Of a stretch of DNA of 64,000 bases, positions 1 to 64,000 are shown piece after piece. The translations under genes were made by a program, and so were the position numbers. The stretch comes from Herminiimonas sp. (GTDB taxonomy: Bacteria > Pseudomonadota > Gammaproteobacteria > Burkholderiales > Burkholderiaceae_D). Each line of letters opens with the position of its first letter. Position 1 is the first letter of the stretch. Under the pieces are notes generated by a model, which ran no database searches, was not told where the DNA came from, and saw only the letters and a program-made list of their open reading frames with translations. The stretch is from positions 1-64,000 of the forward strand of contig JAQGMO010000333.1 in the NCBI GenBank assembly GCA_028292315.1, given 5' to 3'.

Positions 1-52
1 ATTCCGCCGATTGCTTTTGCGCGCATGAACATCCGCATGCACGCGTCCGGGC

Positions 53-79
53 AAAAAAAAGCCCGCACAGGGAGCGGGC
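53..79 (-). terminator. Intrinsic terminator, minus strand
   Basis: Read on the minus strand, a GCCCGC/GCGGGC stem (positions 79-74 with 66-61) with a 7-nt loop is followed by eight T residues (positions 60-53). It lies about 130 bp past the stop of the SET-domain gene and is its likely terminator. Confidence 0.75.
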
Positions 80-117
80 ATAAATATATATCAAAGGAGG
101 AGACATAGAGGAGACAA

Positions 118-198
118 ATGAATTATAAAAATATTGCGCTCCGGAATCCAATTTTCGATTGTAATACCAGTTATATGTTTTTTGAATATCTTTGCTGA
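118..198 (+). CDS. Possible 26-codon ORF with very strong SD
   Basis: An ATG at 118 follows two Shine-Dalgarno-like runs, GGAGG and GAGGAG, and opens a 26-codon frame ending in TGA at 196-198. The peptide is rich in Asn, Phe and Tyr and resembles nothing I know. The purine-rich start region looks like a genuine initiation site, so this may be a small gene or the stump of a decayed longer one. Compositional bias alone could also explain it. Confidence 0.2.
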   Translation: MNYKNIALRNPIFDCNTSYMFFEYLC

Positions 199-210
199 GG
201 CACCCGACAT

Positions 211-720
211 TCAAGCTTGGCGCGCAGCCCGGATTCTACGCTTTGGCGCCAGCATCGTATGACGGCACGTCTCGGCGCCGCACCGGCATTCATAAGCGCG
301 TTTTACCGCGGCGGTATGGCGCTCGCTCACGATCAGGCCGTAATCATAATTGAGTTCTTCGCCGCGCCGAATATCGCGCAAGGCATAAATGAACACTTTT
401 CCATCTTCTTCCCTCGCTTCACAATTAGGCGCGCAACTGTGATTGATCCAGCGGCTTTCATTCCCGCCGCTTGCACCGTCGATCAGCCGGCCGTTATCCA
501 GGCTGAAGAAAAATGTATGAAATGGATTTTCCGGGTCGAGGCCGGAACGTTTCAGTGCTTCTCGTGCGGTGATCCGTTCACCTGTGTATTCCGCCACCAG
601 GGTTCCTTCGGGGATCTTGCGTGTCGCGAATACGCCATTACCGTGGACTTTCGAGTGTCTGACCACAATCGCGGCCGGGTTGTCTGGTTGCTGGTCTTTT
701 GCTGCTTTGGTTCGGTTCAT
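211..720 (-). CDS. SET domain-containing protein (lysine methyltransferase fold)
   Basis: This 169-residue protein is essentially one SET domain with a short N-terminal tail. Visible motifs are the start of the fold (HGNGVFATRKIPEG, residues ~28-41), the cofactor/substrate motif RWINHSCAPNC (~90-100), the second motif EELNYDYG (~121-128) and a post-SET cysteine cluster (CRCGAETC, ~145-152). SET proteins transfer a methyl group from S-adenosylmethionine to lysine. In bacteria the target is usually unknown and may be a nucleoid or ribosomal protein. It stands alone, divergent from prkA across a 411-bp gap, with a terminator downstream. The family assignment is firm; catalytic activity and target are inference. 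Confidence 0.85.
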   Translation of the reverse strand: MNRTKAAKDQQPDNPAAIVVRHSKVHGNGVFATRKIPEGTLVAEYTGERITAREALKRSGLDPENPFHTFFFSLDNGRLIDGASGGNESRWINHSCAPNCEAREEDGKVFIYALRDIRRGEELNYDYGLIVSERHTAAVKRAYECRCGAETCRHTMLAPKRRIRAARQA

Positions 721-1131
721 GTTTTTTTATGGTGAAAGAGGACGCCTGCAACATGCGGCATGTCGTTCGGTCGGGTTAAACAATAAAGGAAGAGATGATA
801 ACTCGACAAATGCGCCGCAAGTGCGCGCGATTGAAAAGTCTCCGTTGCGATCAGCCAATCAAGGCGGGAGGTGTCTGCGCAGTATCAACCTTGATTCAAA
901 AATGAGACGCATGCTACAACTGATTTCAGTGCCTGCGGAGAAGCGACTTTCACCTCTGTAAACTATGTCTTATTTGAACTTTCAAAATTGGAATCCATCC
1001 AAAAGTAAATATTTTTTTCGTACAAATCAATACCGGTGTTTAAAGTGCGCGTATTATTTAATTGCGGATAAGAAATGCGCGTCAGGTTCGAAAGCTGGTA
1101 ATGCTGGATTGAATTCAAAGGACTGGTCCAA
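721..1131. other. Divergent intergenic region, SET gene / prkA
   Basis: This 411-bp stretch has no convincing gene. Its right half (960-1131) is AT-rich and must carry the prkA promoter. I looked for a sigma-54 -24/-12 element and saw no clear one. The prkA ribosome site AAAGGA lies about 8 bp before its ATG. Confidence 0.5.
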
Positions 1132-3054
1132 ATGAAAATCTTTGACAACTATGCTGCTCGGTATGAACGGACCCGTGAGGAGGAATACTCCCTGCAGGAA
1201 TATCTTGATCTCTGCAAGCGCGACAAGCTGGCCTATGCCACCGCCGCCGAACGCATGCTCGCAGCCATCGGTGAACCAGAATTGCTCGATACACGGCATG
1301 ATCCGCGCCTTTCGCGTATCTTCGCCAACAAGGTCATCAAAATCTATCCAGCCTTTCGCGAATTCTATGGCACCGAAGAAGTAATCGAGCAGGTTGTGTC
1401 TTACTTCCGGCACGCTGCGCAAGGACTGGAAGAACGCAAGCAGATTCTTTATTTGCTCGGCCCGGTTGGCGGCGGCAAGTCGTCGATCGCGGAAAAGCTT
1501 AAATCGCTGATGGAAATGGTGCCGTTTTACGCCATTAAGGGATCGCCGGTCAATGAGTCGCCGCTCGGACTGTTCAACGAAGAAGAAGACGGCGTCATTC
1601 TTGAAGAAGACTACGGCATTCCGCGCCGCTATCTGCGCAGGATACCGAGCCCCTGGGCCGTCAAGCGCCTGCACGAGTTCAACGGTGACATCAACCAGTT
1701 CCGCGTCGTCAAGCGCTATCCTTCCGTCCTGAAACAGATTGCGGTCGCCAAAACCGAACCGGGTGATGAAAACAACCAGGATATTTCCTCGCTGGTCGGC
1801 AAAGTCGATATCCGCAAGCTTGAAGAATATTCGCAGGACGATCCGGATGCTTACAGCTATTCCGGCGGCTTGTGCCTGGCCAATCAGGGATTATTGGAAT
1901 TCGTCGAAATGTTCAAGGCGCCGATCAAGGTGCTGCACCCGTTGCTGACTGCTACGCAGGAAGGCAATTACAAGGGTACCGAAGGTTTTGGCGCGATCCC
2001 GTTTGACGGCATGGTGCTGGCACACTCGAATGAGTCGGAATGGAAGTCGTTCAAGAACAATAAAAACAATGAAGCGTTCCTGGACCGTATCTATATCGTC
2101 AAGGTGCCGTACTGCCTGCGCGTGACTGACGAAATCCAGATTTACGATAAATTGATCCGCAACTCTTCGCTGGCGCAGGCCCCTTGTGCGCCGGGCACCT
2201 TGAAAATGATGGCGCAATTCGCGATCCTGTCGCGCTTGAAAGAGCCGGAGAATTCCAGCATTTTCAGCAAGATGAAGGTGTACGACGGCGAAAACCTGAA
2301 GGATACCGATCCAAAAGCGAAGTCGAAGTCTGAATACAGCGATTATGCCGGTGTCGATGAAGGCATGAACGGCTTGTCGACCCGCTTCGCCTTCAAGATC
2401 CTGTCCAAGGTATTCAACTTCGATAGCGCCGAGGTGGCCGCCAATCCGGTGCATCTGCTGTACGTACTCGAACAGCAGGTCAGCCGCGAACAATTTCCGC
2501 CCGAGACCGAGCAAAAGTATTATTCCTATATCAAGGAATACCTGGCGCAACGCTATGTGGAATTCATTGGCAAGGAAATCCAGACCGCCTATCTCGAGAG
2601 TTATTCGGAGTATGGACAAAACATCTTCGACCGTTATGTCACGTTTGCCGATTTCTGGATCCAGGACCAGGAATTCCGCGATCCGGATACCGGCGAGAGC
2701 TTCAACCGCGATTCGCTCAATAGCGAGCTGGAAAAGATCGAGAAACCGGCCGGTATTTCGAATCCCAAGGATTTCCGTAACGAGATTGTGAATTTTGTGT
2801 TGCGTACTCGGGCACAGAATAATGGTAAGAACCCGGCCTGGACCGGTTATGAAAAGTTCAGGAGCGTGATCGAGAAGAAAATGTTCTCGAATACCGAGGA
2901 ACTATTGCCTGTCATCTCGTTCAACGCCAAGGCAAGCGCGGACGACGCCAACAAGCATCAGGAATTCGTCTCGCGGATGGTGGCTAAAGGATATACCCCC
3001 AAGCAGGTGCGGCTATTGTGCGAATGGTACTTGCGGGTCAGGAAATCGTCATAA
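1132..3054 (+). CDS. prkA: PrkA family serine protein kinase
   Basis: The 640-residue product matches E. coli YeaG/PrkA in length and from the first residues (MKIFDNYAARYE...). A Walker A loop, GPVGGGKSS, sits at residues 110-118 inside the AAA-type PrkA N-terminal domain, followed by the C-terminal kinase-like domain. PrkA proteins are linked to stationary-phase, nitrogen-starvation and sporulation-like stress responses, and kinase activity has been reported for some members. It heads the conserved set prkA-yeaH-spoVR, followed 76 bp later by yeaH with a hairpin in the gap. The start at 1132 has an AAAGGA ribosome site and aligns with the family N-terminus. Confidence 0.95.
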   Translation: MKIFDNYAARYERTREEEYSLQEYLDLCKRDKLAYATAAERMLAAIGEPELLDTRHDPRLSRIFANKVIKIYPAFREFYGTEEVIEQVVSYFRHAAQGLEERKQILYLLGPVGGGKSSIAEKLKSLMEMVPFYAIKGSPVNESPLGLFNEEEDGVILEEDYGIPRRYLRRIPSPWAVKRLHEFNGDINQFRVVKRYPSVLKQIAVAKTEPGDENNQDISSLVGKVDIRKLEEYSQDDPDAYSYSGGLCLANQGLLEFVEMFKAPIKVLHPLLTATQEGNYKGTEGFGAIPFDGMVLAHSNESEWKSFKNNKNNEAFLDRIYIVKVPYCLRVTDEIQIYDKLIRNSSLAQAPCAPGTLKMMAQFAILSRLKEPENSSIFSKMKVYDGENLKDTDPKAKSKSEYSDYAGVDEGMNGLSTRFAFKILSKVFNFDSAEVAANPVHLLYVLEQQVSREQFPPETEQKYYSYIKEYLAQRYVEFIGKEIQTAYLESYSEYGQNIFDRYVTFADFWIQDQEFRDPDTGESFNRDSLNSELEKIEKPAGISNPKDFRNEIVNFVLRTRAQNNGKNPAWTGYEKFRSVIEKKMFSNTEELLPVISFNAKASADDANKHQEFVSRMVAKGYTPKQVRLLCEWYLRVRKSS

Positions 3055-3078
3055 CCAGCGAATCTTGCTGGTGTGCGT

Positions 3079-3104
3079 ATGAGCCGGCTTTTAATCCGGC
3101 TCAT
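3079..3104 (+). other. Intercistronic hairpin, prkA-yeaH
   Basis: ATGAGCCGG and CCGGCTCAT form a perfect 9-bp stem around an 8-nt loop, 25 bp after the prkA stop. There is no T-run, so it is more likely an mRNA-processing, stability or partial-attenuation element than a full terminator. Confidence 0.6.
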
Positions 3105-3130
3105 CGCAACTATACGATCAGGAGATCATA

Positions 3131-4396
3131 TTGACTTACCTCATCGATCGGCGTTTGCAGAGCAAGAACAAGTCCGCGGTTAACCGCGAGCGCTTCTTGC
3201 GGCGCTACAAAGGGCAGATCAAACAAGCCGTCGAGCGAGCGATAAAGGGTCGTTCCATTATCGATATCGCCAGCGGCGAAAAAGTGTCGATTCCAGCCAA
3301 GGATGTGAATGAACCGAACTTCGGCCATGCGCATGGCGGCGTATGGGAATCTGTTAATCCGGGTAACAAGGATTATGTTCGGGGTGACAAGATCCAGCGT
3401 CCGAAGGGCGGCGGTGGGTCGGGTAAAGGCAAGGCCGGCAATACCGAAGAAATCAGCGAGGATGATTTCGTGTTCGAGCTGACCCGCGAAGAATTCATGA
3501 ATTATTTCTTCGAAGACCTCGAGCTGCCCAACATGATCAAGACCCAGCTCGCTTCGACGACGGAGTTCAAAAGCCAGCGTGCCGGTTATACGATGTCCGG
3601 CACGCCGGCCAACATCCACGTGTTGCGCTCGTTGCGCGGTGCGCTTGGACGACGCATCGCGGTTGGCGGCAAGCCGGCCAAGCGCCTGCAGCAACTGGAA
3701 AACGACTTGTCGGAACTGTTGCTGCTGTTGCCGGAAGACGATCCCGGAGTACAGAAACTCAGGCGGGAAATTACGCAACTCAAAACCAGGCTGGCGGCGA
3801 TTCCATTCATCGATCCTTTCGATCTGCGCTACAGCAACCGCGTCAAGGTGCCGAAACCTTCCACGAAGGCTGTCATGTTTTGCATCATGGATGTGTCGGG
3901 GTCGATGGACGAACAGAAAAAGGATACCGCCAAGCGTTTTTTCATCCTGCTGTATTTATTCCTGACGCGCGCTTACGACAAGATTGAAGTCGTGTTTATC
4001 CGCCATCATACGGCGGCGGCCGAGGTCGACGAGCACGAGTTCTTCAATTCGCGCGAGTCGGGCGGTACCGTGGTTTCGTCGGCGCTGCACTTGCTGACCA
4101 ATATTCTGCAAGAGCGTTTTCCAAGCGGTGACTGGAATGTATATGTCGCCCAGGCTTCGGACGGTGATAACTGGGACAAGGACTCGGTGAATTGTCGACA
4201 GCTGATGATTAATACCATCATGCCTGCCGTGCAATATTATGCCTACGTCGAAATTACCGATGGCGAGCCACAAAATCTGTGGCACGAGTATGCGGCGATA
4301 CCGCACCATCATCCTCATTTTGCAATGCAAAAAATTGAGACGCCGGCAGATATCTTTCCGGTATTTCGCGAACTGTTCAAGAAGCAGCCGAAATGA
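3131..4396 (+). CDS. yeaH: YeaH/YhbH family protein with VWA-like MIDAS
   Basis: The 421-residue protein aligns throughout with E. coli YeaH (N-terminal M-T-x-x-I-D-R-R-L, the FxFDPFDLRY-like block and a C-terminal VFRELF). A metal-ion-dependent adhesion motif DVSGS lies at residues 254-258 and a second block, ASDGDNW, near 345, as in von Willebrand A folds. The function is unproven; it is nearly always encoded between prkA and spoVR and is thought to act with them. The start codon is TTG at 3131, preceded by AGGAG, and fits the family N-terminus. Its stop overlaps the spoVR start (ATGA), indicating translational coupling. Confidence 0.93.
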   Translation: MTYLIDRRLQSKNKSAVNRERFLRRYKGQIKQAVERAIKGRSIIDIASGEKVSIPAKDVNEPNFGHAHGGVWESVNPGNKDYVRGDKIQRPKGGGGSGKGKAGNTEEISEDDFVFELTREEFMNYFFEDLELPNMIKTQLASTTEFKSQRAGYTMSGTPANIHVLRSLRGALGRRIAVGGKPAKRLQQLENDLSELLLLLPEDDPGVQKLRREITQLKTRLAAIPFIDPFDLRYSNRVKVPKPSTKAVMFCIMDVSGSMDEQKKDTAKRFFILLYLFLTRAYDKIEVVFIRHHTAAAEVDEHEFFNSRESGGTVVSSALHLLTNILQERFPSGDWNVYVAQASDGDNWDKDSVNCRQLMINTIMPAVQYYAYVEITDGEPQNLWHEYAAIPHHHPHFAMQKIETPADIFPVFRELFKKQPK

Positions 4397-5928
4397 TGAA
4401 AATATTGGAACGCACCACTGTCCCGAACCGCCTGCCGGATCAATCCGAATGGACATTCGAATTGATCGAGCAGGCGCATGAAGAAATCCGCCGCGTAGCA
4501 CGCAGCTTCGGCCTCGACACTTATCCGAATCAGCTTGAAATCATTACAGCTGAGCAAATGATGGATGCCTATGCATCGGTCGGCATGCCGGTATCGTATA
4601 ACCACTGGTCATTCGGCAAGCATTTTCTGACGACTGAAAAAGGCTACCGGCGCGGCCAGATGGGCCTGGCTTACGAGATCGTAATCAATTCGAATCCGTG
4701 CATCGCCTACCTGATGGAAGAAAACAGCCTCATGATGCAGACGCTGGTCATTGCGCATGCCGCTTATGGCCACAATTCTTTCTTCAAGGGTAACTACCTG
4801 TTCCGCACCTGGACCGATGCAGAGGCAATCATCGACTACATGTTGTTCGCCAAGAACTACATTGCTGAATGCGAAAGGCGTCATGGTGTTGAGGCGGTTG
4901 AGCTGTTGCTCGATTCATGCCATGCGTTGCAAAACTACGGGGTTGACCGGTACAAGCGGCCGGCCAGGTTGTCGCTGACCGAAGAAAACGCCCGCCAGGC
5001 CGAACGGGAAGCCTATCTGCAAACGCAGATCAACGATTTGTGGCGTACCCTGCCGCGGCGCGAAGAAACAGCGGAAGCGGGGAACCCGTCCTACCGCTTT
5101 CCATCGGAGCCGCAAGAGAACCTGTTGTATTTCATCGAGAAATCGGCGCCGTTGCTTGAACCATGGGAGCGCGAAATCGTCCGCATCACGCGCAAAATTT
5201 CACAATATTTTTATCCACAACGACAAACCCAGGTAATGAACGAAGGATGGGCGACCTTTTGGCATTACACGATCCTCAACCAGATGTATGACGAAGGGGT
5301 GGTCAGCGAGGGCTTCATGATGGAGTTCTTGCAGAGTCATACCAACGTTGTCTACCAACCGCCGATCACCAGTCCAAACTACAGCGGCATTAATCCGTAT
5401 GCCCTGGGGTTCGCGATGATGCGTGATATCCGCCGTATTTGCGAGGAACCGACTGAAGAAGACCGGCAATGGTTTCCAGACATTGCGGGAAGTGACTGGC
5501 GCAAGACGCTTGATTTTGCGATGCGTAATTTCAAGGATGAAAGCTTTATCGCCCAATACCTGTCGCCCAAGTTAATCCGTGACTTCCATTTCTTCTCGGT
5601 ACTGGACGACGACCAGGAAGACAAGCTGACGATTTCTGCAATTCATGATGAAGCCGGTTACCGTTATGTGCGGCAGCAGTTGGCGAATCAATATAATCTT
5701 GGCAATCGTGAACCGAATATCCAGGTGTGGTCCGTCAATACCCGCGACGATCGGGCGCTGACCTTGCGCCATACCCAATTCCAGCGGCGGCCGCTCAATC
5801 AGCAGACGGAAGAAGTGTTGAAGCATGTGGCGCGGTTATGGGGTTTCGACGTCAAGCTTGAAACCGTCGATCCAGACGGTAAGGTATTGAATACGCTCGA
5901 ATCCAAATGGGCAAAAGACAATTACTGA
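4393..5928 (+). CDS. spoVR: SpoVR family protein
   Basis: At 511 residues this matches E. coli YcgB (510) and the SpoVR family from Bacillus, where the gene is needed for spore cortex formation. Conserved blocks include WSFGKHF near residue 70, the central NEGWATFWHYTILNQMY segment (~282-298) and the NPYALGF block (~333-339). The biochemical role is unknown. It is the third gene of prkA-yeaH-spoVR and is translationally coupled to yeaH. This trio is widespread in Proteobacteria and usually controlled by stress or stationary-phase signals. A hairpin follows the stop codon. Confidence 0.94.
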   Translation: MMKILERTTVPNRLPDQSEWTFELIEQAHEEIRRVARSFGLDTYPNQLEIITAEQMMDAYASVGMPVSYNHWSFGKHFLTTEKGYRRGQMGLAYEIVINSNPCIAYLMEENSLMMQTLVIAHAAYGHNSFFKGNYLFRTWTDAEAIIDYMLFAKNYIAECERRHGVEAVELLLDSCHALQNYGVDRYKRPARLSLTEENARQAEREAYLQTQINDLWRTLPRREETAEAGNPSYRFPSEPQENLLYFIEKSAPLLEPWEREIVRITRKISQYFYPQRQTQVMNEGWATFWHYTILNQMYDEGVVSEGFMMEFLQSHTNVVYQPPITSPNYSGINPYALGFAMMRDIRRICEEPTEEDRQWFPDIAGSDWRKTLDFAMRNFKDESFIAQYLSPKLIRDFHFFSVLDDDQEDKLTISAIHDEAGYRYVRQQLANQYNLGNREPNIQVWSVNTRDDRALTLRHTQFQRRPLNQQTEEVLKHVARLWGFDVKLETVDPDGKVLNTLESKWAKDNY

Positions 5929-5961
5929 TTGTCGTTGCAGAACGATAGAAGGCTGGTCGGG

Positions 5962-5985
5962 AAGCCGGTTTTCCACCACCGGCTT
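5962..5985 (+). terminator. Hairpin after spoVR
   Basis: AAGCCGGT and ACCGGCTT form a perfect 8-bp stem 33 bp after the spoVR stop. No T-run follows directly, although a T-rich stretch occurs about 30 bp later. It probably protects or ends the operon message. Confidence 0.5.
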
Positions 5986-6242
5986 GCCTGGGCAGTCATG
6001 TATCTTGCACTTATTTAATTTTTTTCATGTAATTTATACCAACCTTCCGGTACTTTATTCCTTTAATCAACCCCACATCCAGTTAATCCCTTCTATTTTC
6101 GCGCCGTACTTAGGTGACACGCTACCGGTGATGACTGGCATGAGGATTGCATCACTTTGAGCCGAAGCGTTACCGCAAGTCGATTCCAAGGCCCGCACGC
6201 GTGCGGCCGGAATCATTTTGTCACCCACTTAAAGGAAGCGAT
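5986..6242. other. Intergenic region before the PA2169-type gene
   Basis: This AT-rich region (especially 6000-6060) should hold the promoter of the next gene. No gene or named binding site could be recognised. Confidence 0.4.
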
Positions 6243-6707
6243 ATGGATAATGCCGACGTGGTCTCCACTTTGAACGATTTGATTGAAACCTCCAAGGACG
6301 GGGAAGAAGGATTTCGGACCTGCGCCGAGGACATCAGCAACCCGCAGCTGAAAACCGTGTTCATGAACCGTGCGCAGGAGTGTGCGAAAGCCGCCAGCGA
6401 ACTGCAGGAGCAAGTGCGCGCTCTTGGCGGCACGCCGGAAAAAAGCAGCAGTCTGAGCGGTACCCTGCATCGGCGCTGGGTCGATATCAAGGCTGCCGTT
6501 ACGGGTAAGGATGATGTTTCCATCCTCAATGAATGCGAACGCGGCGAAGACGTCGCTGTAAAAAGCTATCGCAACGCGCTTGAAAAGGATTTGCCGACAG
6601 CGATACGCAGCATCGTGGAACGCCAATATAATGGCGTACTGCGCAATCACGACCAGGTGAAAGCCTTGCGCAACCAGGCCAGGGACTCCAAAGATATAGC
6701 CGGTTAA
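6243..6707 (+). CDS. PA2169 family four-helix-bundle protein (DUF2383)
   Basis: The 154-residue product begins MDNADVVSTLNDLIETSKDG and has the heptad-like helices of the PA2169/DUF2383 ferritin-like family (e.g. the E-x-x-x-Y segments near residues 100-125). Members are small soluble proteins often induced in stress or stationary phase; the function is unknown. The start at 6243 is chosen because AAAGGAAG lies 7 bp upstream and the family begins there; a longer frame from 6147 lacks both. Its location after the prkA operon fits a stress-response neighbourhood. Confidence 0.8.
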   Translation: MDNADVVSTLNDLIETSKDGEEGFRTCAEDISNPQLKTVFMNRAQECAKAASELQEQVRALGGTPEKSSSLSGTLHRRWVDIKAAVTGKDDVSILNECERGEDVAVKSYRNALEKDLPTAIRSIVERQYNGVLRNHDQVKALRNQARDSKDIAG

Positions 6708-6719
6708 CTCGTTTTCCAC

Positions 6720-6744
6720 CAGGCAGGAACCGGGGTCCTGCCTG
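6720..6744 (+). terminator. Terminator-like hairpin
   Basis: CAGGCAGGA and TCCTGCCTG form a perfect 9-bp stem 13 bp after the preceding stop. Only a short T-rich tail (TTCTC) follows. Confidence 0.55.
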
Positions 6745-6835
6745 TTCTCGATAGCGCAAACCGGGTGCGGTAAAATACCGTCCTGCCGGCTGCGTCGCAG
6801 CCGGTGCCACATCAGCTTTCCCGGAAAACCTGCGC

Positions 6836-8449
6836 ATGCTGCGATTGACAGACGTACAACTCCCACTTGATCATCCAGAATCAGGCCTCGAGTCCGCCAT
6901 CCTGGCCCGGCTTGGTATCACAGCCGACGCGCTGTTAGGCTACACGGTGTTCCGGCGTGCCTATGATGCGCGCAAAAAAAGCGCGGTTAACCTTATTTAC
7001 ACTCTCGATGTCGAAGTCGGCAATGAAGCCGCGCTGCTGAAACGCCTGCAGGGCAAGCGTGGCGTGCAGCCTACACCCGATACCAACTACCGCTTCGTCG
7101 CGCGGGCGCCATCCGGATCAAAGATGCGGCCGGTAGTCATCGGGACCGGTCCTTGTGGCTTGTTCGCCGGCCTGCTCCTGGCGCAGATGGGCTTTCGCCC
7201 GATCATTCTCGAGCGCGGTAAATCGGTACGCGAGCGCACCAAGGATACGTTCGGCTTGTGGCGCAAGCGGGTCCTGCACCCGGAGTCGAACGTGCAGTTC
7301 GGCGAAGGCGGCGCCGGCACTTTTTCCGACGGAAAACTGTGGACCCAGGTCAAGGACCCCAACCATTATGGGCGCAAGGTACTGACTGAATTCGTCAAGG
7401 CGGATGCGCCGCCCGAAATCCTCTATGTCAGCAAGCCGCATATCGGCACCTTCCGGCTGGTTAAAATGGTGGAACAGATGCGCGCCTCGATCGAGGCGCT
7501 GGGAGGCGAGTTCCGTTTCGAAAGCAAGGTTGACGATATCGAAATCGATGACGGCCGAGTACGTGCCGTGGTCCTGGCCAATGGCGAGCGGATCGCCACC
7601 AGCCACCTGGTGCTGGCGATCGGCCATAGCGCGCGCGACACCTTCCAGATGTTGTATGACCGCGGCGTGTATGTTGAAGCCAAGCCGTTTTCGCTTGGCT
7701 TCCGTATCGAACATCCGCAGTCGCTGATTGATAACTGCCGATTCGGTCCGAATGCGGGCAATCCGATCCTCGGGGCAGCGGATTACAAGCTGGTGCATCA
7801 CTGTGAAAATGGCCGTTCGGTCTATAGTTTTTGCATGTGCCCGGGTGGCACGGTAGTGGCCGCCACATCGGAGCCGGGGCGCGTCGTAACGAATGGCATG
7901 AGCCAGTACTCGCGCAATGAGCGCAATGCCAACAGCGGCATTGTGGTCGGTATCACGCCGGCCGATTATCCAGGGCATCCTTTGGCCGGGATCGCCTTCC
8001 AGCGCGAATGGGAGTCGCGCGCCTTCGAACTGGGCGGGGGAAATTACGATGCGCCCGGGCAGCTGGTCGGCGATTTTCTCGCCAACCGGCCGTCCACCGA
8101 ATTCGGTTCGGTGCTGCCGTCTTACAAACCTGGTGTGCGCCTGGGCGACCTGAGTCCGTCGCTGCCGGACTATGCGATTGCGGCGATCCGCGAAGCCTTG
8201 CCCGTGTTCGACCGCCAGATCCAGGGCTTTGCGATGCGGGATGCAGTGCTTACGGGAGTTGAAACACGTACGTCGTCCCCGATCCGGATCAAGCGCAATG
8301 ATTTGTTTGAGAGCCTGAACACACGCGGCCTGTATCCGGCGGGTGAAGGCGCCGGTTATGCCGGCGGCATCATGTCTGCGGCGATCGACGGCATCAAGGT
8401 GGCCGAAGCCGTCGCATTGAGCATGGTTTCCGCCTCGGCGCCGGCCTGA
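6836..8449 (+). CDS. FAD-dependent dehydrogenase (COG2509-like)
   Basis: This 537-residue flavoprotein has an unusual ~95-residue N-terminal extension before the dinucleotide-binding loop GTGPCG at 103-108. The segment NVQFGEGGAGTFSDGKL (~161-177) and the C-terminal PAGEGAGYAGGIMSAAIDGIK block are typical of the uncharacterised 'FAD-utilising dehydrogenase' family found across bacteria. The substrate is unknown. It ends 10 bp from the convergent corA stop. The ribosome site before 6836 is weak, but the N-terminal sequence (MLRLTDVQLPLDHPE) is typical of the family. Confidence 0.88.
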   Translation: MLRLTDVQLPLDHPESGLESAILARLGITADALLGYTVFRRAYDARKKSAVNLIYTLDVEVGNEAALLKRLQGKRGVQPTPDTNYRFVARAPSGSKMRPVVIGTGPCGLFAGLLLAQMGFRPIILERGKSVRERTKDTFGLWRKRVLHPESNVQFGEGGAGTFSDGKLWTQVKDPNHYGRKVLTEFVKADAPPEILYVSKPHIGTFRLVKMVEQMRASIEALGGEFRFESKVDDIEIDDGRVRAVVLANGERIATSHLVLAIGHSARDTFQMLYDRGVYVEAKPFSLGFRIEHPQSLIDNCRFGPNAGNPILGAADYKLVHHCENGRSVYSFCMCPGGTVVAATSEPGRVVTNGMSQYSRNERNANSGIVVGITPADYPGHPLAGIAFQREWESRAFELGGGNYDAPGQLVGDFLANRPSTEFGSVLPSYKPGVRLGDLSPSLPDYAIAAIREALPVFDRQIQGFAMRDAVLTGVETRTSSPIRIKRNDLFESLNTRGLYPAGEGAGYAGGIMSAAIDGIKVAEAVALSMVSASAPA

Positions 8450-8459
8450 TCAAACGGAA

Positions 8460-9425
8460 CTACAACCATCCCGATTTCCTGAACCGGTAATAAAGATAGC
8501 AGCACACGGCCGCCATAAGGATGAGCGCGGCCGGATAGCCATATTTCCAGTCCAGCTCAGGCATTCCCTTGAAGTTCATTCCCCAGATGCCGGCCAACGC
8601 AGTGGCAACCGCAAAAATCGCCGCCCACGCTGCCAGGCGCTTGTTGACTTCGCTGTCTTCGATCGCCACCATGGACAGGTTGACCTGGATCGCCGTGTTG
8701 ATGGTGTCGCGGATCGAATCGATGGTCGCGTTGACCCGGTCCAGGTGGTCGGATACATCGCGAAAATATTCCTGTGTGTCGACACAGACTTGCGGCACCC
8801 GGCCGCCATACAGCCTGCCCACCGCTTCAGTCAGCGGCGCCACGACGTGTTTCAGTTTCAGCACCTTGCGTTTCAATTCATACAGCCGCTCGAAATTGTT
8901 TCGTGCGGAGCCTTCGGTAAAAATCCGCTCCTCAATCGTTTCAAGTTCTGACTGCATTCGATCAATGACAGGGAAATAGCGGTCGACCACGGCATCCATC
9001 AAGGCATACAAGACAAAACCCGGACCTTTTGCCAGTTGATGCGGTTCCCGTTCACAGCGGCTACGCACATCCTTGAAATCCTGGAGACTGCGGGTGCGCA
9101 CCGACAGGACATAGTTCTCGCCGACAAAAACATCAATTTCGCCGATATTCAATTTTTCGCCCGCAATTTCGGCAGTACGCACTACCGCAAACAGCGAATC
9201 GCCATATTCTTCTATTTTGGGCCGTTGCTCTCCGACCAGGGCATCTTCCACAGCCAGTTCATGAAAACCGAATTCAGTCTGCATCAACGCCATCTCATCC
9301 GGTTCGGGGTCGACCAACGCGACCCACACGAAGCAACCGCGGCGCTTCAAATAGGCGCTGATCTCGGTCGGCGCCAGGTCGGATACTTTTTTCCCATCCT
9401 TATAGGCCGCACAATTGATCAACAT
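8460..9425 (-). CDS. corA: Magnesium/cobalt transporter CorA
   Basis: The 321-residue protein ends with two membrane helices separated by the signature GMN (IWGMNFKGMPEL). The long acidic and coiled-coil cytoplasmic domain precedes them, as in CorA pentameric Mg2+ channels. The start at 9425 is chosen over the upstream GTG/ATG options because AGGAG lies 8 bp before it and MLINCAAYKDGKK matches CorA N-termini. It is convergent with the FAD dehydrogenase gene and separated from the phasin gene by the phasin terminator. Confidence 0.93.
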   Translation of the reverse strand: MLINCAAYKDGKKVSDLAPTEISAYLKRRGCFVWVALVDPEPDEMALMQTEFGFHELAVEDALVGEQRPKIEEYGDSLFAVVRTAEIAGEKLNIGEIDVFVGENYVLSVRTRSLQDFKDVRSRCEREPHQLAKGPGFVLYALMDAVVDRYFPVIDRMQSELETIEERIFTEGSARNNFERLYELKRKVLKLKHVVAPLTEAVGRLYGGRVPQVCVDTQEYFRDVSDHLDRVNATIDSIRDTINTAIQVNLSMVAIEDSEVNKRLAAWAAIFAVATALAGIWGMNFKGMPELDWKYGYPAALILMAAVCCYLYYRFRKSGWL

Positions 9426-9509
9426 GTAAAGACTCCTGCGTAATGTGCACGGTGCGAGCTTACACCGGATGCCGCCGATGTTCCATACACCGGTTCCCCG
9501 GGTCACAAA

Positions 9510-9540
9510 ACAGATCGGGCCGCAATGCGGCCCGATCTGT
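9510..9540 (-). terminator. Terminator after the phasin gene
   Basis: A perfect 14-bp stem (ACAGATCGGGCCGC with its complement) closes over a 3-nt loop 19 bp past the phasin stop. On the minus strand it is followed by TTTTGTG. It also shields corA from read-through. Confidence 0.8.
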
Positions 9541-9559
9541 TTGTGCGTGAAACGATTAA

Positions 9560-10120
9560 CTATTTTTTGGCGCGACCGGTCGTTTTCTCGGCAGCCTGGG
9601 TGAACTGCCTGGCAGCTTTGCCGATATTCACTTCCAGCGTCTCGGACGCCTGCTTGGCAGTCTTGGTCAGCTGTTCGTAACCGGCGTTGGCATTGCTGAT
9701 CGCGGTTTTCAGAAGGGCGATCGCATTTTCCGAACCGGCCGGCGCATTCTTCGTTACGTCATCCACCAGCGCCGTGACTTTACGCGTGGTTTCTGCGATT
9801 TGCGCTTCGGCGGCTTTGGTGAATTCCGCCTGCGCAGCCGATGCAATGCTGCCCAGATTGCGGGTGTATTCGAGCACCGACTCGGCGCCCGGACGGTTCT
9901 GGGTCACGAGCGTAAAAAATTCTTGCGGGTCCTTGGCAGCCAGCAACTGTTGGGCGGCAGCGGTGGATTGTTCAAATGATGTTTTTGCGGCATTGACGTT
10001 CAGTTCGACGAGTTGGGCCACGCTGGTGAAAGCCTTGTTGGTCAACTCGGTTACAGCAGCCAGCTGCGATTCGAAATTAGCCTTGGCAGCATTCGAGAAT
10101 TGGTCTTTGTTCGTAAACAT
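9560..10120 (-). CDS. phaP: Phasin family protein
   Basis: The 186-residue, Ala/Lys-rich, cysteine-free amphipathic protein has the phasin pattern (FTNKDQFSNAAKANFESQ near the N-terminus, KDPQEFFTLVTQ ~77-88, KRK-type C-terminus). Phasins coat polyhydroxyalkanoate granules and limit granule fusion. The start at 10120 is preceded by AGGAG 7 bp upstream; the longer frame from 10183 lacks a ribosome site. Two operator-like repeats lie upstream (10168 and 10224). This implies PHA storage in the organism, although no PHA synthase is in the window. Confidence 0.9.
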   Translation of the reverse strand: MFTNKDQFSNAAKANFESQLAAVTELTNKAFTSVAQLVELNVNAAKTSFEQSTAAAQQLLAAKDPQEFFTLVTQNRPGAESVLEYTRNLGSIASAAQAEFTKAAEAQIAETTRKVTALVDDVTKNAPAGSENAIALLKTAISNANAGYEQLTKTAKQASETLEVNIGKAARQFTQAAEKTTGRAKK

Positions 10121-10167
10121 GGTGACTCTCCTGGATTGTAATGACGGATCGGTTGGCAATAAATTTA

Positions 10168-10184
10168 TTGTGCGCTGCAACAAA
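10168..10184. promoter_or_regulatory. PhaR/PhbF-like operator candidate, copy 1
   Basis: TTGTGCGCTGCAACAAA contains TGC-N3-GCAA, which resembles the operators described for PHA regulators (PhaR/PhbF). It lies 48 bp before the phasin ATG and recurs 56 bp further upstream with one mismatch. Confidence 0.5.
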
Positions 10185-10223
10185 TGCTATTTTAATGACT
10201 AATTCGGGCATGTCAAGAAAATT

Positions 10224-10240
10224 TTGTGCGCTGCATCAAA
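10224..10240. promoter_or_regulatory. PhaR/PhbF-like operator candidate, copy 2
   Basis: TTGTGCGCTGCATCAAA differs from the copy at 10168 at one base and lies 104 bp before the phasin start. A 17-bp direct repeat spaced 56 bp, upstream of only this gene, is unlikely by chance. Confidence 0.45.
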
Positions 10241-10297
10241 AAGCACGCGAGCCGTCACAACAGCCATCACAACAGCGGTCGCAACGATGGCGTAGCT

Positions 10298-11161
10298 TCA
10301 CTCCGCGTCTTCGGCGGCGCAGGCGATTCCCGGCGAGGTGTGATCGCGAGCAGGCCTGGCTCGGACACACAGCCGGTAGCGCGCGACATAGCGCCTAAAG
10401 AAAGTCCGGCCGTCCGCCAGCGAGAGTGCGGCCAAACGTTTTGCGATTTGCCGGCTGACTTGAAAATGCTGATAGTCGATCGGCTTATCCCAATATCCTC
10501 CCCAGATGAGAAAGCCATGGTCGGCAAATACCTGCACCACCTCTTCAGCCATGCCGGCGCGGGGGGCTTTGGCGGGGCGGTCATTGAGGCGGTTCGCATA
10601 GGCGCTGCCGGCCGCCGGACTATACGATGCCTGTCCATGTTCGCCAAAGGCGATATAAGGATTCTGAACCGGATTCAGGTCAATCGCGAGGCCATAGGCA
10701 TGCAGCGACGGCAGGCCGCTTATAGCGCCGGAGATCGGGCGGTGGTTGAAAGCGGAGGTATTGTTCGCATCCATGGCCGCCGCGTCGTCACCCTGGTAAA
10801 CCTCCATCAGCCGGGCGCCGGCGATCGGAAAACGGCGCCGGTACAGTGTGGCGAAAATATCGCGCACTTGCCCATCCACAGCCGCCATCACCATGATTTC
10901 GCCATCGTGCCGATCATTGCCACTGAAGTCGACATAGGAAAACCGTACGATCGCGAGCTGATCGCAACGAACCGGGGCGTCAACGGCCATGACATGGCGG
11001 GCACGCATTTGCCTGCATTGCGCGGCGTCGACCGGAACCGAATCCCGCAGCCCCGCCGCAAGCGGCAAAGCCGTGACGCAGGGATAAAGCATCAGCAAGG
11101 CAGCTGCGCGCAGCGCCGCCGTGCGCCGGATTTGACGTATTGGTTTGATTCGCAACAGCAT
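10298..11161 (-). CDS. M15 family metallopeptidase, secreted
   Basis: The 287-residue protein starts with a basic, hydrophobic signal segment (TAALRAAALLMLYPCVTALPLAAG). The M15/VanY-type zinc site is visible as SLHAYGLAIDLNP (His and Asp ligands) followed by the W-D-x-x-D-Y-Q-H-F block. Such enzymes are D-Ala-D-Ala or L-Ala-D-Glu peptidases acting on peptidoglycan. The ATG at 11161 is preferred; a GTG at 11170 in the same frame is possible. It is divergent from the acyl-CoA ligase gene across only 80 bp, so the 26-bp dyad there may affect both. Confidence 0.8.
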   Translation of the reverse strand: MLLRIKPIRQIRRTAALRAAALLMLYPCVTALPLAAGLRDSVPVDAAQCRQMRARHVMAVDAPVRCDQLAIVRFSYVDFSGNDRHDGEIMVMAAVDGQVRDIFATLYRRRFPIAGARLMEVYQGDDAAAMDANNTSAFNHRPISGAISGLPSLHAYGLAIDLNPVQNPYIAFGEHGQASYSPAAGSAYANRLNDRPAKAPRAGMAEEVVQVFADHGFLIWGGYWDKPIDYQHFQVSRQIAKRLAALSLADGRTFFRRYVARYRLCVRARPARDHTSPGIACAAEDAE

Positions 11162-11172
11162 TGAACGCACCC

Positions 11173-11207
11173 TATAATGTTTTAGAGCGGATTGTGTTCC
11201 GCTCTAA
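11173..11207 (+). promoter_or_regulatory. -10 box and 26-bp perfect dyad before the acyl-CoA ligase
   Basis: A perfect TATAAT at 11173-11178 is followed 3 bp later by TTAGAGCGGA - 6 nt - TCCGCTCTAA (11182-11207). The dyad would overlap the transcription start, a typical position for a repressor of the TetR or FadR kind. It could equally be a 5' mRNA hairpin. Confidence 0.6.
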
Positions 11208-11241
11208 GCCTGTAAATCCAATAAATGACCAAGGCGGAGAC

Positions 11242-12909
11242 ATGAATACTACCCATTACAAGCATTGGCCGGACGGTTTGCCTTATACGCTGACGGCTCC
11301 CGAAACCAGCGTTTACCTTAACCTCGAGATTTCTGCGCGCCGCTATCCCGGCAAGACAGCGCTGATTTTTTATGATTTCACCATGACCTATGCACAGCTG
11401 CATGCTGAGGTCGAAGCACTCGCGGGTACATTGCAGCACGTGTTCGGAGTGCGGCGCGGCGACCGCGTTTTGCTGGACATGCAGAATTGCCCGCAGTTCG
11501 TAATTGCTTACTACGCAATCCTGCGTGCGGATGCGATGGTCGTGCCGGTCAATCCAATGCTGATGGCGGAGGAACTGCGTTATTACGTCAGCGATAGCGG
11601 CGCCCGGCTTGCCATCGCCTCGCAAGAAGTATTTCCCAGGCTGGCGCCATTGATCGACAGCGGCGGCCTGGGCAACGTAATCATCGCCAGCTACTCCGAA
11701 TATCTGCCGCCGGAAACCGTTCTCGCCGTCCCGGACTGGGTTCGCGCGCAGCGCAATGTGCCGGAGCTGCCGGGCGTGCTTGCATGGCGGGACGCAATCG
11801 CCGCCGGCCACACGCCGCAGCCGCATAGGGCCGGACCGGATGACCTTGCCTGCATGCCCTATACGTCGGGCACCACCGGCCACCCCAAAGGCTGTATTCA
11901 TACCCATCGCTCGCTGATGTTTACCACGGTAGCCAGTCCGGCATGGTCAATCGCCTCGGTGCCGGACCAGGTAATCCTTGCGGTGCTGCCGTTCTTTCAT
12001 GTCACCGGCATGCAGGTCAGCATGAATTCGGCGATCTTCGGCGGCGCGGCAATCGTGATCCTGCCGCGCTGGGACCGTGACGTCGCCGGCCAGCTGATCA
12101 CCCGTTACGGCGTCACCGGCTGGACCAGTATTCCGACCATGATGATCGATTTTCTATCCAACCCGCGCTTGAATGAATACGATGTATCGAGCTTGCGGCG
12201 GGTTTCCGGCGGCGGCGCGGCAATGCCCGCCGCAATCGCGCAAAAACTGTTCGATCTCACTGGCCTGCAATACATGGAAGGCTACGGACTTTCTGAAACC
12301 ATCGCCGCCACGCATACCAACCCGGGGCAGCGGCTCAAACAGCAATGCCTGGGCATTCCTCTCTTTAATGTCGATTCGCGAGTAATCGATCCGGTCACGC
12401 TGAAGCAGTTGGCGCCCAATGAAGTCGGGGAAATTATCATTAACGGACCGCAGGTCTTCAAAGGCTATTGGAATGCCCCCAAAAAAACCGAAGAAGCGTT
12501 TATCGAGTTCGATGGCAAGCGGTTCTTTCGAACCGGCGACCTTGGGTATATGGATGAAGAAGGATTTTTCTTTTTCACGGACCGCCTCAAGCGCATGATC
12601 AATGCCAGTGGCTTCAAGGTCTGGCCGGCCGAGGTGGAAGCCATGATGTACCATCATCCGGCAATCCAGGAATGCTGCATCATCGCCGCGCAGGATTCCT
12701 ACCGGGGCGAGACGGTGAAGGCTGTAGTCGTAAGAAAGCCCGGCGCCGAGGTCACGGCCGAGGAAATCATCGAATGGGCGCATGAAAAGATGGCGGCATA
12801 CAAATCGCCGCGCATCGTTGAGTTCGTCGATGTATTGCCTAAATCGGCCACCGGCAAAGTCATGTGGCGCGCCTTGCAGGAAAAGGAGCGTGCTTCGGCC
12901 AAATCCTGA
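11242..12909 (+). CDS. Long-chain fatty acid-CoA ligase (AMP-forming)
   Basis: The 555-residue enzyme shows the adenylate-forming signature YTSGTTGHPKGCIHTH (~205-220), the GYGLSET motif, TGDLGYMDEEGFFFFTDRLK and the C-terminal PKSATGKVMWR with its catalytic lysine. Lengths and motifs fit fatty acyl-CoA synthetases of the FadD type; chain-length preference cannot be read from sequence. The start at 11242 has GGCGGAG 5 bp upstream and leaves a leader carrying the 26-bp dyad. The longer frame from 11161 would run through that dyad. Confidence 0.88.
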   Translation: MNTTHYKHWPDGLPYTLTAPETSVYLNLEISARRYPGKTALIFYDFTMTYAQLHAEVEALAGTLQHVFGVRRGDRVLLDMQNCPQFVIAYYAILRADAMVVPVNPMLMAEELRYYVSDSGARLAIASQEVFPRLAPLIDSGGLGNVIIASYSEYLPPETVLAVPDWVRAQRNVPELPGVLAWRDAIAAGHTPQPHRAGPDDLACMPYTSGTTGHPKGCIHTHRSLMFTTVASPAWSIASVPDQVILAVLPFFHVTGMQVSMNSAIFGGAAIVILPRWDRDVAGQLITRYGVTGWTSIPTMMIDFLSNPRLNEYDVSSLRRVSGGGAAMPAAIAQKLFDLTGLQYMEGYGLSETIAATHTNPGQRLKQQCLGIPLFNVDSRVIDPVTLKQLAPNEVGEIIINGPQVFKGYWNAPKKTEEAFIEFDGKRFFRTGDLGYMDEEGFFFFTDRLKRMINASGFKVWPAEVEAMMYHHPAIQECCIIAAQDSYRGETVKAVVVRKPGAEVTAEEIIEWAHEKMAAYKSPRIVEFVDVLPKSATGKVMWRALQEKERASAKS

Positions 12910-13010
12910 ACCATCGCCGCATCCCGCTCCCGGCGACGGCTTGAGGTGTATCAAGCCTGGTCTCGCATCACCGCCTAAGGTGAAGGAATATACAAGTTCA
13001 GGAGCTTGCG

Positions 13011-13877
13011 ATGGAGAAAAAATTGCTCGGCGTATTACTGCTGGCATCGCTGTCCGTAGCCGCTACAGCGCAAACTTTTGATACGCCGCCCCGGCCGGCT
13101 GTAGTGCCGGGCAGCGCGCCTGCCGCCGCTCAGGCTGTACCACCGAGAACCGAGAACCCCGGCGCGGCAGGAGGCGTTACCGGTGCCGCGCCGGCAACCG
13201 GGACATCCGGCGGCACGGGAGCTAACATAACGAGTGGCGTTCCAGTCAATCCCGGGACAGGTGCGACATCGGGTGCCGTCGTCAATCCGGGGATGACGCC
13301 TCCTGGGGGAGCGGCGGGAACCGGTACTGCAACCGGCGTGCCCGGAACCGGCACGGCAACTGGTACGGTAGGAACCGGTACTGCGGCCGGCACGCCCGGA
13401 ACCGGTACTGCGGCCGGCACGTCCGGAACAGGTACTGCGGCCGGCACGTCCGGAACAGGTACTGCGGCCGGCACGTCCGGAACAGGCAATTCGGCTGGCT
13501 CGCCCGCATTGAATCGCACGCCCGGTTCCCCAGCCATCCCGGGTAATGCAGCCAATCCGTCATCCGGCGCCACCTCAGGCGCCACCACCAGTCAGGGCGC
13601 GGGCGCAACGGCTGCGGGCGCGGCGGGCCCTGCCACAGGCGGCGCGCTGCGTTTTGACGCCACCAGTGTTCCCGGCTGGTCGATGATGACACCACAGGAA
13701 CAGCAAACTTACACCGAGCGGATGAACAGCAGCACCACGGTCGGACAATGCCGCGCCTACCATGAAGCCTACATGGCTCAGATGCGGACGCGTGCCAGGG
13801 GCATGGGCCAGACTCTCGACGCCCAGCCATCCAATCCGTGCTCCATGATGCAAAAACAGGGAACGCTGCAACAGTAG
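13011..13877 (+). CDS. Secreted Gly/Thr/Ala-rich repeat protein
   Basis: This 288-residue protein has a clear signal peptide (MEKKLLGVLLLASLSVAATAQ), a ~180-residue low-complexity Gly/Thr/Ala/Pro region, and a C-terminal domain of ~70 residues. The C-terminal block (MTPQEQQTYTERM ... CRAYHEAYMAQM ... C) resembles a short conserved module found in exported proteins of Burkholderiales, with two cysteines. The middle region contains seven 9-residue repeats of GTGTAAGTS type. AGGAG precedes the ATG at 13011. The function is unknown; the C-terminal domain is probably the working part and the repeats a flexible linker. Confidence 0.75.
   Translation: MEKKLLGVLLLASLSVAATAQTFDTPPRPAVVPGSAPAAAQAVPPRTENPGAAGGVTGAAPATGTSGGTGANITSGVPVNPGTGATSGAVVNPGMTPPGGAAGTGTATGVPGTGTATGTVGTGTAAGTPGTGTAAGTSGTGTAAGTSGTGTAAGTSGTGNSAGSPALNRTPGSPAIPGNAANPSSGATSGATTSQGAGATAAGAAGPATGGALRFDATSVPGWSMMTPQEQQTYTERMNSSTTVGQCRAYHEAYMAQMRTRARGMGQTLDAQPSNPCSMMQKQGTLQQ
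13317..13505 (+). repeat. Seven 27-bp tandem repeats within the secreted protein gene
   Basis: Units start at 13317, 13344, 13371, 13398, 13425, 13452 and 13479. The middle units are almost identical (two are exact copies) and the outer ones have diverged. Being a multiple of three, changes in copy number keep the frame. Confidence 0.9.
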
Positions 13878-13938
13878 GCTGACGGTTAAATCTGCGCCAG
13901 AGGGTAAAATGGCGGTTTCGCCGGATACCCTCCCCGCA

Positions 13939-15414
13939 ATGACCATTCTGCTTTCCACCCTGAATGCCCGCTACGCCCATGCATCGCTCGGGCTGCGGTA
14001 TTTGCTTGCAAACATGGGAGACTTGCAGGATGTCACACTCCTGCAGGAATTTGTGATCGGTACGCGTACTGCCGACATCGTTGAAAAATTGCTTGCGCAT
14101 CAGCCGCGCGTGATCGGCTTCGGTGTGTATATATGGAATGTCGAAGAAACCACCAAGGTGGTCGCGATGCTGAAACGCGTCGCGCCGCAGGTCGTGATCG
14201 TGCTGGGCGGCCCGGAAGTGTCTTATGAACCGGGCACGCAAGCCATCGTGCAACTTGCCGATTATCTTGTGACCGGCTGGGGCGACCGCACTTTCCCGCA
14301 GCTGTGCCGCGCCATTCTTTACGGTCCGAAACCGATCATGAAAATTCATGCCGGGGAGCAGCCGGCGCTGGCGGAAATTGCGCTGCCGTACGACTTGTAT
14401 ACCGATGAAGATATCGCACACCGCACGCTGTATGTGGAAGCCTCGCGCGGCTGTCCGTTCAAATGCGAATTCTGCCTGTCGTCGCTGGACAAGACCGCCT
14501 GGCCGTTCAAGCTCGATACTTTCCTTGCACAACTGGAAACCCTGCATGCACGCGGCGCGCGCCTGTTCAAGTTTGTCGATCGCACCTTCAACCTCAACAT
14601 CAAGTCGAGCCTGAAGATCATGCAATTTTTCCTGGACAAGCTTGATGCGGCGCCGGATGACCCGGTGTTCGCGCATTTTGAAGTCGTGCCCGATCATTTG
14701 CCTGATGCGCTCAAGGATGGCATCAGGAAATTCCCGCCCGGTACGCTGCAATTTGAAATCGGTATCCAGTCTTTCAACCCGGACGTGCAGGCGCTGGTAA
14801 GCCGCAAGCAGAATAATGAAAAGGCGGCCGAGAACATACGTTGGTTATGCGAGCACTCGAATGCCCATCTGCACGTCGACCTGATCGCCGGCTTGCCCGG
14901 TGAAGACATGGAAAGTTTTGCGCGCGGTTTCGATCGCCTGGTTGAACTGAAACCGCATGAAATCCAGTTTGGTATTTTGAAACGCTTGCGCGGCACGCCG
15001 ATCATCCGACATACCGAGACCTACGGCCTGGTATTCGATCCGCACCCGCCATACCAGATCCTGGCGACCGACCGGATCGATTTCGCGACGATGCAGCGGC
15101 TGGTGCGTTTCGCGCGCTACTGGGATTTGATTGCCAATTCGGGACGGTTCGCCAATACGCTGCCGCTAATCCTCGGTGCGGCACCGTTCGCCGGGTTCAT
15201 GGCCCTGTCGGACTGGATTTATGCCAAGACCGATGCCACCCATCGCATCGCGCTCGAGCGTCTGGCGGCGCTAGTTGCGCAATGGCTACAGATGCAAGGC
15301 GCGGACGCGTCGGTAGTGAGCGCGTTGCTGGCCAGCGATTATGCGGGGCAGGTGAAAAAGGACAAGCCGGCGGCTGCTGCGCCGCAACGACAGGCGCGTC
15401 ACTTGGCGGCGTGA
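13939..15414 (+). CDS. B12-binding domain radical SAM protein (DUF4080 type)
   Basis: The ~491-residue protein has an N-terminal cobalamin-binding fold (residues ~1-130, with VIGFGVYIWNVEET and VLGGPEVSYEP), the radical-SAM cluster motif SRGCPFKCEFC (~165-175) and a C-terminal DUF4080-like region. Such enzymes use an iron-sulfur cluster and SAM, often with cobalamin, for difficult methylations or rearrangements; the substrate is unknown. I place the start at the ATG at 13939 (MTILLSTLNARYAHAS), which fits the family. An in-frame ATG at 13909 lies inside a TAAAAT box that looks like the promoter -10. Confidence 0.85.
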   Translation: MTILLSTLNARYAHASLGLRYLLANMGDLQDVTLLQEFVIGTRTADIVEKLLAHQPRVIGFGVYIWNVEETTKVVAMLKRVAPQVVIVLGGPEVSYEPGTQAIVQLADYLVTGWGDRTFPQLCRAILYGPKPIMKIHAGEQPALAEIALPYDLYTDEDIAHRTLYVEASRGCPFKCEFCLSSLDKTAWPFKLDTFLAQLETLHARGARLFKFVDRTFNLNIKSSLKIMQFFLDKLDAAPDDPVFAHFEVVPDHLPDALKDGIRKFPPGTLQFEIGIQSFNPDVQALVSRKQNNEKAAENIRWLCEHSNAHLHVDLIAGLPGEDMESFARGFDRLVELKPHEIQFGILKRLRGTPIIRHTETYGLVFDPHPPYQILATDRIDFATMQRLVRFARYWDLIANSGRFANTLPLILGAAPFAGFMALSDWIYAKTDATHRIALERLAALVAQWLQMQGADASVVSALLASDYAGQVKKDKPAAAAPQRQARHLAA

Positions 15415-15435
15415 TCGCGGTGTTGGTATCGACCC

Positions 15436-15657
15436 TTAGACACGTTGCTGGCGCCACGCTTCGAGCAATGCCAATGAAGCCGGATCGAGGGCCTCGGCCG
15501 GTATCGACCTGAAATGATTGAAAATCATTAAGGCATACACACTGGCGAGTGAATTGACTTCCGGCGACAAGGCGCGTTCTTCGCCGCTGGACGGACGCAG
15601 CGTGCGCCAATAATTGATTGCCTGTTCCAGCTCGGAGAGGGTTATTTCCATCGGCAT
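15436..15657 (-). CDS. DUF3717 family protein
   Basis: The 73-residue product (ITLSELEQAINYWRTLRPSSGEE...) matches the DUF3717 family, small Burkholderiales proteins with an ELExAINYWR motif. The function is unknown. The start is placed at 15657, where TACAAT and GGCGGG lie just upstream, suggesting a short-leader promoter. A second ATG two codons on (15651) is possible. It is convergent with the radical SAM gene. Confidence 0.75.
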   Translation of the reverse strand: MPMEITLSELEQAINYWRTLRPSSGEERALSPEVNSLASVYALMIFNHFRSIPAEALDPASLALLEAWRQQRV

Positions 15658-15793
15658 ATTGTACCCGCCATGGGCGCGGCAGCGATGTGAACTGGCCGGC
15701 GCTGTTGTAAGTCCATGCATATGGCCGGACATTTCCCGTCAGGCAAAACGCTGCCCTGTTATTAACCCATGAGACGACTACCCTCGCAGGCCG

Positions 15794-17008
15794 TCAGCGC
15801 GAGAGCAGGAATCGCTCAAGACGGTCCACGCCATCCGCCAGCCGTGCAAGCGAACTGGCAAAACACCAGCGGATATAACCCTCGCCCTCCGCGCCGAATG
15901 CAATGCCGGGCGCCAGTCCAAGGCCAGCTTCGGCCACCAGCCGCTTGCAGAGCGCCAGCGTGTCGGTTTCTCCCTCGACGCGGAAAAACAGGTACATTGC
16001 GCCGTGCGGCCTGGGAGAGGTAATCCCGGCCCGTCTGAACGGTTCGGCGTTAAGTTTGTCATACAGGAAATCGCGCGCGGCCTGGTAACGGGCAACCGAG
16101 TGTTCGACGACTTCCTCGCCGCGTTCGATCGCGACGATGCCGGCCCGCTGCACAAAGCCCGGCGCGCAGGATGTGTTGTACTCGATCAGCTTGCCGAGAT
16201 CAGCCGTCATTGCTGCCGGCGCCACTACCCAGCCTAGCCTCCATCCGGTCATCAGCCAGGATTTGGAAAAGCTGTTGGCCGAGATCAGGCGGTCGTCCGG
16301 CTCCGCGATATCGAGGAAGGATGGCGCACAGCGGCGCCCTCCCGGCGCATCGGTGTATACCAGCCGTTCATACACGTCGTCGGCCATGATCCAGATGCCG
16401 TGGCGGCGGCAATGCGCAAGGATTGCCTCCTGCTGCGCCGGCGTGATGACCCAGCCGGTCGGGTTGTTCGGTGAATTGATGAACACAGCCCTGGTGTCCG
16501 GCGTCAGCGCATCGAGCAGTTGCTGCAGATCGAGTTCCCAGGTCTGTCCGAATTTCAATGACACCTGTTCCACTTCGGCGCCGAGGATTTTCGGGATTTC
16601 GACCAGGTTCGGCCAGAGCGGCGTAACCGCCACCACCCGGTCGCCCGGGCTGATGATCAGTTGCGCGAGCAGCATCAGGGCCGACACGCCGGAAGATGTG
16701 ACACCGACACGCTCGACATCGATCGGCCGGTGCAGCGCCGACTGATAACGGGCGATTGCTTCGCGCAGCGGCGCAATGCCCAGATTTTGCGTGTAAAACG
16801 TATCGCCGCCGTCGAGCGCGGCTTTGGCCGCGTCACGGATAAAGGCAGGCGTCGTTTCATCGGGCTCGCCAAACCAGAATGGCAATACATCGGCACGGCC
16901 CATCCCGGCATTGGCCACTTCGCGGATGCGCGATGCGCCAAGATTTTGTATTGCCGGCCGCGCGGCCGCATCGAAAAACCGGGAACCCGGAGAATCATTC
17001 AAAAGCAT
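15794..17008 (-). CDS. PLP-dependent aminotransferase, class I/II
   Basis: The 404-residue enzyme has the fold-type I signatures: SPNNPTGW (~175-182), the cofactor pocket DDVYERLVY, and NSFSKSWLMTGWRLGW with the Schiff-base lysine. It resembles the aspartate/aromatic aminotransferase group; the substrate is not determined by sequence. The first 10 bases overlap the end of the 50-codon membrane protein gene, so it is probably translated by coupling, which explains the lack of its own strong ribosome site. It is the last gene of an apparent three-gene operon with an MFS transporter. Confidence 0.88.
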   Translation of the reverse strand: MLLNDSPGSRFFDAAARPAIQNLGASRIREVANAGMGRADVLPFWFGEPDETTPAFIRDAAKAALDGGDTFYTQNLGIAPLREAIARYQSALHRPIDVERVGVTSSGVSALMLLAQLIISPGDRVVAVTPLWPNLVEIPKILGAEVEQVSLKFGQTWELDLQQLLDALTPDTRAVFINSPNNPTGWVITPAQQEAILAHCRRHGIWIMADDVYERLVYTDAPGGRRCAPSFLDIAEPDDRLISANSFSKSWLMTGWRLGWVVAPAAMTADLGKLIEYNTSCAPGFVQRAGIVAIERGEEVVEHSVARYQAARDFLYDKLNAEPFRRAGITSPRPHGAMYLFFRVEGETDTLALCKRLVAEAGLGLAPGIAFGAEGEGYIRWCFASSLARLADGVDRLERFLLSR

Positions 17009-17151
17009 AAGATAAATCGGTTAGCGAGATCGACAATAAAGGATGGCTGCAGATAAGCCATGAACGCGAGCGCCAGCAATGCTGGCAGCGCGGCGCCCGC
17101 TGCGATGGTCAGCGCGATGCCTTGCCAGCGTTTTTTGATTTGCGTATGCAT
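16999..17151 (-). CDS. 50-residue single-pass membrane protein
   Basis: MHTQIKKRWQGIALTIAAGA starts a 50-residue protein with a basic N-terminus and one hydrophobic segment (~10-32), ending in FILCF. The ATG at 17151 has AGGA 7 bp upstream. It begins 10 bp after the MFS transporter stop and overlaps the aminotransferase start by 10 bp, so it is tightly embedded in the operon. I do not recognise the family. It could be a transporter accessory subunit; the reading frame and its spacing are the only evidence. Confidence 0.65.
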   Translation of the reverse strand: MHTQIKKRWQGIALTIAAGAALPALLALAFMAYLQPSFIVDLANRFILCF

Positions 17152-17161
17152 GCTGTTTTCC

Positions 17162-18379
17162 TCAGGCCAGCGCATTGCGGGCGCGCAGGATCGGCTTTTC
17201 ATTAATGGGCAGGTTGATCAGCGCGGCGAAGATTCCCAACGCGATCGTAATCATCCACACCGTATTGTAATTGCCGTCCTTTGTAAAAAGATACCCGCCC
17301 AGCCAGACGCCCATGAAGCTGCCGATCTGATGCGAAAAGAAGATACAGCCGGACAGCATCGACAGATACTTTACGCCAAAAATCCCGGCGATCAAACCAT
17401 TCGTCAGCGGTACCGTCGAAAGCCATAGCAGCCCCATGCCGGCGGCGAAAAGATAAGTCGACCAGGAACTCAATGGCGCCAGCAGGAATAATGAAATCAG
17501 CACGGCACGGCCGATATAAACAAACGAGAGCAAATAACGCTTGGGGAAAATTCCCCCGAGCTTGCCCGCGTAATACGATCCAAAAATATTGAACAGGCCT
17601 ACCAATGCCAGCGCGATCACGGCTACATTTGGATCCAAAATGCCTTTATCTTTCAGGTAGGCCGGCAGGTGCACGCCGATGAACACCACCTGGAAGCCGC
17701 AAACGAAATATCCGCTCAGCAGCAACAGGAAAGGACGATGGGAAAAGGCTTCCCTGATCGCCTCACGAATGCTTTGTTGCGGGCCCGTGGTTTTTTCCAC
17801 CGCTTCCTCGCGCAGGAAAAACGCCATCGGCAGCATTGCCACCACGATCAGGGCCGCCAGGATGAAAAAAGCATTTTGCCAGCCGGCGGAGGAAATCAGC
17901 TGTTGCTCGATCGGCATCATGACGAATTGCCCGAGCGAGCCGGCCGCACCCGAAATACCGAATGCCCAGGAACGCTTCGATGCCGGGGCGATACGGCCCA
18001 CGATGCCGCTGACCGCGCCGAATCCGGTACAGGCCATTGCAGCGCCGATCAGGACGCCGGAGCCGATCACAAACGCCGTCGGCTGATCGACGAGCGCCAT
18101 CCATAGCAAACCGGCCATATAAAAAACCGCGCCGGCCATGATCACGCGCGCGGTGCCGAAGCGATCGGCGACCATGCCCGCGAACGGACCGATCACGCCC
18201 CACATCAGGTTTTGCAGAGCCACCGCCAAAGAGTACGTCTCGCGGGTCCAGTTATTCGCCTGTGAAATCGGCTGCATCCAGAATCCGAATCCGTGCCGCA
18301 CCCCCATCGCGATAGTCAGAATCAGCCCGCCCGCAATCAGGACGGTTTTTAATTGGGGCGGACGGGAAGCTGCGAACAT
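17162..18379 (-). CDS. MFS transporter
   Basis: The 405-residue protein has twelve predicted membrane segments and the loop-2/3 signature GMVADRFGTARVIM (~64-77). Its N-terminal GVRHGFGFWMQPISQ pattern is typical of the monocarboxylate/oxalate-formate type branch. The substrate is unknown. It leads an operon with a 50-residue membrane protein and an aminotransferase, so the cargo may be an amino acid or its keto acid. There is no strong ribosome site before 18379; a later ATG at ~18307 is an alternative. Confidence 0.85.
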   Translation of the reverse strand: MFAASRPPQLKTVLIAGGLILTIAMGVRHGFGFWMQPISQANNWTRETYSLAVALQNLMWGVIGPFAGMVADRFGTARVIMAGAVFYMAGLLWMALVDQPTAFVIGSGVLIGAAMACTGFGAVSGIVGRIAPASKRSWAFGISGAAGSLGQFVMMPIEQQLISSAGWQNAFFILAALIVVAMLPMAFFLREEAVEKTTGPQQSIREAIREAFSHRPFLLLLSGYFVCGFQVVFIGVHLPAYLKDKGILDPNVAVIALALVGLFNIFGSYYAGKLGGIFPKRYLLSFVYIGRAVLISLFLLAPLSSWSTYLFAAGMGLLWLSTVPLTNGLIAGIFGVKYLSMLSGCIFFSHQIGSFMGVWLGGYLFTKDGNYNTVWMITIALGIFAALINLPINEKPILRARNALA

Positions 18380-18435
18380 GGCATATCGGACCGGATAGAG
18401 CGGGAAACCGAGTTTAGCGCAAAGCGGACGATTAC

Positions 18436-18461
18436 GTGGCCTGCCTGTTTTAACAGGCCAC
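18436..18461. other. Hairpin between MFS gene and ahpF, 1
   Basis: GTGGCCTG and CAGGCCAC form a perfect 8-bp stem over a 10-nt loop. It is the first of three separate hairpins in this 249-bp gap. Confidence 0.5.
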
Positions 18462-18545
18462 TGGCATCATCGCTTATCAAGACAATTCGGGAAATTGCGC
18501 AGACATCGAAGGACGTCGTTCGAATGACGCGGTGCGCCGCAATGA

Positions 18546-18566
18546 CGCCTGACACGGCATCAGGCG
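18546..18566. other. Hairpin between MFS gene and ahpF, 2
   Basis: CGCCTGA and TCAGGCG form a perfect 7-bp stem over a 7-nt loop. Confidence 0.45.
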
Positions 18567-18584
18567 GTAACAGAGAGATCATGC

Positions 18585-18613
18585 CGGTGGACGGACATGC
18601 CGCCCGTCCACCG
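18585..18613 (-). terminator. Strong hairpin after ahpF
   Basis: CGGTGGACGG and CCGTCCACCG form a perfect 10-bp stem over a 9-nt loop, 16 bp past the ahpF stop. No clean T-run follows on the minus strand. It is the likely 3' end of the ahpCF message. Confidence 0.55.
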
Positions 18614-18628
18614 AAGACTTACCGTCGA

Positions 18629-20191
18629 TCAGGCTTCCGCCGGCGCGGAGGAGCGGATCAGGTGATCGAATGCGCTGAGCGCGGCCTTGGAACCTTCACC
18701 GGCGGCGATCACGATTTGCTTGTACGGCACCGTGGTGGCGTCGCCGGCAGCAAACACACCTGGCATGGACGTGCGGCCGCGCGTATCGACTTCGATCTCG
18801 CCATGCCGGGACAGTTCTATCGACCCTTTTAGCCACTCGGTATTCGGCACCAAACCGATCTGGACGAAAATACCTTCCAGTTCCAGCTTCCGCGTTTCCC
18901 CGGCAGCCAGGTCCTTGAAGCTCATTCCATCGACCTTGTTGCCGTCGCCATGCACCTCGGTTGTCTGGGCGCTGGTAATCACGGTCACGTTGGGCAGGCT
19001 GCGCAGTTTGCGTTGCAGGACCGCGTCTGCCCGCAATTCACCGGCGAACTCCAGCAATGTGACATGACTGGCCAATCCGGCCAGGTCGATCGCCGCCTCG
19101 ACCCCCGAGTTGCCGCCGCCAATCACCGCAACCCGCTTGCCCTTGAACAGGGGACCATCGCAGTGCGGGCAATAGGCCACGCCGCGGTTCATGTACTCCT
19201 GCTCTCCCGGCACATTGATCTTGCGCCAGCGGGCGCCGGTAGCGAGCACGACCGACCGTGCTTTCAGCACCGCACCGCTGGCCAGGGTAATTTCGATCAG
19301 GTCGCCGGCCGTCAGCTTTTCGGCGCGCTGCTGATTGATCAGGTCAACCTCGTAACTTCTGACATGCTGTTCAAGCGCCGCTGCAAATTTGGGGCCTTCG
19401 GTTTCCGGGATTGAAATGTAATTTTCGATGGCCATGGTATCAAGCACCTGGCCGCCGAAGCGCTCCGCCACGACGCCGGTACGAATGCCCTTGCGTGCGG
19501 CATAGACAGCGGCCGCGGCGCCGGCCGGGCCGCCGCCGACGATCAGCATATCGTAGGGATCGCGGGCATTAAGTTTTTCGGCTTCGCGCTGGACCGAGCC
19601 GCTATCGAGTTTGGCGAGAATTTCTTCCACGCTCATGCGTCCCTGGCCGAATACCTTGCCATTCATGAAGACCGTCGGCACCGCCATGATCTGGCGCTGC
19701 TCGACCTCACCCTGGAACAGCGCGCCATCGATCATGACATGGCGGATACCCGGATTGAGCACCGACATCAGGTTCAGCGCCTGCACCACCTCGGGGCAGT
19801 TCTGGCAGGTCAGGGATATATAGGTCTCGAAATGGTATTCACCGTCGAGACTGGAAATCTGTTCAATGACATCCGCGTCGAGTTTGGGCGGATGGCCGCC
19901 TACCTGAAGCAATGCCAGCACCAGCGAGGTAAATTCATGCCCCATGGGGATGCCGGCAAACCGGATGCCTGTGTCGCCCCCCGGACGATTCACGGAAAAC
20001 GAGGGCTTGCGCTCGGCGTCATCGAAACGCTCGATCAGGCTGATTTTGCCCGATAAACCGGCGATGTCCTGGAGCAGTGACTGCAATTCACGCGATTTGG
20101 CGCCGTCGTCGAGCGATGCAACGATTTCGATCGGCTGCGTTATCTTTTCGAGGTAACTTTTTAACTGGCTTTGAAGTTTACTATCTAGCAT
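18629..20191 (-). CDS. ahpF: Alkyl hydroperoxide reductase subunit F
   Basis: The 520-residue flavoprotein has the AhpF arrangement: an N-terminal double-thioredoxin-like domain with CQNC at 129-132, then a thioredoxin-reductase-like part with [17 protein letters not shown] (~208) and the redox pair YCPHC. It passes electrons from NADH to AhpC. Length and cysteine positions equal those of E. coli AhpF. The start at 20191 ([16 protein letters not shown]) fits the family better than the upstream frame from 20209. It lies downstream of ahpC, separated by 254 bp that contain a long inverted repeat. Confidence 0.96.
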
Positions 20192-20240
20192 GATGCTTTC
20201 ACTTTCCACGACAGGTTCACGGGGTTAAAGGTCCCGTACG

Positions 20241-20384
20241 AAATAAAGGTGAGATTTTGGCGTTCATCGCCGGATGCGATGCGGGATGCGTGCTACGCCG
20301 CAGTGCGAGCGCTGCAAGGGATGCAGAAATTCAAGCGGCATACCGCTGCGCACCGGCGACGGGCGCCAAAAGTCACTTTATTTT
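20241..20384. repeat. Long imperfect inverted repeat between ahpC and ahpF
   Basis: The left arm (AAATAAAGGTGAGATTTTGG from 20241, then TCGCCGGATGCG) is matched in inverted order by the right arm (CGCACCGGCGA, then CGCCAAAAGTCACTTTATTT up to ~20382). The arms enclose about 75 bp. The size and shape resemble a MITE or a large intercistronic RNA structure; no transposase is nearby. Confidence 0.6.
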
Positions 20385-20400
20385 TGAACGGTATTACCTC

Positions 20401-20424
20401 CGGGCGCATAGTTGGCTGCGCCCG
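20401..20424 (-). terminator. Hairpin directly after ahpC
   Basis: CGGGCGCA and TGCGCCCG form a perfect 8-bp stem 22 bp past the ahpC stop. Without a T-run it probably only partly separates ahpC from ahpF, giving more ahpC message. Confidence 0.5.
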
Positions 20425-20445
20425 GGTTAAACGACTATGCGTCGA

Positions 20446-21009
20446 TCAGATCTTGCCGACCAGGTCCAGCGAAGGCGTCAGCGTTTCGTCGCCTGGCGTC
20501 CATTTTGCCGGGCAAACTTCGCCCGGATGCGAAGCCACGTATTGAGCAGCCTGAACTTTACGGAGCAATTCCTTTGCGTCGCGGCCGATACCGTTGTCAT
20601 GGACTTCGATGATCTTGATCTGGCCTTCCGGATCCACGACGAAAGTACCGCGCAGCGCGAGACCCTCTTCTTCGATCAGCACTTCGAAATTCCGCGACAG
20701 TGTCAGGGTCGGGTCCGCCAGCATCGGATATTGAATCTTCTGGATGGTGTCGGACGTGTCGTGCCAGGCTTTGTGCGTGAAGTGGGTATCGGTCGATACG
20801 CTGTAAATTTCAACGCCCAGCTTGCGGAACTCTTCATAGTTGTCAGCCAGGTCGCCCAACTCGGTAGGGCAGACAAACGTAAAGTCGGCTGGATAGAACA
20901 CGAATACGGACCACTTGCCTTTCAAGTCGTCATTGCTGACCGGAACAAATTTTCCATTATGGTAAGCAGTTGCTTTAAATGGTTTTACTTCAGTGTTAAT
21001 CAAAGACAT
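20446..21009 (-). CDS. ahpC: Alkyl hydroperoxide reductase subunit C (2-Cys peroxiredoxin)
   Basis: The 187-residue protein equals E. coli AhpC in length and starts [20 protein letters not shown]. The peroxidatic cysteine sits in DFTFVCPTE (Cys47) and the resolving cysteine in GEVCPAKW near the C-terminus. It reduces peroxides and is recycled by AhpF, encoded downstream. GAGGA lies 9 bp before the ATG at 21009. The promoter is in the 215-bp gap up to 21224; I could not confirm an OxyR site there. Confidence 0.97.
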
Positions 21010-21224
21010 TGTTGATTCCTCTCGCATTAAAATATCGAATCATAATAATACTTCCCCAGAAGGCATTCGTAAAATTGATTAATTTCATCGGTCCCATTGT
21101 GAAGGGCTATTAAGGAAGTTGTTAGCTATACAGCGATCAACTTGCCGCAGACTGAATGCCAGACATGGGTGGAGATGTGCACGCTAAATTGACGGCGCGA
21201 CGAGCAGGAAGCGTCAAGCCTATA

Positions 21225-22061
21225 TCATTTCGCCAGAAAATCTTTTACGGGCAGGATCTGATCCGGAACATTCAGGCACGGCGCATGCCCGCAACCGGGA
21301 ACGACGACCAGTTCCGCCCGTGGCCCGCGCCGGGTCATTGCCTGCGCGGTCTCGAGTGGAAGCAGATCCGAATTTTCGCCGCGCAAAACCAGGACAGGCA
21401 ATGCGAGCGAGTCATATGCCTCGTCCAGAAAATAGTCATTCGGATGCACGATAAACTGCCGCACCATCGCCGGATCATAGTGCGCGGTAATTTTGCCATT
21501 CGGCAGACGCCGCACCGAGGTTTCGGCCATGCGCCGCCATTGCACATCACTTTGCCAACCGTACGGCAAGTAAATCGTGCGCAGATACGCTTCAAATTCG
21601 GTCACGGTATCGAACTGCGCGGGATTGCCGGCATACGATTTAATGCGTTCGATCGCCGCCGTGACCGGCGTGGTGCCGATGTCGTTCAGCACCAGGTGGC
21701 TGATGCGGTCCTTTAACGTGGTTGCCGCCGCCAGCAGGCCAATCGCGCCTCCCATCGAAGTGCCGACCCAGCGCATGTTCCGGATGCCGAGCTGGTCGGC
21801 CAGCGCCTGCGCGATCCGCGCGTAAAACGCCAGGCAGTATTCCGCATCAGGCTGCGGGCTCCATTGCGACAGGCCGCGTCCGATGGTGTCCGGGCAAATT
21901 ATGCGATAGGTATCCGACAGCGCGGCGGCCAGATCGTCGAAATCGCGGCCAGTGCGCGCCAGGCCGTGCCACATGATTAATGGCGGCGCGTCCTTGTCGC
22001 CCCACTCAACGTAATGGATTTCACGTTCGCAGCAGCGGATGTAATAAGAAGTTGGTTGCAT
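21225..22061 (-). CDS. Alpha/beta hydrolase
   Basis: The 278-residue hydrolase shows the oxyanion motif HGLARTG (~32-38), the nucleophile elbow GTSMGG (~99-104) and a C-terminal GCGHAP block with the catalytic histidine. It is an esterase/amidase/C-C hydrolase type; the exact substrate is unknown. It is the last gene of the ABC importer operon, 9 bp after livM. The hydrolase therefore probably processes the imported compound, such as an ester or amide of an aromatic or branched acid. Confidence 0.85.
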   Translation of the reverse strand: MQPTSYYIRCCEREIHYVEWGDKDAPPLIMWHGLARTGRDFDDLAAALSDTYRIICPDTIGRGLSQWSPQPDAEYCLAFYARIAQALADQLGIRNMRWVGTSMGGAIGLLAAATTLKDRISHLVLNDIGTTPVTAAIERIKSYAGNPAQFDTVTEFEAYLRTIYLPYGWQSDVQWRRMAETSVRRLPNGKITAHYDPAMVRQFIVHPNDYFLDEAYDSLALPVLVLRGENSDLLPLETAQAMTRRGPRAELVVVPGCGHAPCLNVPDQILPVKDFLAK

Positions 22062-22070
22062 GAATTTTCC

Positions 22071-23129
22071 CTATTTCGATGCGCGCAGTTTGCCGACCAC
22101 CCCTGTCGGGAAAAAATACACCGACAACACGAACAATACTCCCAGCCATAGCAGCCAGCGGTCCGGCGACAACAATGCCGAGAGCCACGGCAGGTTCTGG
22201 GTGGCGTTGGCGCCGACCGCCATCAGGTCTTGCAGGTAGCTTTGCGCCAGAATGAAAATGACGGTGCCGCACACTGCGCCGTACATGGTGCCCATGCCGC
22301 CGATCACGACAATCAGGAGGATATCGATCATGATCTCGAACGACAGGGAGGTCTCGGCGCCGTTATAGCGCAGCCAGATTGCCAGCAGGGCGCCGGCCAG
22401 CGTGGCGAATGCGGCTGCCAATACATTGGACAGGGTGCGGAATATCACCGTGCGATAGCCTATCGCTTCCGCCCTGAAATCGTTTTCGCGGATCGCCTGA
22501 AGCACCCGGCCGAACGGGGAATTAACGATACGCAGCATCGCCAGGAACAATAGCAACGCGCAGACGAACACGATGTAATAGGTAATGAACTTGCCGTCGA
22601 TCGATGCGCCGAGCAAGGGTTCTTCCATCCATTGAAAGGATGGTGACAAAACTTCCGGGAGCTTGAAGTTAAGGCCATCCTCACCGCCGGTGAGATCCGA
22701 TAGTTGCGACGCCAGCGTTTGAAATGCGGAAGCGACGGCGAGCGTGATCATTGCGTAAAAGATGGCGCGCACCCGCAAGGAAAACAAGCCGATAATCAGG
22801 GACAATACCAGCGAAAGCGCCACCGCGGCAGCGATGCCGAGCGCCAGTGCGCCCCAGGTCGGACCGAGGCGCGCGCTGGCGATGGCAACGCCATATGCCC
22901 CAATGCCGAAAAACATCGTGTGCGCGAATGACACGATCCCGGTATAGCCAAGCAACAGGTCGTAGCTAGCTACCAGGACGATGAAAATCAGGATTTTAGC
23001 CGCGACATTCAGTGCCTTCGCACCGGGGAAAATGAAGGGCGCGAAAGCCAGTCCGGCCAGGATGACGATCAGGACAGCCGTCAGCACGCGGCTGCTCGGC
23101 AAATCATGGGATAGCAGTCGCGCGATCAT
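22071..23129 (-). CDS. livM: Branched-chain-type ABC transporter permease (LivM)
   Basis: The 352-residue membrane protein has the LivM family pattern, including LLLGYTGIVSFAHTMFFGIGAYG (~58-80) and the cytoplasmic-loop block GRVLQAIRENDFRAEAIGY. It forms the second permease of a HAAT-family importer. Its ATG overlaps the livH stop (ATGA). Confidence 0.9.
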   Translation of the reverse strand: MIARLLSHDLPSSRVLTAVLIVILAGLAFAPFIFPGAKALNVAAKILIFIVLVASYDLLLGYTGIVSFAHTMFFGIGAYGVAIASARLGPTWGALALGIAAAVALSLVLSLIIGLFSLRVRAIFYAMITLAVASAFQTLASQLSDLTGGEDGLNFKLPEVLSPSFQWMEEPLLGASIDGKFITYYIVFVCALLLFLAMLRIVNSPFGRVLQAIRENDFRAEAIGYRTVIFRTLSNVLAAAFATLAGALLAIWLRYNGAETSLSFEIMIDILLIVVIGGMGTMYGAVCGTVIFILAQSYLQDLMAVGANATQNLPWLSALLSPDRWLLWLGVLFVLSVYFFPTGVVGKLRASK

Positions 23130-24148
23130 CGATTGGTCACCGGGTAAAGTCCTTGCGGCCGCCAGATCAGGATGGCGGCCATCAAAAGAATATTGGAAAA
23201 AAGCGCGACTTTCGGCGCCAGGAAGCCCGCATAGTTAGCCAGCAGGCCGACCAGTAGCGCGCCGAGGAAGCAGCCGCCCGTGGAACCGAGCCCGCCGATG
23301 ATGATAACGATAAAGATCAGCACGTTGACGCGCGCCCCCATCTGGGGCACCACGCCTTGCTGATACAGGCCCCACATCACACCGCCCAGGCCGGCCAGTG
23401 CCGACCCGGTCACGAATACGCCGACGAACAGGTTCCTGATGCGGTAACCAAGGCTTTCAACCATCTCCCGATCCTGCACGCCCGCACGGATCAGCAATCC
23501 AAGCTTGGTGCGATTGAGGACCAGCAGCATGGCAATGAATACCGCCAGGCCGACCACTACCGCCAGCAAGCGGTATTTCTCGATCGCCGCTTCCCCGAAC
23601 AGGAATGCGCCGCGCAAGGTAACCGGCACTTCCAGCGCAATCATTTGCGGCCCCCACAGCATTTTGATCAGCTCTTCGCCAACCACCATGCCACCCATCG
23701 TGATCAGGATCTGCATCAGGTGCAAACCGTACACGCGCCGCACCAGCACGCGTTCGAATACCCATCCGACTGCCCCGGCAGCAGTCATCGCTGCCAGCAT
23801 CGCGAGGCCGATGGCGGCGAGATTCAGCCCCAGGCTGTCGACCGTGGTCCAGTCCGTCAGCGCGCCCAATACCGACACCGCGACGAACGCGCCGAGCGCA
23901 ATGAACACGCCATGGCCGAAATTGAGGACATCCATCAAGCCGAAAATCAGCGTCAAGCCGGAGGCGATGATGAAAATAATCATGCCCATCGCAAGTCCGG
24001 CGGCGGTCAGCGTTACCCAGGTCGGCATTGAACCGATAAAGGGCATCGCCAGCAATGCCAGCGCAGGCACCAGCAGCAATGGCATCCAGTCGATCCGGCT
24101 GGCCGGGGGCGTCGTTTTTTGAGCCGGTATCATCGGAATTGCACTCAT
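23126..24148 (-). CDS. livH: Branched-chain-type ABC transporter permease (LivH)
   Basis: The 340-residue permease has the LivH signature GLTLIFGLMDVLNFGHGVFIALGAF (~60-85) and many hydrophobic segments. The start at 24148 (MSAIPMIPAQK) leaves a 7-bp gap after livF and is preferred over the longer frame to 24205, which would overlap livF. It pairs with LivM to form the channel of a HAAT-family importer. Confidence 0.9.
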   Translation of the reverse strand: MSAIPMIPAQKTTPPASRIDWMPLLLVPALALLAMPFIGSMPTWVTLTAAGLAMGMIIFIIASGLTLIFGLMDVLNFGHGVFIALGAFVAVSVLGALTDWTTVDSLGLNLAAIGLAMLAAMTAAGAVGWVFERVLVRRVYGLHLMQILITMGGMVVGEELIKMLWGPQMIALEVPVTLRGAFLFGEAAIEKYRLLAVVVGLAVFIAMLLVLNRTKLGLLIRAGVQDREMVESLGYRIRNLFVGVFVTGSALAGLGGVMWGLYQQGVVPQMGARVNVLIFIVIIIGGLGSTGGCFLGALLVGLLANYAGFLAPKVALFSNILLMAAILIWRPQGLYPVTNR

Positions 24149-24155
24149 CGTATTC

Positions 24156-24893
24156 TCATTGGTGGGCAGTGAGAGACAGGCCAAGCAGGCGCGTCTGCAA
24201 TGCATGGTCTTCGGCCAGTTCGGCCATCTGGCCGCGATGCACGATCCTGCCGTCGTCCATCACCGCTACCGTGTCGCCGAGCTGCCTGGCGAAGTTGAAG
24301 TTCTGTTCCACCAGCAGGATCGTGGTATCGGTTTGCTTCAATTCGCGGAACGCCGCGATCATGTTAGCGATGATGGCCGGCGCCAGGCCCTTGGTCGGTT
24401 CGTCGATCAGGATCAACTTGCGCGGTTCGACAATGGCGCGCGACACGGCCAACATCTGCTTTTGTCCGCCGGACAATTTTCCGGCCGGATGCAGCCAGAA
24501 TTTTTTTATCGCCGGAAACAGGTCGAAGATCCAGTTGAGGCGCTTTTGGTCGATGTCTTCGGCGCGCCGCGCGCCGCGCGCGGCAAGCACCATATTATCG
24601 CGGACGCTTAGGTCGGAAAAAATGCCCATGTTCTCAGGCACATAGGCGACGCCATGCTGTGCGATCTCGGGCGTGGTCCTGCGCGTGATGTCCTGGCCGT
24701 CGAATACGATGCTGCCTTGCGACGCCTGCCACAAACCCATGACGGTGCGCAGCGTGGTCGTCTTACCGGCGCCGTTGCGGCCAAGCAGCATGGTCAGTTG
24801 TCCGCGCGGCACCTCGAGATCGACCCCATGCAGAATATGGTAGGCGCCAATATGGGTTTGCACCCCGGTTAGTTTAAGCAGCGGCGCATTCAT
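24156..24893 (-). CDS. livF: ABC transporter ATP-binding protein (LivF)
   Basis: The 245-residue ATPase has Walker A GRNGAGKTT (~38-46), signature LSGGQKQM (~139-146) and Walker B LILIDEPTKGLAP. The TKGLAP sequence is typical of LivF. It starts at an ATGA overlap with livG. Confidence 0.93.
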   Translation of the reverse strand: MNAPLLKLTGVQTHIGAYHILHGVDLEVPRGQLTMLLGRNGAGKTTTLRTVMGLWQASQGSIVFDGQDITRRTTPEIAQHGVAYVPENMGIFSDLSVRDNMVLAARGARRAEDIDQKRLNWIFDLFPAIKKFWLHPAGKLSGGQKQMLAVSRAIVEPRKLILIDEPTKGLAPAIIANMIAAFRELKQTDTTILLVEQNFNFARQLGDTVAVMDDGRIVHRGQMAELAEDHALQTRLLGLSLTAHQ

Positions 24894-25663
24894 GCGGATT
24901 CTTCCACCGGCGCCAGGCCAAGATAGGCTTGCTGCACCACCGGTGACGCGATCACCGATTCGGGCTCGCCGTCAGCCATCAGGGTGCCGTTATGCAGCAC
25001 GATGATCCGGTCCGCCAGCTCGCGCACCACATCCATCTTGTGTTCGACCAGCAGGATCGTCTTGTCGCGGCGCGTCTTCAAGCCGCGGATCAGGTCGAGG
25101 ATCACGGGCACCTCATCGACGCTCATGCCGGCGGTCGGTTCATCGAACATATACACTTCCGGGTCAAGCGCCATCAGCATGCCGACTTCCAGTTTGCGCT
25201 GATCGCCATGCGGCAATGCGGCGGCATTCATGTCTTTTTTGGCGAGCAGCGCTACCGCTTCCAGCACTTGCTCGGATCGCTCGACCAGCGATTTGTGATG
25301 ATTCCAGACATGCCATAAATCAAGTCCGAGCCGGCGCCGCGATTGCAACGCAAGGCGGATGTTTTCCATCACGCTCAGTTTGGGGAACAAACTGGTCAGT
25401 TGAAATGCCCGGCCCAGGCCGGCATGCGTGCGGGCCGAAGCCGAGAGGCCCGAGATATCGGCGCCATTCAAAAAAACTTGTCCGGCGCTCGGTTTTAACT
25501 GGCCGGATATCAAATTGAAGTAAGTCGTCTTGCCGGCGCCGTTCGGCCCGACGATCGCCGTCAGGGTTCCGGCCCGGAATGCGCACGATACCGCATTGAC
25601 GGCGACATGGCCGCCGAACCGGATGGTCAGGTCGCGCGTTTCCAATGATGATTGCAAAGGCAT
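24890..25663 (-). CDS. livG: ABC transporter ATP-binding protein (LivG)
   Basis: The 257-residue ATPase has Walker A GPNGAGKTT (~39-47) and a Walker B with EPTAGMS, typical of LivG. The expected signature region is shifted (PHGDQRKLEVGMLMALDPEVY), the LivG variant with GDQRKLE in place of LSGGQ. It is the first gene after the hairpin that separates the binding-protein gene from the transport genes. Confidence 0.93.
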   Translation of the reverse strand: MPLQSSLETRDLTIRFGGHVAVNAVSCAFRAGTLTAIVGPNGAGKTTYFNLISGQLKPSAGQVFLNGADISGLSASARTHAGLGRAFQLTSLFPKLSVMENIRLALQSRRRLGLDLWHVWNHHKSLVERSEQVLEAVALLAKKDMNAAALPHGDQRKLEVGMLMALDPEVYMFDEPTAGMSVDEVPVILDLIRGLKTRRDKTILLVEHKMDVVRELADRIIVLHNGTLMADGEPESVIASPVVQQAYLGLAPVEESA

Positions 25664-25724
25664 GTTTAACCCGCTGTAAGGAGCTATTGTTTTTTATTGC
25701 CGCGAGAGCGAGCATGCGCATGAA

Positions 25725-25758
25725 GAGCTTCCCTTCCCGGCGGAAGAAAGGGAAGCTC
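25725..25758 (-). other. Hairpin between the binding-protein gene and livG
   Basis: GAGCTTCCCTT and AAGGGAAGCTC form a perfect 11-bp stem over a 12-nt loop. It has no T-run. Such elements after a binding-protein gene commonly give it a more abundant, more stable message than the permease genes. Confidence 0.6.
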
Positions 25759-25795
25759 GCGAACGGCGCTTGGTCGTTTTGCCTTGCGTTTCGCC

Positions 25796-25842
25796 TACCG
25801 CTACGCTTTATCGTTTGTTTTACCGCTTCGCTTTACCGTTTA
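25796..25842. repeat. 22-bp imperfect direct repeat at the 3' end of the binding-protein gene
   Basis: TACCGCTACGCTTTATCG (25796) and TACCGCTTCGCTTTACCG (25821) are near copies 25 bp apart. The second overlaps the stop codon of the binding-protein gene. It looks like a local duplication. Confidence 0.6.
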
Positions 25843-27002
25843 TTAAGAATCGGAATATTCATATCCTCAGGCTTGATCTCGCGCACCAGTTCCGGCACGC
25901 CCCAGGCAAACGCAGGGTCGACCTTGATTTTGAAGTGGTACATCGATTGCATGGCCTGGTGGTCATCCTTGCGGAAAGTCATCTTGCCCTTGGGCGACTC
26001 GAAACTCATGCCTTCCATGGTCGAAATCAGCTTTTCGGTATTGGTATTGCCGGCGGTTTTTTTCAATGCTTCCACCAGCGCGATACCGGCCGACATGCCA
26101 CCCGCGGTAAAGAAATCGGGCGGCGCCTTGTAACGCTTGTAGTGTTCGCTGACCAGCCAGTTATTGACCGGGTTTTTCGGAATGCCGAAATAATAATAAG
26201 CCGCTCCTTCCATTCCCGGGAAGTTTTTGAACGCCGTCATCGCCGGCAGGATATTGCCGCCGGTAGCGATTTCAATGCCGAAGCGTTTTGGATCGAGGTC
26301 GGCGATCTTGAATGGATTGCCGCCGGCCCAGATGATGAAAATGATTTTGCGGCCTGGCTTGTCCTTGAGCGAATCGAACAGCCGTTGCGCGCCTGCGGTG
26401 AAATCGGTGGTATTCCCCGGCAGATATTCTTCATGGACCAGCTTGGCGTTCTTGAGAGCCCCCTTGAATGCCTTGACGCCGTCGCGCCCGAACGCGTTGT
26501 CTTGCGCCATGGTCGCAATCGTTACGCCCTGCTTGTCGAGCGCAACCGCGTTCGAGATGGCATCCTGCGAGGAGTTGCGGCCGGTACGGAAAATATAACG
26601 GTTCCATTTATCACCTGTGATTGCATCCGCCACTGCCGGTTCGACCAGCAAAATCTTCTTGTATTCTTCGGCGACCGGCAACATGGCCAGGGCCACGCCG
26701 GAACTGGTCGGTCCGATGGCTATATCCGCCTTGTCATCCGCAAAAGCTGCCGCGAGCTGCGATTTGCCGACGTCCGGTTTGCCCTGGCTATCCTTCTCGA
26801 TCAAGACCAGCTTGTTGCCGTTGACTTGCATGGTGCCGCCGGTGGCGTAGTCCAGGCCCATCAACAGACCGATCTGGGTTTGCTTGGCATAGGCTTCAAG
26901 CGGTCCAGTCTTATCGTACACGTGGGCGATTTTAATATCCTTGGCTTGCAGCGCGGTGGCGCAGCAGAGCATGGCGGCTGCTGCAATCAGGTGATGTCTC
27001 AT
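25833..27002 (-). CDS. livK: Periplasmic substrate-binding protein, LivK type
   Basis: The 389-residue protein has a signal peptide (MRHHLIAAAAMLCCATALQA) and the periplasmic-binding type I fold of branched-chain amino acid receptors (DIKIAHVYDKTGPLEAYAKQTQIG...). The start at 27002 has AAAGAG upstream and gives a proper signal peptide; the longer frame does not. Family members also carry aromatic acids, amides or urea, so the cargo may not be Leu/Ile/Val. The hydrolase in the operon points to an ester or amide. Confidence 0.9.
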   Translation of the reverse strand: MRHHLIAAAAMLCCATALQAKDIKIAHVYDKTGPLEAYAKQTQIGLLMGLDYATGGTMQVNGNKLVLIEKDSQGKPDVGKSQLAAAFADDKADIAIGPTSSGVALAMLPVAEEYKKILLVEPAVADAITGDKWNRYIFRTGRNSSQDAISNAVALDKQGVTIATMAQDNAFGRDGVKAFKGALKNAKLVHEEYLPGNTTDFTAGAQRLFDSLKDKPGRKIIFIIWAGGNPFKIADLDPKRFGIEIATGGNILPAMTAFKNFPGMEGAAYYYFGIPKNPVNNWLVSEHYKRYKAPPDFFTAGGMSAGIALVEALKKTAGNTNTEKLISTMEGMSFESPKGKMTFRKDDHQAMQSMYHFKIKVDPAFAWGVPELVREIKPEDMNIPILNKR

Positions 27003-27193
27003 GTTTTTTCTCTTTCGCTTTTTGGGTGAATCTCGAGTGGATTGCTCCACTGGGGAGGTTACCCTAAAGAACCGGCATTGGGTAAGGTAGTAAAAATACG
27101 AGGCAGGCAAGGATTGCCATGATGCGATGCAGCATGCAGTGAAAATAGGTGAAACGGGTGGACGTATGCATCTGTCATGCAGTTAAATGGCGC

Positions 27194-28144
27194 ATGGCTA
27201 CCAATGAACTCACCCGTCATGACCTTCTTGGGCCGTTGACCATTCCACTGGCTTACCGGCCGCCTATTGCATGGCAGGAGATGCTCCGATATTTCGCCGG
27301 CCGGGCCATACCCGGGGTCGAAGCGGTCGCAGATCATGATGGCGTTCTCTCTTATATGCGCAGCGTACGCCTTGGCGACGCATGCGGGTGGCTGCGCATA
27401 ACGCATGTACCCGACGACACACGGCTCACAATGGAAGCGGCGCCCACGCTGGCGCCGGTGCTGACGTCACTGCTGGCCCGGGTACGCAACCAGTTCGATC
27501 TCGATGCCAATCCGGCTGTTATTGAAGCGCACCTGGGGCAGGATAGTTTGCTGGCCAGGCAAATTTGCCTGGAGCCGGGCATGCGCGTGCCGGGAGCCTT
27601 CGACGCTTTCGAGCTAGCCGTGCGCGCGGTGCTCGGGCAGCAAGTGAGCGTAGCGGCTGCGACCACCTTGTCCGGCCGCCTCGCCAGTAGTTTCGGCGAT
27701 TTCGTAGCCACCCCTTTCGCGAAGGTCATGCTGCATTTTCCATCCGCAACGAGACTGGCTCTGGTGCCTTGTGAAACGATTGCGCAGATCGGCTTGCCGA
27801 AAACGCGCGCGCAAACGATTTGCAATCTCGCGCGGTTCTCCGAAGGCGGTGGCCTCAGCATTGCGCCAGGCGCCAGTCTTGGCGCTACGATAGCGCATTT
27901 GAAAACGGTGGGAGGTATCGGAGAATGGACTGCACAATACATTGCCATGCGTGCGTTGCGCTTCGCCGATGCATTTCCTGCGGGTGACCTTGGATTGCAA
28001 AAAGCGGCAGCGCAAGAACCGGGCGAGTCAGGCCCAGGCGCTCGCCTCAATGAAAAGCGATTGCTTGCCCGCGCGGCTGGCTGGACGCCATGGCGTGCTT
28101 ACGCCGCATTGATGCTGTGGCATTCGCTGGTGAAACCGGATTGA
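27194..28144 (+). CDS. alkA: DNA-3-methyladenine glycosylase II (AlkA-like)
   Basis: The 316-residue protein has the AlkA N-terminal domain (YRPPIAWQEMLRYFAGRAIPGVEAV) and the helix-hairpin-helix glycosylase region (VLGQQVSVAAATTLSGRL, then TVGGIGEWTAQYIAMRALR). The catalytic aspartate is visible in FPAGDLGL (Asp265). It removes alkylated bases in base-excision repair. Many Burkholderiales versions carry an N-terminal Ada/AraC part, which is absent here. The ATG at 27194 is chosen; an in-frame GTG at 27149 adds 15 residues unlike the family. Confidence 0.88.
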   Translation: MATNELTRHDLLGPLTIPLAYRPPIAWQEMLRYFAGRAIPGVEAVADHDGVLSYMRSVRLGDACGWLRITHVPDDTRLTMEAAPTLAPVLTSLLARVRNQFDLDANPAVIEAHLGQDSLLARQICLEPGMRVPGAFDAFELAVRAVLGQQVSVAAATTLSGRLASSFGDFVATPFAKVMLHFPSATRLALVPCETIAQIGLPKTRAQTICNLARFSEGGGLSIAPGASLGATIAHLKTVGGIGEWTAQYIAMRALRFADAFPAGDLGLQKAAAQEPGESGPGARLNEKRLLARAAGWTPWRAYAALMLWHSLVKPD

Positions 28145-28229
28145 TTTGGAGATTGACACTCCACGGCTGGCGGGCCTGGGCGCAAGCGTTTTGCCTGCGC
28201 CCGAAACAGTGGAGGGATGGCTGAAGTGA

Positions 28230-28526
28230 TTACCTGCCGGTGCCGCCATTCATGTTCGAAGCTGGCGCATTAGGGTCGGTCGGGGCTCCCGGGGTACCTT
28301 TCGATCCAGGCATGTTCGCGGTGCCTGGGGAAGGAAAGGAGCCGGAACCCTGAGTTGTAGCGGAGGCGCCGGAGGTACCGGAACCGGAAGCACCCGAACC
28401 CATGGAGCTGCTGCCGGTGCCGGATGAGCTGGCACCCGTTCCGGAGGACGAAGAACCTTTCATTCCGCTGGTGCCGCACGCGGCAAGAACAAAAGCGCAT
28501 GCAACAGGCATGATCCACTTAGTCAT
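28230..28526 (-). CDS. Small Ser/Gly-rich lipoprotein
   Basis: The 98-residue protein has a lipoprotein signal (MTKWIMPVACAFVLAAC with a LAAC lipobox, Cys17). A Ser/Gly/Thr low-complexity tail follows, ending in PGAPTDPNAPASNMNGGTGR. AAGGAG precedes the ATG. Short lipoproteins of this kind are frequent in Burkholderiales; the function is unknown. Confidence 0.7.
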   Translation of the reverse strand: MTKWIMPVACAFVLAACGTSGMKGSSSSGTGASSSGTGSSSMGSGASGSGTSGASATTQGSGSFPSPGTANMPGSKGTPGAPTDPNAPASNMNGGTGR

Positions 28527-29313
28527 AAGAACTCCTTGAAAAAAGATAGAAGGACGGCACGCGCACTGCTGTTCAGTGGTGCCGAGTTATCGCAAAACGA
28601 TGCAGTGAGTAGAAGCGCTAAAGAATTGGAAGTTCCGAATACATATGACAAAATGCAAAGATCATTGATGAGGATCAATTTCAAAAAATCAATCTTTCCA
28701 TCGGTACAGCTCTGCGCAGGAAATTACTGTTTTCACTGCACGTTGATGCATGAGCACCGTCGGTTTGCGGCTCGATGAACGATTCGGGCGCTATTATGAA
28801 AATCATGCGCCGCGCCTCGCGGGCGTGCCCGATAAGATTTGCGATGGTTCGCCGACAGGAGGACGCTGAAATGGCGGCTAAATCCATCGCGCCGGAGAGG
28901 ACGATGCTGTACACCCACGATCGTCATAGAACGTAAGTAATAGCCAGCAACATGTTGTTCCATTAATGGATAAATGTTCTGTAATAGAATATTTATTGAC
29001 GCTGACTCACTTGGTTTACGACATGAAAGTCACCCAGAGATCGACATGGCATGAGCGCTGGCAGCTGTTTCGGCCGGCATGTCGTGTTCGAGGTCCGCAG
29101 CTTCCTCTGCCTTGCCGGGTATTCACTGCGCAAAGTCAATTGAGGCTGGCTTGTATTGCTTGTGTGGGGAGCGCGGCGCGGCCAATACCGCGAGCCCGCC
29201 AGGCAGGCCGGCGATACCGGCCCGCTATTCGTTGAGGAAATGATGACCCGGTTCAACCCGCATGCAAGTCGTGAAGCGGCGCGGTCGCGACATGCAACCG
29301 GTGCTGCTCTCGC
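28527..29313. other. 787-bp region without a convincing gene
   Basis: No frame here has family resemblance, codon pattern and ribosome site together. The left part (28600-28990) is AT-rich relative to the neighbours; the right part is GC-rich. A 46-codon frame starting at 28797 was considered and left out for lack of a ribosome site. The region could be a decayed gene or acquired remnant. Confidence 0.5.
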
Positions 29314-31986
29314 TTACGCCGCTTTTTTGGCCGCAGCTCTTTTTACCGCCGGTTTTTTTACCGCCGGTTTTTTCGCGGCGGTTTTCCCTGCGACTGTCGT
29401 TTTGGCGATGGCTTTCTTCGCCGGCACTTTTGCAACCGCCTTGACGGCGGTTTTCGCCGGGGCTTCCTGCTCCGTGTCCGCGGCAGCTTTTCCTTTTGCC
29501 GGTACTTTTGCCTTGCGCTCCTCGAATTCGAAGCTTACCTTGCCATCCTTTCCTTTGACCAGGAATGCCTTGAATGGACGGCGCGTACGTTGCGAGACAA
29601 ACCCCGGCAGCAAGTCGGTCTTGCCGTCGGTGAGCAGCTTGACCATTTGCTCGGGCAGGATTTCCTGCTGCAAAATAATGCGCCCGCTGCGGAAATCACA
29701 GGCCTTGGGCTTGGCGACCGAGCGTTCGCACACATAGGCCAGGCCCATTTCATATACGCCGCTACCGCATTTCGGACAAGGACCCAGGACGGTCTGGCCG
29801 GTGAAGTCGACGCCTTCGCCATCTTCCCCTCCATCGTCGTTCTGGCCGAAATCGAATTCAAGCTTGTAGTTCTTGATTTCCTCGTCGCGCGAAATTTTCA
29901 GGATTGCCGCAAACGGACGGCCCATCTTGGAGCGGAATCCCTGCAGCGGCCCAATCGTGCGATTGACCAGCAATTCCTCGACTTCAGCGACCTCGAACTG
30001 ACGGCTGCCAGGGGTTTTACTCATCGAGAATTCGCACTTGGTGCAGGCAAAGCGCCGATAATTTTCCTTGACCACGCCGCCACAGTTGGGACACGGGGCC
30101 GCCAGCGTCGCATAGTCGCCCGGGATGGTGTCGTTGTTGTATTCCTTGGCGCGCTTGACGATAATCTGTGTCATCTGCGCGATTTCACGCATGAACTCTT
30201 CACGGCTGATCCTGCCGCGTTCCATTTGCGATAGCTTGTATTCCCATTCACCGGTCAGTTCCGGCGCGGTCAGCTCATTGACGCCAAGTCCGCGTAACAG
30301 CGTCATCAACTGGAAAGCCTTGGCAGTCGGGATAATTTCTCGGCCCTCGCGCAGCAGGTATTTTTCATTCAACAAGCCTTCGATAATTGCCGCGCGTGTG
30401 GCTGGCGTGCCGAGGCCCTTGCCAGCCATCGCATCGCGCAATTCTTCATCGTCGATCAGCTTGCCCGCGCCTTCCATGGCCGACAGCAGCGTCGCTTCCG
30501 AATACCGGGCGGGCGGCTTGGTTACCAGGCCGTGCGCCGCGACTTTTTCAGTCTGCACTTTCTCGCCCTTGGCAACCGGCACCAGGATGCCGCTGTTCTC
30601 GGCATCCTTTTCATCGGCCACCTCCTTGCCATAGACCGCGAGCCAGCCGGGATTGGTCATGACCTTGCCTTCAGTCTTGAACTGGTGGCCTGATACTTCG
30701 GTATAGCGCGTCGTTACCTGAAATTCGGCAGCCGGGAAAAAGATCGCCATGAAGCGGCGGGTCACCAGGTCGTACAGTTTTTGTTCAGGTTCGGACAGGT
30801 TTTTCGGCGCTTGCGTGGTCGGGATGATGGCGAAGTGATCGCTGATCTTGGTATTGTCGAACACACGCTTGTTCGGTTTGACCCAATTCTTGTTGAGGAT
30901 CTGCGAGGCGAACTGGTAGTAGTTATTGTTTTCCGCAATCGTTTCGAGCGTCTCCCTGGTCGTACTGAGGTAATCTTCCGGCAAGTGGCGCGAATCGGTA
31001 CGCGGATAGGTCAGTACCTTGTGTTTTTCATATAACGCCTGGGCCAGACCCAGGGTATTCTTGGCCGAAAAGCCGAAGCGCGCATTGGCTTCGCGCTGCA
31101 GGCTAGTCAAATCGAACAGAGCGGGCGACATCGAGGTCGTCGGCTTTGACTCTTCGGTGACATTGCCCTGCTTGCCGCGGCAAGCCGCAACAATCGATTC
31201 GGCAGCTGCCTTGCTCCACAGCCGCTCGGCGCGTTTTTCGGGATCGGTTTCATCTTTCTTGTGCTTCGTGTCGAGCCAGCGGCCTTCATAGACGCCGGCG
31301 GCGCAAACGAATTCAGCGCGTACCTCCCAGTAATCGCGCGGCACGAATTTCTTGATCTTCTCTTCACGCTCGACCACGATCGACAAGGTCGGCGTTTGCA
31401 CGCGGCCTACGGTGGTCAGATAAAAGCCGCCTTCCTTGGAGTTGAAGGCCGTCATCGCGCGCGTGCCATTGATCCCGATCAGCCAATCGGCTTCACTGCG
31501 GCAGCGCGCGGCATCGGCCAGCGGCAGCATCTCCTTGTCTTCGCGCAAATTATTAAATGCTTCGCGAATCGCGCCAGGCGTCATCGACTGCAGCCACAAA
31601 CGCTTGATTGGCTGCTTTGCCTTGGCGTACTGCGCGATCAAACGGAAAATCAGTTCGCCTTCCCGTCCGGCGTCACAGGCGTTAATCAGGGCGCCGACGT
31701 CCTTGCGTTTGATCAGGCGGTTGAGTACTTTAAGACGCGACTCGGTCTTGGCAATCGGATTCAACGCAAAATGCGGCGGAATCATCGGCAAGTGCGCGAA
31801 CGACCATTTGCCGCGCTTGACGTCGTATTCCTCCGGCACGGCTATTTCAACCAGATGGCCTACCGCGGACGACAGCACGTACTGATCCGATTCGAAGTAC
31901 TCATCGTGCTTCGTGAAGCCGCCAAGCGTCTTCGCGATATCGTTCGCCACAGAGGGTTTCTCGGCGATGATGAGGGTCTTGGTCAT
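29314..31986 (-). CDS. topB: DNA topoisomerase III
   Basis: The 890-residue enzyme has the TOPRIM domain (IIAEKPSVA at 6-14, DAGREGELIF at 105-114) and the active-site tyrosine in TYPRTDSRHLP (Tyr327). The C-terminal zinc-ribbon-like cysteine pairs CPNC...CTKC and CPKCGSG follow. It is a type IA topoisomerase that decatenates DNA. The last ~60 residues are a Lys/Ala/Pro-rich tail of AAKKPAVKK-type repeats, like histone H1. Such tails occur in Burkholderiales and probably add non-specific DNA binding. Confidence 0.95.
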   Translation of the reverse strand: MTKTLIIAEKPSVANDIAKTLGGFTKHDEYFESDQYVLSSAVGHLVEIAVPEEYDVKRGKWSFAHLPMIPPHFALNPIAKTESRLKVLNRLIKRKDVGALINACDAGREGELIFRLIAQYAKAKQPIKRLWLQSMTPGAIREAFNNLREDKEMLPLADAARCRSEADWLIGINGTRAMTAFNSKEGGFYLTTVGRVQTPTLSIVVEREEKIKKFVPRDYWEVRAEFVCAAGVYEGRWLDTKHKKDETDPEKRAERLWSKAAAESIVAACRGKQGNVTEESKPTTSMSPALFDLTSLQREANARFGFSAKNTLGLAQALYEKHKVLTYPRTDSRHLPEDYLSTTRETLETIAENNNYYQFASQILNKNWVKPNKRVFDNTKISDHFAIIPTTQAPKNLSEPEQKLYDLVTRRFMAIFFPAAEFQVTTRYTEVSGHQFKTEGKVMTNPGWLAVYGKEVADEKDAENSGILVPVAKGEKVQTEKVAAHGLVTKPPARYSEATLLSAMEGAGKLIDDEELRDAMAGKGLGTPATRAAIIEGLLNEKYLLREGREIIPTAKAFQLMTLLRGLGVNELTAPELTGEWEYKLSQMERGRISREEFMREIAQMTQIIVKRAKEYNNDTIPGDYATLAAPCPNCGGVVKENYRRFACTKCEFSMSKTPGSRQFEVAEVEELLVNRTIGPLQGFRSKMGRPFAAILKISRDEEIKNYKLEFDFGQNDDGGEDGEGVDFTGQTVLGPCPKCGSGVYEMGLAYVCERSVAKPKACDFRSGRIILQQEILPEQMVKLLTDGKTDLLPGFVSQRTRRPFKAFLVKGKDGKVSFEFEERKAKVPAKGKAAADTEQEAPAKTAVKAVAKVPAKKAIAKTTVAGKTAAKKPAVKKPAVKRAAAKKAA

Positions 31987-32293
31987 AAATGGAATCTCGA
32001 TATTTGCGCGCGAAAATTGCGCTTAACTCAACATAATACAGCGGATAGTACCAGAATTACTTTTAAGTAATTTTCTGTCGTTACCAGTGGTCCATCCGAT
32101 CCGGAGTGCTGGCTTGGTGACTACGCACGGCCATTTGCGGCCAATGATAAGCGGGTTGCGGCAATATTCGCAAGCGAGTATGCAAATATGCCTATTGATT
32201 GAGGAGCGCCCGCAAGACTCGCGCCAGCGGGGCTAATGCGCATTAATAAGGACGTGAAAACGATTAGCGTTCGGTGTTAATGTTGCTTCAGAA
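31987..32293. other. Intergenic region, smg / topB
   Basis: This 307-bp stretch has no gene. It must contain the topB promoter; no named motif stood out. Confidence 0.4.
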
Positions 32294-32770
32294 TTAATGA
32301 AGCAGACGAGGTTCAGCATCATCCTCATCCAGAAAAAGTTCATCAAACATCAAGCCATCAGGTTCTTTGCCTTGGCTCCATAACACCATCAATACAATAA
32401 CCTTGAGTTTGTCGAGCGAAATTTGTGATTCGCTGGCAGCCAGCGCACGTTCAATGACGATTTCGCGCTGGACCGGATTGATCACTTTCGCCGATTCAAG
32501 AAATTGAATAAAGCCAATTGCCGCAGTGCCCAGTACGTTGAGTTCACGTTCTACATAAATCCGGAATCCGATTGACGAAGCGGTTTGTTGCGGATTTTGG
32601 CCGGACAACTCGCTGGTGGTTTCCGCGAGATCGGTAAGCCACCCAAGTGCCTTGGAGATTTCTTCTTCTTCAAAGCCGACGGCTGATAGTTTTTTCACCA
32701 ATGCCGCCGAATCCGGGCAGGCGTCAGGGCGATAATAAGTTTCGTATAGATAAACAAGGACGTCAAACAT
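32294..32770 (-). CDS. smg: Smg family protein (DUF494)
   Basis: The 158-residue protein starts [13 protein letters not shown] and follows the Smg/DUF494 pattern to the acidic C-terminus. Its role is unknown; it is found next to dprA (smf) in many Proteobacteria, as here. The start at 32770 fits the family; the frame from 32803 adds an unconserved extension. It is downstream of dprA across a 216-bp gap. Confidence 0.9.
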
Positions 32771-32986
32771 GGTTCCACTGTAACGGTTAGGTGAAGACGA
32801 CACAAGCGCCAGCTTGGTAAACCTGATTGCGGCAGTTGCAGATAAATGACACCAATCGATACTTTTATTTAATTGATACAGGTTTTTTTAGGTAACAAGG
32901 AAGACGCATCTGTACTGCATTCACCCCGCCGAACCAATCTATATTACGTCCTATCTCAAAGAAGATGCGGAAAAATGTAAAAAGTT

Positions 32987-34111
32987 CTATGACAATCGCT
33001 GGTACCTGCCACCCGGAAGCAATTCAATCAAGCCGTCCAGTTCCAGCGCAAGCAGCCGGTCATTGATTGTAGCCGTATCGAGCCCGGCGCGCTCGGCCAG
33101 GCTATGTGCTTCAACCGGATCATGCCCCATGGTCTTTAATAGTTGATCGGCAACTGCGTCGACAGCGTGCGTCGACGGCGGCTGCGCAATCCCGGCTACA
33201 CCGGCGCGCGGCGACAAGTGAGTGAATTCATCCAGGATATCCTGTGCCGAGTCGACCAGCTTGGCGCCTTGCCTGATCAGTTGATGGCATCCTTTTGAAA
33301 GCGATGAATGGATAGAGCCTGGGATCGCAAATACTTCACGGCCCTGTTCGAGAGCCATGCGCGCAGTAATCAGCGAGCCGGACCGTGCTGCGGCTTCGAC
33401 CACCAGCACGCCTTGCGCCATTCCGCTGATGATACGGTTGCGGCGCGGAAAATTGGCGGCGAGGACAGGCGTGCCCAGCGCGTACTCGCTGACGATGCAG
33501 CCATCGGTGGCAATCTGGTGTGCCAGTGCATGGTTACGCGCCGGATATACGATATCGGTGCCGGTGCCGATGACCGCGATGGTCGAGCCGGCACCATGCC
33601 GGGGACCGGCACGCAGACCGCCGTGGTGCGCGGCGGTGTCTATGCCGAGTGCCATGCCCGAGACGATAGTCAGCCCGGCTTCGCTCAATATTTCGGCAAA
33701 TTTTCCGGCGTTCAAGATTCCCTGGGCGGTTGCGTTGCGGCTGCCGACAACCGCCAGACCCGGGCGCGATAATAACTCGAGCCGTCCCATGATGTACAAC
33801 ATCACAGGTGGATCATGGATTTCGAACAGGCTTGCGGGATACTCGGCGTCGGCCAGCGTCAGTACGTGATTGCCCGGTTGATCAGCCCATGCGACCGTGT
33901 TGGCTATCAGTTGCTGTACCCGTGCCGACGGCGCCGCCGTCAATGCCTCGGCGACCGGCGCGGTTACCACTTCGCGCAGCGATGAATAAGAGGCTGTAAA
34001 AATATTTACGGGCAAGCCGAAGGCATCGAGCAGGCGGCGCGCGGTAACCGCCCCGACCCCGGCCGCCTGTTGCAGCCGGACCCAGGGCGCCAGTTCTTCA
34101 CCGACCGTCAC
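32987..34111 (-). CDS. dprA: DNA-processing protein DprA
   Basis: The 374-residue protein has an N-terminal SAM-like region (LQQAAGVGAVTARRLLDAFG) and the DprA Rossmann core with VGSRNATAQG (~123-132) and VSGMALGIDTAAHHGGL. A C-terminal winged-helix domain follows. DprA loads RecA on incoming single-stranded DNA in natural transformation. The start is GTG at 34111, 8 bp after the stop of the LysM gene, so the two are probably cotranscribed. Confidence 0.94.
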   Translation of the reverse strand: MTVGEELAPWVRLQQAAGVGAVTARRLLDAFGLPVNIFTASYSSLREVVTAPVAEALTAAPSARVQQLIANTVAWADQPGNHVLTLADAEYPASLFEIHDPPVMLYIMGRLELLSRPGLAVVGSRNATAQGILNAGKFAEILSEAGLTIVSGMALGIDTAAHHGGLRAGPRHGAGSTIAVIGTGTDIVYPARNHALAHQIATDGCIVSEYALGTPVLAANFPRRNRIISGMAQGVLVVEAAARSGSLITARMALEQGREVFAIPGSIHSSLSKGCHQLIRQGAKLVDSAQDILDEFTHLSPRAGVAGIAQPPSTHAVDAVADQLLKTMGHDPVEAHSLAERAGLDTATINDRLLALELDGLIELLPGGRYQRLS

Positions 34112-34119
34112 GTAACGCG

Positions 34120-35220
34120 TTATTCCGGTGACTGGGCGACATCGCCGATTTGCACGGTGTCCGTGACCTGCATGACCAAACCGTAAGAAATGTTATTGAA
34201 TACCCGGAAGATGAACAGCGTGCCGTATCTTTCATCGGGCAATTGAACCGGCTTATTATTATCAGTCCGATCAGCAACGACGCCGCCGGCGCGATAGAGT
34301 TCCAGAACGGTGCCGACATCGACACCTTCTGACTTCCCGCGGTTCACGCTAACCACATCATTTTGGCCGGCATTGCCGACACCGCCATACACAGAAACAA
34401 TGCGGGCAGAAACCGGCGATCCGGGCCGATGCGGCACATAGTTGATGATGGGCGTCGGCGGCATTGCCACAAGCTGATCGCCCACGCCGATTTCCTGCTT
34501 GGACGTGTCAACGATAAATCGGTGCGCTTCATTATCGGCCCGCGCCGCGCGATCAAGCTTGACGACGCCGAGATAGGCCGCTTCATACCCGAGGATGGCC
34601 TGGGTGACCGGATCTTTAAGCGGGCGGCCCGGGCGAAATACCTGGAATATGGTATCGCCTTGCAAGTCGCCACGCACATAGGCCTTGTCGCCTTTGCCGA
34701 GAAATACATGGCCTTCATTCGCGGCAATGATGCGCGGCGCCCCGTTGATTGCGCTTTCTTCGACGATCAGCGGCTGCGACAGGAACGGCTCGATCGCGTT
34801 GGCCGGAATCGACGGGATGGCGTCCTGTCCCAGGTTTTGCGAACGCACCTGCGGCGACAGCCGGACCGTCGGAACGCCGTTCGCGCCGGCTCTGTTTCCA
34901 AGCCGCAGGCGGCCGGCCGCGCGGTCGAAGTACACGATCTGGCCGGGATAGATCCAGTGCGGATTACGGATTTGCTCACGGTTCAGATCCCAGACCTGGG
35001 GCCAACACCACGGATGCTGGAGAAAGCGGCCCGAGATGCCCCATAGAGTATCGCCGCGCACCACCGCATGCTGATCGGGTGCGTTGGCAAGGAAAGCGCA
35101 GCGGCTCTGGTTTGATGTTGCGGTCGCCGGCTCGGCGGCGTGGGCAGAGACAGGCGCAAAACCTGGCGCCACGTTTGCAGCAAAAGCGAGAATTATTCCA
35201 GCTGTGCTAAACTTTTTCAT
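34120..35220 (-). CDS. LysM peptidoglycan-binding domain protein
   Basis: The 366-residue protein has a signal peptide (MKKFSTAGIILAFAANVAPG) and a LysM domain at ~50-98 (VVRGDTLWGISGRFL ... NPHWIYPGQIVYF). A long C-terminal region with no recognised catalytic motif follows. LysM binds N-acetylglucosamine in peptidoglycan, so it is likely periplasmic or outer-membrane associated. The same gene stands before dprA in many Burkholderiales and divergent from def. Its function is unknown. Confidence 0.9.
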   Translation of the reverse strand: MKKFSTAGIILAFAANVAPGFAPVSAHAAEPATATSNQSRCAFLANAPDQHAVVRGDTLWGISGRFLQHPWCWPQVWDLNREQIRNPHWIYPGQIVYFDRAAGRLRLGNRAGANGVPTVRLSPQVRSQNLGQDAIPSIPANAIEPFLSQPLIVEESAINGAPRIIAANEGHVFLGKGDKAYVRGDLQGDTIFQVFRPGRPLKDPVTQAILGYEAAYLGVVKLDRAARADNEAHRFIVDTSKQEIGVGDQLVAMPPTPIINYVPHRPGSPVSARIVSVYGGVGNAGQNDVVSVNRGKSEGVDVGTVLELYRAGGVVADRTDNNKPVQLPDERYGTLFIFRVFNNISYGLVMQVTDTVQIGDVAQSPE

Positions 35221-35407
35221 GGTTTATCCGGTTGGGGGGCATTGCAAGCCCGAGATGGCAGCCTTGCACGGCTTGCAGCCGTAGAAGGTTCTCGCTCGAA
35301 ACGATTGTGACGGATGTTTCCACACCGAATCAAATTCTGCCCATAAAACCTTGAACTAGCAAGGTAAACCACCATCTTATACAGTCGTATTGTTGCGCAA
35401 AAGTCGT

Positions 35408-35938
35408 ATGTCCCTATTAAATATTCTCCGTTATCCCGATCCGCGCCTGCATAAGGTGGCAAAACCGATCACCGTATTCGATGCCCGGTTAAAAAAACTT
35501 GCGGCCGATATGGCCGAGACGATGTATGAAGCGCCAGGCGTTGGGCTTGCTGCATCGCAAGTCGATGTACATGAGCAACTCATCGTGATTGATACATCGG
35601 AAACCCGCGACGATCTGCGCGTCTTCATCAATCCTGAAATCCTCTGGACCAGTCCGGAAAAGCAGGTCTATGAAGAAGGTTGCCTGTCTGTACCCGGTAT
35701 CTATGACGGGGTGGAGCGGCCTGCCCGGATCAGGGCGCGTGCGCTCGACCTGGAGGGTAAGCCGTTCGAGGTCGAAGCCGATGGATTGCTTGCCGTGTGT
35801 ATCCAGCATGAGATGGACCATTTGAAAGGCAAGGTATTTGTCGAATATCTTTCGCCATTGAAGCGCAACCGGATCAAGGCAAAGATGCAAAAGGAAGAGC
35901 GCGGGATGAAGCGTGAAGTCGAGCGGGCCGTAAGATAA
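35408..35938 (+). CDS. def: Peptide deformylase
   Basis: The 176-residue enzyme shows the three deformylase motifs: GVGLAASQ (~44-51), EGCLS (~95-99) and HEMDH (~137-141), which supply the metal-binding Cys and two His. It removes the formyl group from nascent proteins. The start at 35408 ([14 protein letters not shown]) fits the family. fmt follows 82 bp later, the usual pairing. Confidence 0.97.
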
Positions 35939-36020
35939 TCTGGTCATGATCGCCGGGACGATGTGGCAGTGGTCGTAACGAATTGGTCGTAATCAATCGG
36001 TCGTAATACAATCGCTCCCC

Positions 36021-36974
36021 ATGAAAATCATTTTTGCCGGTACGCCCGAATTTGCCGCCGTTGCGCTCAGGGCATTGCATGCCGCGGGCCACGACATTCC
36101 GCTGGTACTGACCCAGCCCGATCGCCCCGCCGGCCGCGGCATGCAATTGAGCGCATCCGCGGTAAAACAGTTCGCGCTGGCCCATTCGATTCCGGTTGCC
36201 CAGCCGGTCTCTTTGCGCGTTGATGGAAAATATCCGGAGATCGCAAAACAGGCTCATGCATTACTGCATGCGACGCCGCATGATGTCATGGTTGTCGCTG
36301 CGTACGGCTTGATATTGCCGCGCTCCGTGCTCGACATTCCGTCCCATGGCTGCATTAATATCCATGCTTCGCTCCTGCCCCGATGGCGCGGCGCGGCGCC
36401 GATCCATCGTGCGATTGAAGCAGGCGACGCACACACCGGCGTGACGCTCATGCAGATGGAAGAAGGATTGGATACCGGGCCCATGCTTTTAACGGAAAGC
36501 CTATCCATTGCGCCCGATGAAACAACCGGCAGTCTGCATGACCGGCTGGCGCGATTGGGCGGCACCATGATCGTCGATGCGATGCGTCAGTTGCAGCAAA
36601 GCCCCCTGACGGGCGTGCCGCAACCGGACACCGGGGTTACCTATGCGGCAAAAATTTCAAAGGAAGAAGCCCACCTTGATTTTGGCGGGGCCGCGGAAAG
36701 CCTGGAACGCAAGATCCGTGCATTTAATCCATTTCCGGGAACGGTTGCAAAATTTAACGGCATCCCGATAAAAATTTGGGGCGCGCAGACAGCGGCACCC
36801 TCGCCGGTCAGGATTCCCGGAACGGTGCTGGCAGCGGATTCGCAGGCCGGCATTCTGGTGGTTTGCGGTCATGGCGTGTTGCGCTTGACCGAGCTGCAAA
36901 AGCCAGGCGGCAAGCGTTTGCCGGCTAGTGAATTTCTGAAAGGTTTTCCGCTGGAAGGCGGGCGTTTCGAATAG
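36021..36974 (+). CDS. fmt: Methionyl-tRNA formyltransferase
   Basis: The 317-residue enzyme has the N-terminal formyltransferase domain with FAGTPEFAA (5-13) and the catalytic [20 protein letters not shown] (~113-132), plus the C-terminal OB-like domain. It formylates Met-tRNAi for initiation. In many betaproteobacteria htpX and rsmB come next; here a convergent Lrp-type gene follows and rsmB lies 21 kb away on the other strand. Confidence 0.97.
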
Positions 36975-36995
36975 GTCCGCCCCGCATGATCCACA

Positions 36996-37460
36996 TTACT
37001 TTACCGGCAACGGGCTGGGCGGCTTGATTTCCTCGAGACAAACGGAGGAACGCACACCTGACACGCCGGGCACTTGCATCAGGCGATCGGTCAGGAAATT
37101 GGACAGCGATTTCAGGTCGGTCGCGACCACTTTGAGCAAATAATCGAAATCGCCCGAGATCGTATAGCACTCGAGAATTTCCGGGAACTGGCGAATCGCC
37201 TTTTCCATCTCCCGTACTTTCTTGAATTGTTCGCGATCGATCGTCAGGCTGACGAAAGCCACGACATCGAGCCCGATCGCGGGCGGCGCCACCTGCGCCG
37301 CATAGCCGCGGATGATTCCCTCGGTTTCAAGCCGCCTTACCCTTCGATAACACTGTGGCGCTGAAAGACTGGCCTTTTCAGACAGCTCGACATTCGACGC
37401 GCGGCCGTTTTCCTGGAGTGTCCTTAAAAGGATGACGTCGTATCTGTCGAGCTTATCCAT
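36996..37460 (-). CDS. Lrp/AsnC family transcriptional regulator
   Basis: The 154-residue protein has the Lrp pattern: an N-terminal helix-turn-helix (LQENGRASNVELSEKASLSAPQCYRRVRRLE, ~15-45) and a C-terminal RAM effector domain. It is divergent from rocD across 145 bp that carry a 21-bp perfect palindrome, so it probably controls the arginine/ornithine genes in response to an amino acid. It is convergent with fmt. Confidence 0.93.
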   Translation of the reverse strand: MDKLDRYDVILLRTLQENGRASNVELSEKASLSAPQCYRRVRRLETEGIIRGYAAQVAPPAIGLDVVAFVSLTIDREQFKKVREMEKAIRQFPEILECYTISGDFDYLLKVVATDLKSLSNFLTDRLMQVPGVSGVRSSVCLEEIKPPSPLPVK

Positions 37461-37484
37461 CGAATTCCACTGTGGACACTGTTT

Positions 37485-37505
37485 ATATGAAAGATTCTTT
37501 CATAT
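37485..37505. promoter_or_regulatory. 21-bp perfect palindrome between lrp and rocD
   Basis: ATATGAAAGA - T - TCTTTCATAT lies 25 bp from the lrp start and 100 bp from rocD. Lrp/AsnC proteins bind AT-rich dyads of this kind. A second small dyad, CCACTGTGG, lies at 37467-37475. Confidence 0.7.
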
Positions 37506-37550
37506 ATTGTCAGTTTGATGCGCAAATATGCAAAAAAGTTTCAGGAGTTT

Positions 37551-37712
37551 ATGGCTATCATTCGCTTACGGGGAATCATTCATGATGTAAGGAAGCGAGG
37601 GCGCCATGGACCGGTCGATCGAGCTGGAACGGCAGTACTGCGCGAGAAACTACGATTCCCTGCCCGTTGTCCTGCAGCGCGGCGAAGGCGTGTGGCTGTG
37701 GGATGTAAATGA
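37551..37712 (+). other. Arginine-rich reading frame overlapping the rocD start
   Basis: A 53-codon frame with a good ribosome site (CAGGAG at 37542-37547, 3 bp before the ATG) enters rocD in another frame. Its sequence begins MAIIRLRGIIHDVRKRGRHG and is unusually Arg-rich. It may be a leader peptide for the arginine genes, or chance. Confidence 0.25.
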
Positions 37713-38832
37713 GAGGCGCTACCTCGACATGATGTCGGCCTACTCGGCCGTCAGTTTTGGCCACAGTCACCCGGTACTGGTCGCCACGCTCATCGCGCAG
37801 GCGCAAAAGCTGGCGGTGACCTCACGCGCTTACCATACCGATCAGCTCGGCCCTTTTCTGCAGTCGTTATGCGAAATGACCGGCATGCCGCGCGCGCTGC
37901 CGATGAATACCGGCGCCGAAGCGGTAGAGACTGCGTTGAAGGCCGCGCGAAAATGGGGGCATAAGGTCAAGGGCATTGCGGACGACAGCGCTGAAATCAT
38001 TGTCTGCCGCGGCAATTTCGCGGGACGGACCACTACCATAGTCGGGTTTTCGTCGGAGCCACAGTACCGCGACGGCTTCGGTCCGTTCGCAGCCGGATTC
38101 GTGTCGGTGCCGTTCGGCGACGCAGCCGCTTTGGAGGCGGCGATCACGCCACGCACCGCCGCATTCCTGGTCGAGCCGATCCAGGGCGAAGCCGGCATCA
38201 TCGTGCCGCCAGCCGGATATCTGGCGGCATGCCGCGCGATTTGCACGCGTCATAAGGTGCTGCTGCTTTGTGACGAGGTGCAGACCGGGCTGGGCCGCAC
38301 CGGCCGGCTGCTCGCTTGCGATCATGACGCGGTCAGGCCGGACGGCCTGGTGCTCGGGAAGGCGCTGGGCGGCGGCTTGTTGCCGGTGTCGGCGTTCCTG
38401 GCAAGCGAAGAGCTGATGGGCGTGTTCGCTCCCGGCGATCATGGCAGCACGTTCGGCGGCAATCCGCTGGCCTGTGCCGTCGGTGCCGCCGCCCTGCGGC
38501 TTATGGTAGACGGGCGGCTAGTGGAGCGCGCCCAGGAAATGGGCGCGCGCCTGATTGAAGGCTTGCGCGCGATCGATCATCGCGCCATACGCGAGGTGCG
38601 CGGCAAGGGTTTGCTGATCGGTCTTGAACTGGACCCAGGCGTGATTTCGGCGCGCGAATTTTGCGAGCGCCTGATGCGCAACGGCATATTGTCGAAAGAT
38701 ACCCATGCCACCGTGGTGCGCTTCGCGCCGCCGCTGATTATTACCGAGTCCGAAGTCGAGGCGGCGCTCGCGGTCATACGCGCCGTATTCGACTCCCTTA
38801 GCGACAATGACCGCGACCGTATCGCTGCATGA
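37606..38832 (+). CDS. rocD: Ornithine-oxo-acid transaminase (RocD)
   Basis: The 408-residue PLP enzyme resembles ornithine delta-aminotransferase (NYDSLPVVLQRGEGVWLWDVNERRYLDMMSAYSAV near the start). The cofactor lysine is in LVLGKALGGG. It converts ornithine and 2-oxoglutarate to glutamate semialdehyde and glutamate. Acetylornithine aminotransferase is a close relative, but the N-terminal block favours RocD. It is followed 23 bp later by an arginine-dihydrolase-like gene and faces the Lrp regulator. GAGGG precedes the ATG at 37606. Confidence 0.9.
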   Translation: MDRSIELERQYCARNYDSLPVVLQRGEGVWLWDVNERRYLDMMSAYSAVSFGHSHPVLVATLIAQAQKLAVTSRAYHTDQLGPFLQSLCEMTGMPRALPMNTGAEAVETALKAARKWGHKVKGIADDSAEIIVCRGNFAGRTTTIVGFSSEPQYRDGFGPFAAGFVSVPFGDAAALEAAITPRTAAFLVEPIQGEAGIIVPPAGYLAACRAICTRHKVLLLCDEVQTGLGRTGRLLACDHDAVRPDGLVLGKALGGGLLPVSAFLASEELMGVFAPGDHGSTFGGNPLACAVGAAALRLMVDGRLVERAQEMGARLIEGLRAIDHRAIREVRGKGLLIGLELDPGVISAREFCERLMRNGILSKDTHATVVRFAPPLIITESEVEAALAVIRAVFDSLSDNDRDRIAA

Positions 38833-38855
38833 ATTACATGGTAAAGGAACCAACA

Positions 38856-39698
38856 ATGACTGAACGTATCCTGATGTGCGCACCCGATCACTTCGAAGTG
38901 GCCTATGTGATCAATCCCTGGATGGAAGGGAATATCGCACACGGCGATAACAAGGCCGCGACACGGCAATGGCAAGCGCTGGCGCGGCTAATCGGCAAGG
39001 TGGCGCAGGTTGAACGGATTACCGCGGCGCCCGGTGTGCCGGATATGGTATTTACGGCGAACGCCGGGCTGGTGCTGGAAAATAAATTCGTGCTGTCGCG
39101 CTTTCGTCATGCAGAACGGCAGGGCGAAGAAGCGCATTTCGCCCACTGGTTCGATGCGCAAGGCTTCGAGGTGCTGACGCTGCCTCGCGATATGCCGTTC
39201 GAGGGTGCCGGCGATGCCCTGTTCGACCGCCGGGAACCGCTGCTCTGGCTCGGATACGGACACCGCTCCGACCAGGCATGCGCGCCGCTGATCGCTAAGT
39301 GGCTCGACATCGAGATTGCGCCGCTGAAGCTGGTCGACGAACGGTTTTATCACCTCGACACATGCTTCTGTCCGCTCGAAGGCGGCTATCTGATGTACCA
39401 CCCCGCCGCATTCGACGCGGTGTCGCAGGCGCGCATCATTGCACGCGTGCCCGCGGAGTACCGGATCCAGGTAAGCGATGCAGATGCCATGAATTTCGCT
39501 TGCAACGCCGTCAATTGCGGCCGCAGCATCTTCCTCAATCGCTCCTCGGATGCTCTGAAGCATGCCTTGCGCTCGCGCGGCTTTGCAGTACATGAAACGC
39601 CGCTAACCGAGTTCATGAAAGCAGGCGGCTCCGCCAAATGCCTGACCATCAAGCTGACGGAAGCGCGCCAGCCGGCGGCGGTGCTGGCTGTTGCCTGA
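38856..39698 (+). CDS. Arginine dihydrolase-like (DDAH/amidinotransferase family)
   Basis: The 280-residue protein belongs to the guanidine-modifying superfamily: EGAGD at 116-120, HLDT at 166-169 and the C-terminal nucleophile GGSAKC (Cys262). Where deiminases and DDAH usually have Asp, it has FTAN (Asn69). From memory, cyanobacterial arginine dihydrolase (ArgZ/AgrE) uses Asn71, His168 and Cys264, each offset by two from here. That enzyme converts arginine to ornithine, CO2 and two ammonia, and ornithine is the substrate of the neighbouring RocD. AAAGGA precedes the ATG at 38856. Dimethylargininase remains the alternative. Confidence 0.75.
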   Translation: MTERILMCAPDHFEVAYVINPWMEGNIAHGDNKAATRQWQALARLIGKVAQVERITAAPGVPDMVFTANAGLVLENKFVLSRFRHAERQGEEAHFAHWFDAQGFEVLTLPRDMPFEGAGDALFDRREPLLWLGYGHRSDQACAPLIAKWLDIEIAPLKLVDERFYHLDTCFCPLEGGYLMYHPAAFDAVSQARIIARVPAEYRIQVSDADAMNFACNAVNCGRSIFLNRSSDALKHALRSRGFAVHETPLTEFMKAGGSAKCLTIKLTEARQPAAVLAVA

Positions 39699-39788
39699 TA
39701 GGTAAGACCATAAGGTAAGCGCATAGGCTGGCATGCGGGAATCGCGGCCGCCGCCGAGTCCCTGGTACCGGAAACACTTGATTTAACG

Positions 39789-39794
39789 TATAAT
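39789..39794 (+). promoter_or_regulatory. -10 box of metH
   Basis: A perfect TATAAT lies 6 bp before the first stem of the leader RNA, so transcription would start at or just before the aptamer. The -35 is not clear. Confidence 0.6.
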
Positions 39795-39800
39795 TTTCAT

Positions 39801-39878
39801 GCGCCGATTTGATTGAATAAGTCAAACCCAGCTTGCGGGCGCCGGGGTAAAGTCCCAATAAATACTGCTAAAGCGGAC
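39801..39878 (+). ncRNA. SAM-II-like riboswitch upstream of metH
   Basis: A 5-bp P1 (GCGCC 39801-39805 with GGCGC 39838-39842) encloses a loop with GATTTG (39806-39811) and GCTTGC (39831-39836). Downstream are ATAAATA and GCTAAA (39867-39872). GCTT (39831-39834) can pair with AAGC (39871-39874), giving an H-type pseudoknot. As I recall, GATTTG, GCTTGC and GCTAAA are the conserved words of the SAM-II class, otherwise best known from Alphaproteobacteria. The gene that follows makes methionine, the precursor of SAM. Confidence 0.6.
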
Positions 39879-39885
39879 GACGAAT

Positions 39886-39922
39886 AACCCGGCCCGTTTT
39901 ACAGCGACTGGCCGGGTTTTTT
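39886..39922 (+). terminator. Intrinsic terminator (attenuator) before metH
   Basis: AACCCGGCC (39886-39894) and GGCCGGGTT (39910-39918) form a perfect 9-bp stem followed by six T (39917-39922), ending 25 bp before the metH ATG. CGGGC (39836-39840) and CGGG (39843-39846) of the aptamer can pair instead with GCCCG (39892-39896) and CCCG (39888-39891), which would be the antiterminator. Confidence 0.8.
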
Positions 39923-39947
39923 ATTTATTGACCGAAAGAGCAACAAC

Positions 39948-42900
39948 ATGAATCGCGATCCCATTAATTCCACCGAGAACCTGCTGCGTGATCTCTTGTC
40001 CCGCCGCATCCTGATACTCGATGGCGCGATGGGCACGATGATCCAGCAATACCACTTGAGCGAAGAAGATTATCGCGGTACGCGTTTCATCGATTTCACG
40101 GTGCCGGGCAAGGAACTGTTCGTCAAGGGCAATAACGAATTGCTCACCTTGACCCAGCCGCACATCATCAGCGAGATTCATGAAAAATATCTCGCGGCTG
40201 GCGCCGACCTGATCGAGACCAATACGTTCGGCGCCACTACGGTCGCGCAGGATGACTATCACATGGGGCATCTGGCTTACGAGATGAACCTGGCCGCCGC
40301 GCGGCTGGCGCGCGCCGCCTGCGACAAATATGCCACGCCGGACAAGCCGCGCTTTGTTGCCGGCGCGCTCGGCCCGACGCCGAAAACCGCTTCGATTTCG
40401 CCGGACGTCAATGATCCGGCCGCGCGCAATGTTACTTTCGACCAGCTGGTTTCCGCCTATCTTGAGCAAACGCGCGCACTGGTCGAAGGCGGCTCCGATG
40501 TGCTGCTGGTGGAAACCATCTTCGACACCCTGAATTGCAAGGCGGCGCTGTTTGCCATCGATACCTTTTTCGAACAGTCGGGCCAGCGTTTGCCGATCAT
40601 GATTTCCGGCACGGTCACCGATGCATCAGGCCGAATCCTGTCCGGGCAAACCGTGCCGGCATTCTGGAATTCGGTGCGCCATGCAAAGCCTCTCACGGTC
40701 GGCCTCAATTGTGCGCTGGGCGCCGCGCTGATGCGTCCGTACGCCGAAGAGCTGTCTAAAATTGCCGACACATTCGTCTGTATCTATCCCAACGCCGGCT
40801 TGCCGAATCCGATGTCGGACACCGGCTTCGATGAAACACCCGATGTCACTTCTTCACTGTTGGAAGATTTTGCGGAAAGCGGCTTTGTCAATATCGCGGG
40901 CGGTTGCTGCGGCACCACGCCCGAGCATATCAAGGCGATCGCGGAAGTGGTTGCGACAATTGCGCCGCGCAAGGTTCCAGAAAGTACGCACACAATGCGC
41001 CTGTCCGGGCTGGAGCCATTCACAATCGATGATGATTCCCTGTTCGTCAATGTCGGCGAGCGCACCAATGTCACCGGTTCAAAGGCATTTGCACGCCTGA
41101 TCCTCAACGAGCAATATGACGAGGCATTGGCAGTGGCGCGCCAGCAAGTCGAGAACGGTGCGCAAATCATCGATATCAACATGGATGAAGCGATGCTCGA
41201 TTCAGTCGCGGCGATGACCCGATTCCTGAACCTGATCGCATCCGAACCGGATATCTCGCGCGTGCCGATCATGATCGATTCTTCCAAGTGGTCGGTGATC
41301 GAGGCTGGCTTGAAATGCGTGCAGGGCAAGTCCGTCGTCAATTCGATTTCGATGAAAGAAGGCGAACAGGAGTTCCTGCGCCAGGCCAGCCTGTGCCGCC
41401 GTTACGGCGCGGCCGTGATCGTGATGGCTTTCGATGAAAAGGGACAGGCCGACACCTTTGAACGCAAGATCGAGATTTGCCGGCGCGCTTATGATCTGCT
41501 CACCGGCAAGGTGGGATTTCCGCCGGAAGACATTATTTTCGATCCCAACATTTTTGCGATCGCAACCGGCATTGAGGAACACAATAATTACGCCGTCGAT
41601 TTCATCAATGCGACGCGCTGGATTCATGAGAACCTGCCGCATGCCAAGATCAGTGGCGGCGTATCGAACGTCAGCTTCAGTTTCCGCGGCAACGACCCGG
41701 CGCGCGAAGCGATTCATACGGTATTCCTTTACCACGCGATCAAGGCTGGAATGACGATGGGAATCGTGAACGCCGGCATGGTCGGTGTCTATGACGATCT
41801 CGACCCGGTGTTGCGCGAGCGCGTGGAGGATGTGGTACTGAACCGCCGCGATGATGCGACCGAGCGCATGATTGAAATCGCCGGCACGCTGAAGGCCGGC
41901 GGCAAGAAGGAAGAACAGAGTCTCGAGTGGCGCAACGGTACCGTGCAGAAGCGGCTGGCGCACGCGCTGGTGCATGGCATCACCCAGTGGATCGTCGAGG
42001 ATACCGAAGAGGCGCGCCAGGAGTTGCTGGAAAACGGCGGGCGGCCGATTCATGTCATCGAGGGACCGCTGATGGACGGCATGAACATCGTCGGCGATCT
42101 GTTCGGCCAGGGAAAAATGTTTTTGCCGCAGGTCGTCAAGTCGGCGCGCGTGATGAAGCAGGCAGTGGCGCACCTGATTCCCTATATCGAAGAAGAGAAG
42201 CTGCTGGAAGAAAAAAGGACGGGTGTCGCGGCCAAGCCGAAGGGCAAGATCGTCATCGCAACCGTCAAGGGCGACGTCCATGACATTGGCAAGAATATCG
42301 TCTCGGTCGTCCTGCAATGTAATAACTTTGAAGTCGTCAACATGGGCGTGATGGTGCCATGCTCGGAAATCCTGGCCAGGGCCAAGGCCGAGAATGCCGA
42401 TATCATCGGCCTGTCGGGCCTGATCACGCCGTCGCTGGAAGAAATGGCTTATGTCGCGAAGGAGATGCAGCGCGATCCGCATTTCCGCACGCTGAAAATT
42501 CCGTTGCTGATCGGCGGCGCAACGACTAGCCGCGCACATACCGCGGTCAAGATCGCGCACAATTATGAAGGGCCCGTGGTCTATGTGCCCGATGCGTCGC
42601 GTTCGGTATCGGTGGCGCAGTCGCTGCTGACGCCGGAGCAGCGCGATCAGTATATCGCGGAGATCGCGCAAGACTATGCGCGGATTCGTGAGCAGCATGC
42701 GAATAAAAAGGCAGTGCCGTTGCTATCGATCGCCGATGCGCGCAAGAATAAGGCGCGGCTGGCATTCGATGGAAAATTTGCGCCGGTAAAGCCGAAATTC
42801 ATCGGCCGCCGCGTGTTCAGGAACGTGGACCTGGCAACGCTTGCGCAATACATCGACTGGGGGCCGTTTTTCCAGACCTGGGATCTGGCCGGGCCATTCC

Positions 42901-43706
42901 CCGCCATTCTGAAAGATGAGGTGGTCGGCGAGTCGGCCAGCAAGGTATTTGAAGAAGGACAGGCATTGCTGAAAAAAGTGATCGATGGACGCTGGCTCAC
43001 CGCCAATGGCGTGATCGCGCTGTTGCCCGCCAATAGCGTCAATGACGATGACATTGAAATCTATACCGATGAAACCCGCGCCCAGGTTGCCTTCACCTAT
43101 TATGGCTTGCGCCAGCAGACGGTCAAGCCGGTGATTGACGGCGTGGCCCGACCGAACCAATGTCTGGCCGATTTCATTGCGCCGAAAGAATCGGGCGTGG
43201 CCGATTACATCGGCATGTTTGCCGTGACGGCCGGCATCGGCATCGAGAAATACGAAAAGCGTTTCGAAGATGCGCATGACGATTATTCGTCGATCATGCT
43301 GAAGTCGCTGGCCGACCGGCTGGCGGAAGCATTCGCCGAGCATTTGCATGAGCGCGTGCGCAAGGATCTCTGGGGTTATGCGCAGGATGAAGCCCTGGGC
43401 AATGAAGCCCTGATCAAGGAAGCGTATTCCGGCATCCGTCCGGCGCCCGGTTATCCGGCCTGCCCCGAGCATACCGTCAAAGCCGATATGTTCAGGCTAT
43501 TGCAATGTGAAGAGATTGGCATGCAGCTGACCGATTCATTCGCGATGTTTCCGGGCGCCTCGGTGTCGGGATTCTATCTTGCGCATCCGGAGTCGAAGTA
43601 CTTCAGTGTCGGCAAGATCGGCGCCGACCAGGTGAACGATATGGTGGCGCGGCGCGGGGTTTCGAAGGAAGATGCCGAGCGCTGGCTGGCTCCTAATTTG
43701 TCGTGA
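39948..43706 (+). CDS. metH: Cobalamin-dependent methionine synthase
   Basis: The 1252-residue enzyme is full length (E. coli 1227). It has the homocysteine domain ([15 protein letters not shown] near 21; zinc site with [10 protein letters not shown]), the methyltetrahydrofolate domain ([14 protein letters not shown]) and the cobalamin domain with [10 protein letters not shown] (His778 as the lower ligand). The C-terminal SAM-dependent reactivation domain follows. It methylates homocysteine to methionine. The leader carries a SAM-II-like riboswitch and terminator, so SAM probably switches it off. The reactivation domain requires SAM and a flavodoxin-type donor, not seen here. Confidence 0.98.
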
Positions 43707-43755
43707 TGCCCTTTTAAGGAAATCAGGTAAATTCAAATAATTGAATCCAATCCGG

Positions 43756-43832
43756 AAAAGCCGCCGTATATCCATTACGCACCGAAGATCAGCACTCGAA
43801 ACGAAACAATGCTGATCCCGGGCCGGCTTTTT
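43756..43832 (+). terminator. Two-part terminator after metH
   Basis: AAAAGCCG (43756) pairs with CGGCTTTT (43824) followed by T, enclosing an inner perfect stem GATCAGCA/TGCTGATC (43787-43794 with 43810-43817). It ends 25 bp before the DUF4148 ATG. It may be either the metH terminator or part of the DUF4148 leader. Confidence 0.6.
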
Positions 43833-43857
43833 CAACCACCTTTTCCGGAGATTCAAA

Positions 43858-44160
43858 ATGAATGCCAAACACTTAATCGCTACGATTGCCCTGACTGTTG
43901 CCGCTGGCTCTGTGTTCGCACAAAGCAAGGAATCCATCCCAGCCGATGCGAATTTTGTTTCGACAAAATCGCGTGCTGAAGTCATCGCTGAACTGAAAGA
44001 CGCCTATAACTGGGGCATGCTTGGCACGCGGGATGGCGCGGACTGGAAAATCACCACCGGTAAAAGCATGATGACAAACACCGAAGCGGTCAGCAAACCG
44101 ATGCCGATGACAATGCCGAAAACCTCGGGCATGCGCTCGGATATTTATTTCGGTGCCTGA
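43858..44160 (+). CDS. DUF4148 family periplasmic protein, copy 1
   Basis: The 100-residue protein has a signal peptide (MNAKHLIATIALTVAAGSVFA) and the DUF4148 core ADANFVSTKSRAEVIAELKDAY (~29-50), ending in SDIYFGA. It is a small Burkholderiales family of unknown function. A paralogue at 52313 shares the N-terminus and core. CGGAG precedes the ATG. The two copies bracket the polyketide region. Confidence 0.85.
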   Translation: MNAKHLIATIALTVAAGSVFAQSKESIPADANFVSTKSRAEVIAELKDAYNWGMLGTRDGADWKITTGKSMMTNTEAVSKPMPMTMPKTSGMRSDIYFGA

Positions 44161-44179
44161 TTTAAAGCATTAAAATAGG

Positions 44180-44206
44180 GCCGGCCAGTGGTTACTGGTC
44201 GGCTTT
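44180..44206 (+). terminator. Terminator after DUF4148 copy 1
   Basis: GCCGGCCAGT and ACTGGTCGGC form a stem with one G-T pair around a 4-nt loop, followed by TTT, 19 bp after the stop. Confidence 0.75.
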
Positions 44207-44239
44207 CTAATTGGAAAGTCTTGTAGGTTGAGCCTGTTA

Positions 44240-44291
44240 ATCTGCCTGCTTGATCTGCCTGCTTGATCTGCCTTCTTGATTGATCTTATTG
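44240..44291. repeat. 13-bp tandem repeat
   Basis: ATCTGCCTGCTTG occurs at 44240 and 44253, as ATCTGCCTTCTTG at 44266 and in degenerate form at 44279. It lies upstream of the phospholipase-D-like gene. Confidence 0.85.
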
Positions 44292-44417
44292 ATCTACATT
44301 AAGTAAAGCGCTGGCAACATGCTTTCACTTCGTTAAGTATTTTCTATTCTGTTATTCTACAGACACTTATTACAACAATTTCGTGCCAGAAAGCTCTGTG
44401 CTCTGACCCAATACTCA

Positions 44418-45713
44418 ATGATTTGGCAAACCGGCTGGACCAAACGCAAGCTGTTCGTCGTAGCGGCGTGCATGATTGTTACCCTGATTGGTACCTTGAT
44501 CGTAACGAACTTCGCATCAAGCGAAAATTCAATACGACAGGAGATCCCGCGCCTTTATTCGATTGCCGATCCGCAATTTGAACGATCGCTGGGCGTAATC
44601 CTGGGGCCGCAAATTGTGGACGGCAACAAGTTCGATGCGCTATTAAATGGGGATCAGATATTTCCGGCAATGCTGGAGGCGATACGCGGTGCCAAAAAGA
44701 CCATCACTTTCGAAACCTATATTTACTGGTCGGAGGAAATTGGAAAAGAGTTTGCGCAAGCCTTGTCCGAACGTGCGCGCGACGGGGTAAAGGTGCACGT
44801 GCTGCTAGACTGGGTCGGCAGTAACAAAATGGAGGGCGCCAGTCTTGAGGAAATGAAGCAGGCTGGCGTGGAAGTCAGGCATTACCATCCGCTACGCTGG
44901 TATAACCTGGGTCGCATGAACAACCGGACTCACCGTAAATTGCTGGTCACCGATGGCCGCATCGGGTTTACCGGCGGGGTCGGGATTGCCGGTCAATGGA
45001 CCGGCAACGCGCAGGACCCGGCGCATTGGCGCGATTCCCATTTCCGGGTCCAGGGACCAGTCGTGGCGCAAATGCAGGCGGTATTTCTTGAAAACTGGAT
45101 TAAAACCACCGGCCAGGTACTGCATGGAGCGGACTATTTTCCGGCGCTCCAGCCGGTCGGGTCAGGCAAGGCGCACGTATTCAGCAGTTCCCCGTCCGGC
45201 GGCAGTGAAAAGATGCACCTGATGTATCTGCTGGCAATCACCGCTGCACAACATACCATCCATTTGTCCAATTCTTATTTTGTACCTGATGAAATGACCC
45301 GCCAGGCCCTGACTGATGCACTCAAGCGCGGCGTCAAGGTACAAATAATCACGCCCGGTGAACATATCGATACTGATACGGTGCGTAACTCATCGCGCGG
45401 ATTATGGGGCGAGCTGCTCGAGGCCGGTGCGGAAATATATGAATATCAACCTACCATGTATCATTGTAAGGTCATGATCGTCGATGGCAAGATGGTGTCG
45501 GTAGGCTCGACGAATTTCGACGATCGGTCATTCAAGATGAATGATGAAGCAAACCTGAATATTTATGATGCCGATTTTGCTGAACAGCAAATTAGCGTGT
45601 TTCAACAGGATTTGAAAAAGTCGCGCCGCATTACTTATGCCCAATGGCAAAACCGGCCCTTGTCTGAAAAGGCGATCGAACACGCCGCCGCGATGCTGGG
45701 GCCTTTGTTATAG
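44418..45713 (+). CDS. cls: Phospholipase D family / cardiolipin synthase-like protein
   Basis: The 431-residue protein has one N-terminal membrane segment (~12-32) and two HKD motifs, HRKLLVTDG (~175) and HCKVMIVDG (~352), with the following GSTNFDDRS. This is the layout of cardiolipin synthases of the ClsB/ClsC kind. It probably joins or transfers phosphatidyl groups at the inner membrane. It ends 71 bp before the type III polyketide synthase gene, with a hairpin in between, so the two may be partly cotranscribed. No strong ribosome site precedes 44418. Confidence 0.88.
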   Translation: MIWQTGWTKRKLFVVAACMIVTLIGTLIVTNFASSENSIRQEIPRLYSIADPQFERSLGVILGPQIVDGNKFDALLNGDQIFPAMLEAIRGAKKTITFETYIYWSEEIGKEFAQALSERARDGVKVHVLLDWVGSNKMEGASLEEMKQAGVEVRHYHPLRWYNLGRMNNRTHRKLLVTDGRIGFTGGVGIAGQWTGNAQDPAHWRDSHFRVQGPVVAQMQAVFLENWIKTTGQVLHGADYFPALQPVGSGKAHVFSSSPSGGSEKMHLMYLLAITAAQHTIHLSNSYFVPDEMTRQALTDALKRGVKVQIITPGEHIDTDTVRNSSRGLWGELLEAGAEIYEYQPTMYHCKVMIVDGKMVSVGSTNFDDRSFKMNDEANLNIYDADFAEQQISVFQQDLKKSRRITYAQWQNRPLSEKAIEHAAAMLGPLL

Positions 45714-45722
45714 CTAGTCGCG

Positions 45723-45751
45723 GGTTCAAAAATCACGGTTTTTTTTGAACC
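45723..45751 (+). terminator. Hairpin after cls
   Basis: GGTTCAAAAA and TTTTTGAACC form a perfect 10-bp stem with a T-rich loop and 3' arm. It starts 9 bp past the stop and probably acts as a partial terminator before the polyketide genes. Confidence 0.6.
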
Positions 45752-45755
45752 TGTG

Positions 45756-45773
45756 CCTGGACCATCCAGGAGG
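45756..45773 (+). promoter_or_regulatory. Hairpin overlapping the polyketide synthase ribosome site
   Basis: CCTGG (45756-45760) pairs with CCAGG (45766-45770) over ACCAT. The AGGAGG ribosome site (45768-45773) lies partly in the 3' arm, so folding would hide it. Confidence 0.5.
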
Positions 45774-45784
45774 CTGCAAAACCC

Positions 45785-46843
45785 ATGTTCATCAATGGAG
45801 TAGGTACCGCAGTACCTCCCAGGTCTTTTTCGAAGGCCGAATGCTGGAACGCGTTCAAGTCATCGGACTGGTTCCATCGTCTTGGCCCGCGCGCTCATGC
45901 CATTGCGCAAGCGGTGCTATTGCGCGACAACGGCATCGATTCGCGCCACCTTGCCCTGCCTTCCCTGGATGACGTTTTCGCCATCGATCCGGATACCCTG
46001 GCAGGCCGTTTTTCCAAGCATGCGCCCCAGCTCGCTTCCGATGCGGGCGCCGCTGCGCTGGCACAGGCGCAGCTCGACGGGCAGCGGATCGATGCCGTGA
46101 TCGTCAGCACTTGCACCGGTTATCTCTGTCCCGGCCTTTCCGGCTACGTAATTGAACGGCTCGGCCTCAGGCCGGAGGTCCAGGCCTATGACCTGGTCGG
46201 CCAGGGTTGTGCGGCGGCGATGCCGAACCTCCGGATGGGGAACGCCCTGCTCGCATCCGGACAATGCGACTATGTACTGTCGGTATGCGTCGAGGTATGC
46301 AGCGCTGCCATGTATCTCGATGATGATCCGGGGGTGCTCATCAGCGCTTGCCTGTTCGGCGATGGCGCCGGCGCGGCGGTGCTCTCGCGCGAGCCGGCCA
46401 GTCATCGTCGCAGCGTTGAATGGAAGCATGGCAGATCGCTCACTGATCCAGCTTGCCGCGACGCCCTGTACTTTGAACAAAGGCATGGCATGTTGCGCAA
46501 TATCCTGACGCGCCGGGTGCCGCGCCTTGCGGCCGAACATGCGCATGAATTGTTCAGCACCGTATTGGATGATGCCGGTATCAGGCAGGACGATATTCAA
46601 GCCTGGATCATGCACGCGGGCGGGCGCGATGTGCTCCAGGCCTTGCAAAAGCAGTTCGAGCTGGACGCGGATGCTTTCCGTTATAGTGCCGAAATGCTGC
46701 GCCGTTATGGCAACTTGAGCAGTGCATTCGTGTATTTCGTGCTGCAGGCCGCGCTCGACGATGATGCGCCGGGCGGCTGGTGGTGGATGTCATCTTTCGG
46801 CGCCGGCTTCAGCTGTCACGGCGCATTGCTCGCGGTCGACTGA
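45785..46843 (+). CDS. Type III polyketide synthase
   Basis: The 352-residue enzyme has the chalcone-synthase fold and an intact triad: Cys142 in LVGQGCAAAMP, His277 in IMHAGG and Asn310 in YGNLSSAF, with the closing loop SFGAGFSCHG (337-346). Such enzymes extend an acyl starter with malonyl-CoA and cyclise it to resorcinols, pyrones or phloroglucinols. The starter here may come from the acyl carrier protein encoded downstream rather than from CoA. It is the first of five coupled genes (45785-50336). AGGAGG lies 11 bp before the ATG. The product cannot be read from sequence. Confidence 0.92.
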   Translation: MFINGVGTAVPPRSFSKAECWNAFKSSDWFHRLGPRAHAIAQAVLLRDNGIDSRHLALPSLDDVFAIDPDTLAGRFSKHAPQLASDAGAAALAQAQLDGQRIDAVIVSTCTGYLCPGLSGYVIERLGLRPEVQAYDLVGQGCAAAMPNLRMGNALLASGQCDYVLSVCVEVCSAAMYLDDDPGVLISACLFGDGAGAAVLSREPASHRRSVEWKHGRSLTDPACRDALYFEQRHGMLRNILTRRVPRLAAEHAHELFSTVLDDAGIRQDDIQAWIMHAGGRDVLQALQKQFELDADAFRYSAEMLRRYGNLSSAFVYFVLQAALDDDAPGGWWWMSSFGAGFSCHGALLAVD

Positions 46844-46862
46844 CCCCGCTGGAGGCGAGTTG

Positions 46863-47567
46863 ATGAATCTGCCGCGCAGCGTACATCCCGAGACTCTCGA
46901 TCATCTCGCCGAGTGCGATCCGCTTGCCGTACGCTCGCGTGCCGACCTGCGCCGCATCAACCGCTTCATGCGCACGCGTGCCATCATGGCGCGCGCCATG
47001 CAGGATGCGGTCGCCGCACCGCGTCGCATTGTCGAACTGGGTGCCGGCGACGGCACCCTGATGCTCGGCATTGCGCGTGCGTTGGCACGTCGCTGGCCGG
47101 GCGTGCACCTGACGTTGCTGGACCGCCAGGATCTCGTCACGCAGCAAACCCTGGATGCCTTTGACGCGATTGGATGGCAAGCCGAGCGGTGCGTCGCCGA
47201 TGTGGCCGAATGGCTTGCGCAACCAGTGCGCGGCCGGCATGACCTGATCCTGGCGAACCTGTTCATTCATCACTTCGAAGACCGGCAACTGACCTCCATG
47301 CTGGCCGCAATCGCGGAACGTACCAATGCCTTTTTCATTTGCGAACCGCGCCGCGCCTTGTTGCCATTGGCCGGCAGCCGCCTGGTTGGACTGATCGGGG
47401 CCAATGCCGTGACGCGCGAGGATGCGGTGCTGAGCGTCCATGCCGGGTTTACCGGCAAGGAGTTATCGGCATTGTGGCCGCGACAGCAGCATGCATGGCG
47501 CCTGGCCGAGTATCCCGCGGGCTTGTTCAGTCATTGTTTTCTCGCCGTGCGCGGTGCTGCGCCATGA
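46863..47567 (+). CDS. Class I SAM-dependent methyltransferase (polyketide cluster)
   Basis: The 234-residue protein has the SAM-binding motif VELGAGDGT (57-65) and the later block DLILANLFIHHFED, typical of class I methyltransferases. It lies between the type III synthase (20 bp gap) and the flavoprotein (ATGA overlap), so it probably methylates the polyketide ring or a hydroxyl. The start at 46863 has GGAGG upstream. In Streptomyces phenolic-lipid (Srs) clusters the methyltransferase is a membrane protein, so this one is of another family. Confidence 0.87.
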   Translation: MNLPRSVHPETLDHLAECDPLAVRSRADLRRINRFMRTRAIMARAMQDAVAAPRRIVELGAGDGTLMLGIARALARRWPGVHLTLLDRQDLVTQQTLDAFDAIGWQAERCVADVAEWLAQPVRGRHDLILANLFIHHFEDRQLTSMLAAIAERTNAFFICEPRRALLPLAGSRLVGLIGANAVTREDAVLSVHAGFTGKELSALWPRQQHAWRLAEYPAGLFSHCFLAVRGAAP

Positions 47568-48838
47568 AAACCCGCTTCGACGCCATCATTATCGGGGCCG
47601 GCCCGGCGGGCAGCAGCGCAGCCATCCTGCTGGCGCTGGCCGGCTGGTCGGTCGCGGTGGTCGAGAAGCAGTCTTTCCCGCGCCGCAAGGTGTGCGGAGA
47701 ATGCATCGCCGCCGGCAACCTGGCGCTGTTCGATGCGCTTGGCATCGGAGTCGAGTTCGATGCGATCGCGGGACCGCCATTGAGCCAGGTGGCCCTGATG
47801 AGCGGCAAGCTGTGCATCGCGGCCGATTTGCCGCCGCTTGCGCATCCGCGCCATCGCTGGGGCCGGGCGCTTGGGCGGGAACGTCTTGACACGTTGCTGC
47901 TGGAGCGCGCGCGGCAGGCAGGCGCAACCATCCTGCAGCCATGGCGGGCTGAGGCGATTCATGGCGGCGCCGGCGCCTTCCAGTGCGAGGTTCGCGCGGT
48001 CGGCGAGCATGGCGCCGCCATGCGCCTGACGGCGCCGGTTCTGATCGCAGCCCACGGCTCGTGGGAACGGCGGCCGCGCGCCGCACCGGAAGCACTGCCG
48101 CCGCAAAGGCATGCCGACCTGTTTGCCTTCAAGGCGAATTTTATCGATGCGGAACTGGCCGCCGGCTTGTTGCCGGTGCTTGCCTTCGACGGCGGCTATG
48201 GCGGGATCGTGGTGGCCGAAGACGGGCTCGCGACGCTGGCCTGCTGCATCCGGCGCGACCGTTTGCGCGCATGCAGAAGCGGAATGCCGGGAGCGCAGGC
48301 AGGAGAGGCGGTCGAACGGATGCTTAAAGCCGCCTGCGGCGGCGTGCGGCAAGCGTTGTCGGGGGCACGCCGGCAAGGTTCCTGGCTCGGCATCGGGCCG
48401 ATCCGTCCGGGCATCCGGTTGCATGCCGGCGGCGGCGTTTTTCTGATTGGGAATGCCGCGGGAGAAGCACATCCGATCATCGGGGAAGGCATCAGCATGG
48501 CGATGCAGTCTTCCTGGCTTTTGTGCGAGCGCCTGCTCGGCGACAATGCCGCGATCCGTGGCGGCGGGCCGCAACAGCGGGTGCAGCGCGACTACACGTT
48601 GGCATGGAAACGTTGTTTTGCAACGCGCATCCGCGTGGCTGCCTGGTTCGCTCACCTGGCGATGCGGCCGGGGCTGGCGTCGGGCCTGCTGCCGCTGTTG
48701 CGCCAGTGGCCGGGAGTTTTGACGCAGGCAGCGCGTATCAGCGGCAAGACCAGGCTGGCGGTTAATCCGCAGGCAATCGAAACCATGCTCGGCAATCAGT
48801 CACTATCCTCCATTCACCAGTCAGCCTTGCAGGAGTAA
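47564..48838 (+). CDS. FAD-dependent oxidoreductase (geranylgeranyl-reductase/halogenase-like)
   Basis: The 424-residue flavoprotein has the FAD loop GAGPAGSS (11-18), RRKVCGEC (~42-49) and the C-terminal NAAGEAHPIIGEGISMAM block. This is the pattern of the geranylgeranyl reductase/aromatic hydroxylase group. The halogenase Trp motif was not seen. In the cluster it probably hydroxylates or oxidises the ring, for example to a quinone. It overlaps the methyltransferase stop by ATGA and is followed 5 bp later by the acyl carrier protein gene. Confidence 0.87.
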   Translation: MKTRFDAIIIGAGPAGSSAAILLALAGWSVAVVEKQSFPRRKVCGECIAAGNLALFDALGIGVEFDAIAGPPLSQVALMSGKLCIAADLPPLAHPRHRWGRALGRERLDTLLLERARQAGATILQPWRAEAIHGGAGAFQCEVRAVGEHGAAMRLTAPVLIAAHGSWERRPRAAPEALPPQRHADLFAFKANFIDAELAAGLLPVLAFDGGYGGIVVAEDGLATLACCIRRDRLRACRSGMPGAQAGEAVERMLKAACGGVRQALSGARRQGSWLGIGPIRPGIRLHAGGGVFLIGNAAGEAHPIIGEGISMAMQSSWLLCERLLGDNAAIRGGGPQQRVQRDYTLAWKRCFATRIRVAAWFAHLAMRPGLASGLLPLLRQWPGVLTQAARISGKTRLAVNPQAIETMLGNQSLSSIHQSALQE

Positions 48839-48843
48839 TACTC

Positions 48844-49110
48844 ATGTCAACGCTTGAACGATTACAAACCATCCTCATCAACAGCTATCCGCTGCAACGT
48901 GATGCCTTGGTGCCGGAAGCGCGCCTTGAACATCTCGAAATCGACTCGCTGGGCGTGATGGAGCTTTTTTTCAGCATTGAAGACGAGTTCAAGCTCAGTG
49001 TTCCGAACGAGCAGCAAGATCTCGCGACGATCGGCGACGTAGTAACCTATATCGACCGCCTCATTGCCGAACAACACCGGGTCGATACGACCAGCGGCGC
49101 CGCTTCATGA
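48844..49110 (+). CDS. Acyl carrier protein (polyketide cluster)
   Basis: The 88-residue protein has the phosphopantetheine site IDSLGVMEL (Ser35) and an acidic four-helix profile. It would carry the acyl chain made by the neighbouring ketosynthase, or the starter of the type III synthase. It overlaps the ketosynthase start by ATGA. A ribosome site AGGAG lies 8 bp upstream. No phosphopantetheinyl transferase is in the cluster; the housekeeping enzyme would have to serve. Confidence 0.93.
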   Translation: MSTLERLQTILINSYPLQRDALVPEARLEHLEIDSLGVMELFFSIEDEFKLSVPNEQQDLATIGDVVTYIDRLIAEQHRVDTTSGAAS

Positions 49111-50336
49111 AGCGCGTCGCTGTCACAGGCATAGGCGTGGTATCGCCGCTGGGGAACGATCGAGAGGCTTTTTTCGCTGGCGTTGCGGCCGGCCGTTCCG
49201 GCGTCAGGCGCCTGGACGCGGCGTTTTGCGAACGACTGCTGGCGCCGATCGCGGCGCCGGTGCAGCTTGCGGTTGATGATTACTTCGCCGCGCCGAAACT
49301 GCGTATGCTGGATCGGGTAAGCCAGTTCGCCCTGCATGCGGCGGACCAGGCGGTTGCCGACGCCGGCATCGAATTCGCGGCGGAAAACCGCGAGCGTGCC
49401 GGCGTATTCCTTGGTACCGGAATGGGCGGCTCGCAGACCACCGACGAGGGCTATCAAACCATTTACGGCGAGCGTTCGGATCGCGTCAAGCCGTTCAGCG
49501 TCCTGATGGCGATGAACAATGCCGCCGCCTCATGGATCGCCATCGCACATGACCTGCGCGGGCCGAACCTGACCTTTTCAACGGCCTGTTCCTCGTCGGC
49601 GGTGGCGATCGGCGAAGCATGGCGCAGGATAGCCGGCGGTGAAGCCGACCTGATGATTGCCGGGGGCAGTGAAGCGCCGCTGACCTTCGGCGTGCTCAAG
49701 GCATGGGAAGCCTTGCGCACGCTGGCAGCCATCGACCCGGCCGACGCAGCGGCTTCCTGCAAACCGTTTTCCGCCGCCCGCAGCGGCCTGGTGCTCGGTG
49801 AAGGGGCGGCGATTGTGGTGCTGGAGGAATGGGAGCACGCACGGCGGCGCGGCGCCCGCATCGATGCCGAGCTGACCGGCTATGGCCTGTACACCGATGC
49901 GGCGCATATCACCCGACCCAGCGTTGAAGGCCAGGCCGGCGCGATGCGGCTGGCGCTGGCGGCGGCGGGGGTGCAGCCGTCCGCGATCGACTATATCAAT
50001 GCCCACGGCACGGCTACGGTGGCCAATGATGCGGTGGAGACCGCCGCCATCAAGGACGTATTCGGTCAGCATGCGTATCGCGTGCCGGTCAGTTCTACCA
50101 AGGCGGTGCATGGCCACTTGCTGGGGGCAGCCGGCGCGCTGGAATTCATCGCCGCGATTCTGGCGATGCAAGCATCGACCATCCCGCCGACCATGCATCT
50201 CCATGCGAGCGATCCGGAATGCGATCTGGATTATGTGCCGTTACGCGCGCGCGAAGGGGTGACGCTGCGCACGGTGATGTCGAACTCGTTCGCGTTCGGC
50301 GGCACCAATGCGGTGCTGGTTGCCCGCGCTCCATAA
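49107..50336 (+). CDS. Beta-ketoacyl-ACP synthase (FabF-like)
   Basis: The 409-residue condensing enzyme has the complete KAS II triad: Cys161 (STACSSS), His300 (NAHGTAT) and His335 (KAVHGHLLG), plus the C-terminal NSFAFGGTNAV. It overlaps the acyl carrier protein gene. It could build or elongate a special acyl starter on that carrier. No ketoreductase, dehydratase or acyltransferase lies nearby, so the chain would be modified by housekeeping enzymes or kept as a ketone. It ends 3 bp from the convergent amidotransferase. Confidence 0.93.
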   Translation: MKRVAVTGIGVVSPLGNDREAFFAGVAAGRSGVRRLDAAFCERLLAPIAAPVQLAVDDYFAAPKLRMLDRVSQFALHAADQAVADAGIEFAAENRERAGVFLGTGMGGSQTTDEGYQTIYGERSDRVKPFSVLMAMNNAAASWIAIAHDLRGPNLTFSTACSSSAVAIGEAWRRIAGGEADLMIAGGSEAPLTFGVLKAWEALRTLAAIDPADAAASCKPFSAARSGLVLGEGAAIVVLEEWEHARRRGARIDAELTGYGLYTDAAHITRPSVEGQAGAMRLALAAAGVQPSAIDYINAHGTATVANDAVETAAIKDVFGQHAYRVPVSSTKAVHGHLLGAAGALEFIAAILAMQASTIPPTMHLHASDPECDLDYVPLRAREGVTLRTVMSNSFAFGGTNAVLVARAP

Positions 50337-50339
50337 GAG

Positions 50340-51107
50340 TCAGGAGGCTGGCGCGCCCTCGACGAACACTTTCAATTCGCCCGGCTCAAGCCGTATCCAC
50401 GATTCGTTGGTCGTCAATGGTTCGGTGACGATGATTGCAACGCGGTCGTTCGGCGTCGTCACCTGTGAAAAGTCGACGCTCATATCTTCATCGGACAAAC
50501 GCGCTTCGGCAAAGGGATACTGGCGCACGATATAGTGCAGGTTGGTGGCGCAATGCGCGAACAGGGCCGAGCCATCGGATAGCATGATGTTGAAGACGCC
50601 ATGGCTGCCAATCTCGTTGGTCAGTTCGCGCAGCGCAACAGTCAGGTCGGCCAGCGACGGCAGGATATCGCCGAAGCGTTTGCGCAGCTGCTGCAGCAGA
50701 TAGCAGAATGCCAGTTCACTGTCGGTGGTGCCGACCGGACGATAAGGGCCGTCCAGAAGCGGCGAAAAATTCTTGAGGTCGCCGTTATGGGCGAAAACCC
50801 AGTAACGACCCCATAGTTCACGCACGAACGGATGGCAGTTTTCAAGTGCGATCCGGCCCTGGGTCGCCTTGCGGATATGCGCAATCACGTTTTTCGACTT
50901 GATCGGGCAGCGCCTGATCAGTTCCGCGATCGGCGATTCCACCGCAGCCTGGTAATCGACAAAGTGGCGCACGCCGGCGCCCTCGAAGAACGCGATACCC
51001 CAACCGTCGTTATGCGTGTCGGTGCGGCCGCCACGCGTTGCGAAGCCGGTAAAACTGAACACAATGTCGGTCGGTACATTGCAGTTCATTCCTAGAAGCT
51101 GGCACAT
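50340..51107 (-). CDS. Class II glutamine amidotransferase (YafJ-like)
   Basis: The 255-residue protein begins MCQLLGMN, with the N-terminal nucleophile Cys2. It has FAHNGDLKNF (~109-118) and TTDSELAFCYLL, as in YafJ-type glutamine amidotransferases. It hydrolyses glutamine or a related amide; the substrate is unknown. It has no partner synthase domain. It is convergent with the ketosynthase gene. Confidence 0.9.
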   Translation of the reverse strand: MCQLLGMNCNVPTDIVFSFTGFATRGGRTDTHNDGWGIAFFEGAGVRHFVDYQAAVESPIAELIRRCPIKSKNVIAHIRKATQGRIALENCHPFVRELWGRYWVFAHNGDLKNFSPLLDGPYRPVGTTDSELAFCYLLQQLRKRFGDILPSLADLTVALRELTNEIGSHGVFNIMLSDGSALFAHCATNLHYIVRQYPFAEARLSDEDMSVDFSQVTTPNDRVAIIVTEPLTTNESWIRLEPGELKVFVEGAPAS

Positions 51108-51212
51108 GGCTTGAAAACAATGATGTTTTAATCGGAACAGGTAAATACAGTATCACGGTTGGCGCCGCCCAGACCCATTGCATGCGGGAAAACGGGAATT
51201 AATTCGTCAGAA

Positions 51213-52130
51213 TTATTTTCTGCACCATGGGTCGGATTCCGGATGGGGATATTGCGCATTCATGAATTCAATGAAGCTGCGGACCTTTGCCGACAACAGG
51301 CGGCGGCTGGGGTAGACCAGCATCACTGAAATCTGTCCGAGGTGGTAGTCGGGCAGCAGCCGTATCAGCCGCCTGTTCCGCAGATCGTCGCTCAGGACAT
51401 AGGAGGGACTGACCATGATCCCCATGTCAGCTGCGGCGCAATGGCGCAGCAAGTCGCTATTATTGGACAGCAATTTGCTGGAGATCGGAATATTCACCGT
51501 ATGCTCAGGACCCACCATGGGCCACTGATTACGCAGCACGTCCATGTTCGAAAAATTCAGGCAGGCATGGCTGGAGACGTCTTCCGGCACTTGGGGCGCG
51601 CCGTAACGCTCGATATACCCGGGGGATGCGCACATCAGCACTTCGGCAAGGCCGAGCTGGCGCGCAATCATGCTGGCGTCGAATTTTTGCAAGCCGGTCA
51701 GTATGCCGGCGTCGTATCCCTCTTCCACCAGATCGACGTTGCGCTCCGATAGTGTTACATCGAGCACCACGTCGGGATGGGCTTTCGCATAAGCCGGCAA
51801 GAGGGCAGCAAGATGCTCCCTGCCAAATCCGGGCATGGAATACAGACGCAGCGTGCCGCGCGGATTTTGCGAGTGCGAAGAGGCAATCGCATCGGCTTCG
51901 TCAATTTCCTGCAGGATGCGATGCACGCGTTCGAGGTAAGCGTGGCCGGTTTCAGTCAATGACAATCTGCGCGTGGTGCGATTGAGCAGGCGAGTGCCAA
52001 GGTGTGTTTCGAGATCGGCGACGTGGCGCGTCACCACGGCGCTGGAAATGTCGAGTACTTGGCCGGCTTTGGCGAAACTGCTGTGCTCGACCACTTTAGC
52101 GAAAACCCGCATCGATTGCAGACGATCCAT
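51213..52130 (-). CDS. LysR family transcriptional regulator
   Basis: The 305-residue protein has the LysR helix-turn-helix (MDRLQSMRVFAKVVEHSSFAKAGQVLDISSAVVTRHVADLE) and a C-terminal effector domain. It faces away from the polyketide cluster and towards the second DUF4148 gene across 182 bp. Either could be its target. Confidence 0.93.
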   Translation of the reverse strand: MDRLQSMRVFAKVVEHSSFAKAGQVLDISSAVVTRHVADLETHLGTRLLNRTTRRLSLTETGHAYLERVHRILQEIDEADAIASSHSQNPRGTLRLYSMPGFGREHLAALLPAYAKAHPDVVLDVTLSERNVDLVEEGYDAGILTGLQKFDASMIARQLGLAEVLMCASPGYIERYGAPQVPEDVSSHACLNFSNMDVLRNQWPMVGPEHTVNIPISSKLLSNNSDLLRHCAAADMGIMVSPSYVLSDDLRNRRLIRLLPDYHLGQISVMLVYPSRRLLSAKVRSFIEFMNAQYPHPESDPWCRK

Positions 52131-52265
52131 ATTTCAAGTTCCTTATTATTTCTAAATCAGAAATAGTTAATTGCGATTATTCATCTTTTTCATATTCCAC
52201 ACAATAGATAAACTGGCTTCATCGATGAGCACACAAACAAATGCGTGCGACTCACCGAGACGGGA

Positions 52266-52280
52266 CCGGTGTGCCACCGG
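52266..52280 (+). other. Hairpin in DUF4148 copy 2 leader
   Basis: CCGGTG and CACCGG form a 6-bp stem over 3 nt, followed by two T-runs, and then the ribosome site. DUF4148 copy 1 has a similar arrangement. Confidence 0.5.
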
Positions 52281-52312
52281 ACCGGACTCTTTTGCCTTTT
52301 TTGGAGAATAAA

Positions 52313-52618
52313 ATGAATGCCAAACAATTAATCGCTGCTTTTGCCGTGTTGACCGCCGCCGGTTCCGCCTCTGCCCAGTTCACCGAGCACGTCGCCCCCG
52401 ACGCTAATTTTGTCTCCACCAAAACCCGCGCCCAAGTGATTTCCGAACTGAACCAGGCTTATGCCGAAGGCACGCTGGTGACAGTTGACGGTGCTAACTA
52501 TCCCTCGCTGCGTCCTGCTCCCAGCTCGCGGACGCGGGAAGTAGTTCGCGCCGAAGTACTCCAGGCGCCGCGCAATGTCGGCGGCCGCGTGAATGGCGAC
52601 CTGTATTTCGGAGACTAA
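52313..52618 (+). CDS. DUF4148 family periplasmic protein, copy 2
   Basis: The 101-residue protein has a signal peptide (MNAKQLIAAFAVLTAAGSASA) and the core DANFVSTKTRAQVISELNQAY, ending in GDLYFGD. It is clearly paralogous to the copy at 43858. The start at 52313 is preceded by TTGGAG; the longer frame from 52241 lacks a signal peptide. Function unknown. Confidence 0.85.
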   Translation: MNAKQLIAAFAVLTAAGSASAQFTEHVAPDANFVSTKTRAQVISELNQAYAEGTLVTVDGANYPSLRPAPSSRTREVVRAEVLQAPRNVGGRVNGDLYFGD

Positions 52619-52662
52619 GTCATTCGCCATGGGTTCGTGAAAATACTATCCGTGGTAATCAT

Positions 52663-52687
52663 AAAAGCGCCTGCAAAGGCGCTTTTT
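52663..52687 (+). terminator. Terminator after DUF4148 copy 2
   Basis: AAAAGCGCCT and AGGCGCTTTT form a perfect 10-bp stem over GCAA with five T. The flanking A-run also makes it functional on the minus strand for the neighbouring gene. Confidence 0.9.
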
Positions 52688-53420
52688 AATTTGGACCGGC
52701 TGGCCGTTCCGATAGCGGCAACAGGGCAGACCGGCACCGCCATAACCCATGACCTGAAGCCAGGTACTTTTGCTCGAATGGCGTGATCGGGGCGCTTGCG
52801 CCCTGTTGTGCCAAACCGCGTGGTTGATCGTGCGGGTAATAAGGTTCCACCGCCACGTCGGCGCCAGTTAACTGCGCCAGCGCGGCGGCACATTCTTCAA
52901 TATAAATCCGCCAGTTGCTGCGGCATTCAAAATGCCCGCCCAGTGCCACCACAGTCGGGAACACAGGATGTCCATGCCAGCGTCGCGCGAGATGGCGCTT
53001 TTTCGGCCAGGGATTTGGATACAGTAAATAATGCCGATCCGGCGTGATTCCCTCCTGCTGCATTAACCGCCAGTAATCGACCAGGTCGGCACGAACCCGT
53101 GTGCAGTTGGATGGCACTGCGCCCTGCCAGTTGGTCCGACGCGCAAGTCGATCCTGAGATTGATCAATTCCGATAACAAAATGATTCGGAAACCGGGTAG
53201 CCAGATGCAGGGTCGACAAACCGACGCCGCAACCGGAGTCGATGATCAGCGACTGATGGCCGGACGCTTTCCACGCAGCTAATGAGGTATCGAATGCAGC
53301 GCGGTTATACGCAGTGATCGGCTTTAGAAATTGTGTGGATGCGTGTCTGGCAACCTGAACCGCAAGTTGATCGTGAATACCGGTTTGGTTGCTATGGATG
53401 GGATTGGAATTGGCGTGCAT
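52686..53420 (-). CDS. TrmB-like tRNA (guanine-N7) methyltransferase, divergent
   Basis: The 244-residue protein has the SAM loop IDSGCGVGLSTLHLA (~59-73) and the TrmB signatures PNPWPKKRHLARRW (~136-149) and TPFEQKYLASGHGLW near the C-terminus. Standard TrmB has a G-F-G-x-G loop and F-P-D-P-W. These substitutions and the extended middle suggest a paralogue rather than the housekeeping copy. It could modify tRNA m7G46 or another guanine. Confidence 0.75.
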   Translation of the reverse strand: MHANSNPIHSNQTGIHDQLAVQVARHASTQFLKPITAYNRAAFDTSLAAWKASGHQSLIIDSGCGVGLSTLHLATRFPNHFVIGIDQSQDRLARRTNWQGAVPSNCTRVRADLVDYWRLMQQEGITPDRHYLLYPNPWPKKRHLARRWHGHPVFPTVVALGGHFECRSNWRIYIEECAAALAQLTGADVAVEPYYPHDQPRGLAQQGASAPITPFEQKYLASGHGLWRCRSALLPLSERPAGPN

Positions 53421-53459
53421 GGATACTGCAACTTCGTGGCATATCGCGGTATATCGCGA

Positions 53460-53507
53460 CGCCTGGCGCCATGGCGCAGCGACTTCGCTACGCCATGGCG
53501 CCAGGCG
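53460..53507. other. Perfect 17-bp-stem hairpin
   Basis: CGCCTGGCGCCATGGCG (53460-53476) is exactly complementary to 53491-53507 over a 14-nt loop. It lies between the DUF3567 stop and the TrmB-like start, both on the minus strand, with no T-run on either side. Confidence 0.85.
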
Positions 53508-53520
53508 CCGTCCGACGTGG

Positions 53521-53778
53521 TTAGTGGAAAACCACCGGCTGGCTCATTAATAAATCATAGTTACCTAAAAAGGCGTCGATTTCCTCAACACTCGGTTCTG
53601 TCGCAATCAGAGTTTCGACATTTTTTCGGAATGCTTCAGCTAGGGTGCCCCCGATAAATATTTCCTTCTTGCCGGGCTTGTCCATGATTTCATAACCGCC
53701 GAAGCGTAATGCTTCCCGACCATCATCGGCACCGAATTCGACCACGCTATATTGCTCGCTGTTATAGATTAGGTTCAT
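53521..53778 (-). CDS. DUF3567 family protein
   Basis: The 85-residue protein (MNLIYNSEQYSVVEFGADDGREALRFGGYEIMDK...) matches DUF3567, a small soluble Burkholderiales family of unknown function. AAGGAG lies 6 bp before the ATG at 53778. Confidence 0.85.
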   Translation of the reverse strand: MNLIYNSEQYSVVEFGADDGREALRFGGYEIMDKPGKKEIFIGGTLAEAFRKNVETLIATEPSVEEIDAFLGNYDLLMSQPVVFH

Positions 53779-53913
53779 TTGCACTCCTTTATGCAATTGG
53801 TACGGAATCGGACCTTTTACTTCTTACTTCAGCACATGGCGTTAACAAGCCGAATTTCAAGTCTTTGATCGAACAAATGGCAAAGAGGAATGATGGAATG
53901 GATATTTAAGTAC

Positions 53914-54360
53914 TTATGCTTGTAAATCTTTAGTTAAATTAAGATATGCGTCGTAGGGAACTGTTGTCAGAAAGTGTTTGATTTGCTCGAGATGGCTCAC
54001 GCTTGCAAGACTGATGAAGAGTTGTTCAGGAGGATGCCTGAGGATCCGGTTAAGCGTCACGCGCATTGTCAGGTTGCCTATGCAACATGGACAACTCGGC
54101 GCAATACGTACGGATTGCAATCCCGGGTAACCGGCTGAAGCAGGAGATGCAGGAGGAAACGAAGCAGGGAGCGAAGCAGGAAAATTTGTATTGCCGTCGG
54201 CCATTCCTTCGAGAATAAGCGTGGTGCGGTACTCAGGCCGGATCACAGCAGCAATGGCCGCTTCTCTGGCGGCGGCACTGGGACCGGTGACCAGGGTAGT
54301 CAAAGTCCTGTTATTGTGGGGCATCACCGCTTGCGGGTCATCCCCCCGCTTTTGGGTCAT
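53914..54360 (-). CDS. Small CobW-like protein with degenerate P-loop
   Basis: The 148-residue protein starts at an ATGA overlap with ntrX. It has TLVTGPSAAAREA (21-33), which corresponds to the P-loop of CobW/G3E GTPases but lacks the GKT residues, and a CPCC motif (90-93) in the place of the metal-binding CxCC of CobW (followed by IGNLTMRVTLNRIL). A Pro/Ala/Ser insert lies at 60-80. I infer a shortened, non-GTPase metal-binding or regulatory protein. The link to ntrX by coupling suggests a role in the NtrYX response. Confidence 0.6.
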   Translation of the reverse strand: MTQKRGDDPQAVMPHNNRTLTTLVTGPSAAAREAAIAAVIRPEYRTTLILEGMADGNTNFPASLPASFPPASPASAGYPGLQSVRIAPSCPCCIGNLTMRVTLNRILRHPPEQLFISLASVSHLEQIKHFLTTVPYDAYLNLTKDLQA

Positions 54361-55076
54361 CCCCCTTTTCTCGCAAGCTTGCCCGGTTCAACGCCCAATT
54401 GTTTGAGCTTGCGATACAGGTGAGTACGCTCAAGGCCGGTGCGTTCTGCGACCCGCGTCATGCTGCCGCCTTCACGTACAAGATGGTGCTCGAAATAGGC
54501 GCGCTCGAATGCATCGCGTGCCTCACGTAGCGGCAATTCAAATGAAACGGTGAATCCCTGCTCGCTTGAAGCAGGCATGACGGGAGCGACGCTTGCGCTG
54601 ATCGGAGCGCCGCCGTAGGCAGGATGGTTGGCCTGGGAAGTGCCGTCCGCTTCAAGCGCCGACAGGGCCGGCCGGCCAATCGGATTCAGTGCGGCAGTGC
54701 GTACCGGTTCCTGGCCGCGCGTCAGCGCTTGCTGAACTGCTTTCAAAAGTTTTTGCAGGGAGATCGGCTTCTCGAGAAAATTGAGCGCACCAATGCGTGT
54801 CGCCTCCACCGCCGTATCAATGGTTGCATGTCCTGACATCATGATTACAGGCATGGTGAGCAATCCATCGCGCTGCCATTCCTTCAGCAAGGTCACGCCA
54901 TCGGTGTCCGGCATCCAGATATCAAGCAGCACCAGGTCTGGCGCACCTTCCGCACGCGACTCGCGCGCCTGCTGGGCATTCTCGGCGGTGGTGACGACAT
55001 GCCCCTCATCCCCGAGAATCTCGGACAGCAGTTCGCGTATTCCCATTTCATCATCGACTACCAGTATATTTGCCAT
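54357..55076 (-). CDS. ntrX: NtrX-like response regulator lacking the AAA+ domain
   Basis: The 239-residue protein has a receiver domain (phosphoacceptor Asp52 in LLDIWMPD, Lys103 in FLEKPIS) and a Fis-type DNA-binding helix-turn-helix (~190-232: ARDAFERAYFEHHLVREGGSMTRVAERTGLERTHLYRKLKQLG). They are joined by a Pro/Ala linker. NtrX of Alphaproteobacteria has ~450 residues with a central sigma-54-activating AAA+ domain, which is missing here. It therefore cannot activate sigma-54 promoters directly. It follows the sensor gene ntrY by 72 bp. Confidence 0.85.
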   Translation of the reverse strand: MANILVVDDEMGIRELLSEILGDEGHVVTTAENAQQARESRAEGAPDLVLLDIWMPDTDGVTLLKEWQRDGLLTMPVIMMSGHATIDTAVEATRIGALNFLEKPISLQKLLKAVQQALTRGQEPVRTAALNPIGRPALSALEADGTSQANHPAYGGAPISASVAPVMPASSEQGFTVSFELPLREARDAFERAYFEHHLVREGGSMTRVAERTGLERTHLYRKLKQLGVEPGKLARKGG

Positions 55077-55148
55077 TTAAATACCTTCGTTTTTACAGTT
55101 CTCCCTACTCGCGGTCTATTTTACTTCTGTAGTAATTTCCAGTAGTGC

Positions 55149-57446
55149 TTAATTAGCAGGCGCTAACTTTAACAGCAGGATCATTATTTTAGCGCCGTTC
55201 CCTTCAGTTCGATTCTGGATGTCGATCCGGCCCCCGTGCTCGTCGATGATTTTCTTCACCATCGCGAGGCCGAGGCCGGTACCGCGCGGCTTGGACGTTA
55301 TATAGGGTTCAAACGCGCGCGCCAGGATTTTGCTTGAAAAGCCAGGACCATTATCTGTAATCGACAAGCGTACCGCCGTGCGTACGCTGCCATCGGAACT
55401 TTCATAATGGATTGCCTCGGTTACCACATCAATCCGCGCCGGCGCCACACCCTGGGCGCGCTCCGCCACCGCATCCTGCGCATTTTGCAAGAGATTATGA
55501 ACCACTTGGCGCAATTGGGTCGCATCGCCCATGACTTTCGGCAACGCAGGAGCCAGTATCGCATGGATTGGTTCACGCTCGTCTCCGCTCACGTAGAGGC
55601 CGAGGATCTCCTCGACCAGCGAGTTCAGGTTCAGTGGCGACAGCACCGCCGGCGGCGTTTTTGCATAGTCACGGAAGTCGTCGACCATGCGCTTCATCGC
55701 CGTGACCTGGCTGACAATGGTGTTGGTCCCCTTGTTCAGCATCGCGGCATCGGTCGGTGCGAGTTTTCCCTCGAGCTTCATCTGCAGCCGTTCCGCCGAC
55801 AATTGGATCGGGGTCAGCGGATTCTTGATTTCGTGCGCAAGGCGTCTGGCGACTTCGCCCCAGGCAATCGAGCGCTGCCCGGAAATCACGTCGGAAATAT
55901 CGTCGAACACAACTACATAGCCGGTGCCGCTTTCGACCGGCAGCCGCGAGCCGCGCGCCAGCAGCGTGATATCGTTCTCGACTTCCACCTTGTCGCTGGT
56001 GCGCGGAATCTCGATCTGCAGCTGCCAGTGCAGGCCGCCCGATCCGATTCCTCCAGGCGCCGACTGCGCGCTCTGTTCGGAAAAAGCCCTGGTCACCACT
56101 TCGGCAAACGTCTTCATGCCGTCGATCTCCGCCAGCGGCTTGCCTATGCCTGGCGCAAAATCGTGTTGCAGGATCCGTGCAACAGACTGGTTGCAGGTCA
56201 CCAGCCGAAACTGCCCGTCCAGCACCATAACGCCGGCCGACATATTGGCAAGCACCGATTCGAGGTAGGCTTTGGCGTTTTCCAGCTCGGCCCGGTTTTT
56301 TTCGACCGCTGCTCGTGCATCGAACAGCTGGCGCGTCATGGTATTGAATGATTGCGTCAGCGTGCCGAGTTCGTCCGAGGTGGCGACGATCGGTCGCGGC
56401 GACAGGTTTCCCTCGGCGATCGCCTTGGTTCCCTCGGCCAGCAATAGCAGCGGCTTGGCAAGGCTGTTTGCAATCAGGAAGGCGCTCGTGATCGCCCCGA
56501 AAATCGCCAGCAGCAACGTCAGGGTCAGCGTTACGATATAGATTTTGCGCAGCCCGGTCCGCGCCAGTGAACGCTCCTGGTATTCGCTATAGGCGGCGCG
56601 CAAGGCTTCCGCGTTGGTCGCCAGCTGGGACGGCACCGGTTGCAGCAACTGCAGGAAGCGCGATTCATTTTGCAGCGACAGCTGATCGGTTTTGCCGGGA
56701 ATCGCCACCACTACGCGCAAGCGCAATCCGGCCGTGCCGGATTCGACCGAGCCGGTGGCGGAAGTACCCGCCTTGCGTGCGGTCTCGAGATTGTCGGGCG
56801 CGCCTTCGATCGCGGCATAGGCCCGCGTCATGCGGGCCTGCTGCAGCATCGAGGTGGTCGGAAGCTCGGGCACCAGCTTGCCGAGCGCGCCGCCGACGCT
56901 GGCGACAATGCGGCCATTGGCTGTGACGATCAGCGCCTCCGGCATCTGGTTTTGTTCGCGTAGCCGCGATAGCTGGGTAATCTGGGCCGCATCCGAATAT
57001 TCGGACAGCTCGACGGCCATGCCGCGGGCGTCTGCGGTCAGGTCCGCCAGCGACGAATCGAGCGCGGAACGGCCCAGGTTCAGGCCGGCTTCAAGCGCCG
57101 ATTCGACCCTGACGTCGAACCACGATTCAATCGAGCGCGATACGAATTGCACCGAGACCAGGTAGATAAGGACGCCCGGCAAAATCCCGATTACGGCAAA
57201 CAGCAGCACTAGCCGCGCCATCAGCCGCGAGCCGAATTTGCCGCGCCGGTGACGCTTGTAAAGACGGGTGAGGAGCAAGGTCACCAGGCATAGAAGCGCC
57301 ACCGCAATCAGCGCATTCAAGCCCAATAACCATGGATAATGCCGATCGAAGAATGCTGAATTCGCGGAAGCCGACGCCAGCAGGAACAGCAGGATGCAAA
57401 TGATCGCGCCGCCCACTACCAGCACATAACGAAGGACACGCGTCAC
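55149..57446 (-). CDS. ntrY: NtrY-type sensor histidine kinase
   Basis: The 765-residue protein has several N-terminal membrane segments with a periplasmic domain and a HAMP-like region (~330-380). A PAS region (~395-500), the phosphoacceptor block EVARRLAHEIKNPLTPIQLSAERLQ and the ATPase motifs (DNGPGFS, GTGLGLAMVKKIIDEHGG) follow. It senses nitrogen- or redox-related signals and phosphorylates NtrX. It overlaps the DUF4390 gene by ATGA. Confidence 0.93.
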   Translation of the reverse strand: MTRVLRYVLVVGGAIICILLFLLASASANSAFFDRHYPWLLGLNALIAVALLCLVTLLLTRLYKRHRRGKFGSRLMARLVLLFAVIGILPGVLIYLVSVQFVSRSIESWFDVRVESALEAGLNLGRSALDSSLADLTADARGMAVELSEYSDAAQITQLSRLREQNQMPEALIVTANGRIVASVGGALGKLVPELPTTSMLQQARMTRAYAAIEGAPDNLETARKAGTSATGSVESGTAGLRLRVVVAIPGKTDQLSLQNESRFLQLLQPVPSQLATNAEALRAAYSEYQERSLARTGLRKIYIVTLTLTLLLAIFGAITSAFLIANSLAKPLLLLAEGTKAIAEGNLSPRPIVATSDELGTLTQSFNTMTRQLFDARAAVEKNRAELENAKAYLESVLANMSAGVMVLDGQFRLVTCNQSVARILQHDFAPGIGKPLAEIDGMKTFAEVVTRAFSEQSAQSAPGGIGSGGLHWQLQIEIPRTSDKVEVENDITLLARGSRLPVESGTGYVVVFDDISDVISGQRSIAWGEVARRLAHEIKNPLTPIQLSAERLQMKLEGKLAPTDAAMLNKGTNTIVSQVTAMKRMVDDFRDYAKTPPAVLSPLNLNSLVEEILGLYVSGDEREPIHAILAPALPKVMGDATQLRQVVHNLLQNAQDAVAERAQGVAPARIDVVTEAIHYESSDGSVRTAVRLSITDNGPGFSSKILARAFEPYITSKPRGTGLGLAMVKKIIDEHGGRIDIQNRTEGNGAKIMILLLKLAPAN

Positions 57447-58027
57447 TTGCGGTCCTCCGCCTTGAAGGTGAAATATTTCCAGTCCGACGAGACCCGCCAG
57501 TCGCTGCTGTTCATGGCATGGACCTGGAATGGTTTAGGCAACTGGGCGACATCCAGTTCCATGTGGATAGCGACATTGTAGGTTTCGCCAGGCTTGAGTG
57601 CGCCTTTGCCGGCGACCAGCCAGCGGCTCGGCCGCCGTATCATGGACAAGGCATCTTCCAGCGTGCTGAAGTTTTGCTGCAGGCTGCCACTGACTACCGT
57701 GCGGTATTGGCGCGTCAACAAATTGTAGGAGATGCGAACAGTCTGGGACGCGGTGATCGCCTTTTCATCGAACCAGTACCAGCGCGGACGGGTGATTTCG
57801 ACCTCGGTCGTGAAATAGAGCGGAATGCCGCGCGCCAGAGCGTCTTCCAGGCCCGGGTTCAACTGGACGCCGAAGGTGGCCGACAGCTTGTACCCCTCGT
57901 CCGTGCTCTCCAGGTGAGCCTGCGTGATCTCGATACCTTCGGCGGCGTGGGCCCGGGAGACTATCAAGCCTGACGTAAAAATCAACGCCATCGATAGCCA
58001 GAAGGTGAGAATAAATCGTCGAGTCAC
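57443..58027 (-). CDS. DUF4390 domain protein
   Basis: The 194-residue protein has a signal peptide (MTRRFILTFWLSMALIFTSG) and matches DUF4390, a periplasmic family encoded before ntrY in betaproteobacteria. Key blocks are IPLYFTTEVEITRPRWYWFDEK and FQVHAMNSSDWRVSSDWKYF. Coupled to ntrY by ATGA, it may supply a periplasmic signal to the sensor. Confidence 0.88.
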   Translation of the reverse strand: MTRRFILTFWLSMALIFTSGLIVSRAHAAEGIEITQAHLESTDEGYKLSATFGVQLNPGLEDALARGIPLYFTTEVEITRPRWYWFDEKAITASQTVRISYNLLTRQYRTVVSGSLQQNFSTLEDALSMIRRPSRWLVAGKGALKPGETYNVAIHMELDVAQLPKPFQVHAMNSSDWRVSSDWKYFTFKAEDRK

Positions 58028-58073
58028 TCGTGGGGCCGGAGTTCAATCCGCAGAAGTCGTTTGGGGAAGTGTA

Positions 58074-59405
58074 TCAAACCGCCGGTTTTTGGAACAGCGC
58101 GTAAAACAACCCATCATGATCATCCTGCTCGCCGGCGGTAGGCAGCAATTGACCGGGCGCAGCCAGCCGCACAGCCTGCTTGCGCACCGCGAACGCCGCG
58201 GCCTGCGCCTCGGATTCCTGCGGCCAGACCGAGCAGGTAACAAACAGCAATTTACCACCTGGTTTCAACATCTGCCAAAGGTTGTCGAGAATTTGCGCCG
58301 AAAGACTTGCAAGCTGGGTCGCGTCGCCGCGCCGCCGTAGCCACCGGATATCCGGATGGCGCCGCACGATGCCGGACGCGGTGCACGGAACGTCAGCCAG
58401 GATCCGGTCGAATGATTTTTTATCCCACCAGGCGCTGCCGCTGGCGTCGCCAAGCTGTAGCGATGCGTTCATTTGAAGGCGTTGCAAATTTTGTTCGATA
58501 CGCGGCAAGCGCGCCGCATCCTGATCAAGTGCGATCAGGTCGACATTGGCGCATTCGAGGATATGGCCTGTTTTGCCACCCGGCGCGGCGCACGCATCGA
58601 GCACGCGCATGCCATCTTGCAGGTCCAGCAGTGGCGCCGCCAGCTGTGCCGCCGCATCCTGCACCGACACCAGCCCTTCCGCAAATCCCGGAATCTGGTT
58701 CACCGGGACCGGCTGCGCCAGCCGCACGGCGTGCGCTCCGATCTGCGTCGCCGCCATTGCATTGCCGGCCAGGATGCGCAGGTAATCTTCTACGGTGGTC
58801 TTGCGGCGGTTCACCCGCAACGTGAGTGGTGGCGCGCTATTACCGGCCACGAGTATCGCTTGCCAGTCGCGCGGATAAGCCGACTTGGTCGCTTCAATCC
58901 ACCATGCCGGAAAATTCCAGGCCGCTTCCGGACTTTCCATGACCTGCTGCAGCAGCTCGCTGCGTTCGCGCAAAAAGCGCCGGAGGACTGCATTGACCAT
59001 CCCTTTTGCATGCGCGATTTCGGCGTCGCCCGAGGCAGCGGTAACAGACTGGTCGACTACCGTAAATGCATCATATGCCGCGTCCTCGGCATTCACGAGC
59101 AGGGTCAGCGCACAGTCTAACAGCGCATGCAGCAAGGGTGGTTGGGGTGGCTTATTGGCAAGCAGGGGAATCAGCGCGTCGACCCGCCCGCGCTGGCGCA
59201 TGGTCCGATAGGCAATGTCTTGCATCGCGCCGCGTGCCTGCGCCGAAGCATTGGTTTTTGCGAAGGTGCGGGTCAGAGCCTGCGGCAGGGCCGCGCCGTC
59301 TCTGACCTGCGCTACCGCGTACGCCGCCCCGAGCAGGCTGTATGCGAGCGAGTCGGGCCGTACAAGCTTTTTTGTCAAGTCAAGTCTTCGTGGTCTGGCC
59401 GGCAT
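58074..59405 (-). CDS. rsmB: 16S rRNA m5C967 methyltransferase RsmB
   Basis: The 443-residue enzyme has the N-terminal NusB-like domain and the SAM domain with LDACAAPGGKTGHILE. The catalytic cysteine lies in DVPCTASGIVRRHPDI and the second cysteine in VTCSVWPQESEAQ. It methylates C967 of 16S rRNA. Start at 59405 fits RsmB; the longer frame from 59492 does not. It precedes DUF4390-ntrY-ntrX, the usual betaproteobacterial order, but htpX and fmt are not adjacent. Confidence 0.94.
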   Translation of the reverse strand: MPARPRRLDLTKKLVRPDSLAYSLLGAAYAVAQVRDGAALPQALTRTFAKTNASAQARGAMQDIAYRTMRQRGRVDALIPLLANKPPQPPLLHALLDCALTLLVNAEDAAYDAFTVVDQSVTAASGDAEIAHAKGMVNAVLRRFLRERSELLQQVMESPEAAWNFPAWWIEATKSAYPRDWQAILVAGNSAPPLTLRVNRRKTTVEDYLRILAGNAMAATQIGAHAVRLAQPVPVNQIPGFAEGLVSVQDAAAQLAAPLLDLQDGMRVLDACAAPGGKTGHILECANVDLIALDQDAARLPRIEQNLQRLQMNASLQLGDASGSAWWDKKSFDRILADVPCTASGIVRRHPDIRWLRRRGDATQLASLSAQILDNLWQMLKPGGKLLFVTCSVWPQESEAQAAAFAVRKQAVRLAAPGQLLPTAGEQDDHDGLFYALFQKPAV

Positions 59406-59523
59406 CTTACGTTTCTGAAAAGTGGCATTTCGCCAAAAGTTGCAGCGCGCGCTGAGTTGTGGCTGGTCCCTATTGTATCGCGATGCCTGCAATTCCCATT
59501 GAAATGTCCGGGCCTGTGTGGCG

Positions 59524-59868
59524 TCAAATACCCCAGGCGACTACATGATTTCCCTTTTGTGCCGCGCGCAACATCTCCAGCAGGGGATAGACACGGGTAG
59601 CAAAGCTGACTATTTGTGCCGGTTCGTGCTCACGATCCTCGCCGGCGGCGCCATGATGCGCCTCCACGTCATGTTTAACATCTTCAGCGGCGGAATGCAT
59701 TCTGCTTTGGGCAATCTCGTTTTCCAGCACGGCGATGGCGGGGCCGGTTTCGGCTGCGGTGAAGACGCCCTGTTTCACGTCCTTGCCGACCAGATCAAGG
59801 ATGCGTTTTGCATGTTCCTTGTACATCACCACATCTGCCGCCGCCTTGGATTTGAATGTGATTAACAT
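59524..59868 (-). CDS. DUF1840 family protein
   Basis: The 114-residue protein begins MLITFKSKAAADVVMYKEHAKRIL, as in DUF1840, a small Burkholderiales family. It is rich in His/Glu in the middle (EDVKHDVEAHHGAAGEDREHE), possibly a metal-binding segment. AAGGAG precedes the ATG at 59868. Function unknown. Confidence 0.85.
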   Translation of the reverse strand: MLITFKSKAAADVVMYKEHAKRILDLVGKDVKQGVFTAAETGPAIAVLENEIAQSRMHSAAEDVKHDVEAHHGAAGEDREHEPAQIVSFATRVYPLLEMLRAAQKGNHVVAWGI

Positions 59869-59989
59869 AGACTCTCCTTCAATTAAATACGAATGGTAAA
59901 ACCTTAACACGAGTTCGCAGCACAAGGGTGCCCTTATAAGGAACTTCAACCAAGGTACTGCAACCTGCGACCGGCTTCAACCTGCGATG

Positions 59990-60565
59990 TCAGCCGGGCT
60001 TGAAAGACGTCAGGAAAGTCTCGACCGCATCACGTGAAATTGCCTTTTCCGGACCCACCACGATTGCCTGATAGATGCGCCTGTCGTGTGCCGCGAAACG
60101 CGCGAACAAAAGGATAACCTTGTCTCCGCCAGCGCTGCCGGCCGCCTCGATAGTGGTCGCCGGGAGAGCGCCGGGCGTGGCGGCGGCAGCCTTCTCATGG
60201 GTGACAGTGCCGTTGATATTCCTGACGAGCGCCGTTTTCATGGCGTTCAGTGCCGGCTGAACCAGCGCCGGCTCCGGAAGCTGCGCACTGCCGACAGCAA
60301 ACGTGGCGCCGCCAACTTCGGTTGCGGTCATGGTCATGGTCACCCTGATACCGTCCAGATTGACCTCGCGCGAGTGGGTCGACGGTTTGCCGGGCAGGAG
60401 AACCACAAAAGGCGCCTCGGCGCCGCGCACTTCGCGCCAATTATAGGAAGGGGAACAGGCGGGCAAACCCAGCATCGCGGCGCCGGCCACGGCAAGCAGC
60501 ACAGGCCGTAACAGGGAATATAAGCGGGAATAAAAGCGAGAATAAAAGCGGGAAAATTTCGGCAT
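59990..60565 (-). CDS. Putative lipoprotein, unknown function
   Basis: The 191-residue protein starts MPKFSRFYSRFYSRLYSLLR, where a tandem repeat gives FYSRFYSRLYS, then a hydrophobic segment ending in LGLPAC (possible lipobox; the Pro is unusual). The rest is a soluble domain I do not recognise. The start at 60565 is preferred because the upstream extension would run through the acyltransferase terminator. Confidence 0.6.
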   Translation of the reverse strand: MPKFSRFYSRFYSRLYSLLRPVLLAVAGAAMLGLPACSPSYNWREVRGAEAPFVVLLPGKPSTHSREVNLDGIRVTMTMTATEVGGATFAVGSAQLPEPALVQPALNAMKTALVRNINGTVTHEKAAAATPGALPATTIEAAGSAGGDKVILLFARFAAHDRRIYQAIVVGPEKAISRDAVETFLTSFKPG

Positions 60566-60635
60566 GACCGGGATGGTAACAGGCCGTGCCGCGCGCGGCC
60601 AGTCGAGGCCAGGCGTCAAACTATTATCGACGCTG

Positions 60636-60667
60636 AAAAAAAGCCCGCATACCTTGCGGTTGCGGGC
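60636..60667 (-). terminator. Intrinsic terminator after the acyltransferase gene
   Basis: On the minus strand GCCCGCA and TGCGGGC form a perfect 7-bp stem followed by seven T (60642-60636), 135 bp after the acyltransferase stop. Confidence 0.85.
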
Positions 60668-60802
60668 AATAACTTCCAGGGAGTGGCGCTTCGGAGAAGA
60701 ACCGACTTTATTGTATTGCGCGGCGGATATGTTGACCTTGTGCAGAATCAAGAGAATTAAAAACTGTTAAAAAGCCAAACTTTTACCCATGCCTGCTTTT
60801 GC

Positions 60803-61939
60803 CTATTCCGCTGACTTCTTCGGCTTCAGGAAATTGGTGGTCGTGTCGAACAAACCGGGACGACTGGCGACCCGGTTAAACCGGACGCGCAGCGGATCTT
60901 CAATAAACCGGTATGTCCAGCCCGACACGATCAGCAGCACCGCAACAAACAAGCACAGCACCAATGTCGCGGCGAGCGCGCTTTCGACGCGGTCGGTCAG
61001 GTAGTCGAAGAACAGGAGCAGCGGCATATGCATCATGTAGATCGAGTAGGAACGCTGACCAAGGACCTGGAACGGCTCGCGGGACAGAAAGGCCGCTAGC
61101 GGACCCTGATCATTGCATATCGACAGGATCAGGATGGCGAACACTGCGGGAAACGCGAACCCGGCTGCGGGATAGGCATCGGCCAGCCAGAACAGCAGGC
61201 ACAATGCGCTCAGTCCGGCCAGCTGCAATATCCTGGCGTCGATTGCAAGATGGCGGCTGACATGAAAAGTCAACGCTCCCAGGAAAAATGAAAACACGGT
61301 GCGCGGAAATCCGAAGTCATAGGTCAGCGAAAGACAGCCTCCTTGCGCAAGACAATCATGAACCCGGACCGAAGCGCCAATGCAGATCAGGAGTCCGGCA
61401 AGGCTGAGCGCCGCATACAGGGCAAGACGTTTTTTTCCGCCGACTAAAAGACATGCCGCAGCGAACAGCAAATAGGTAAAGAACTCGGTGCTGATGCTCC
61501 AGCTCGGGGTGTTCAGAATGAGCCGGTCGAAAATGCCAAGCCCATGGGTCATGGTAAGCACCGCAATAATTTCCGCTGCGCCCGGAATGCTAAAGTCGCG
61601 CGCATCGGGATTGCTCAGGAGAGCGGCGTAGCCGTGGGCATAGGCGATTTGTTTGCCTAGTACGATCGCATTGGCCGCTATTACAAAGACAACCGTCGAA
61701 AAAACCAGCAGTGGAAATAGGCGGCCGAAGCGCCGAATAAAGAACGAGCGGAATTCCGCCGGCGACCGCATCCTTTCCGAATAGGCTGCACAGATGACAA
61801 ACCCGCTCAACACAAAAAACAGGTCGACCAGCAGGTATCCGTGACGGATGAATGAAAAATAATCGGCGCCGATCCCGAGGTGATAAAGAGCAACAACTAG
61901 CGCCGCGCAACCTCGGCCGCCTTCAAGCGACTTGATCAT
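60803..61939 (-). CDS. Membrane acyltransferase 3 (OafA-like)
   Basis: The 378-residue protein has about ten membrane segments and the acyltransferase 3 start (IKSLEGGRGCAALVVALYHLG with the catalytic-type His, ~21) and FFVLSGFVICAAYSER. It transfers acetyl or other acyl groups to sugars of lipopolysaccharide, capsule or exopolysaccharide. The ATG at 61939 is chosen, with a TTG one codon before. It stands near an SGNH lipoprotein, as often seen in envelope modification loci. Confidence 0.88.
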   Translation of the reverse strand: MIKSLEGGRGCAALVVALYHLGIGADYFSFIRHGYLLVDLFFVLSGFVICAAYSERMRSPAEFRSFFIRRFGRLFPLLVFSTVVFVIAANAIVLGKQIAYAHGYAALLSNPDARDFSIPGAAEIIAVLTMTHGLGIFDRLILNTPSWSISTEFFTYLLFAAACLLVGGKKRLALYAALSLAGLLICIGASVRVHDCLAQGGCLSLTYDFGFPRTVFSFFLGALTFHVSRHLAIDARILQLAGLSALCLLFWLADAYPAAGFAFPAVFAILILSICNDQGPLAAFLSREPFQVLGQRSYSIYMMHMPLLLFFDYLTDRVESALAATLVLCLFVAVLLIVSGWTYRFIEDPLRVRFNRVASRPGLFDTTTNFLKPKKSAE

Positions 61940-62161
61940 CAATTAAGAGGTGAATTTAAATATTCCGCACAAATTTGCGGTGAACGCCCTTACCTTATTA
62001 CTTAAGAGATACCAGGCAATTGATATGTCGCAACGCTTGATTGATGGGACTATTGTGCGGGATTAAAGTTGCGGATAGGCGCGTAATGCAAAGGAACAGC
62101 GGACGTGAACAGGACGTGAACAGGAGGCGGCAATAGCACGGTGGACCAAGTGATCGAAAAC

Positions 62162-62208
62162 CGATCGATTTGCCCAGTCGTGCATGCTCACGAACGGCAA
62201 ATCGATCG
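62162..62208 (-). terminator. Terminator after the SGNH lipoprotein gene
   Basis: CGATCGATTTGCC (62162) and GGCAAATCGATCG (62196) form a perfect 13-bp stem, with an inner CGTG/CACG. On the minus strand it is followed by GGTTTTC. It starts 14 bp past the stop. Confidence 0.75.
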
Positions 62209-62221
62209 TACTGCCGGACTG

Positions 62222-62983
62222 TCAGAGCGGAATCGTCACATATACGCTTGCCGCATACCTGCCTTTCTCGATATACACGGCACTTGATGGATGCGTCCCG
62301 TCAGGGCTCATTTCACGGATGCTGCGGCCTGAGTTGATCAGGTTGGTGTACTGGTCGATTACAGGAAGATTTTCCTGCGCCGCCACTTCTTTCATCGCCG
62401 TGACATAGGTATTGAGGACCTGACCGTTGTCGACCGGATTGGGCGTTTCGAATATCACGCGCTTGCTGTAATTCCTTGCTGTCTGCGCCAGGGTCGTCAG
62501 GCATGATTTGTAGCGCGAAATACCGACCTCGTTAACCGCATCGTTAATGCCGTGGTTCAGTATGACTACCGTTGCATTGGATGTCGCCATCCGGTCATTC
62601 CAGCCGGTGTCGACCAGGGCGCACGCGGTCTGACCATCGACGCCGAGATTGTTGACCTGCTGCCTCGGCGAGGCTGGCAACGCCTCGGCAAACGCTTGCG
62701 GCGCGGGTTTGGCAACCTGGCCTCCGGTGCCCGACTCATATCCGCGGATCGTTGAATCGCCATAGTACTCGACGACTTGGGCCACGCTATTCAGCCTCGG
62801 CGACGGGGTTGGCGTCGGCGTCGGCGTTGGCGTCGGCGTCGGGGTGGGCGTTGGGCTCGGCGACGGTGATGGGACTTCCGATGCCGACGCGGCAGGCGGC
62901 GTGGAAGGGCTTGATGAGCCCCCGCCGCACGCCGTAAGAGTGGCAAGCAACATGACTGTTGCAGGATAGGTAAGGCGTTTCAA
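62222..62983 (-). CDS. SGNH/GDSL-type hydrolase lipoprotein
   Basis: The 253-residue protein has a lipoprotein signal (LATLTAC lipobox, Cys19) and a Pro/Thr/Ser linker (PTPTPTPTP, ~40-60). The SGNH catalytic blocks are YYGDSTIRG (Ser), LNHGIND (Asn) and SPDGTHPS (Asp, His). It is an outer-membrane-anchored esterase or deacetylase. The start is TTG at 62983 with AGGAGG 5 bp upstream. It may act on the polymers modified by the nearby acyltransferase. Confidence 0.88.
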   Translation of the reverse strand: MKRLTYPATVMLLATLTACGGGSSSPSTPPAASASEVPSPSPSPTPTPTPTPTPTPTPTPSPRLNSVAQVVEYYGDSTIRGYESGTGGQVAKPAPQAFAEALPASPRQQVNNLGVDGQTACALVDTGWNDRMATSNATVVILNHGINDAVNEVGISRYKSCLTTLAQTARNYSKRVIFETPNPVDNGQVLNTYVTAMKEVAAQENLPVIDQYTNLINSGRSIREMSPDGTHPSSAVYIEKGRYAASVYVTIPL

Positions 62984-63550
62984 TTAAACCTCCTGGCAAA
63001 TTATTTTGGAATAGCTACCGGGCCTGCAGTGAACCCGGTTTCTTCGCGGCTTGCCGCGACTTCATATTGATGAGAGGACAAAGGAGTCCCGATAACCGCT
63101 CAAAGTTTGAAATTCATGATCTCCCGATTCCAATTCCGTAATCTTGTTGCAGGTTAAAGAATTGCTAATTGCATTATGTTTATCGAACAAATTTGTTTTT
63201 ATGAATTTGTCCGCCTAATTTCATGTGACGCCAAAGTTATTTGAGCGGGCAAGTTTGTTCTTAAACAAACAGACGGTGAACGGCCGCATTGATTCCCCAT
63301 AAAAAGATTCTCTTTTGACACACCTCAAGACTGAGCATTAATCTGGAACTACAGTGTCCCTACATCAACAGAAACGCGGATAATTTTTTATCGGTTGAAG
63401 CATTGATGTTGGCCGTACCGCACTGTCTCACTGCGAATACTCCAGTCCGGAGCGTGCGAAAGGCAGGAATGCTGTTTCAAGTGTTTATTTTTTTGCGTGG
63501 GTACGTACGCGCATATATTTTTAGTCAAAACCAGAAAGAGGGAACCTGAA
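62984..63550. other. 567-bp AT-rich regulatory region
   Basis: There is no gene. It holds the promoters of both the SGNH gene and the partial lipoprotein gene, including a dyad GTTTGTT-CTTA-AACAAAC (63253-63270) and a TTGACA at 63315. Confidence 0.5.
63315..63344 (+). promoter_or_regulatory. Sigma-70 promoter candidate for the partial lipoprotein gene
   Basis: TTGACA (63315-63320), an 18-bp spacer and TAATCT (63339-63344). The dyad at 63253-63270 lies 45 bp upstream. It implies a leader of about 200 nt. Confidence 0.5.
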
Positions 63551-64000
63551 ATGTTTAAACAAAAGAATGTTCTGATTTCGCTCGCGGTCGCCGCTCTTCT
63601 TACCGCATGCGGAGGCGGTGGCGGATCCGATTCGACGGACACGACGACGCCACCAGCGACAACACCGCCAGCGACAACACCACCGGCGACGACCCCACCA
63701 GCGACAACGCCTCCAGCAACAACGCCTCCGGACACCGCAACGCCTGTTGACCAGACGACGATGAAAGGCTTCCTGCAACTGGTTGGTGATGAACTGGTGT
63801 TCAGCACCACCACCATCACTGTCGCGCAGCTGCAGAATGAGGGCAATGGCTTTCCACAAGGCGTGGGTCCGTTTGCAAGAGGAACGAATGCACCGCTTCA
63901 ATCGTTTGGCATTCGGGTCATGCCTGAAGAAATGTCGAGTCCCGACGTTGTTGAAGCCAAGCGCGTTCGGATGGCGTTCGATTTGACGGAAGAAGCCAAT
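63551..64000 (+). CDS. Lipoprotein with Pro/Thr repeats, truncated by the window end
   Basis: The reading frame opens at ATG 63551 and has no stop before 64000 (150 codons seen). It has a lipoprotein signal (MFKQKNVLISLAVAALLTAC, Cys20), then GGGGGSD, a PPATT tandem linker (~34-60) and the start of an unknown domain (MKGFLQLVGDELVFSTTTITV...). AGAGGG precedes the start. Function unknown. Confidence 0.75.
   Translation, partial: MFKQKNVLISLAVAALLTACGGGGGSDSTDTTTPPATTPPATTPPATTPPATTPPATTPPDTATPVDQTTMKGFLQLVGDELVFSTTTITVAQLQNEGNGFPQGVGPFARGTNAPLQSFGIRVMPEEMSSPDVVEAKRVRMAFDLTEEAN

Follow-up and report, generated by a model that had tools for sequence, protein, structure and literature searches.

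SAM-II riboswitches (RF00521, SAM_alpha) are H-type pseudoknots with a GATTT / CTTGC / GCTAAA core; they have been listed in Bordetella, and many members are associated with terminators (Corbino et al. 2005, PMC1273637). Their published targets are metA, metX, metY, metC, and others. The residues around the SAM pocket that are wholly conserved in structure 2QWY are U10 to U12, U20, U21, G22, C23, and G42 to A47 (PMC3764141). In betaproteobacteria, a "metXZ RNA element" with a terminator-antiterminator mechanism was described 5' of metX(W) and metZ (Leyn et al. 2014, PMC4239095). According to the available text of that paper, SAM_alpha was found only in alphaproteobacteria, and the metXZ element was not connected to SAM-II. 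Three other systems are close in structure. The "SAM-II long loops" family (RF01726; Weinberg et al. 2010, PMC2864571), described in Bacteroidetes and in marine samples, is of SAM-II type with enlarged loops; SAM-V (RF01826; PMC2704228, PMC6061858) shares the SAM-binding core and the pseudoknot and acts on translation, with the Shine-Dalgarno sequence in its last helix; and SAM-II elements in tandem are also known (PMC9481103).

We examined a 64,000-nucleotide stretch of DNA from Herminiimonas sp. (the window) in which a SAM-II-type pseudoknot aptamer (positions 39801 to 39876) lies between a TATAAT and an intrinsic terminator, 5' of metH. The element shares with RF00521 the H-type pseudoknot, the core, the 13 ligand-site residues, a promoter just 5' of P1, and a terminator after P2. 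Its loops 1 and 3, unlike those of RF00521, carry long inserts; it scores below detection with that model, and we did not find metH among the published SAM-II targets. With the metXZ element, compared through the available text of PMC4239095, it shares conserved blocks, occurrence in betaproteobacteria, a proposed pseudoknot, and a potential terminator. The metXZ element has six conserved blocks with a terminator after them, and blocks of the same kind occur in the window as well as in leaders of metX and metZ. Judged from sequence and to the extent of that text, the window element is the metXZ RNA element, which we here join to the SAM-II class. Two differences stand beside this. Whereas the available text gives one metXZ element per genome, only 5' of metX or metZ, the window copy precedes metH, a second copy in the same genome precedes metX (G000:C344, L002), and second copies are frequent. 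The same text reports no sequence conservation in the terminators, whereas here the CCCG of the 5' arm is conserved.

Enlarged loops are also a feature of RF01726, but this model gave no match to the window at E values up to 10. SAM-V was rejected because the sequence between the end of P2 (39876) and the start codon (39948) holds a terminator, and P2 itself contains no Shine-Dalgarno sequence. Doublets occur among the relatives, 5' of other genes, whereas the metH leader of the window holds one aptamer. The initial annotation had considered a terminating, betaproteobacterial SAM-II unusual. Since SAM-II in Bordetella and terminators in many SAM-II members were already published (PMC1273637; for the metXZ element, the available text of PMC4239095), that view was mostly wrong.

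Architecture of the metH leader

The leader parts that the initial annotation had named (TATAAT, P1, GATTTG, GCTTGC, GCTAAA, a GCTT/AAGC pairing, and the terminator) all lie where it had placed them, with GATTTG at 39806 to 39811, GCTTGC at 39831 to 39836, GCTAAA at 39867 to 39872, and GCTT complementary to AAGC (Table 1). The 9-bp terminator at 39886 to 39918 is as described there, with a fold of -20.2 kcal/mol (z = -4.3). From the position of TATAAT, the transcript would start at about 39800 to 39801, the first base of P1. No -35 hexamer was found 16 to 18 nucleotides from the TATAAT, and a consensus promoter scan gave no -35/-10 pair. The assignment of the downstream gene as metH through TIGR02082 is firm.

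Table 1. Features of the metH leader (window coordinates)
Feature	Positions	Strand	Pairing, equivalence, or basis
-10-like TATAAT	39789..39794	+	Sequence; TATAAT or TTATAAT at the same place in relatives' metH leaders
P1 5' strand, GCGCC	39801..39805	+	Pairs with 39838-39842
GATTTGA	39806..39812	+	U39808-U39810 correspond to SAM-II U10-U12 (ligand site) by alignment; roles per PMC3764141
Loop-1 hairpin, UUUGAUU/AGUCAAA	39808..39826	+	Pairs the ligand-site U-tract; folding and metH-leader comparison
P2 (pseudoknot) 5' strand, CCAGCTTGC	39828..39836	+	A39830 bulged; alignment
CGGG, proposed antiterminator strand overlapping P1	39836..39839	+	Complementary to CCCG in terminator 5' arm
P1 3' strand, GGCGC	39838..39842	+	Sequence, alignment
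Loop-3 insert with small hairpin GGG/CCC	39845..39856	+	Fold; variable among relatives
A-rich loop 3, AATAAATACT	39857..39866	+	AAAT invariant in alignment A1
Second candidate antiterminator, CTG-C-TAAAGCGG (39865-39876) with CCGTTTTACAG (39894-39904)	39865..39904	+	Fold
P2 3' strand, GCTAAAGCGG	39867..39876	+	G39867-A39872 correspond to SAM-II G42-A47 by alignment
Intrinsic terminator hairpin, 9 bp	39886..39918	+	Stem AACCCGGCC (39886-39894) / GGCCGGGTT (39910-39918)
Terminator U-tract	39917..39922	+	First two T inside stem; sequence
metH, cobalamin-dependent methionine synthase, gene under proposed control	39948..43706	+	NCBIfam TIGR02082

Across the 64-kb window, the spaced motif GATTTG..GCTTGC..GCTAAAGC has a single occurrence, and it is found in 0/100 shuffles. 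Folding of the entire leader shows no significant stability (z = -1.3), so energy alone would have missed the element, which is revealed by conservation. An Rfam scan of the window gave no SAM-II, SAM-V, SAH, or cobalamin match, and matches to rnk_pseudo and anti-hemB were set aside as low scoring and mostly due to the terminator. The sole Rfam match at the gathering cutoff is a Betaproteobacteria toxic small RNA (RF02278; positions 53 to 116, minus strand; 53.6 bits), which also adjoins the metH leader in two relatives (L012 and L018).

Relationship to SAM-II

The initial annotation had named the lack of a model hit as a refuting outcome. For the window itself this outcome holds (no RF00521 match at E values up to 10), but it is answered by homologues that the model does find. 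Six short-loop homologues exceed the curated cutoff of 36 bits: L136 (45.4 bits), L132 (44.8 bits), L121 (41.7 bits), L102 (39.4 bits; 5' of metH), L120 (38.1 bits), and L116 (36.9 bits). L029, L306, and L322 fall slightly under it. Across the family, RF00521 exceeded its own cutoff in just 2/97 genomes, and it misses most long-loop members of the element.

When aligned, the window keeps 13/13 SAM-II ligand-site nucleotides, U39833, U39834, G39835, and C39836 corresponding to U20, U21, G22, and C23. The GATTT, CTTGC, and GCTAAA blocks occur together in 103/107 related elements, and an alignment of 24 elements has 38 invariant columns, including GCGCCGATTTGA, TTGC, GGGCGC, AAAT, and nearly all of GCTAAAGC. 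The two U residues that sense the sulfonium are invariant among the relatives, like all SAM-contact residues (roles according to PMC3764141). In loop 3, which in SAM-II is A-rich and lies along P1, the AAAT before GCTAAA is conserved, and a variable insert is also present.

Base pairing in the related leaders bears out the pseudoknot proposed in the initial annotation. P1 pairs in all relatives and is nearly invariant across the 107 elements, with rare C-G/G-C swaps, so that little covariation can come from it; its sixth pair does covary (C-G, U-A, or A-U). At the second outer P2 pair, where C-G, U-A, and A-U all occur, pairing is Watson-Crick in 63/107 elements, against 35.7 expected by permutation (0/5000), a figure that is no strict probability because the sequences are related. 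At the level of sequence, the leader element is confirmed as a SAM-II-type pseudoknot aptamer, a long-looped relative of SAM-II, with its architecture, ligand-site conservation, and pseudoknot covariation established by comparison.

Distribution of the element and metH as a target

A DNA search of relatives found the same leader in many genera, with the core alone at further places, and anchored extraction recovered the same blocks 5' of metX, metZ, and metH. A covariance model (R1) built from the aligned elements identified the element (E ≤ 0.001) in 163/245 genomes of the family, 203/300 genomes of the order, and 125/274 genomes of the class. Element copies precede metX, metZ, metH, and metK, all of them methionine or SAM genes.

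It is important to note that many metH copies went into R1 and that metH frequencies from its searches are biased; we therefore counted metH leaders separately, starting from the gene and not the motif. In this sample, which took the best metH matches first and so leans toward near relatives, 24/50 metH leaders of the same family carry the element under a strict pattern, and four more (L256, L290, L291, and L300) carry it slightly altered. At the order level, 6/48 metH leaders in the gene-based sample carry it. Copies 5' of metH occur in seven families of the order (labeled f1, the family of the window, f3, f10, f18, f23, f29, and f36). Among named organisms with metH-type copies, Noviherbaspirillum, Herminiimonas, Paucimonas, and Lacisediminimonas are the nearest, which agrees with the betaproteobacterial origin read from the window in the initial annotation; Herbaspirillum sp. 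and other Oxalobacteraceae also carry it.

No publication that places metH under SAM-II turned up in a literature search, although many subscription papers were outside its reach. Within that search, metH is new as a gene target of the element. The comparison thus assigns the betaproteobacterial metXZ element to the SAM-II class, and metH joins the list of genes that it precedes. One metH element (L017, 1338-1548, minus strand) keeps the core while its loop 3 has grown to >100 bases.

Antiterminator pairing

In the initial annotation, part of P1 and the downstream CGGG were proposed to pair with the 5' arm of the terminator as an antiterminator. Comparison of terminators supports an antiterminator based on the CGGG that overlaps the P1 3' strand. 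CCCG is present in the 5' arm of 113/117 terminators that follow elements and of 17/170 background terminators, the latter being predictions by the same routine in the remainder of the window and in 400 kb from related genomes. With only distinct arms and strong terminators counted, the figures are 70/72 and 8/46. The terminator and its CGGG:CCCG complementarity are thus established comparatively. Pairing of CGGG with CCCG excludes P1 on one side and the terminator on the other, and this mutual exclusion gives the geometry of an antiterminator. The antiterminator logic that the elements appear to have in common, with CGGG in P1 and CCCG in the terminator, is new here. The dual role of the P1 3' strand, which would also be the antiterminator strand, may explain why P1 is invariant.

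The extent of the complementarity differs among the gene types. In metX copies it extends further, GCUUGCGGGC pairing with GCCCG-AAGC (-17.0 versus -12.2 kcal/mol), and in metZ copies the terminator often has UUUAGC, complementary to GCUAAA. For metH and metZ, the energy of the duplex between aptamer strand and terminator is hardly better than background, and only the position of CCCG is. Total duplex energy was therefore rejected as evidence of antitermination, since it works for metX and hardly for metH or metZ, and we used CCCG enrichment alone. We also rejected pairing between loop 3 and the terminator as a metH-specific antiterminator, since it was no better than permuted pairs within metH (24/100).

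In the window, with the 3' arm of the terminator absent, the lowest-energy fold pairs 39865-39876 with 39894-39904 (-28.0 kcal/mol); in a competing fold (-27.2 kcal/mol), loop 3 extends the pairing of the CGGG strand with the CCCG at 39893-39896. The first of these, the second candidate antiterminator of Table 1, has weaker comparative support. Addition of the 3' arm tips the balance toward the terminator (-39.7 versus -30.1). The decision of the switch would therefore be kinetic, as it is for other switches that act on transcription.

Proposed control of metH by SAM

The explanation that we favor, and regard as highly probable, is that SAM turns metH off through a SAM-II-type aptamer that favors the terminator. 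When SAM is plentiful, it would bind the pseudoknot formed by P1 and P2, with the U-tract of GATTT in the P2 groove. The bound pseudoknot would sequester CGGG in the P1 3' strand and GCUAAAGCGG in the P2 3' strand, and with both held, the terminator (39886-39922) would form and metH would not be transcribed. When SAM is low, CGGG would pair with a CCCG in the 5' arm region of the terminator, GCUAAAGCGG would pair with the apical sequence of the terminator, or both; either pairing would block the terminator, and metH would be read. The OFF logic of the initial annotation is supported in this way, though we infer the identity of the ligand as SAM, the switching itself, and its direction. Several observations weigh against the explanation: the window has no RF00521 match and few family genomes exceed the cutoff of that model, P1 is too invariant to covary much, the U-tract is predicted to be paired in loop 1, and the metH and metZ duplex energies are close to background.

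A predicted loop-1 hairpin specific to metH copies of the family

In metH copies of the same family as the window, loop 1 contains AGTCAAA, which pairs with UUUGAUU, a tract that includes U10 to U12. For U10 to U12, the mean pairing probability in metH copies is 0.88, compared with 0.40 when the inserts are shuffled; in metX copies, in which the loop-1 hairpins begin after the U-tract, it is 0.01. The pairing segment (G/A)TCAA is kept in 21/24 element-bearing metH leaders of the gene-based sample; the hairpin loop, by contrast, varies, as does loop 3 over its whole length. L020 has TTGAC on the 5' side of the hairpin and GTCAA on the 3' side, which is consistent with selection for pairing. This conserved hairpin, present in the metH copies of this family only, is new here.

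By energy modeling, the hairpin should compete with SAM binding and weaken it, and the simplest hypothesis would be that metH has a higher SAM threshold than metX. We put forward tentatively, as somewhat less probable than its opposite, that the hairpin is a built-in competitor by which metH copies that keep the SAM-II core are tuned or gated, so that SAM would act only at high concentration or a second signal or further factor would be needed to open the hairpin. The pairing of U10 to U12 in metH but not metX copies and the retention of (G/A)TCAA in otherwise variable loops argue for such gating. Against it, nested models, which ignore the energy of the pseudoknot and of the ligand, give the hairpin a low stability (roughly -2.5 to -7 kcal/mol), and the metH copies of other families have a short loop 1 with no hairpin. 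Gating would refine the explanation that SAM turns metH off, not oppose it; metH would still be controlled by SAM, with a set point different from that of metX. If so, one ligand would exert graded control over two steps of one pathway. The hairpin offers a clean test of riboswitch retuning in which the binding site is unchanged.

Alternative explanations

Homocysteine is the substrate that metH consumes, and loop 1 of the metH copies differs systematically from that of metX and metZ members. Both points would suit a descendant of SAM-II that now senses another ligand, such as SAH or homocysteine. We consider this improbable, as the SAM-contact residues are invariant, including both U residues that sense the sulfonium, and SAH sensing in the same genome is served by an SAH riboswitch. 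The near invariance of P1 and its flanks in primary sequence could instead mark a protein site, in a protein-bound leader or a constitutive attenuator with read-through at a fixed rate; the covarying pseudoknot pair, the match to the SAM-II core, and the homologues above the RF00521 cutoff speak against this, and we give it an equally small chance. That the window has no Rfam match for the leader would fit a chance resemblance next to an ordinary terminator. Such an origin is refuted by conservation and is extremely improbable, given the absence of the motif from the shuffled sequences and the presence of the element in 163/245 family genomes at the threshold above, 5' of methionine genes.

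Other element copies and neighboring RNAs

Several further loci bear on how the element is arranged. L022 carries two nearly identical elements in a single genome, separated by 1 kb (1510-1580 and 2537-2606), with no metH, metX, or metZ directly downstream; these are possibly duplicated or orphan copies. In L120 and L121, the element precedes metK, and an SAH riboswitch (RF01057, ~60 bits) lies further downstream, so that predicted SAM- and SAH-sensing RNAs succeed each other in one locus. The one SAH riboswitch in the genome of the window is at L228 (G000:C231:8151-8228; 61.6 bits).

A variant element, often with GATTTAA or GAGTTAA, ACAACTTGC, and GCTAAAGCG, stands in tandem 3' of the first element's terminator at L091 (1663-1739), L132 (1357-1428, minus strand), L133 (552-640), L135 (343-420), L104, L106, L116 (319-378), L123 (301-360), and L125 (1389-1451, minus strand), and it has no clear terminator of its own. 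It is followed by a MATE efflux gene in L091, L132, L133, and L135, a link that looks odd, by a RelA/SpoT-like HD gene and then metK in L104 and L106, and by other genes at further loci. On the opposite strand of elements L030, L125, L121, and others, RF02424 (Bp2_287, a predicted Burkholderia sRNA) gives matches below its cutoff, so that RF02424 may represent the metX-type element read in antisense.
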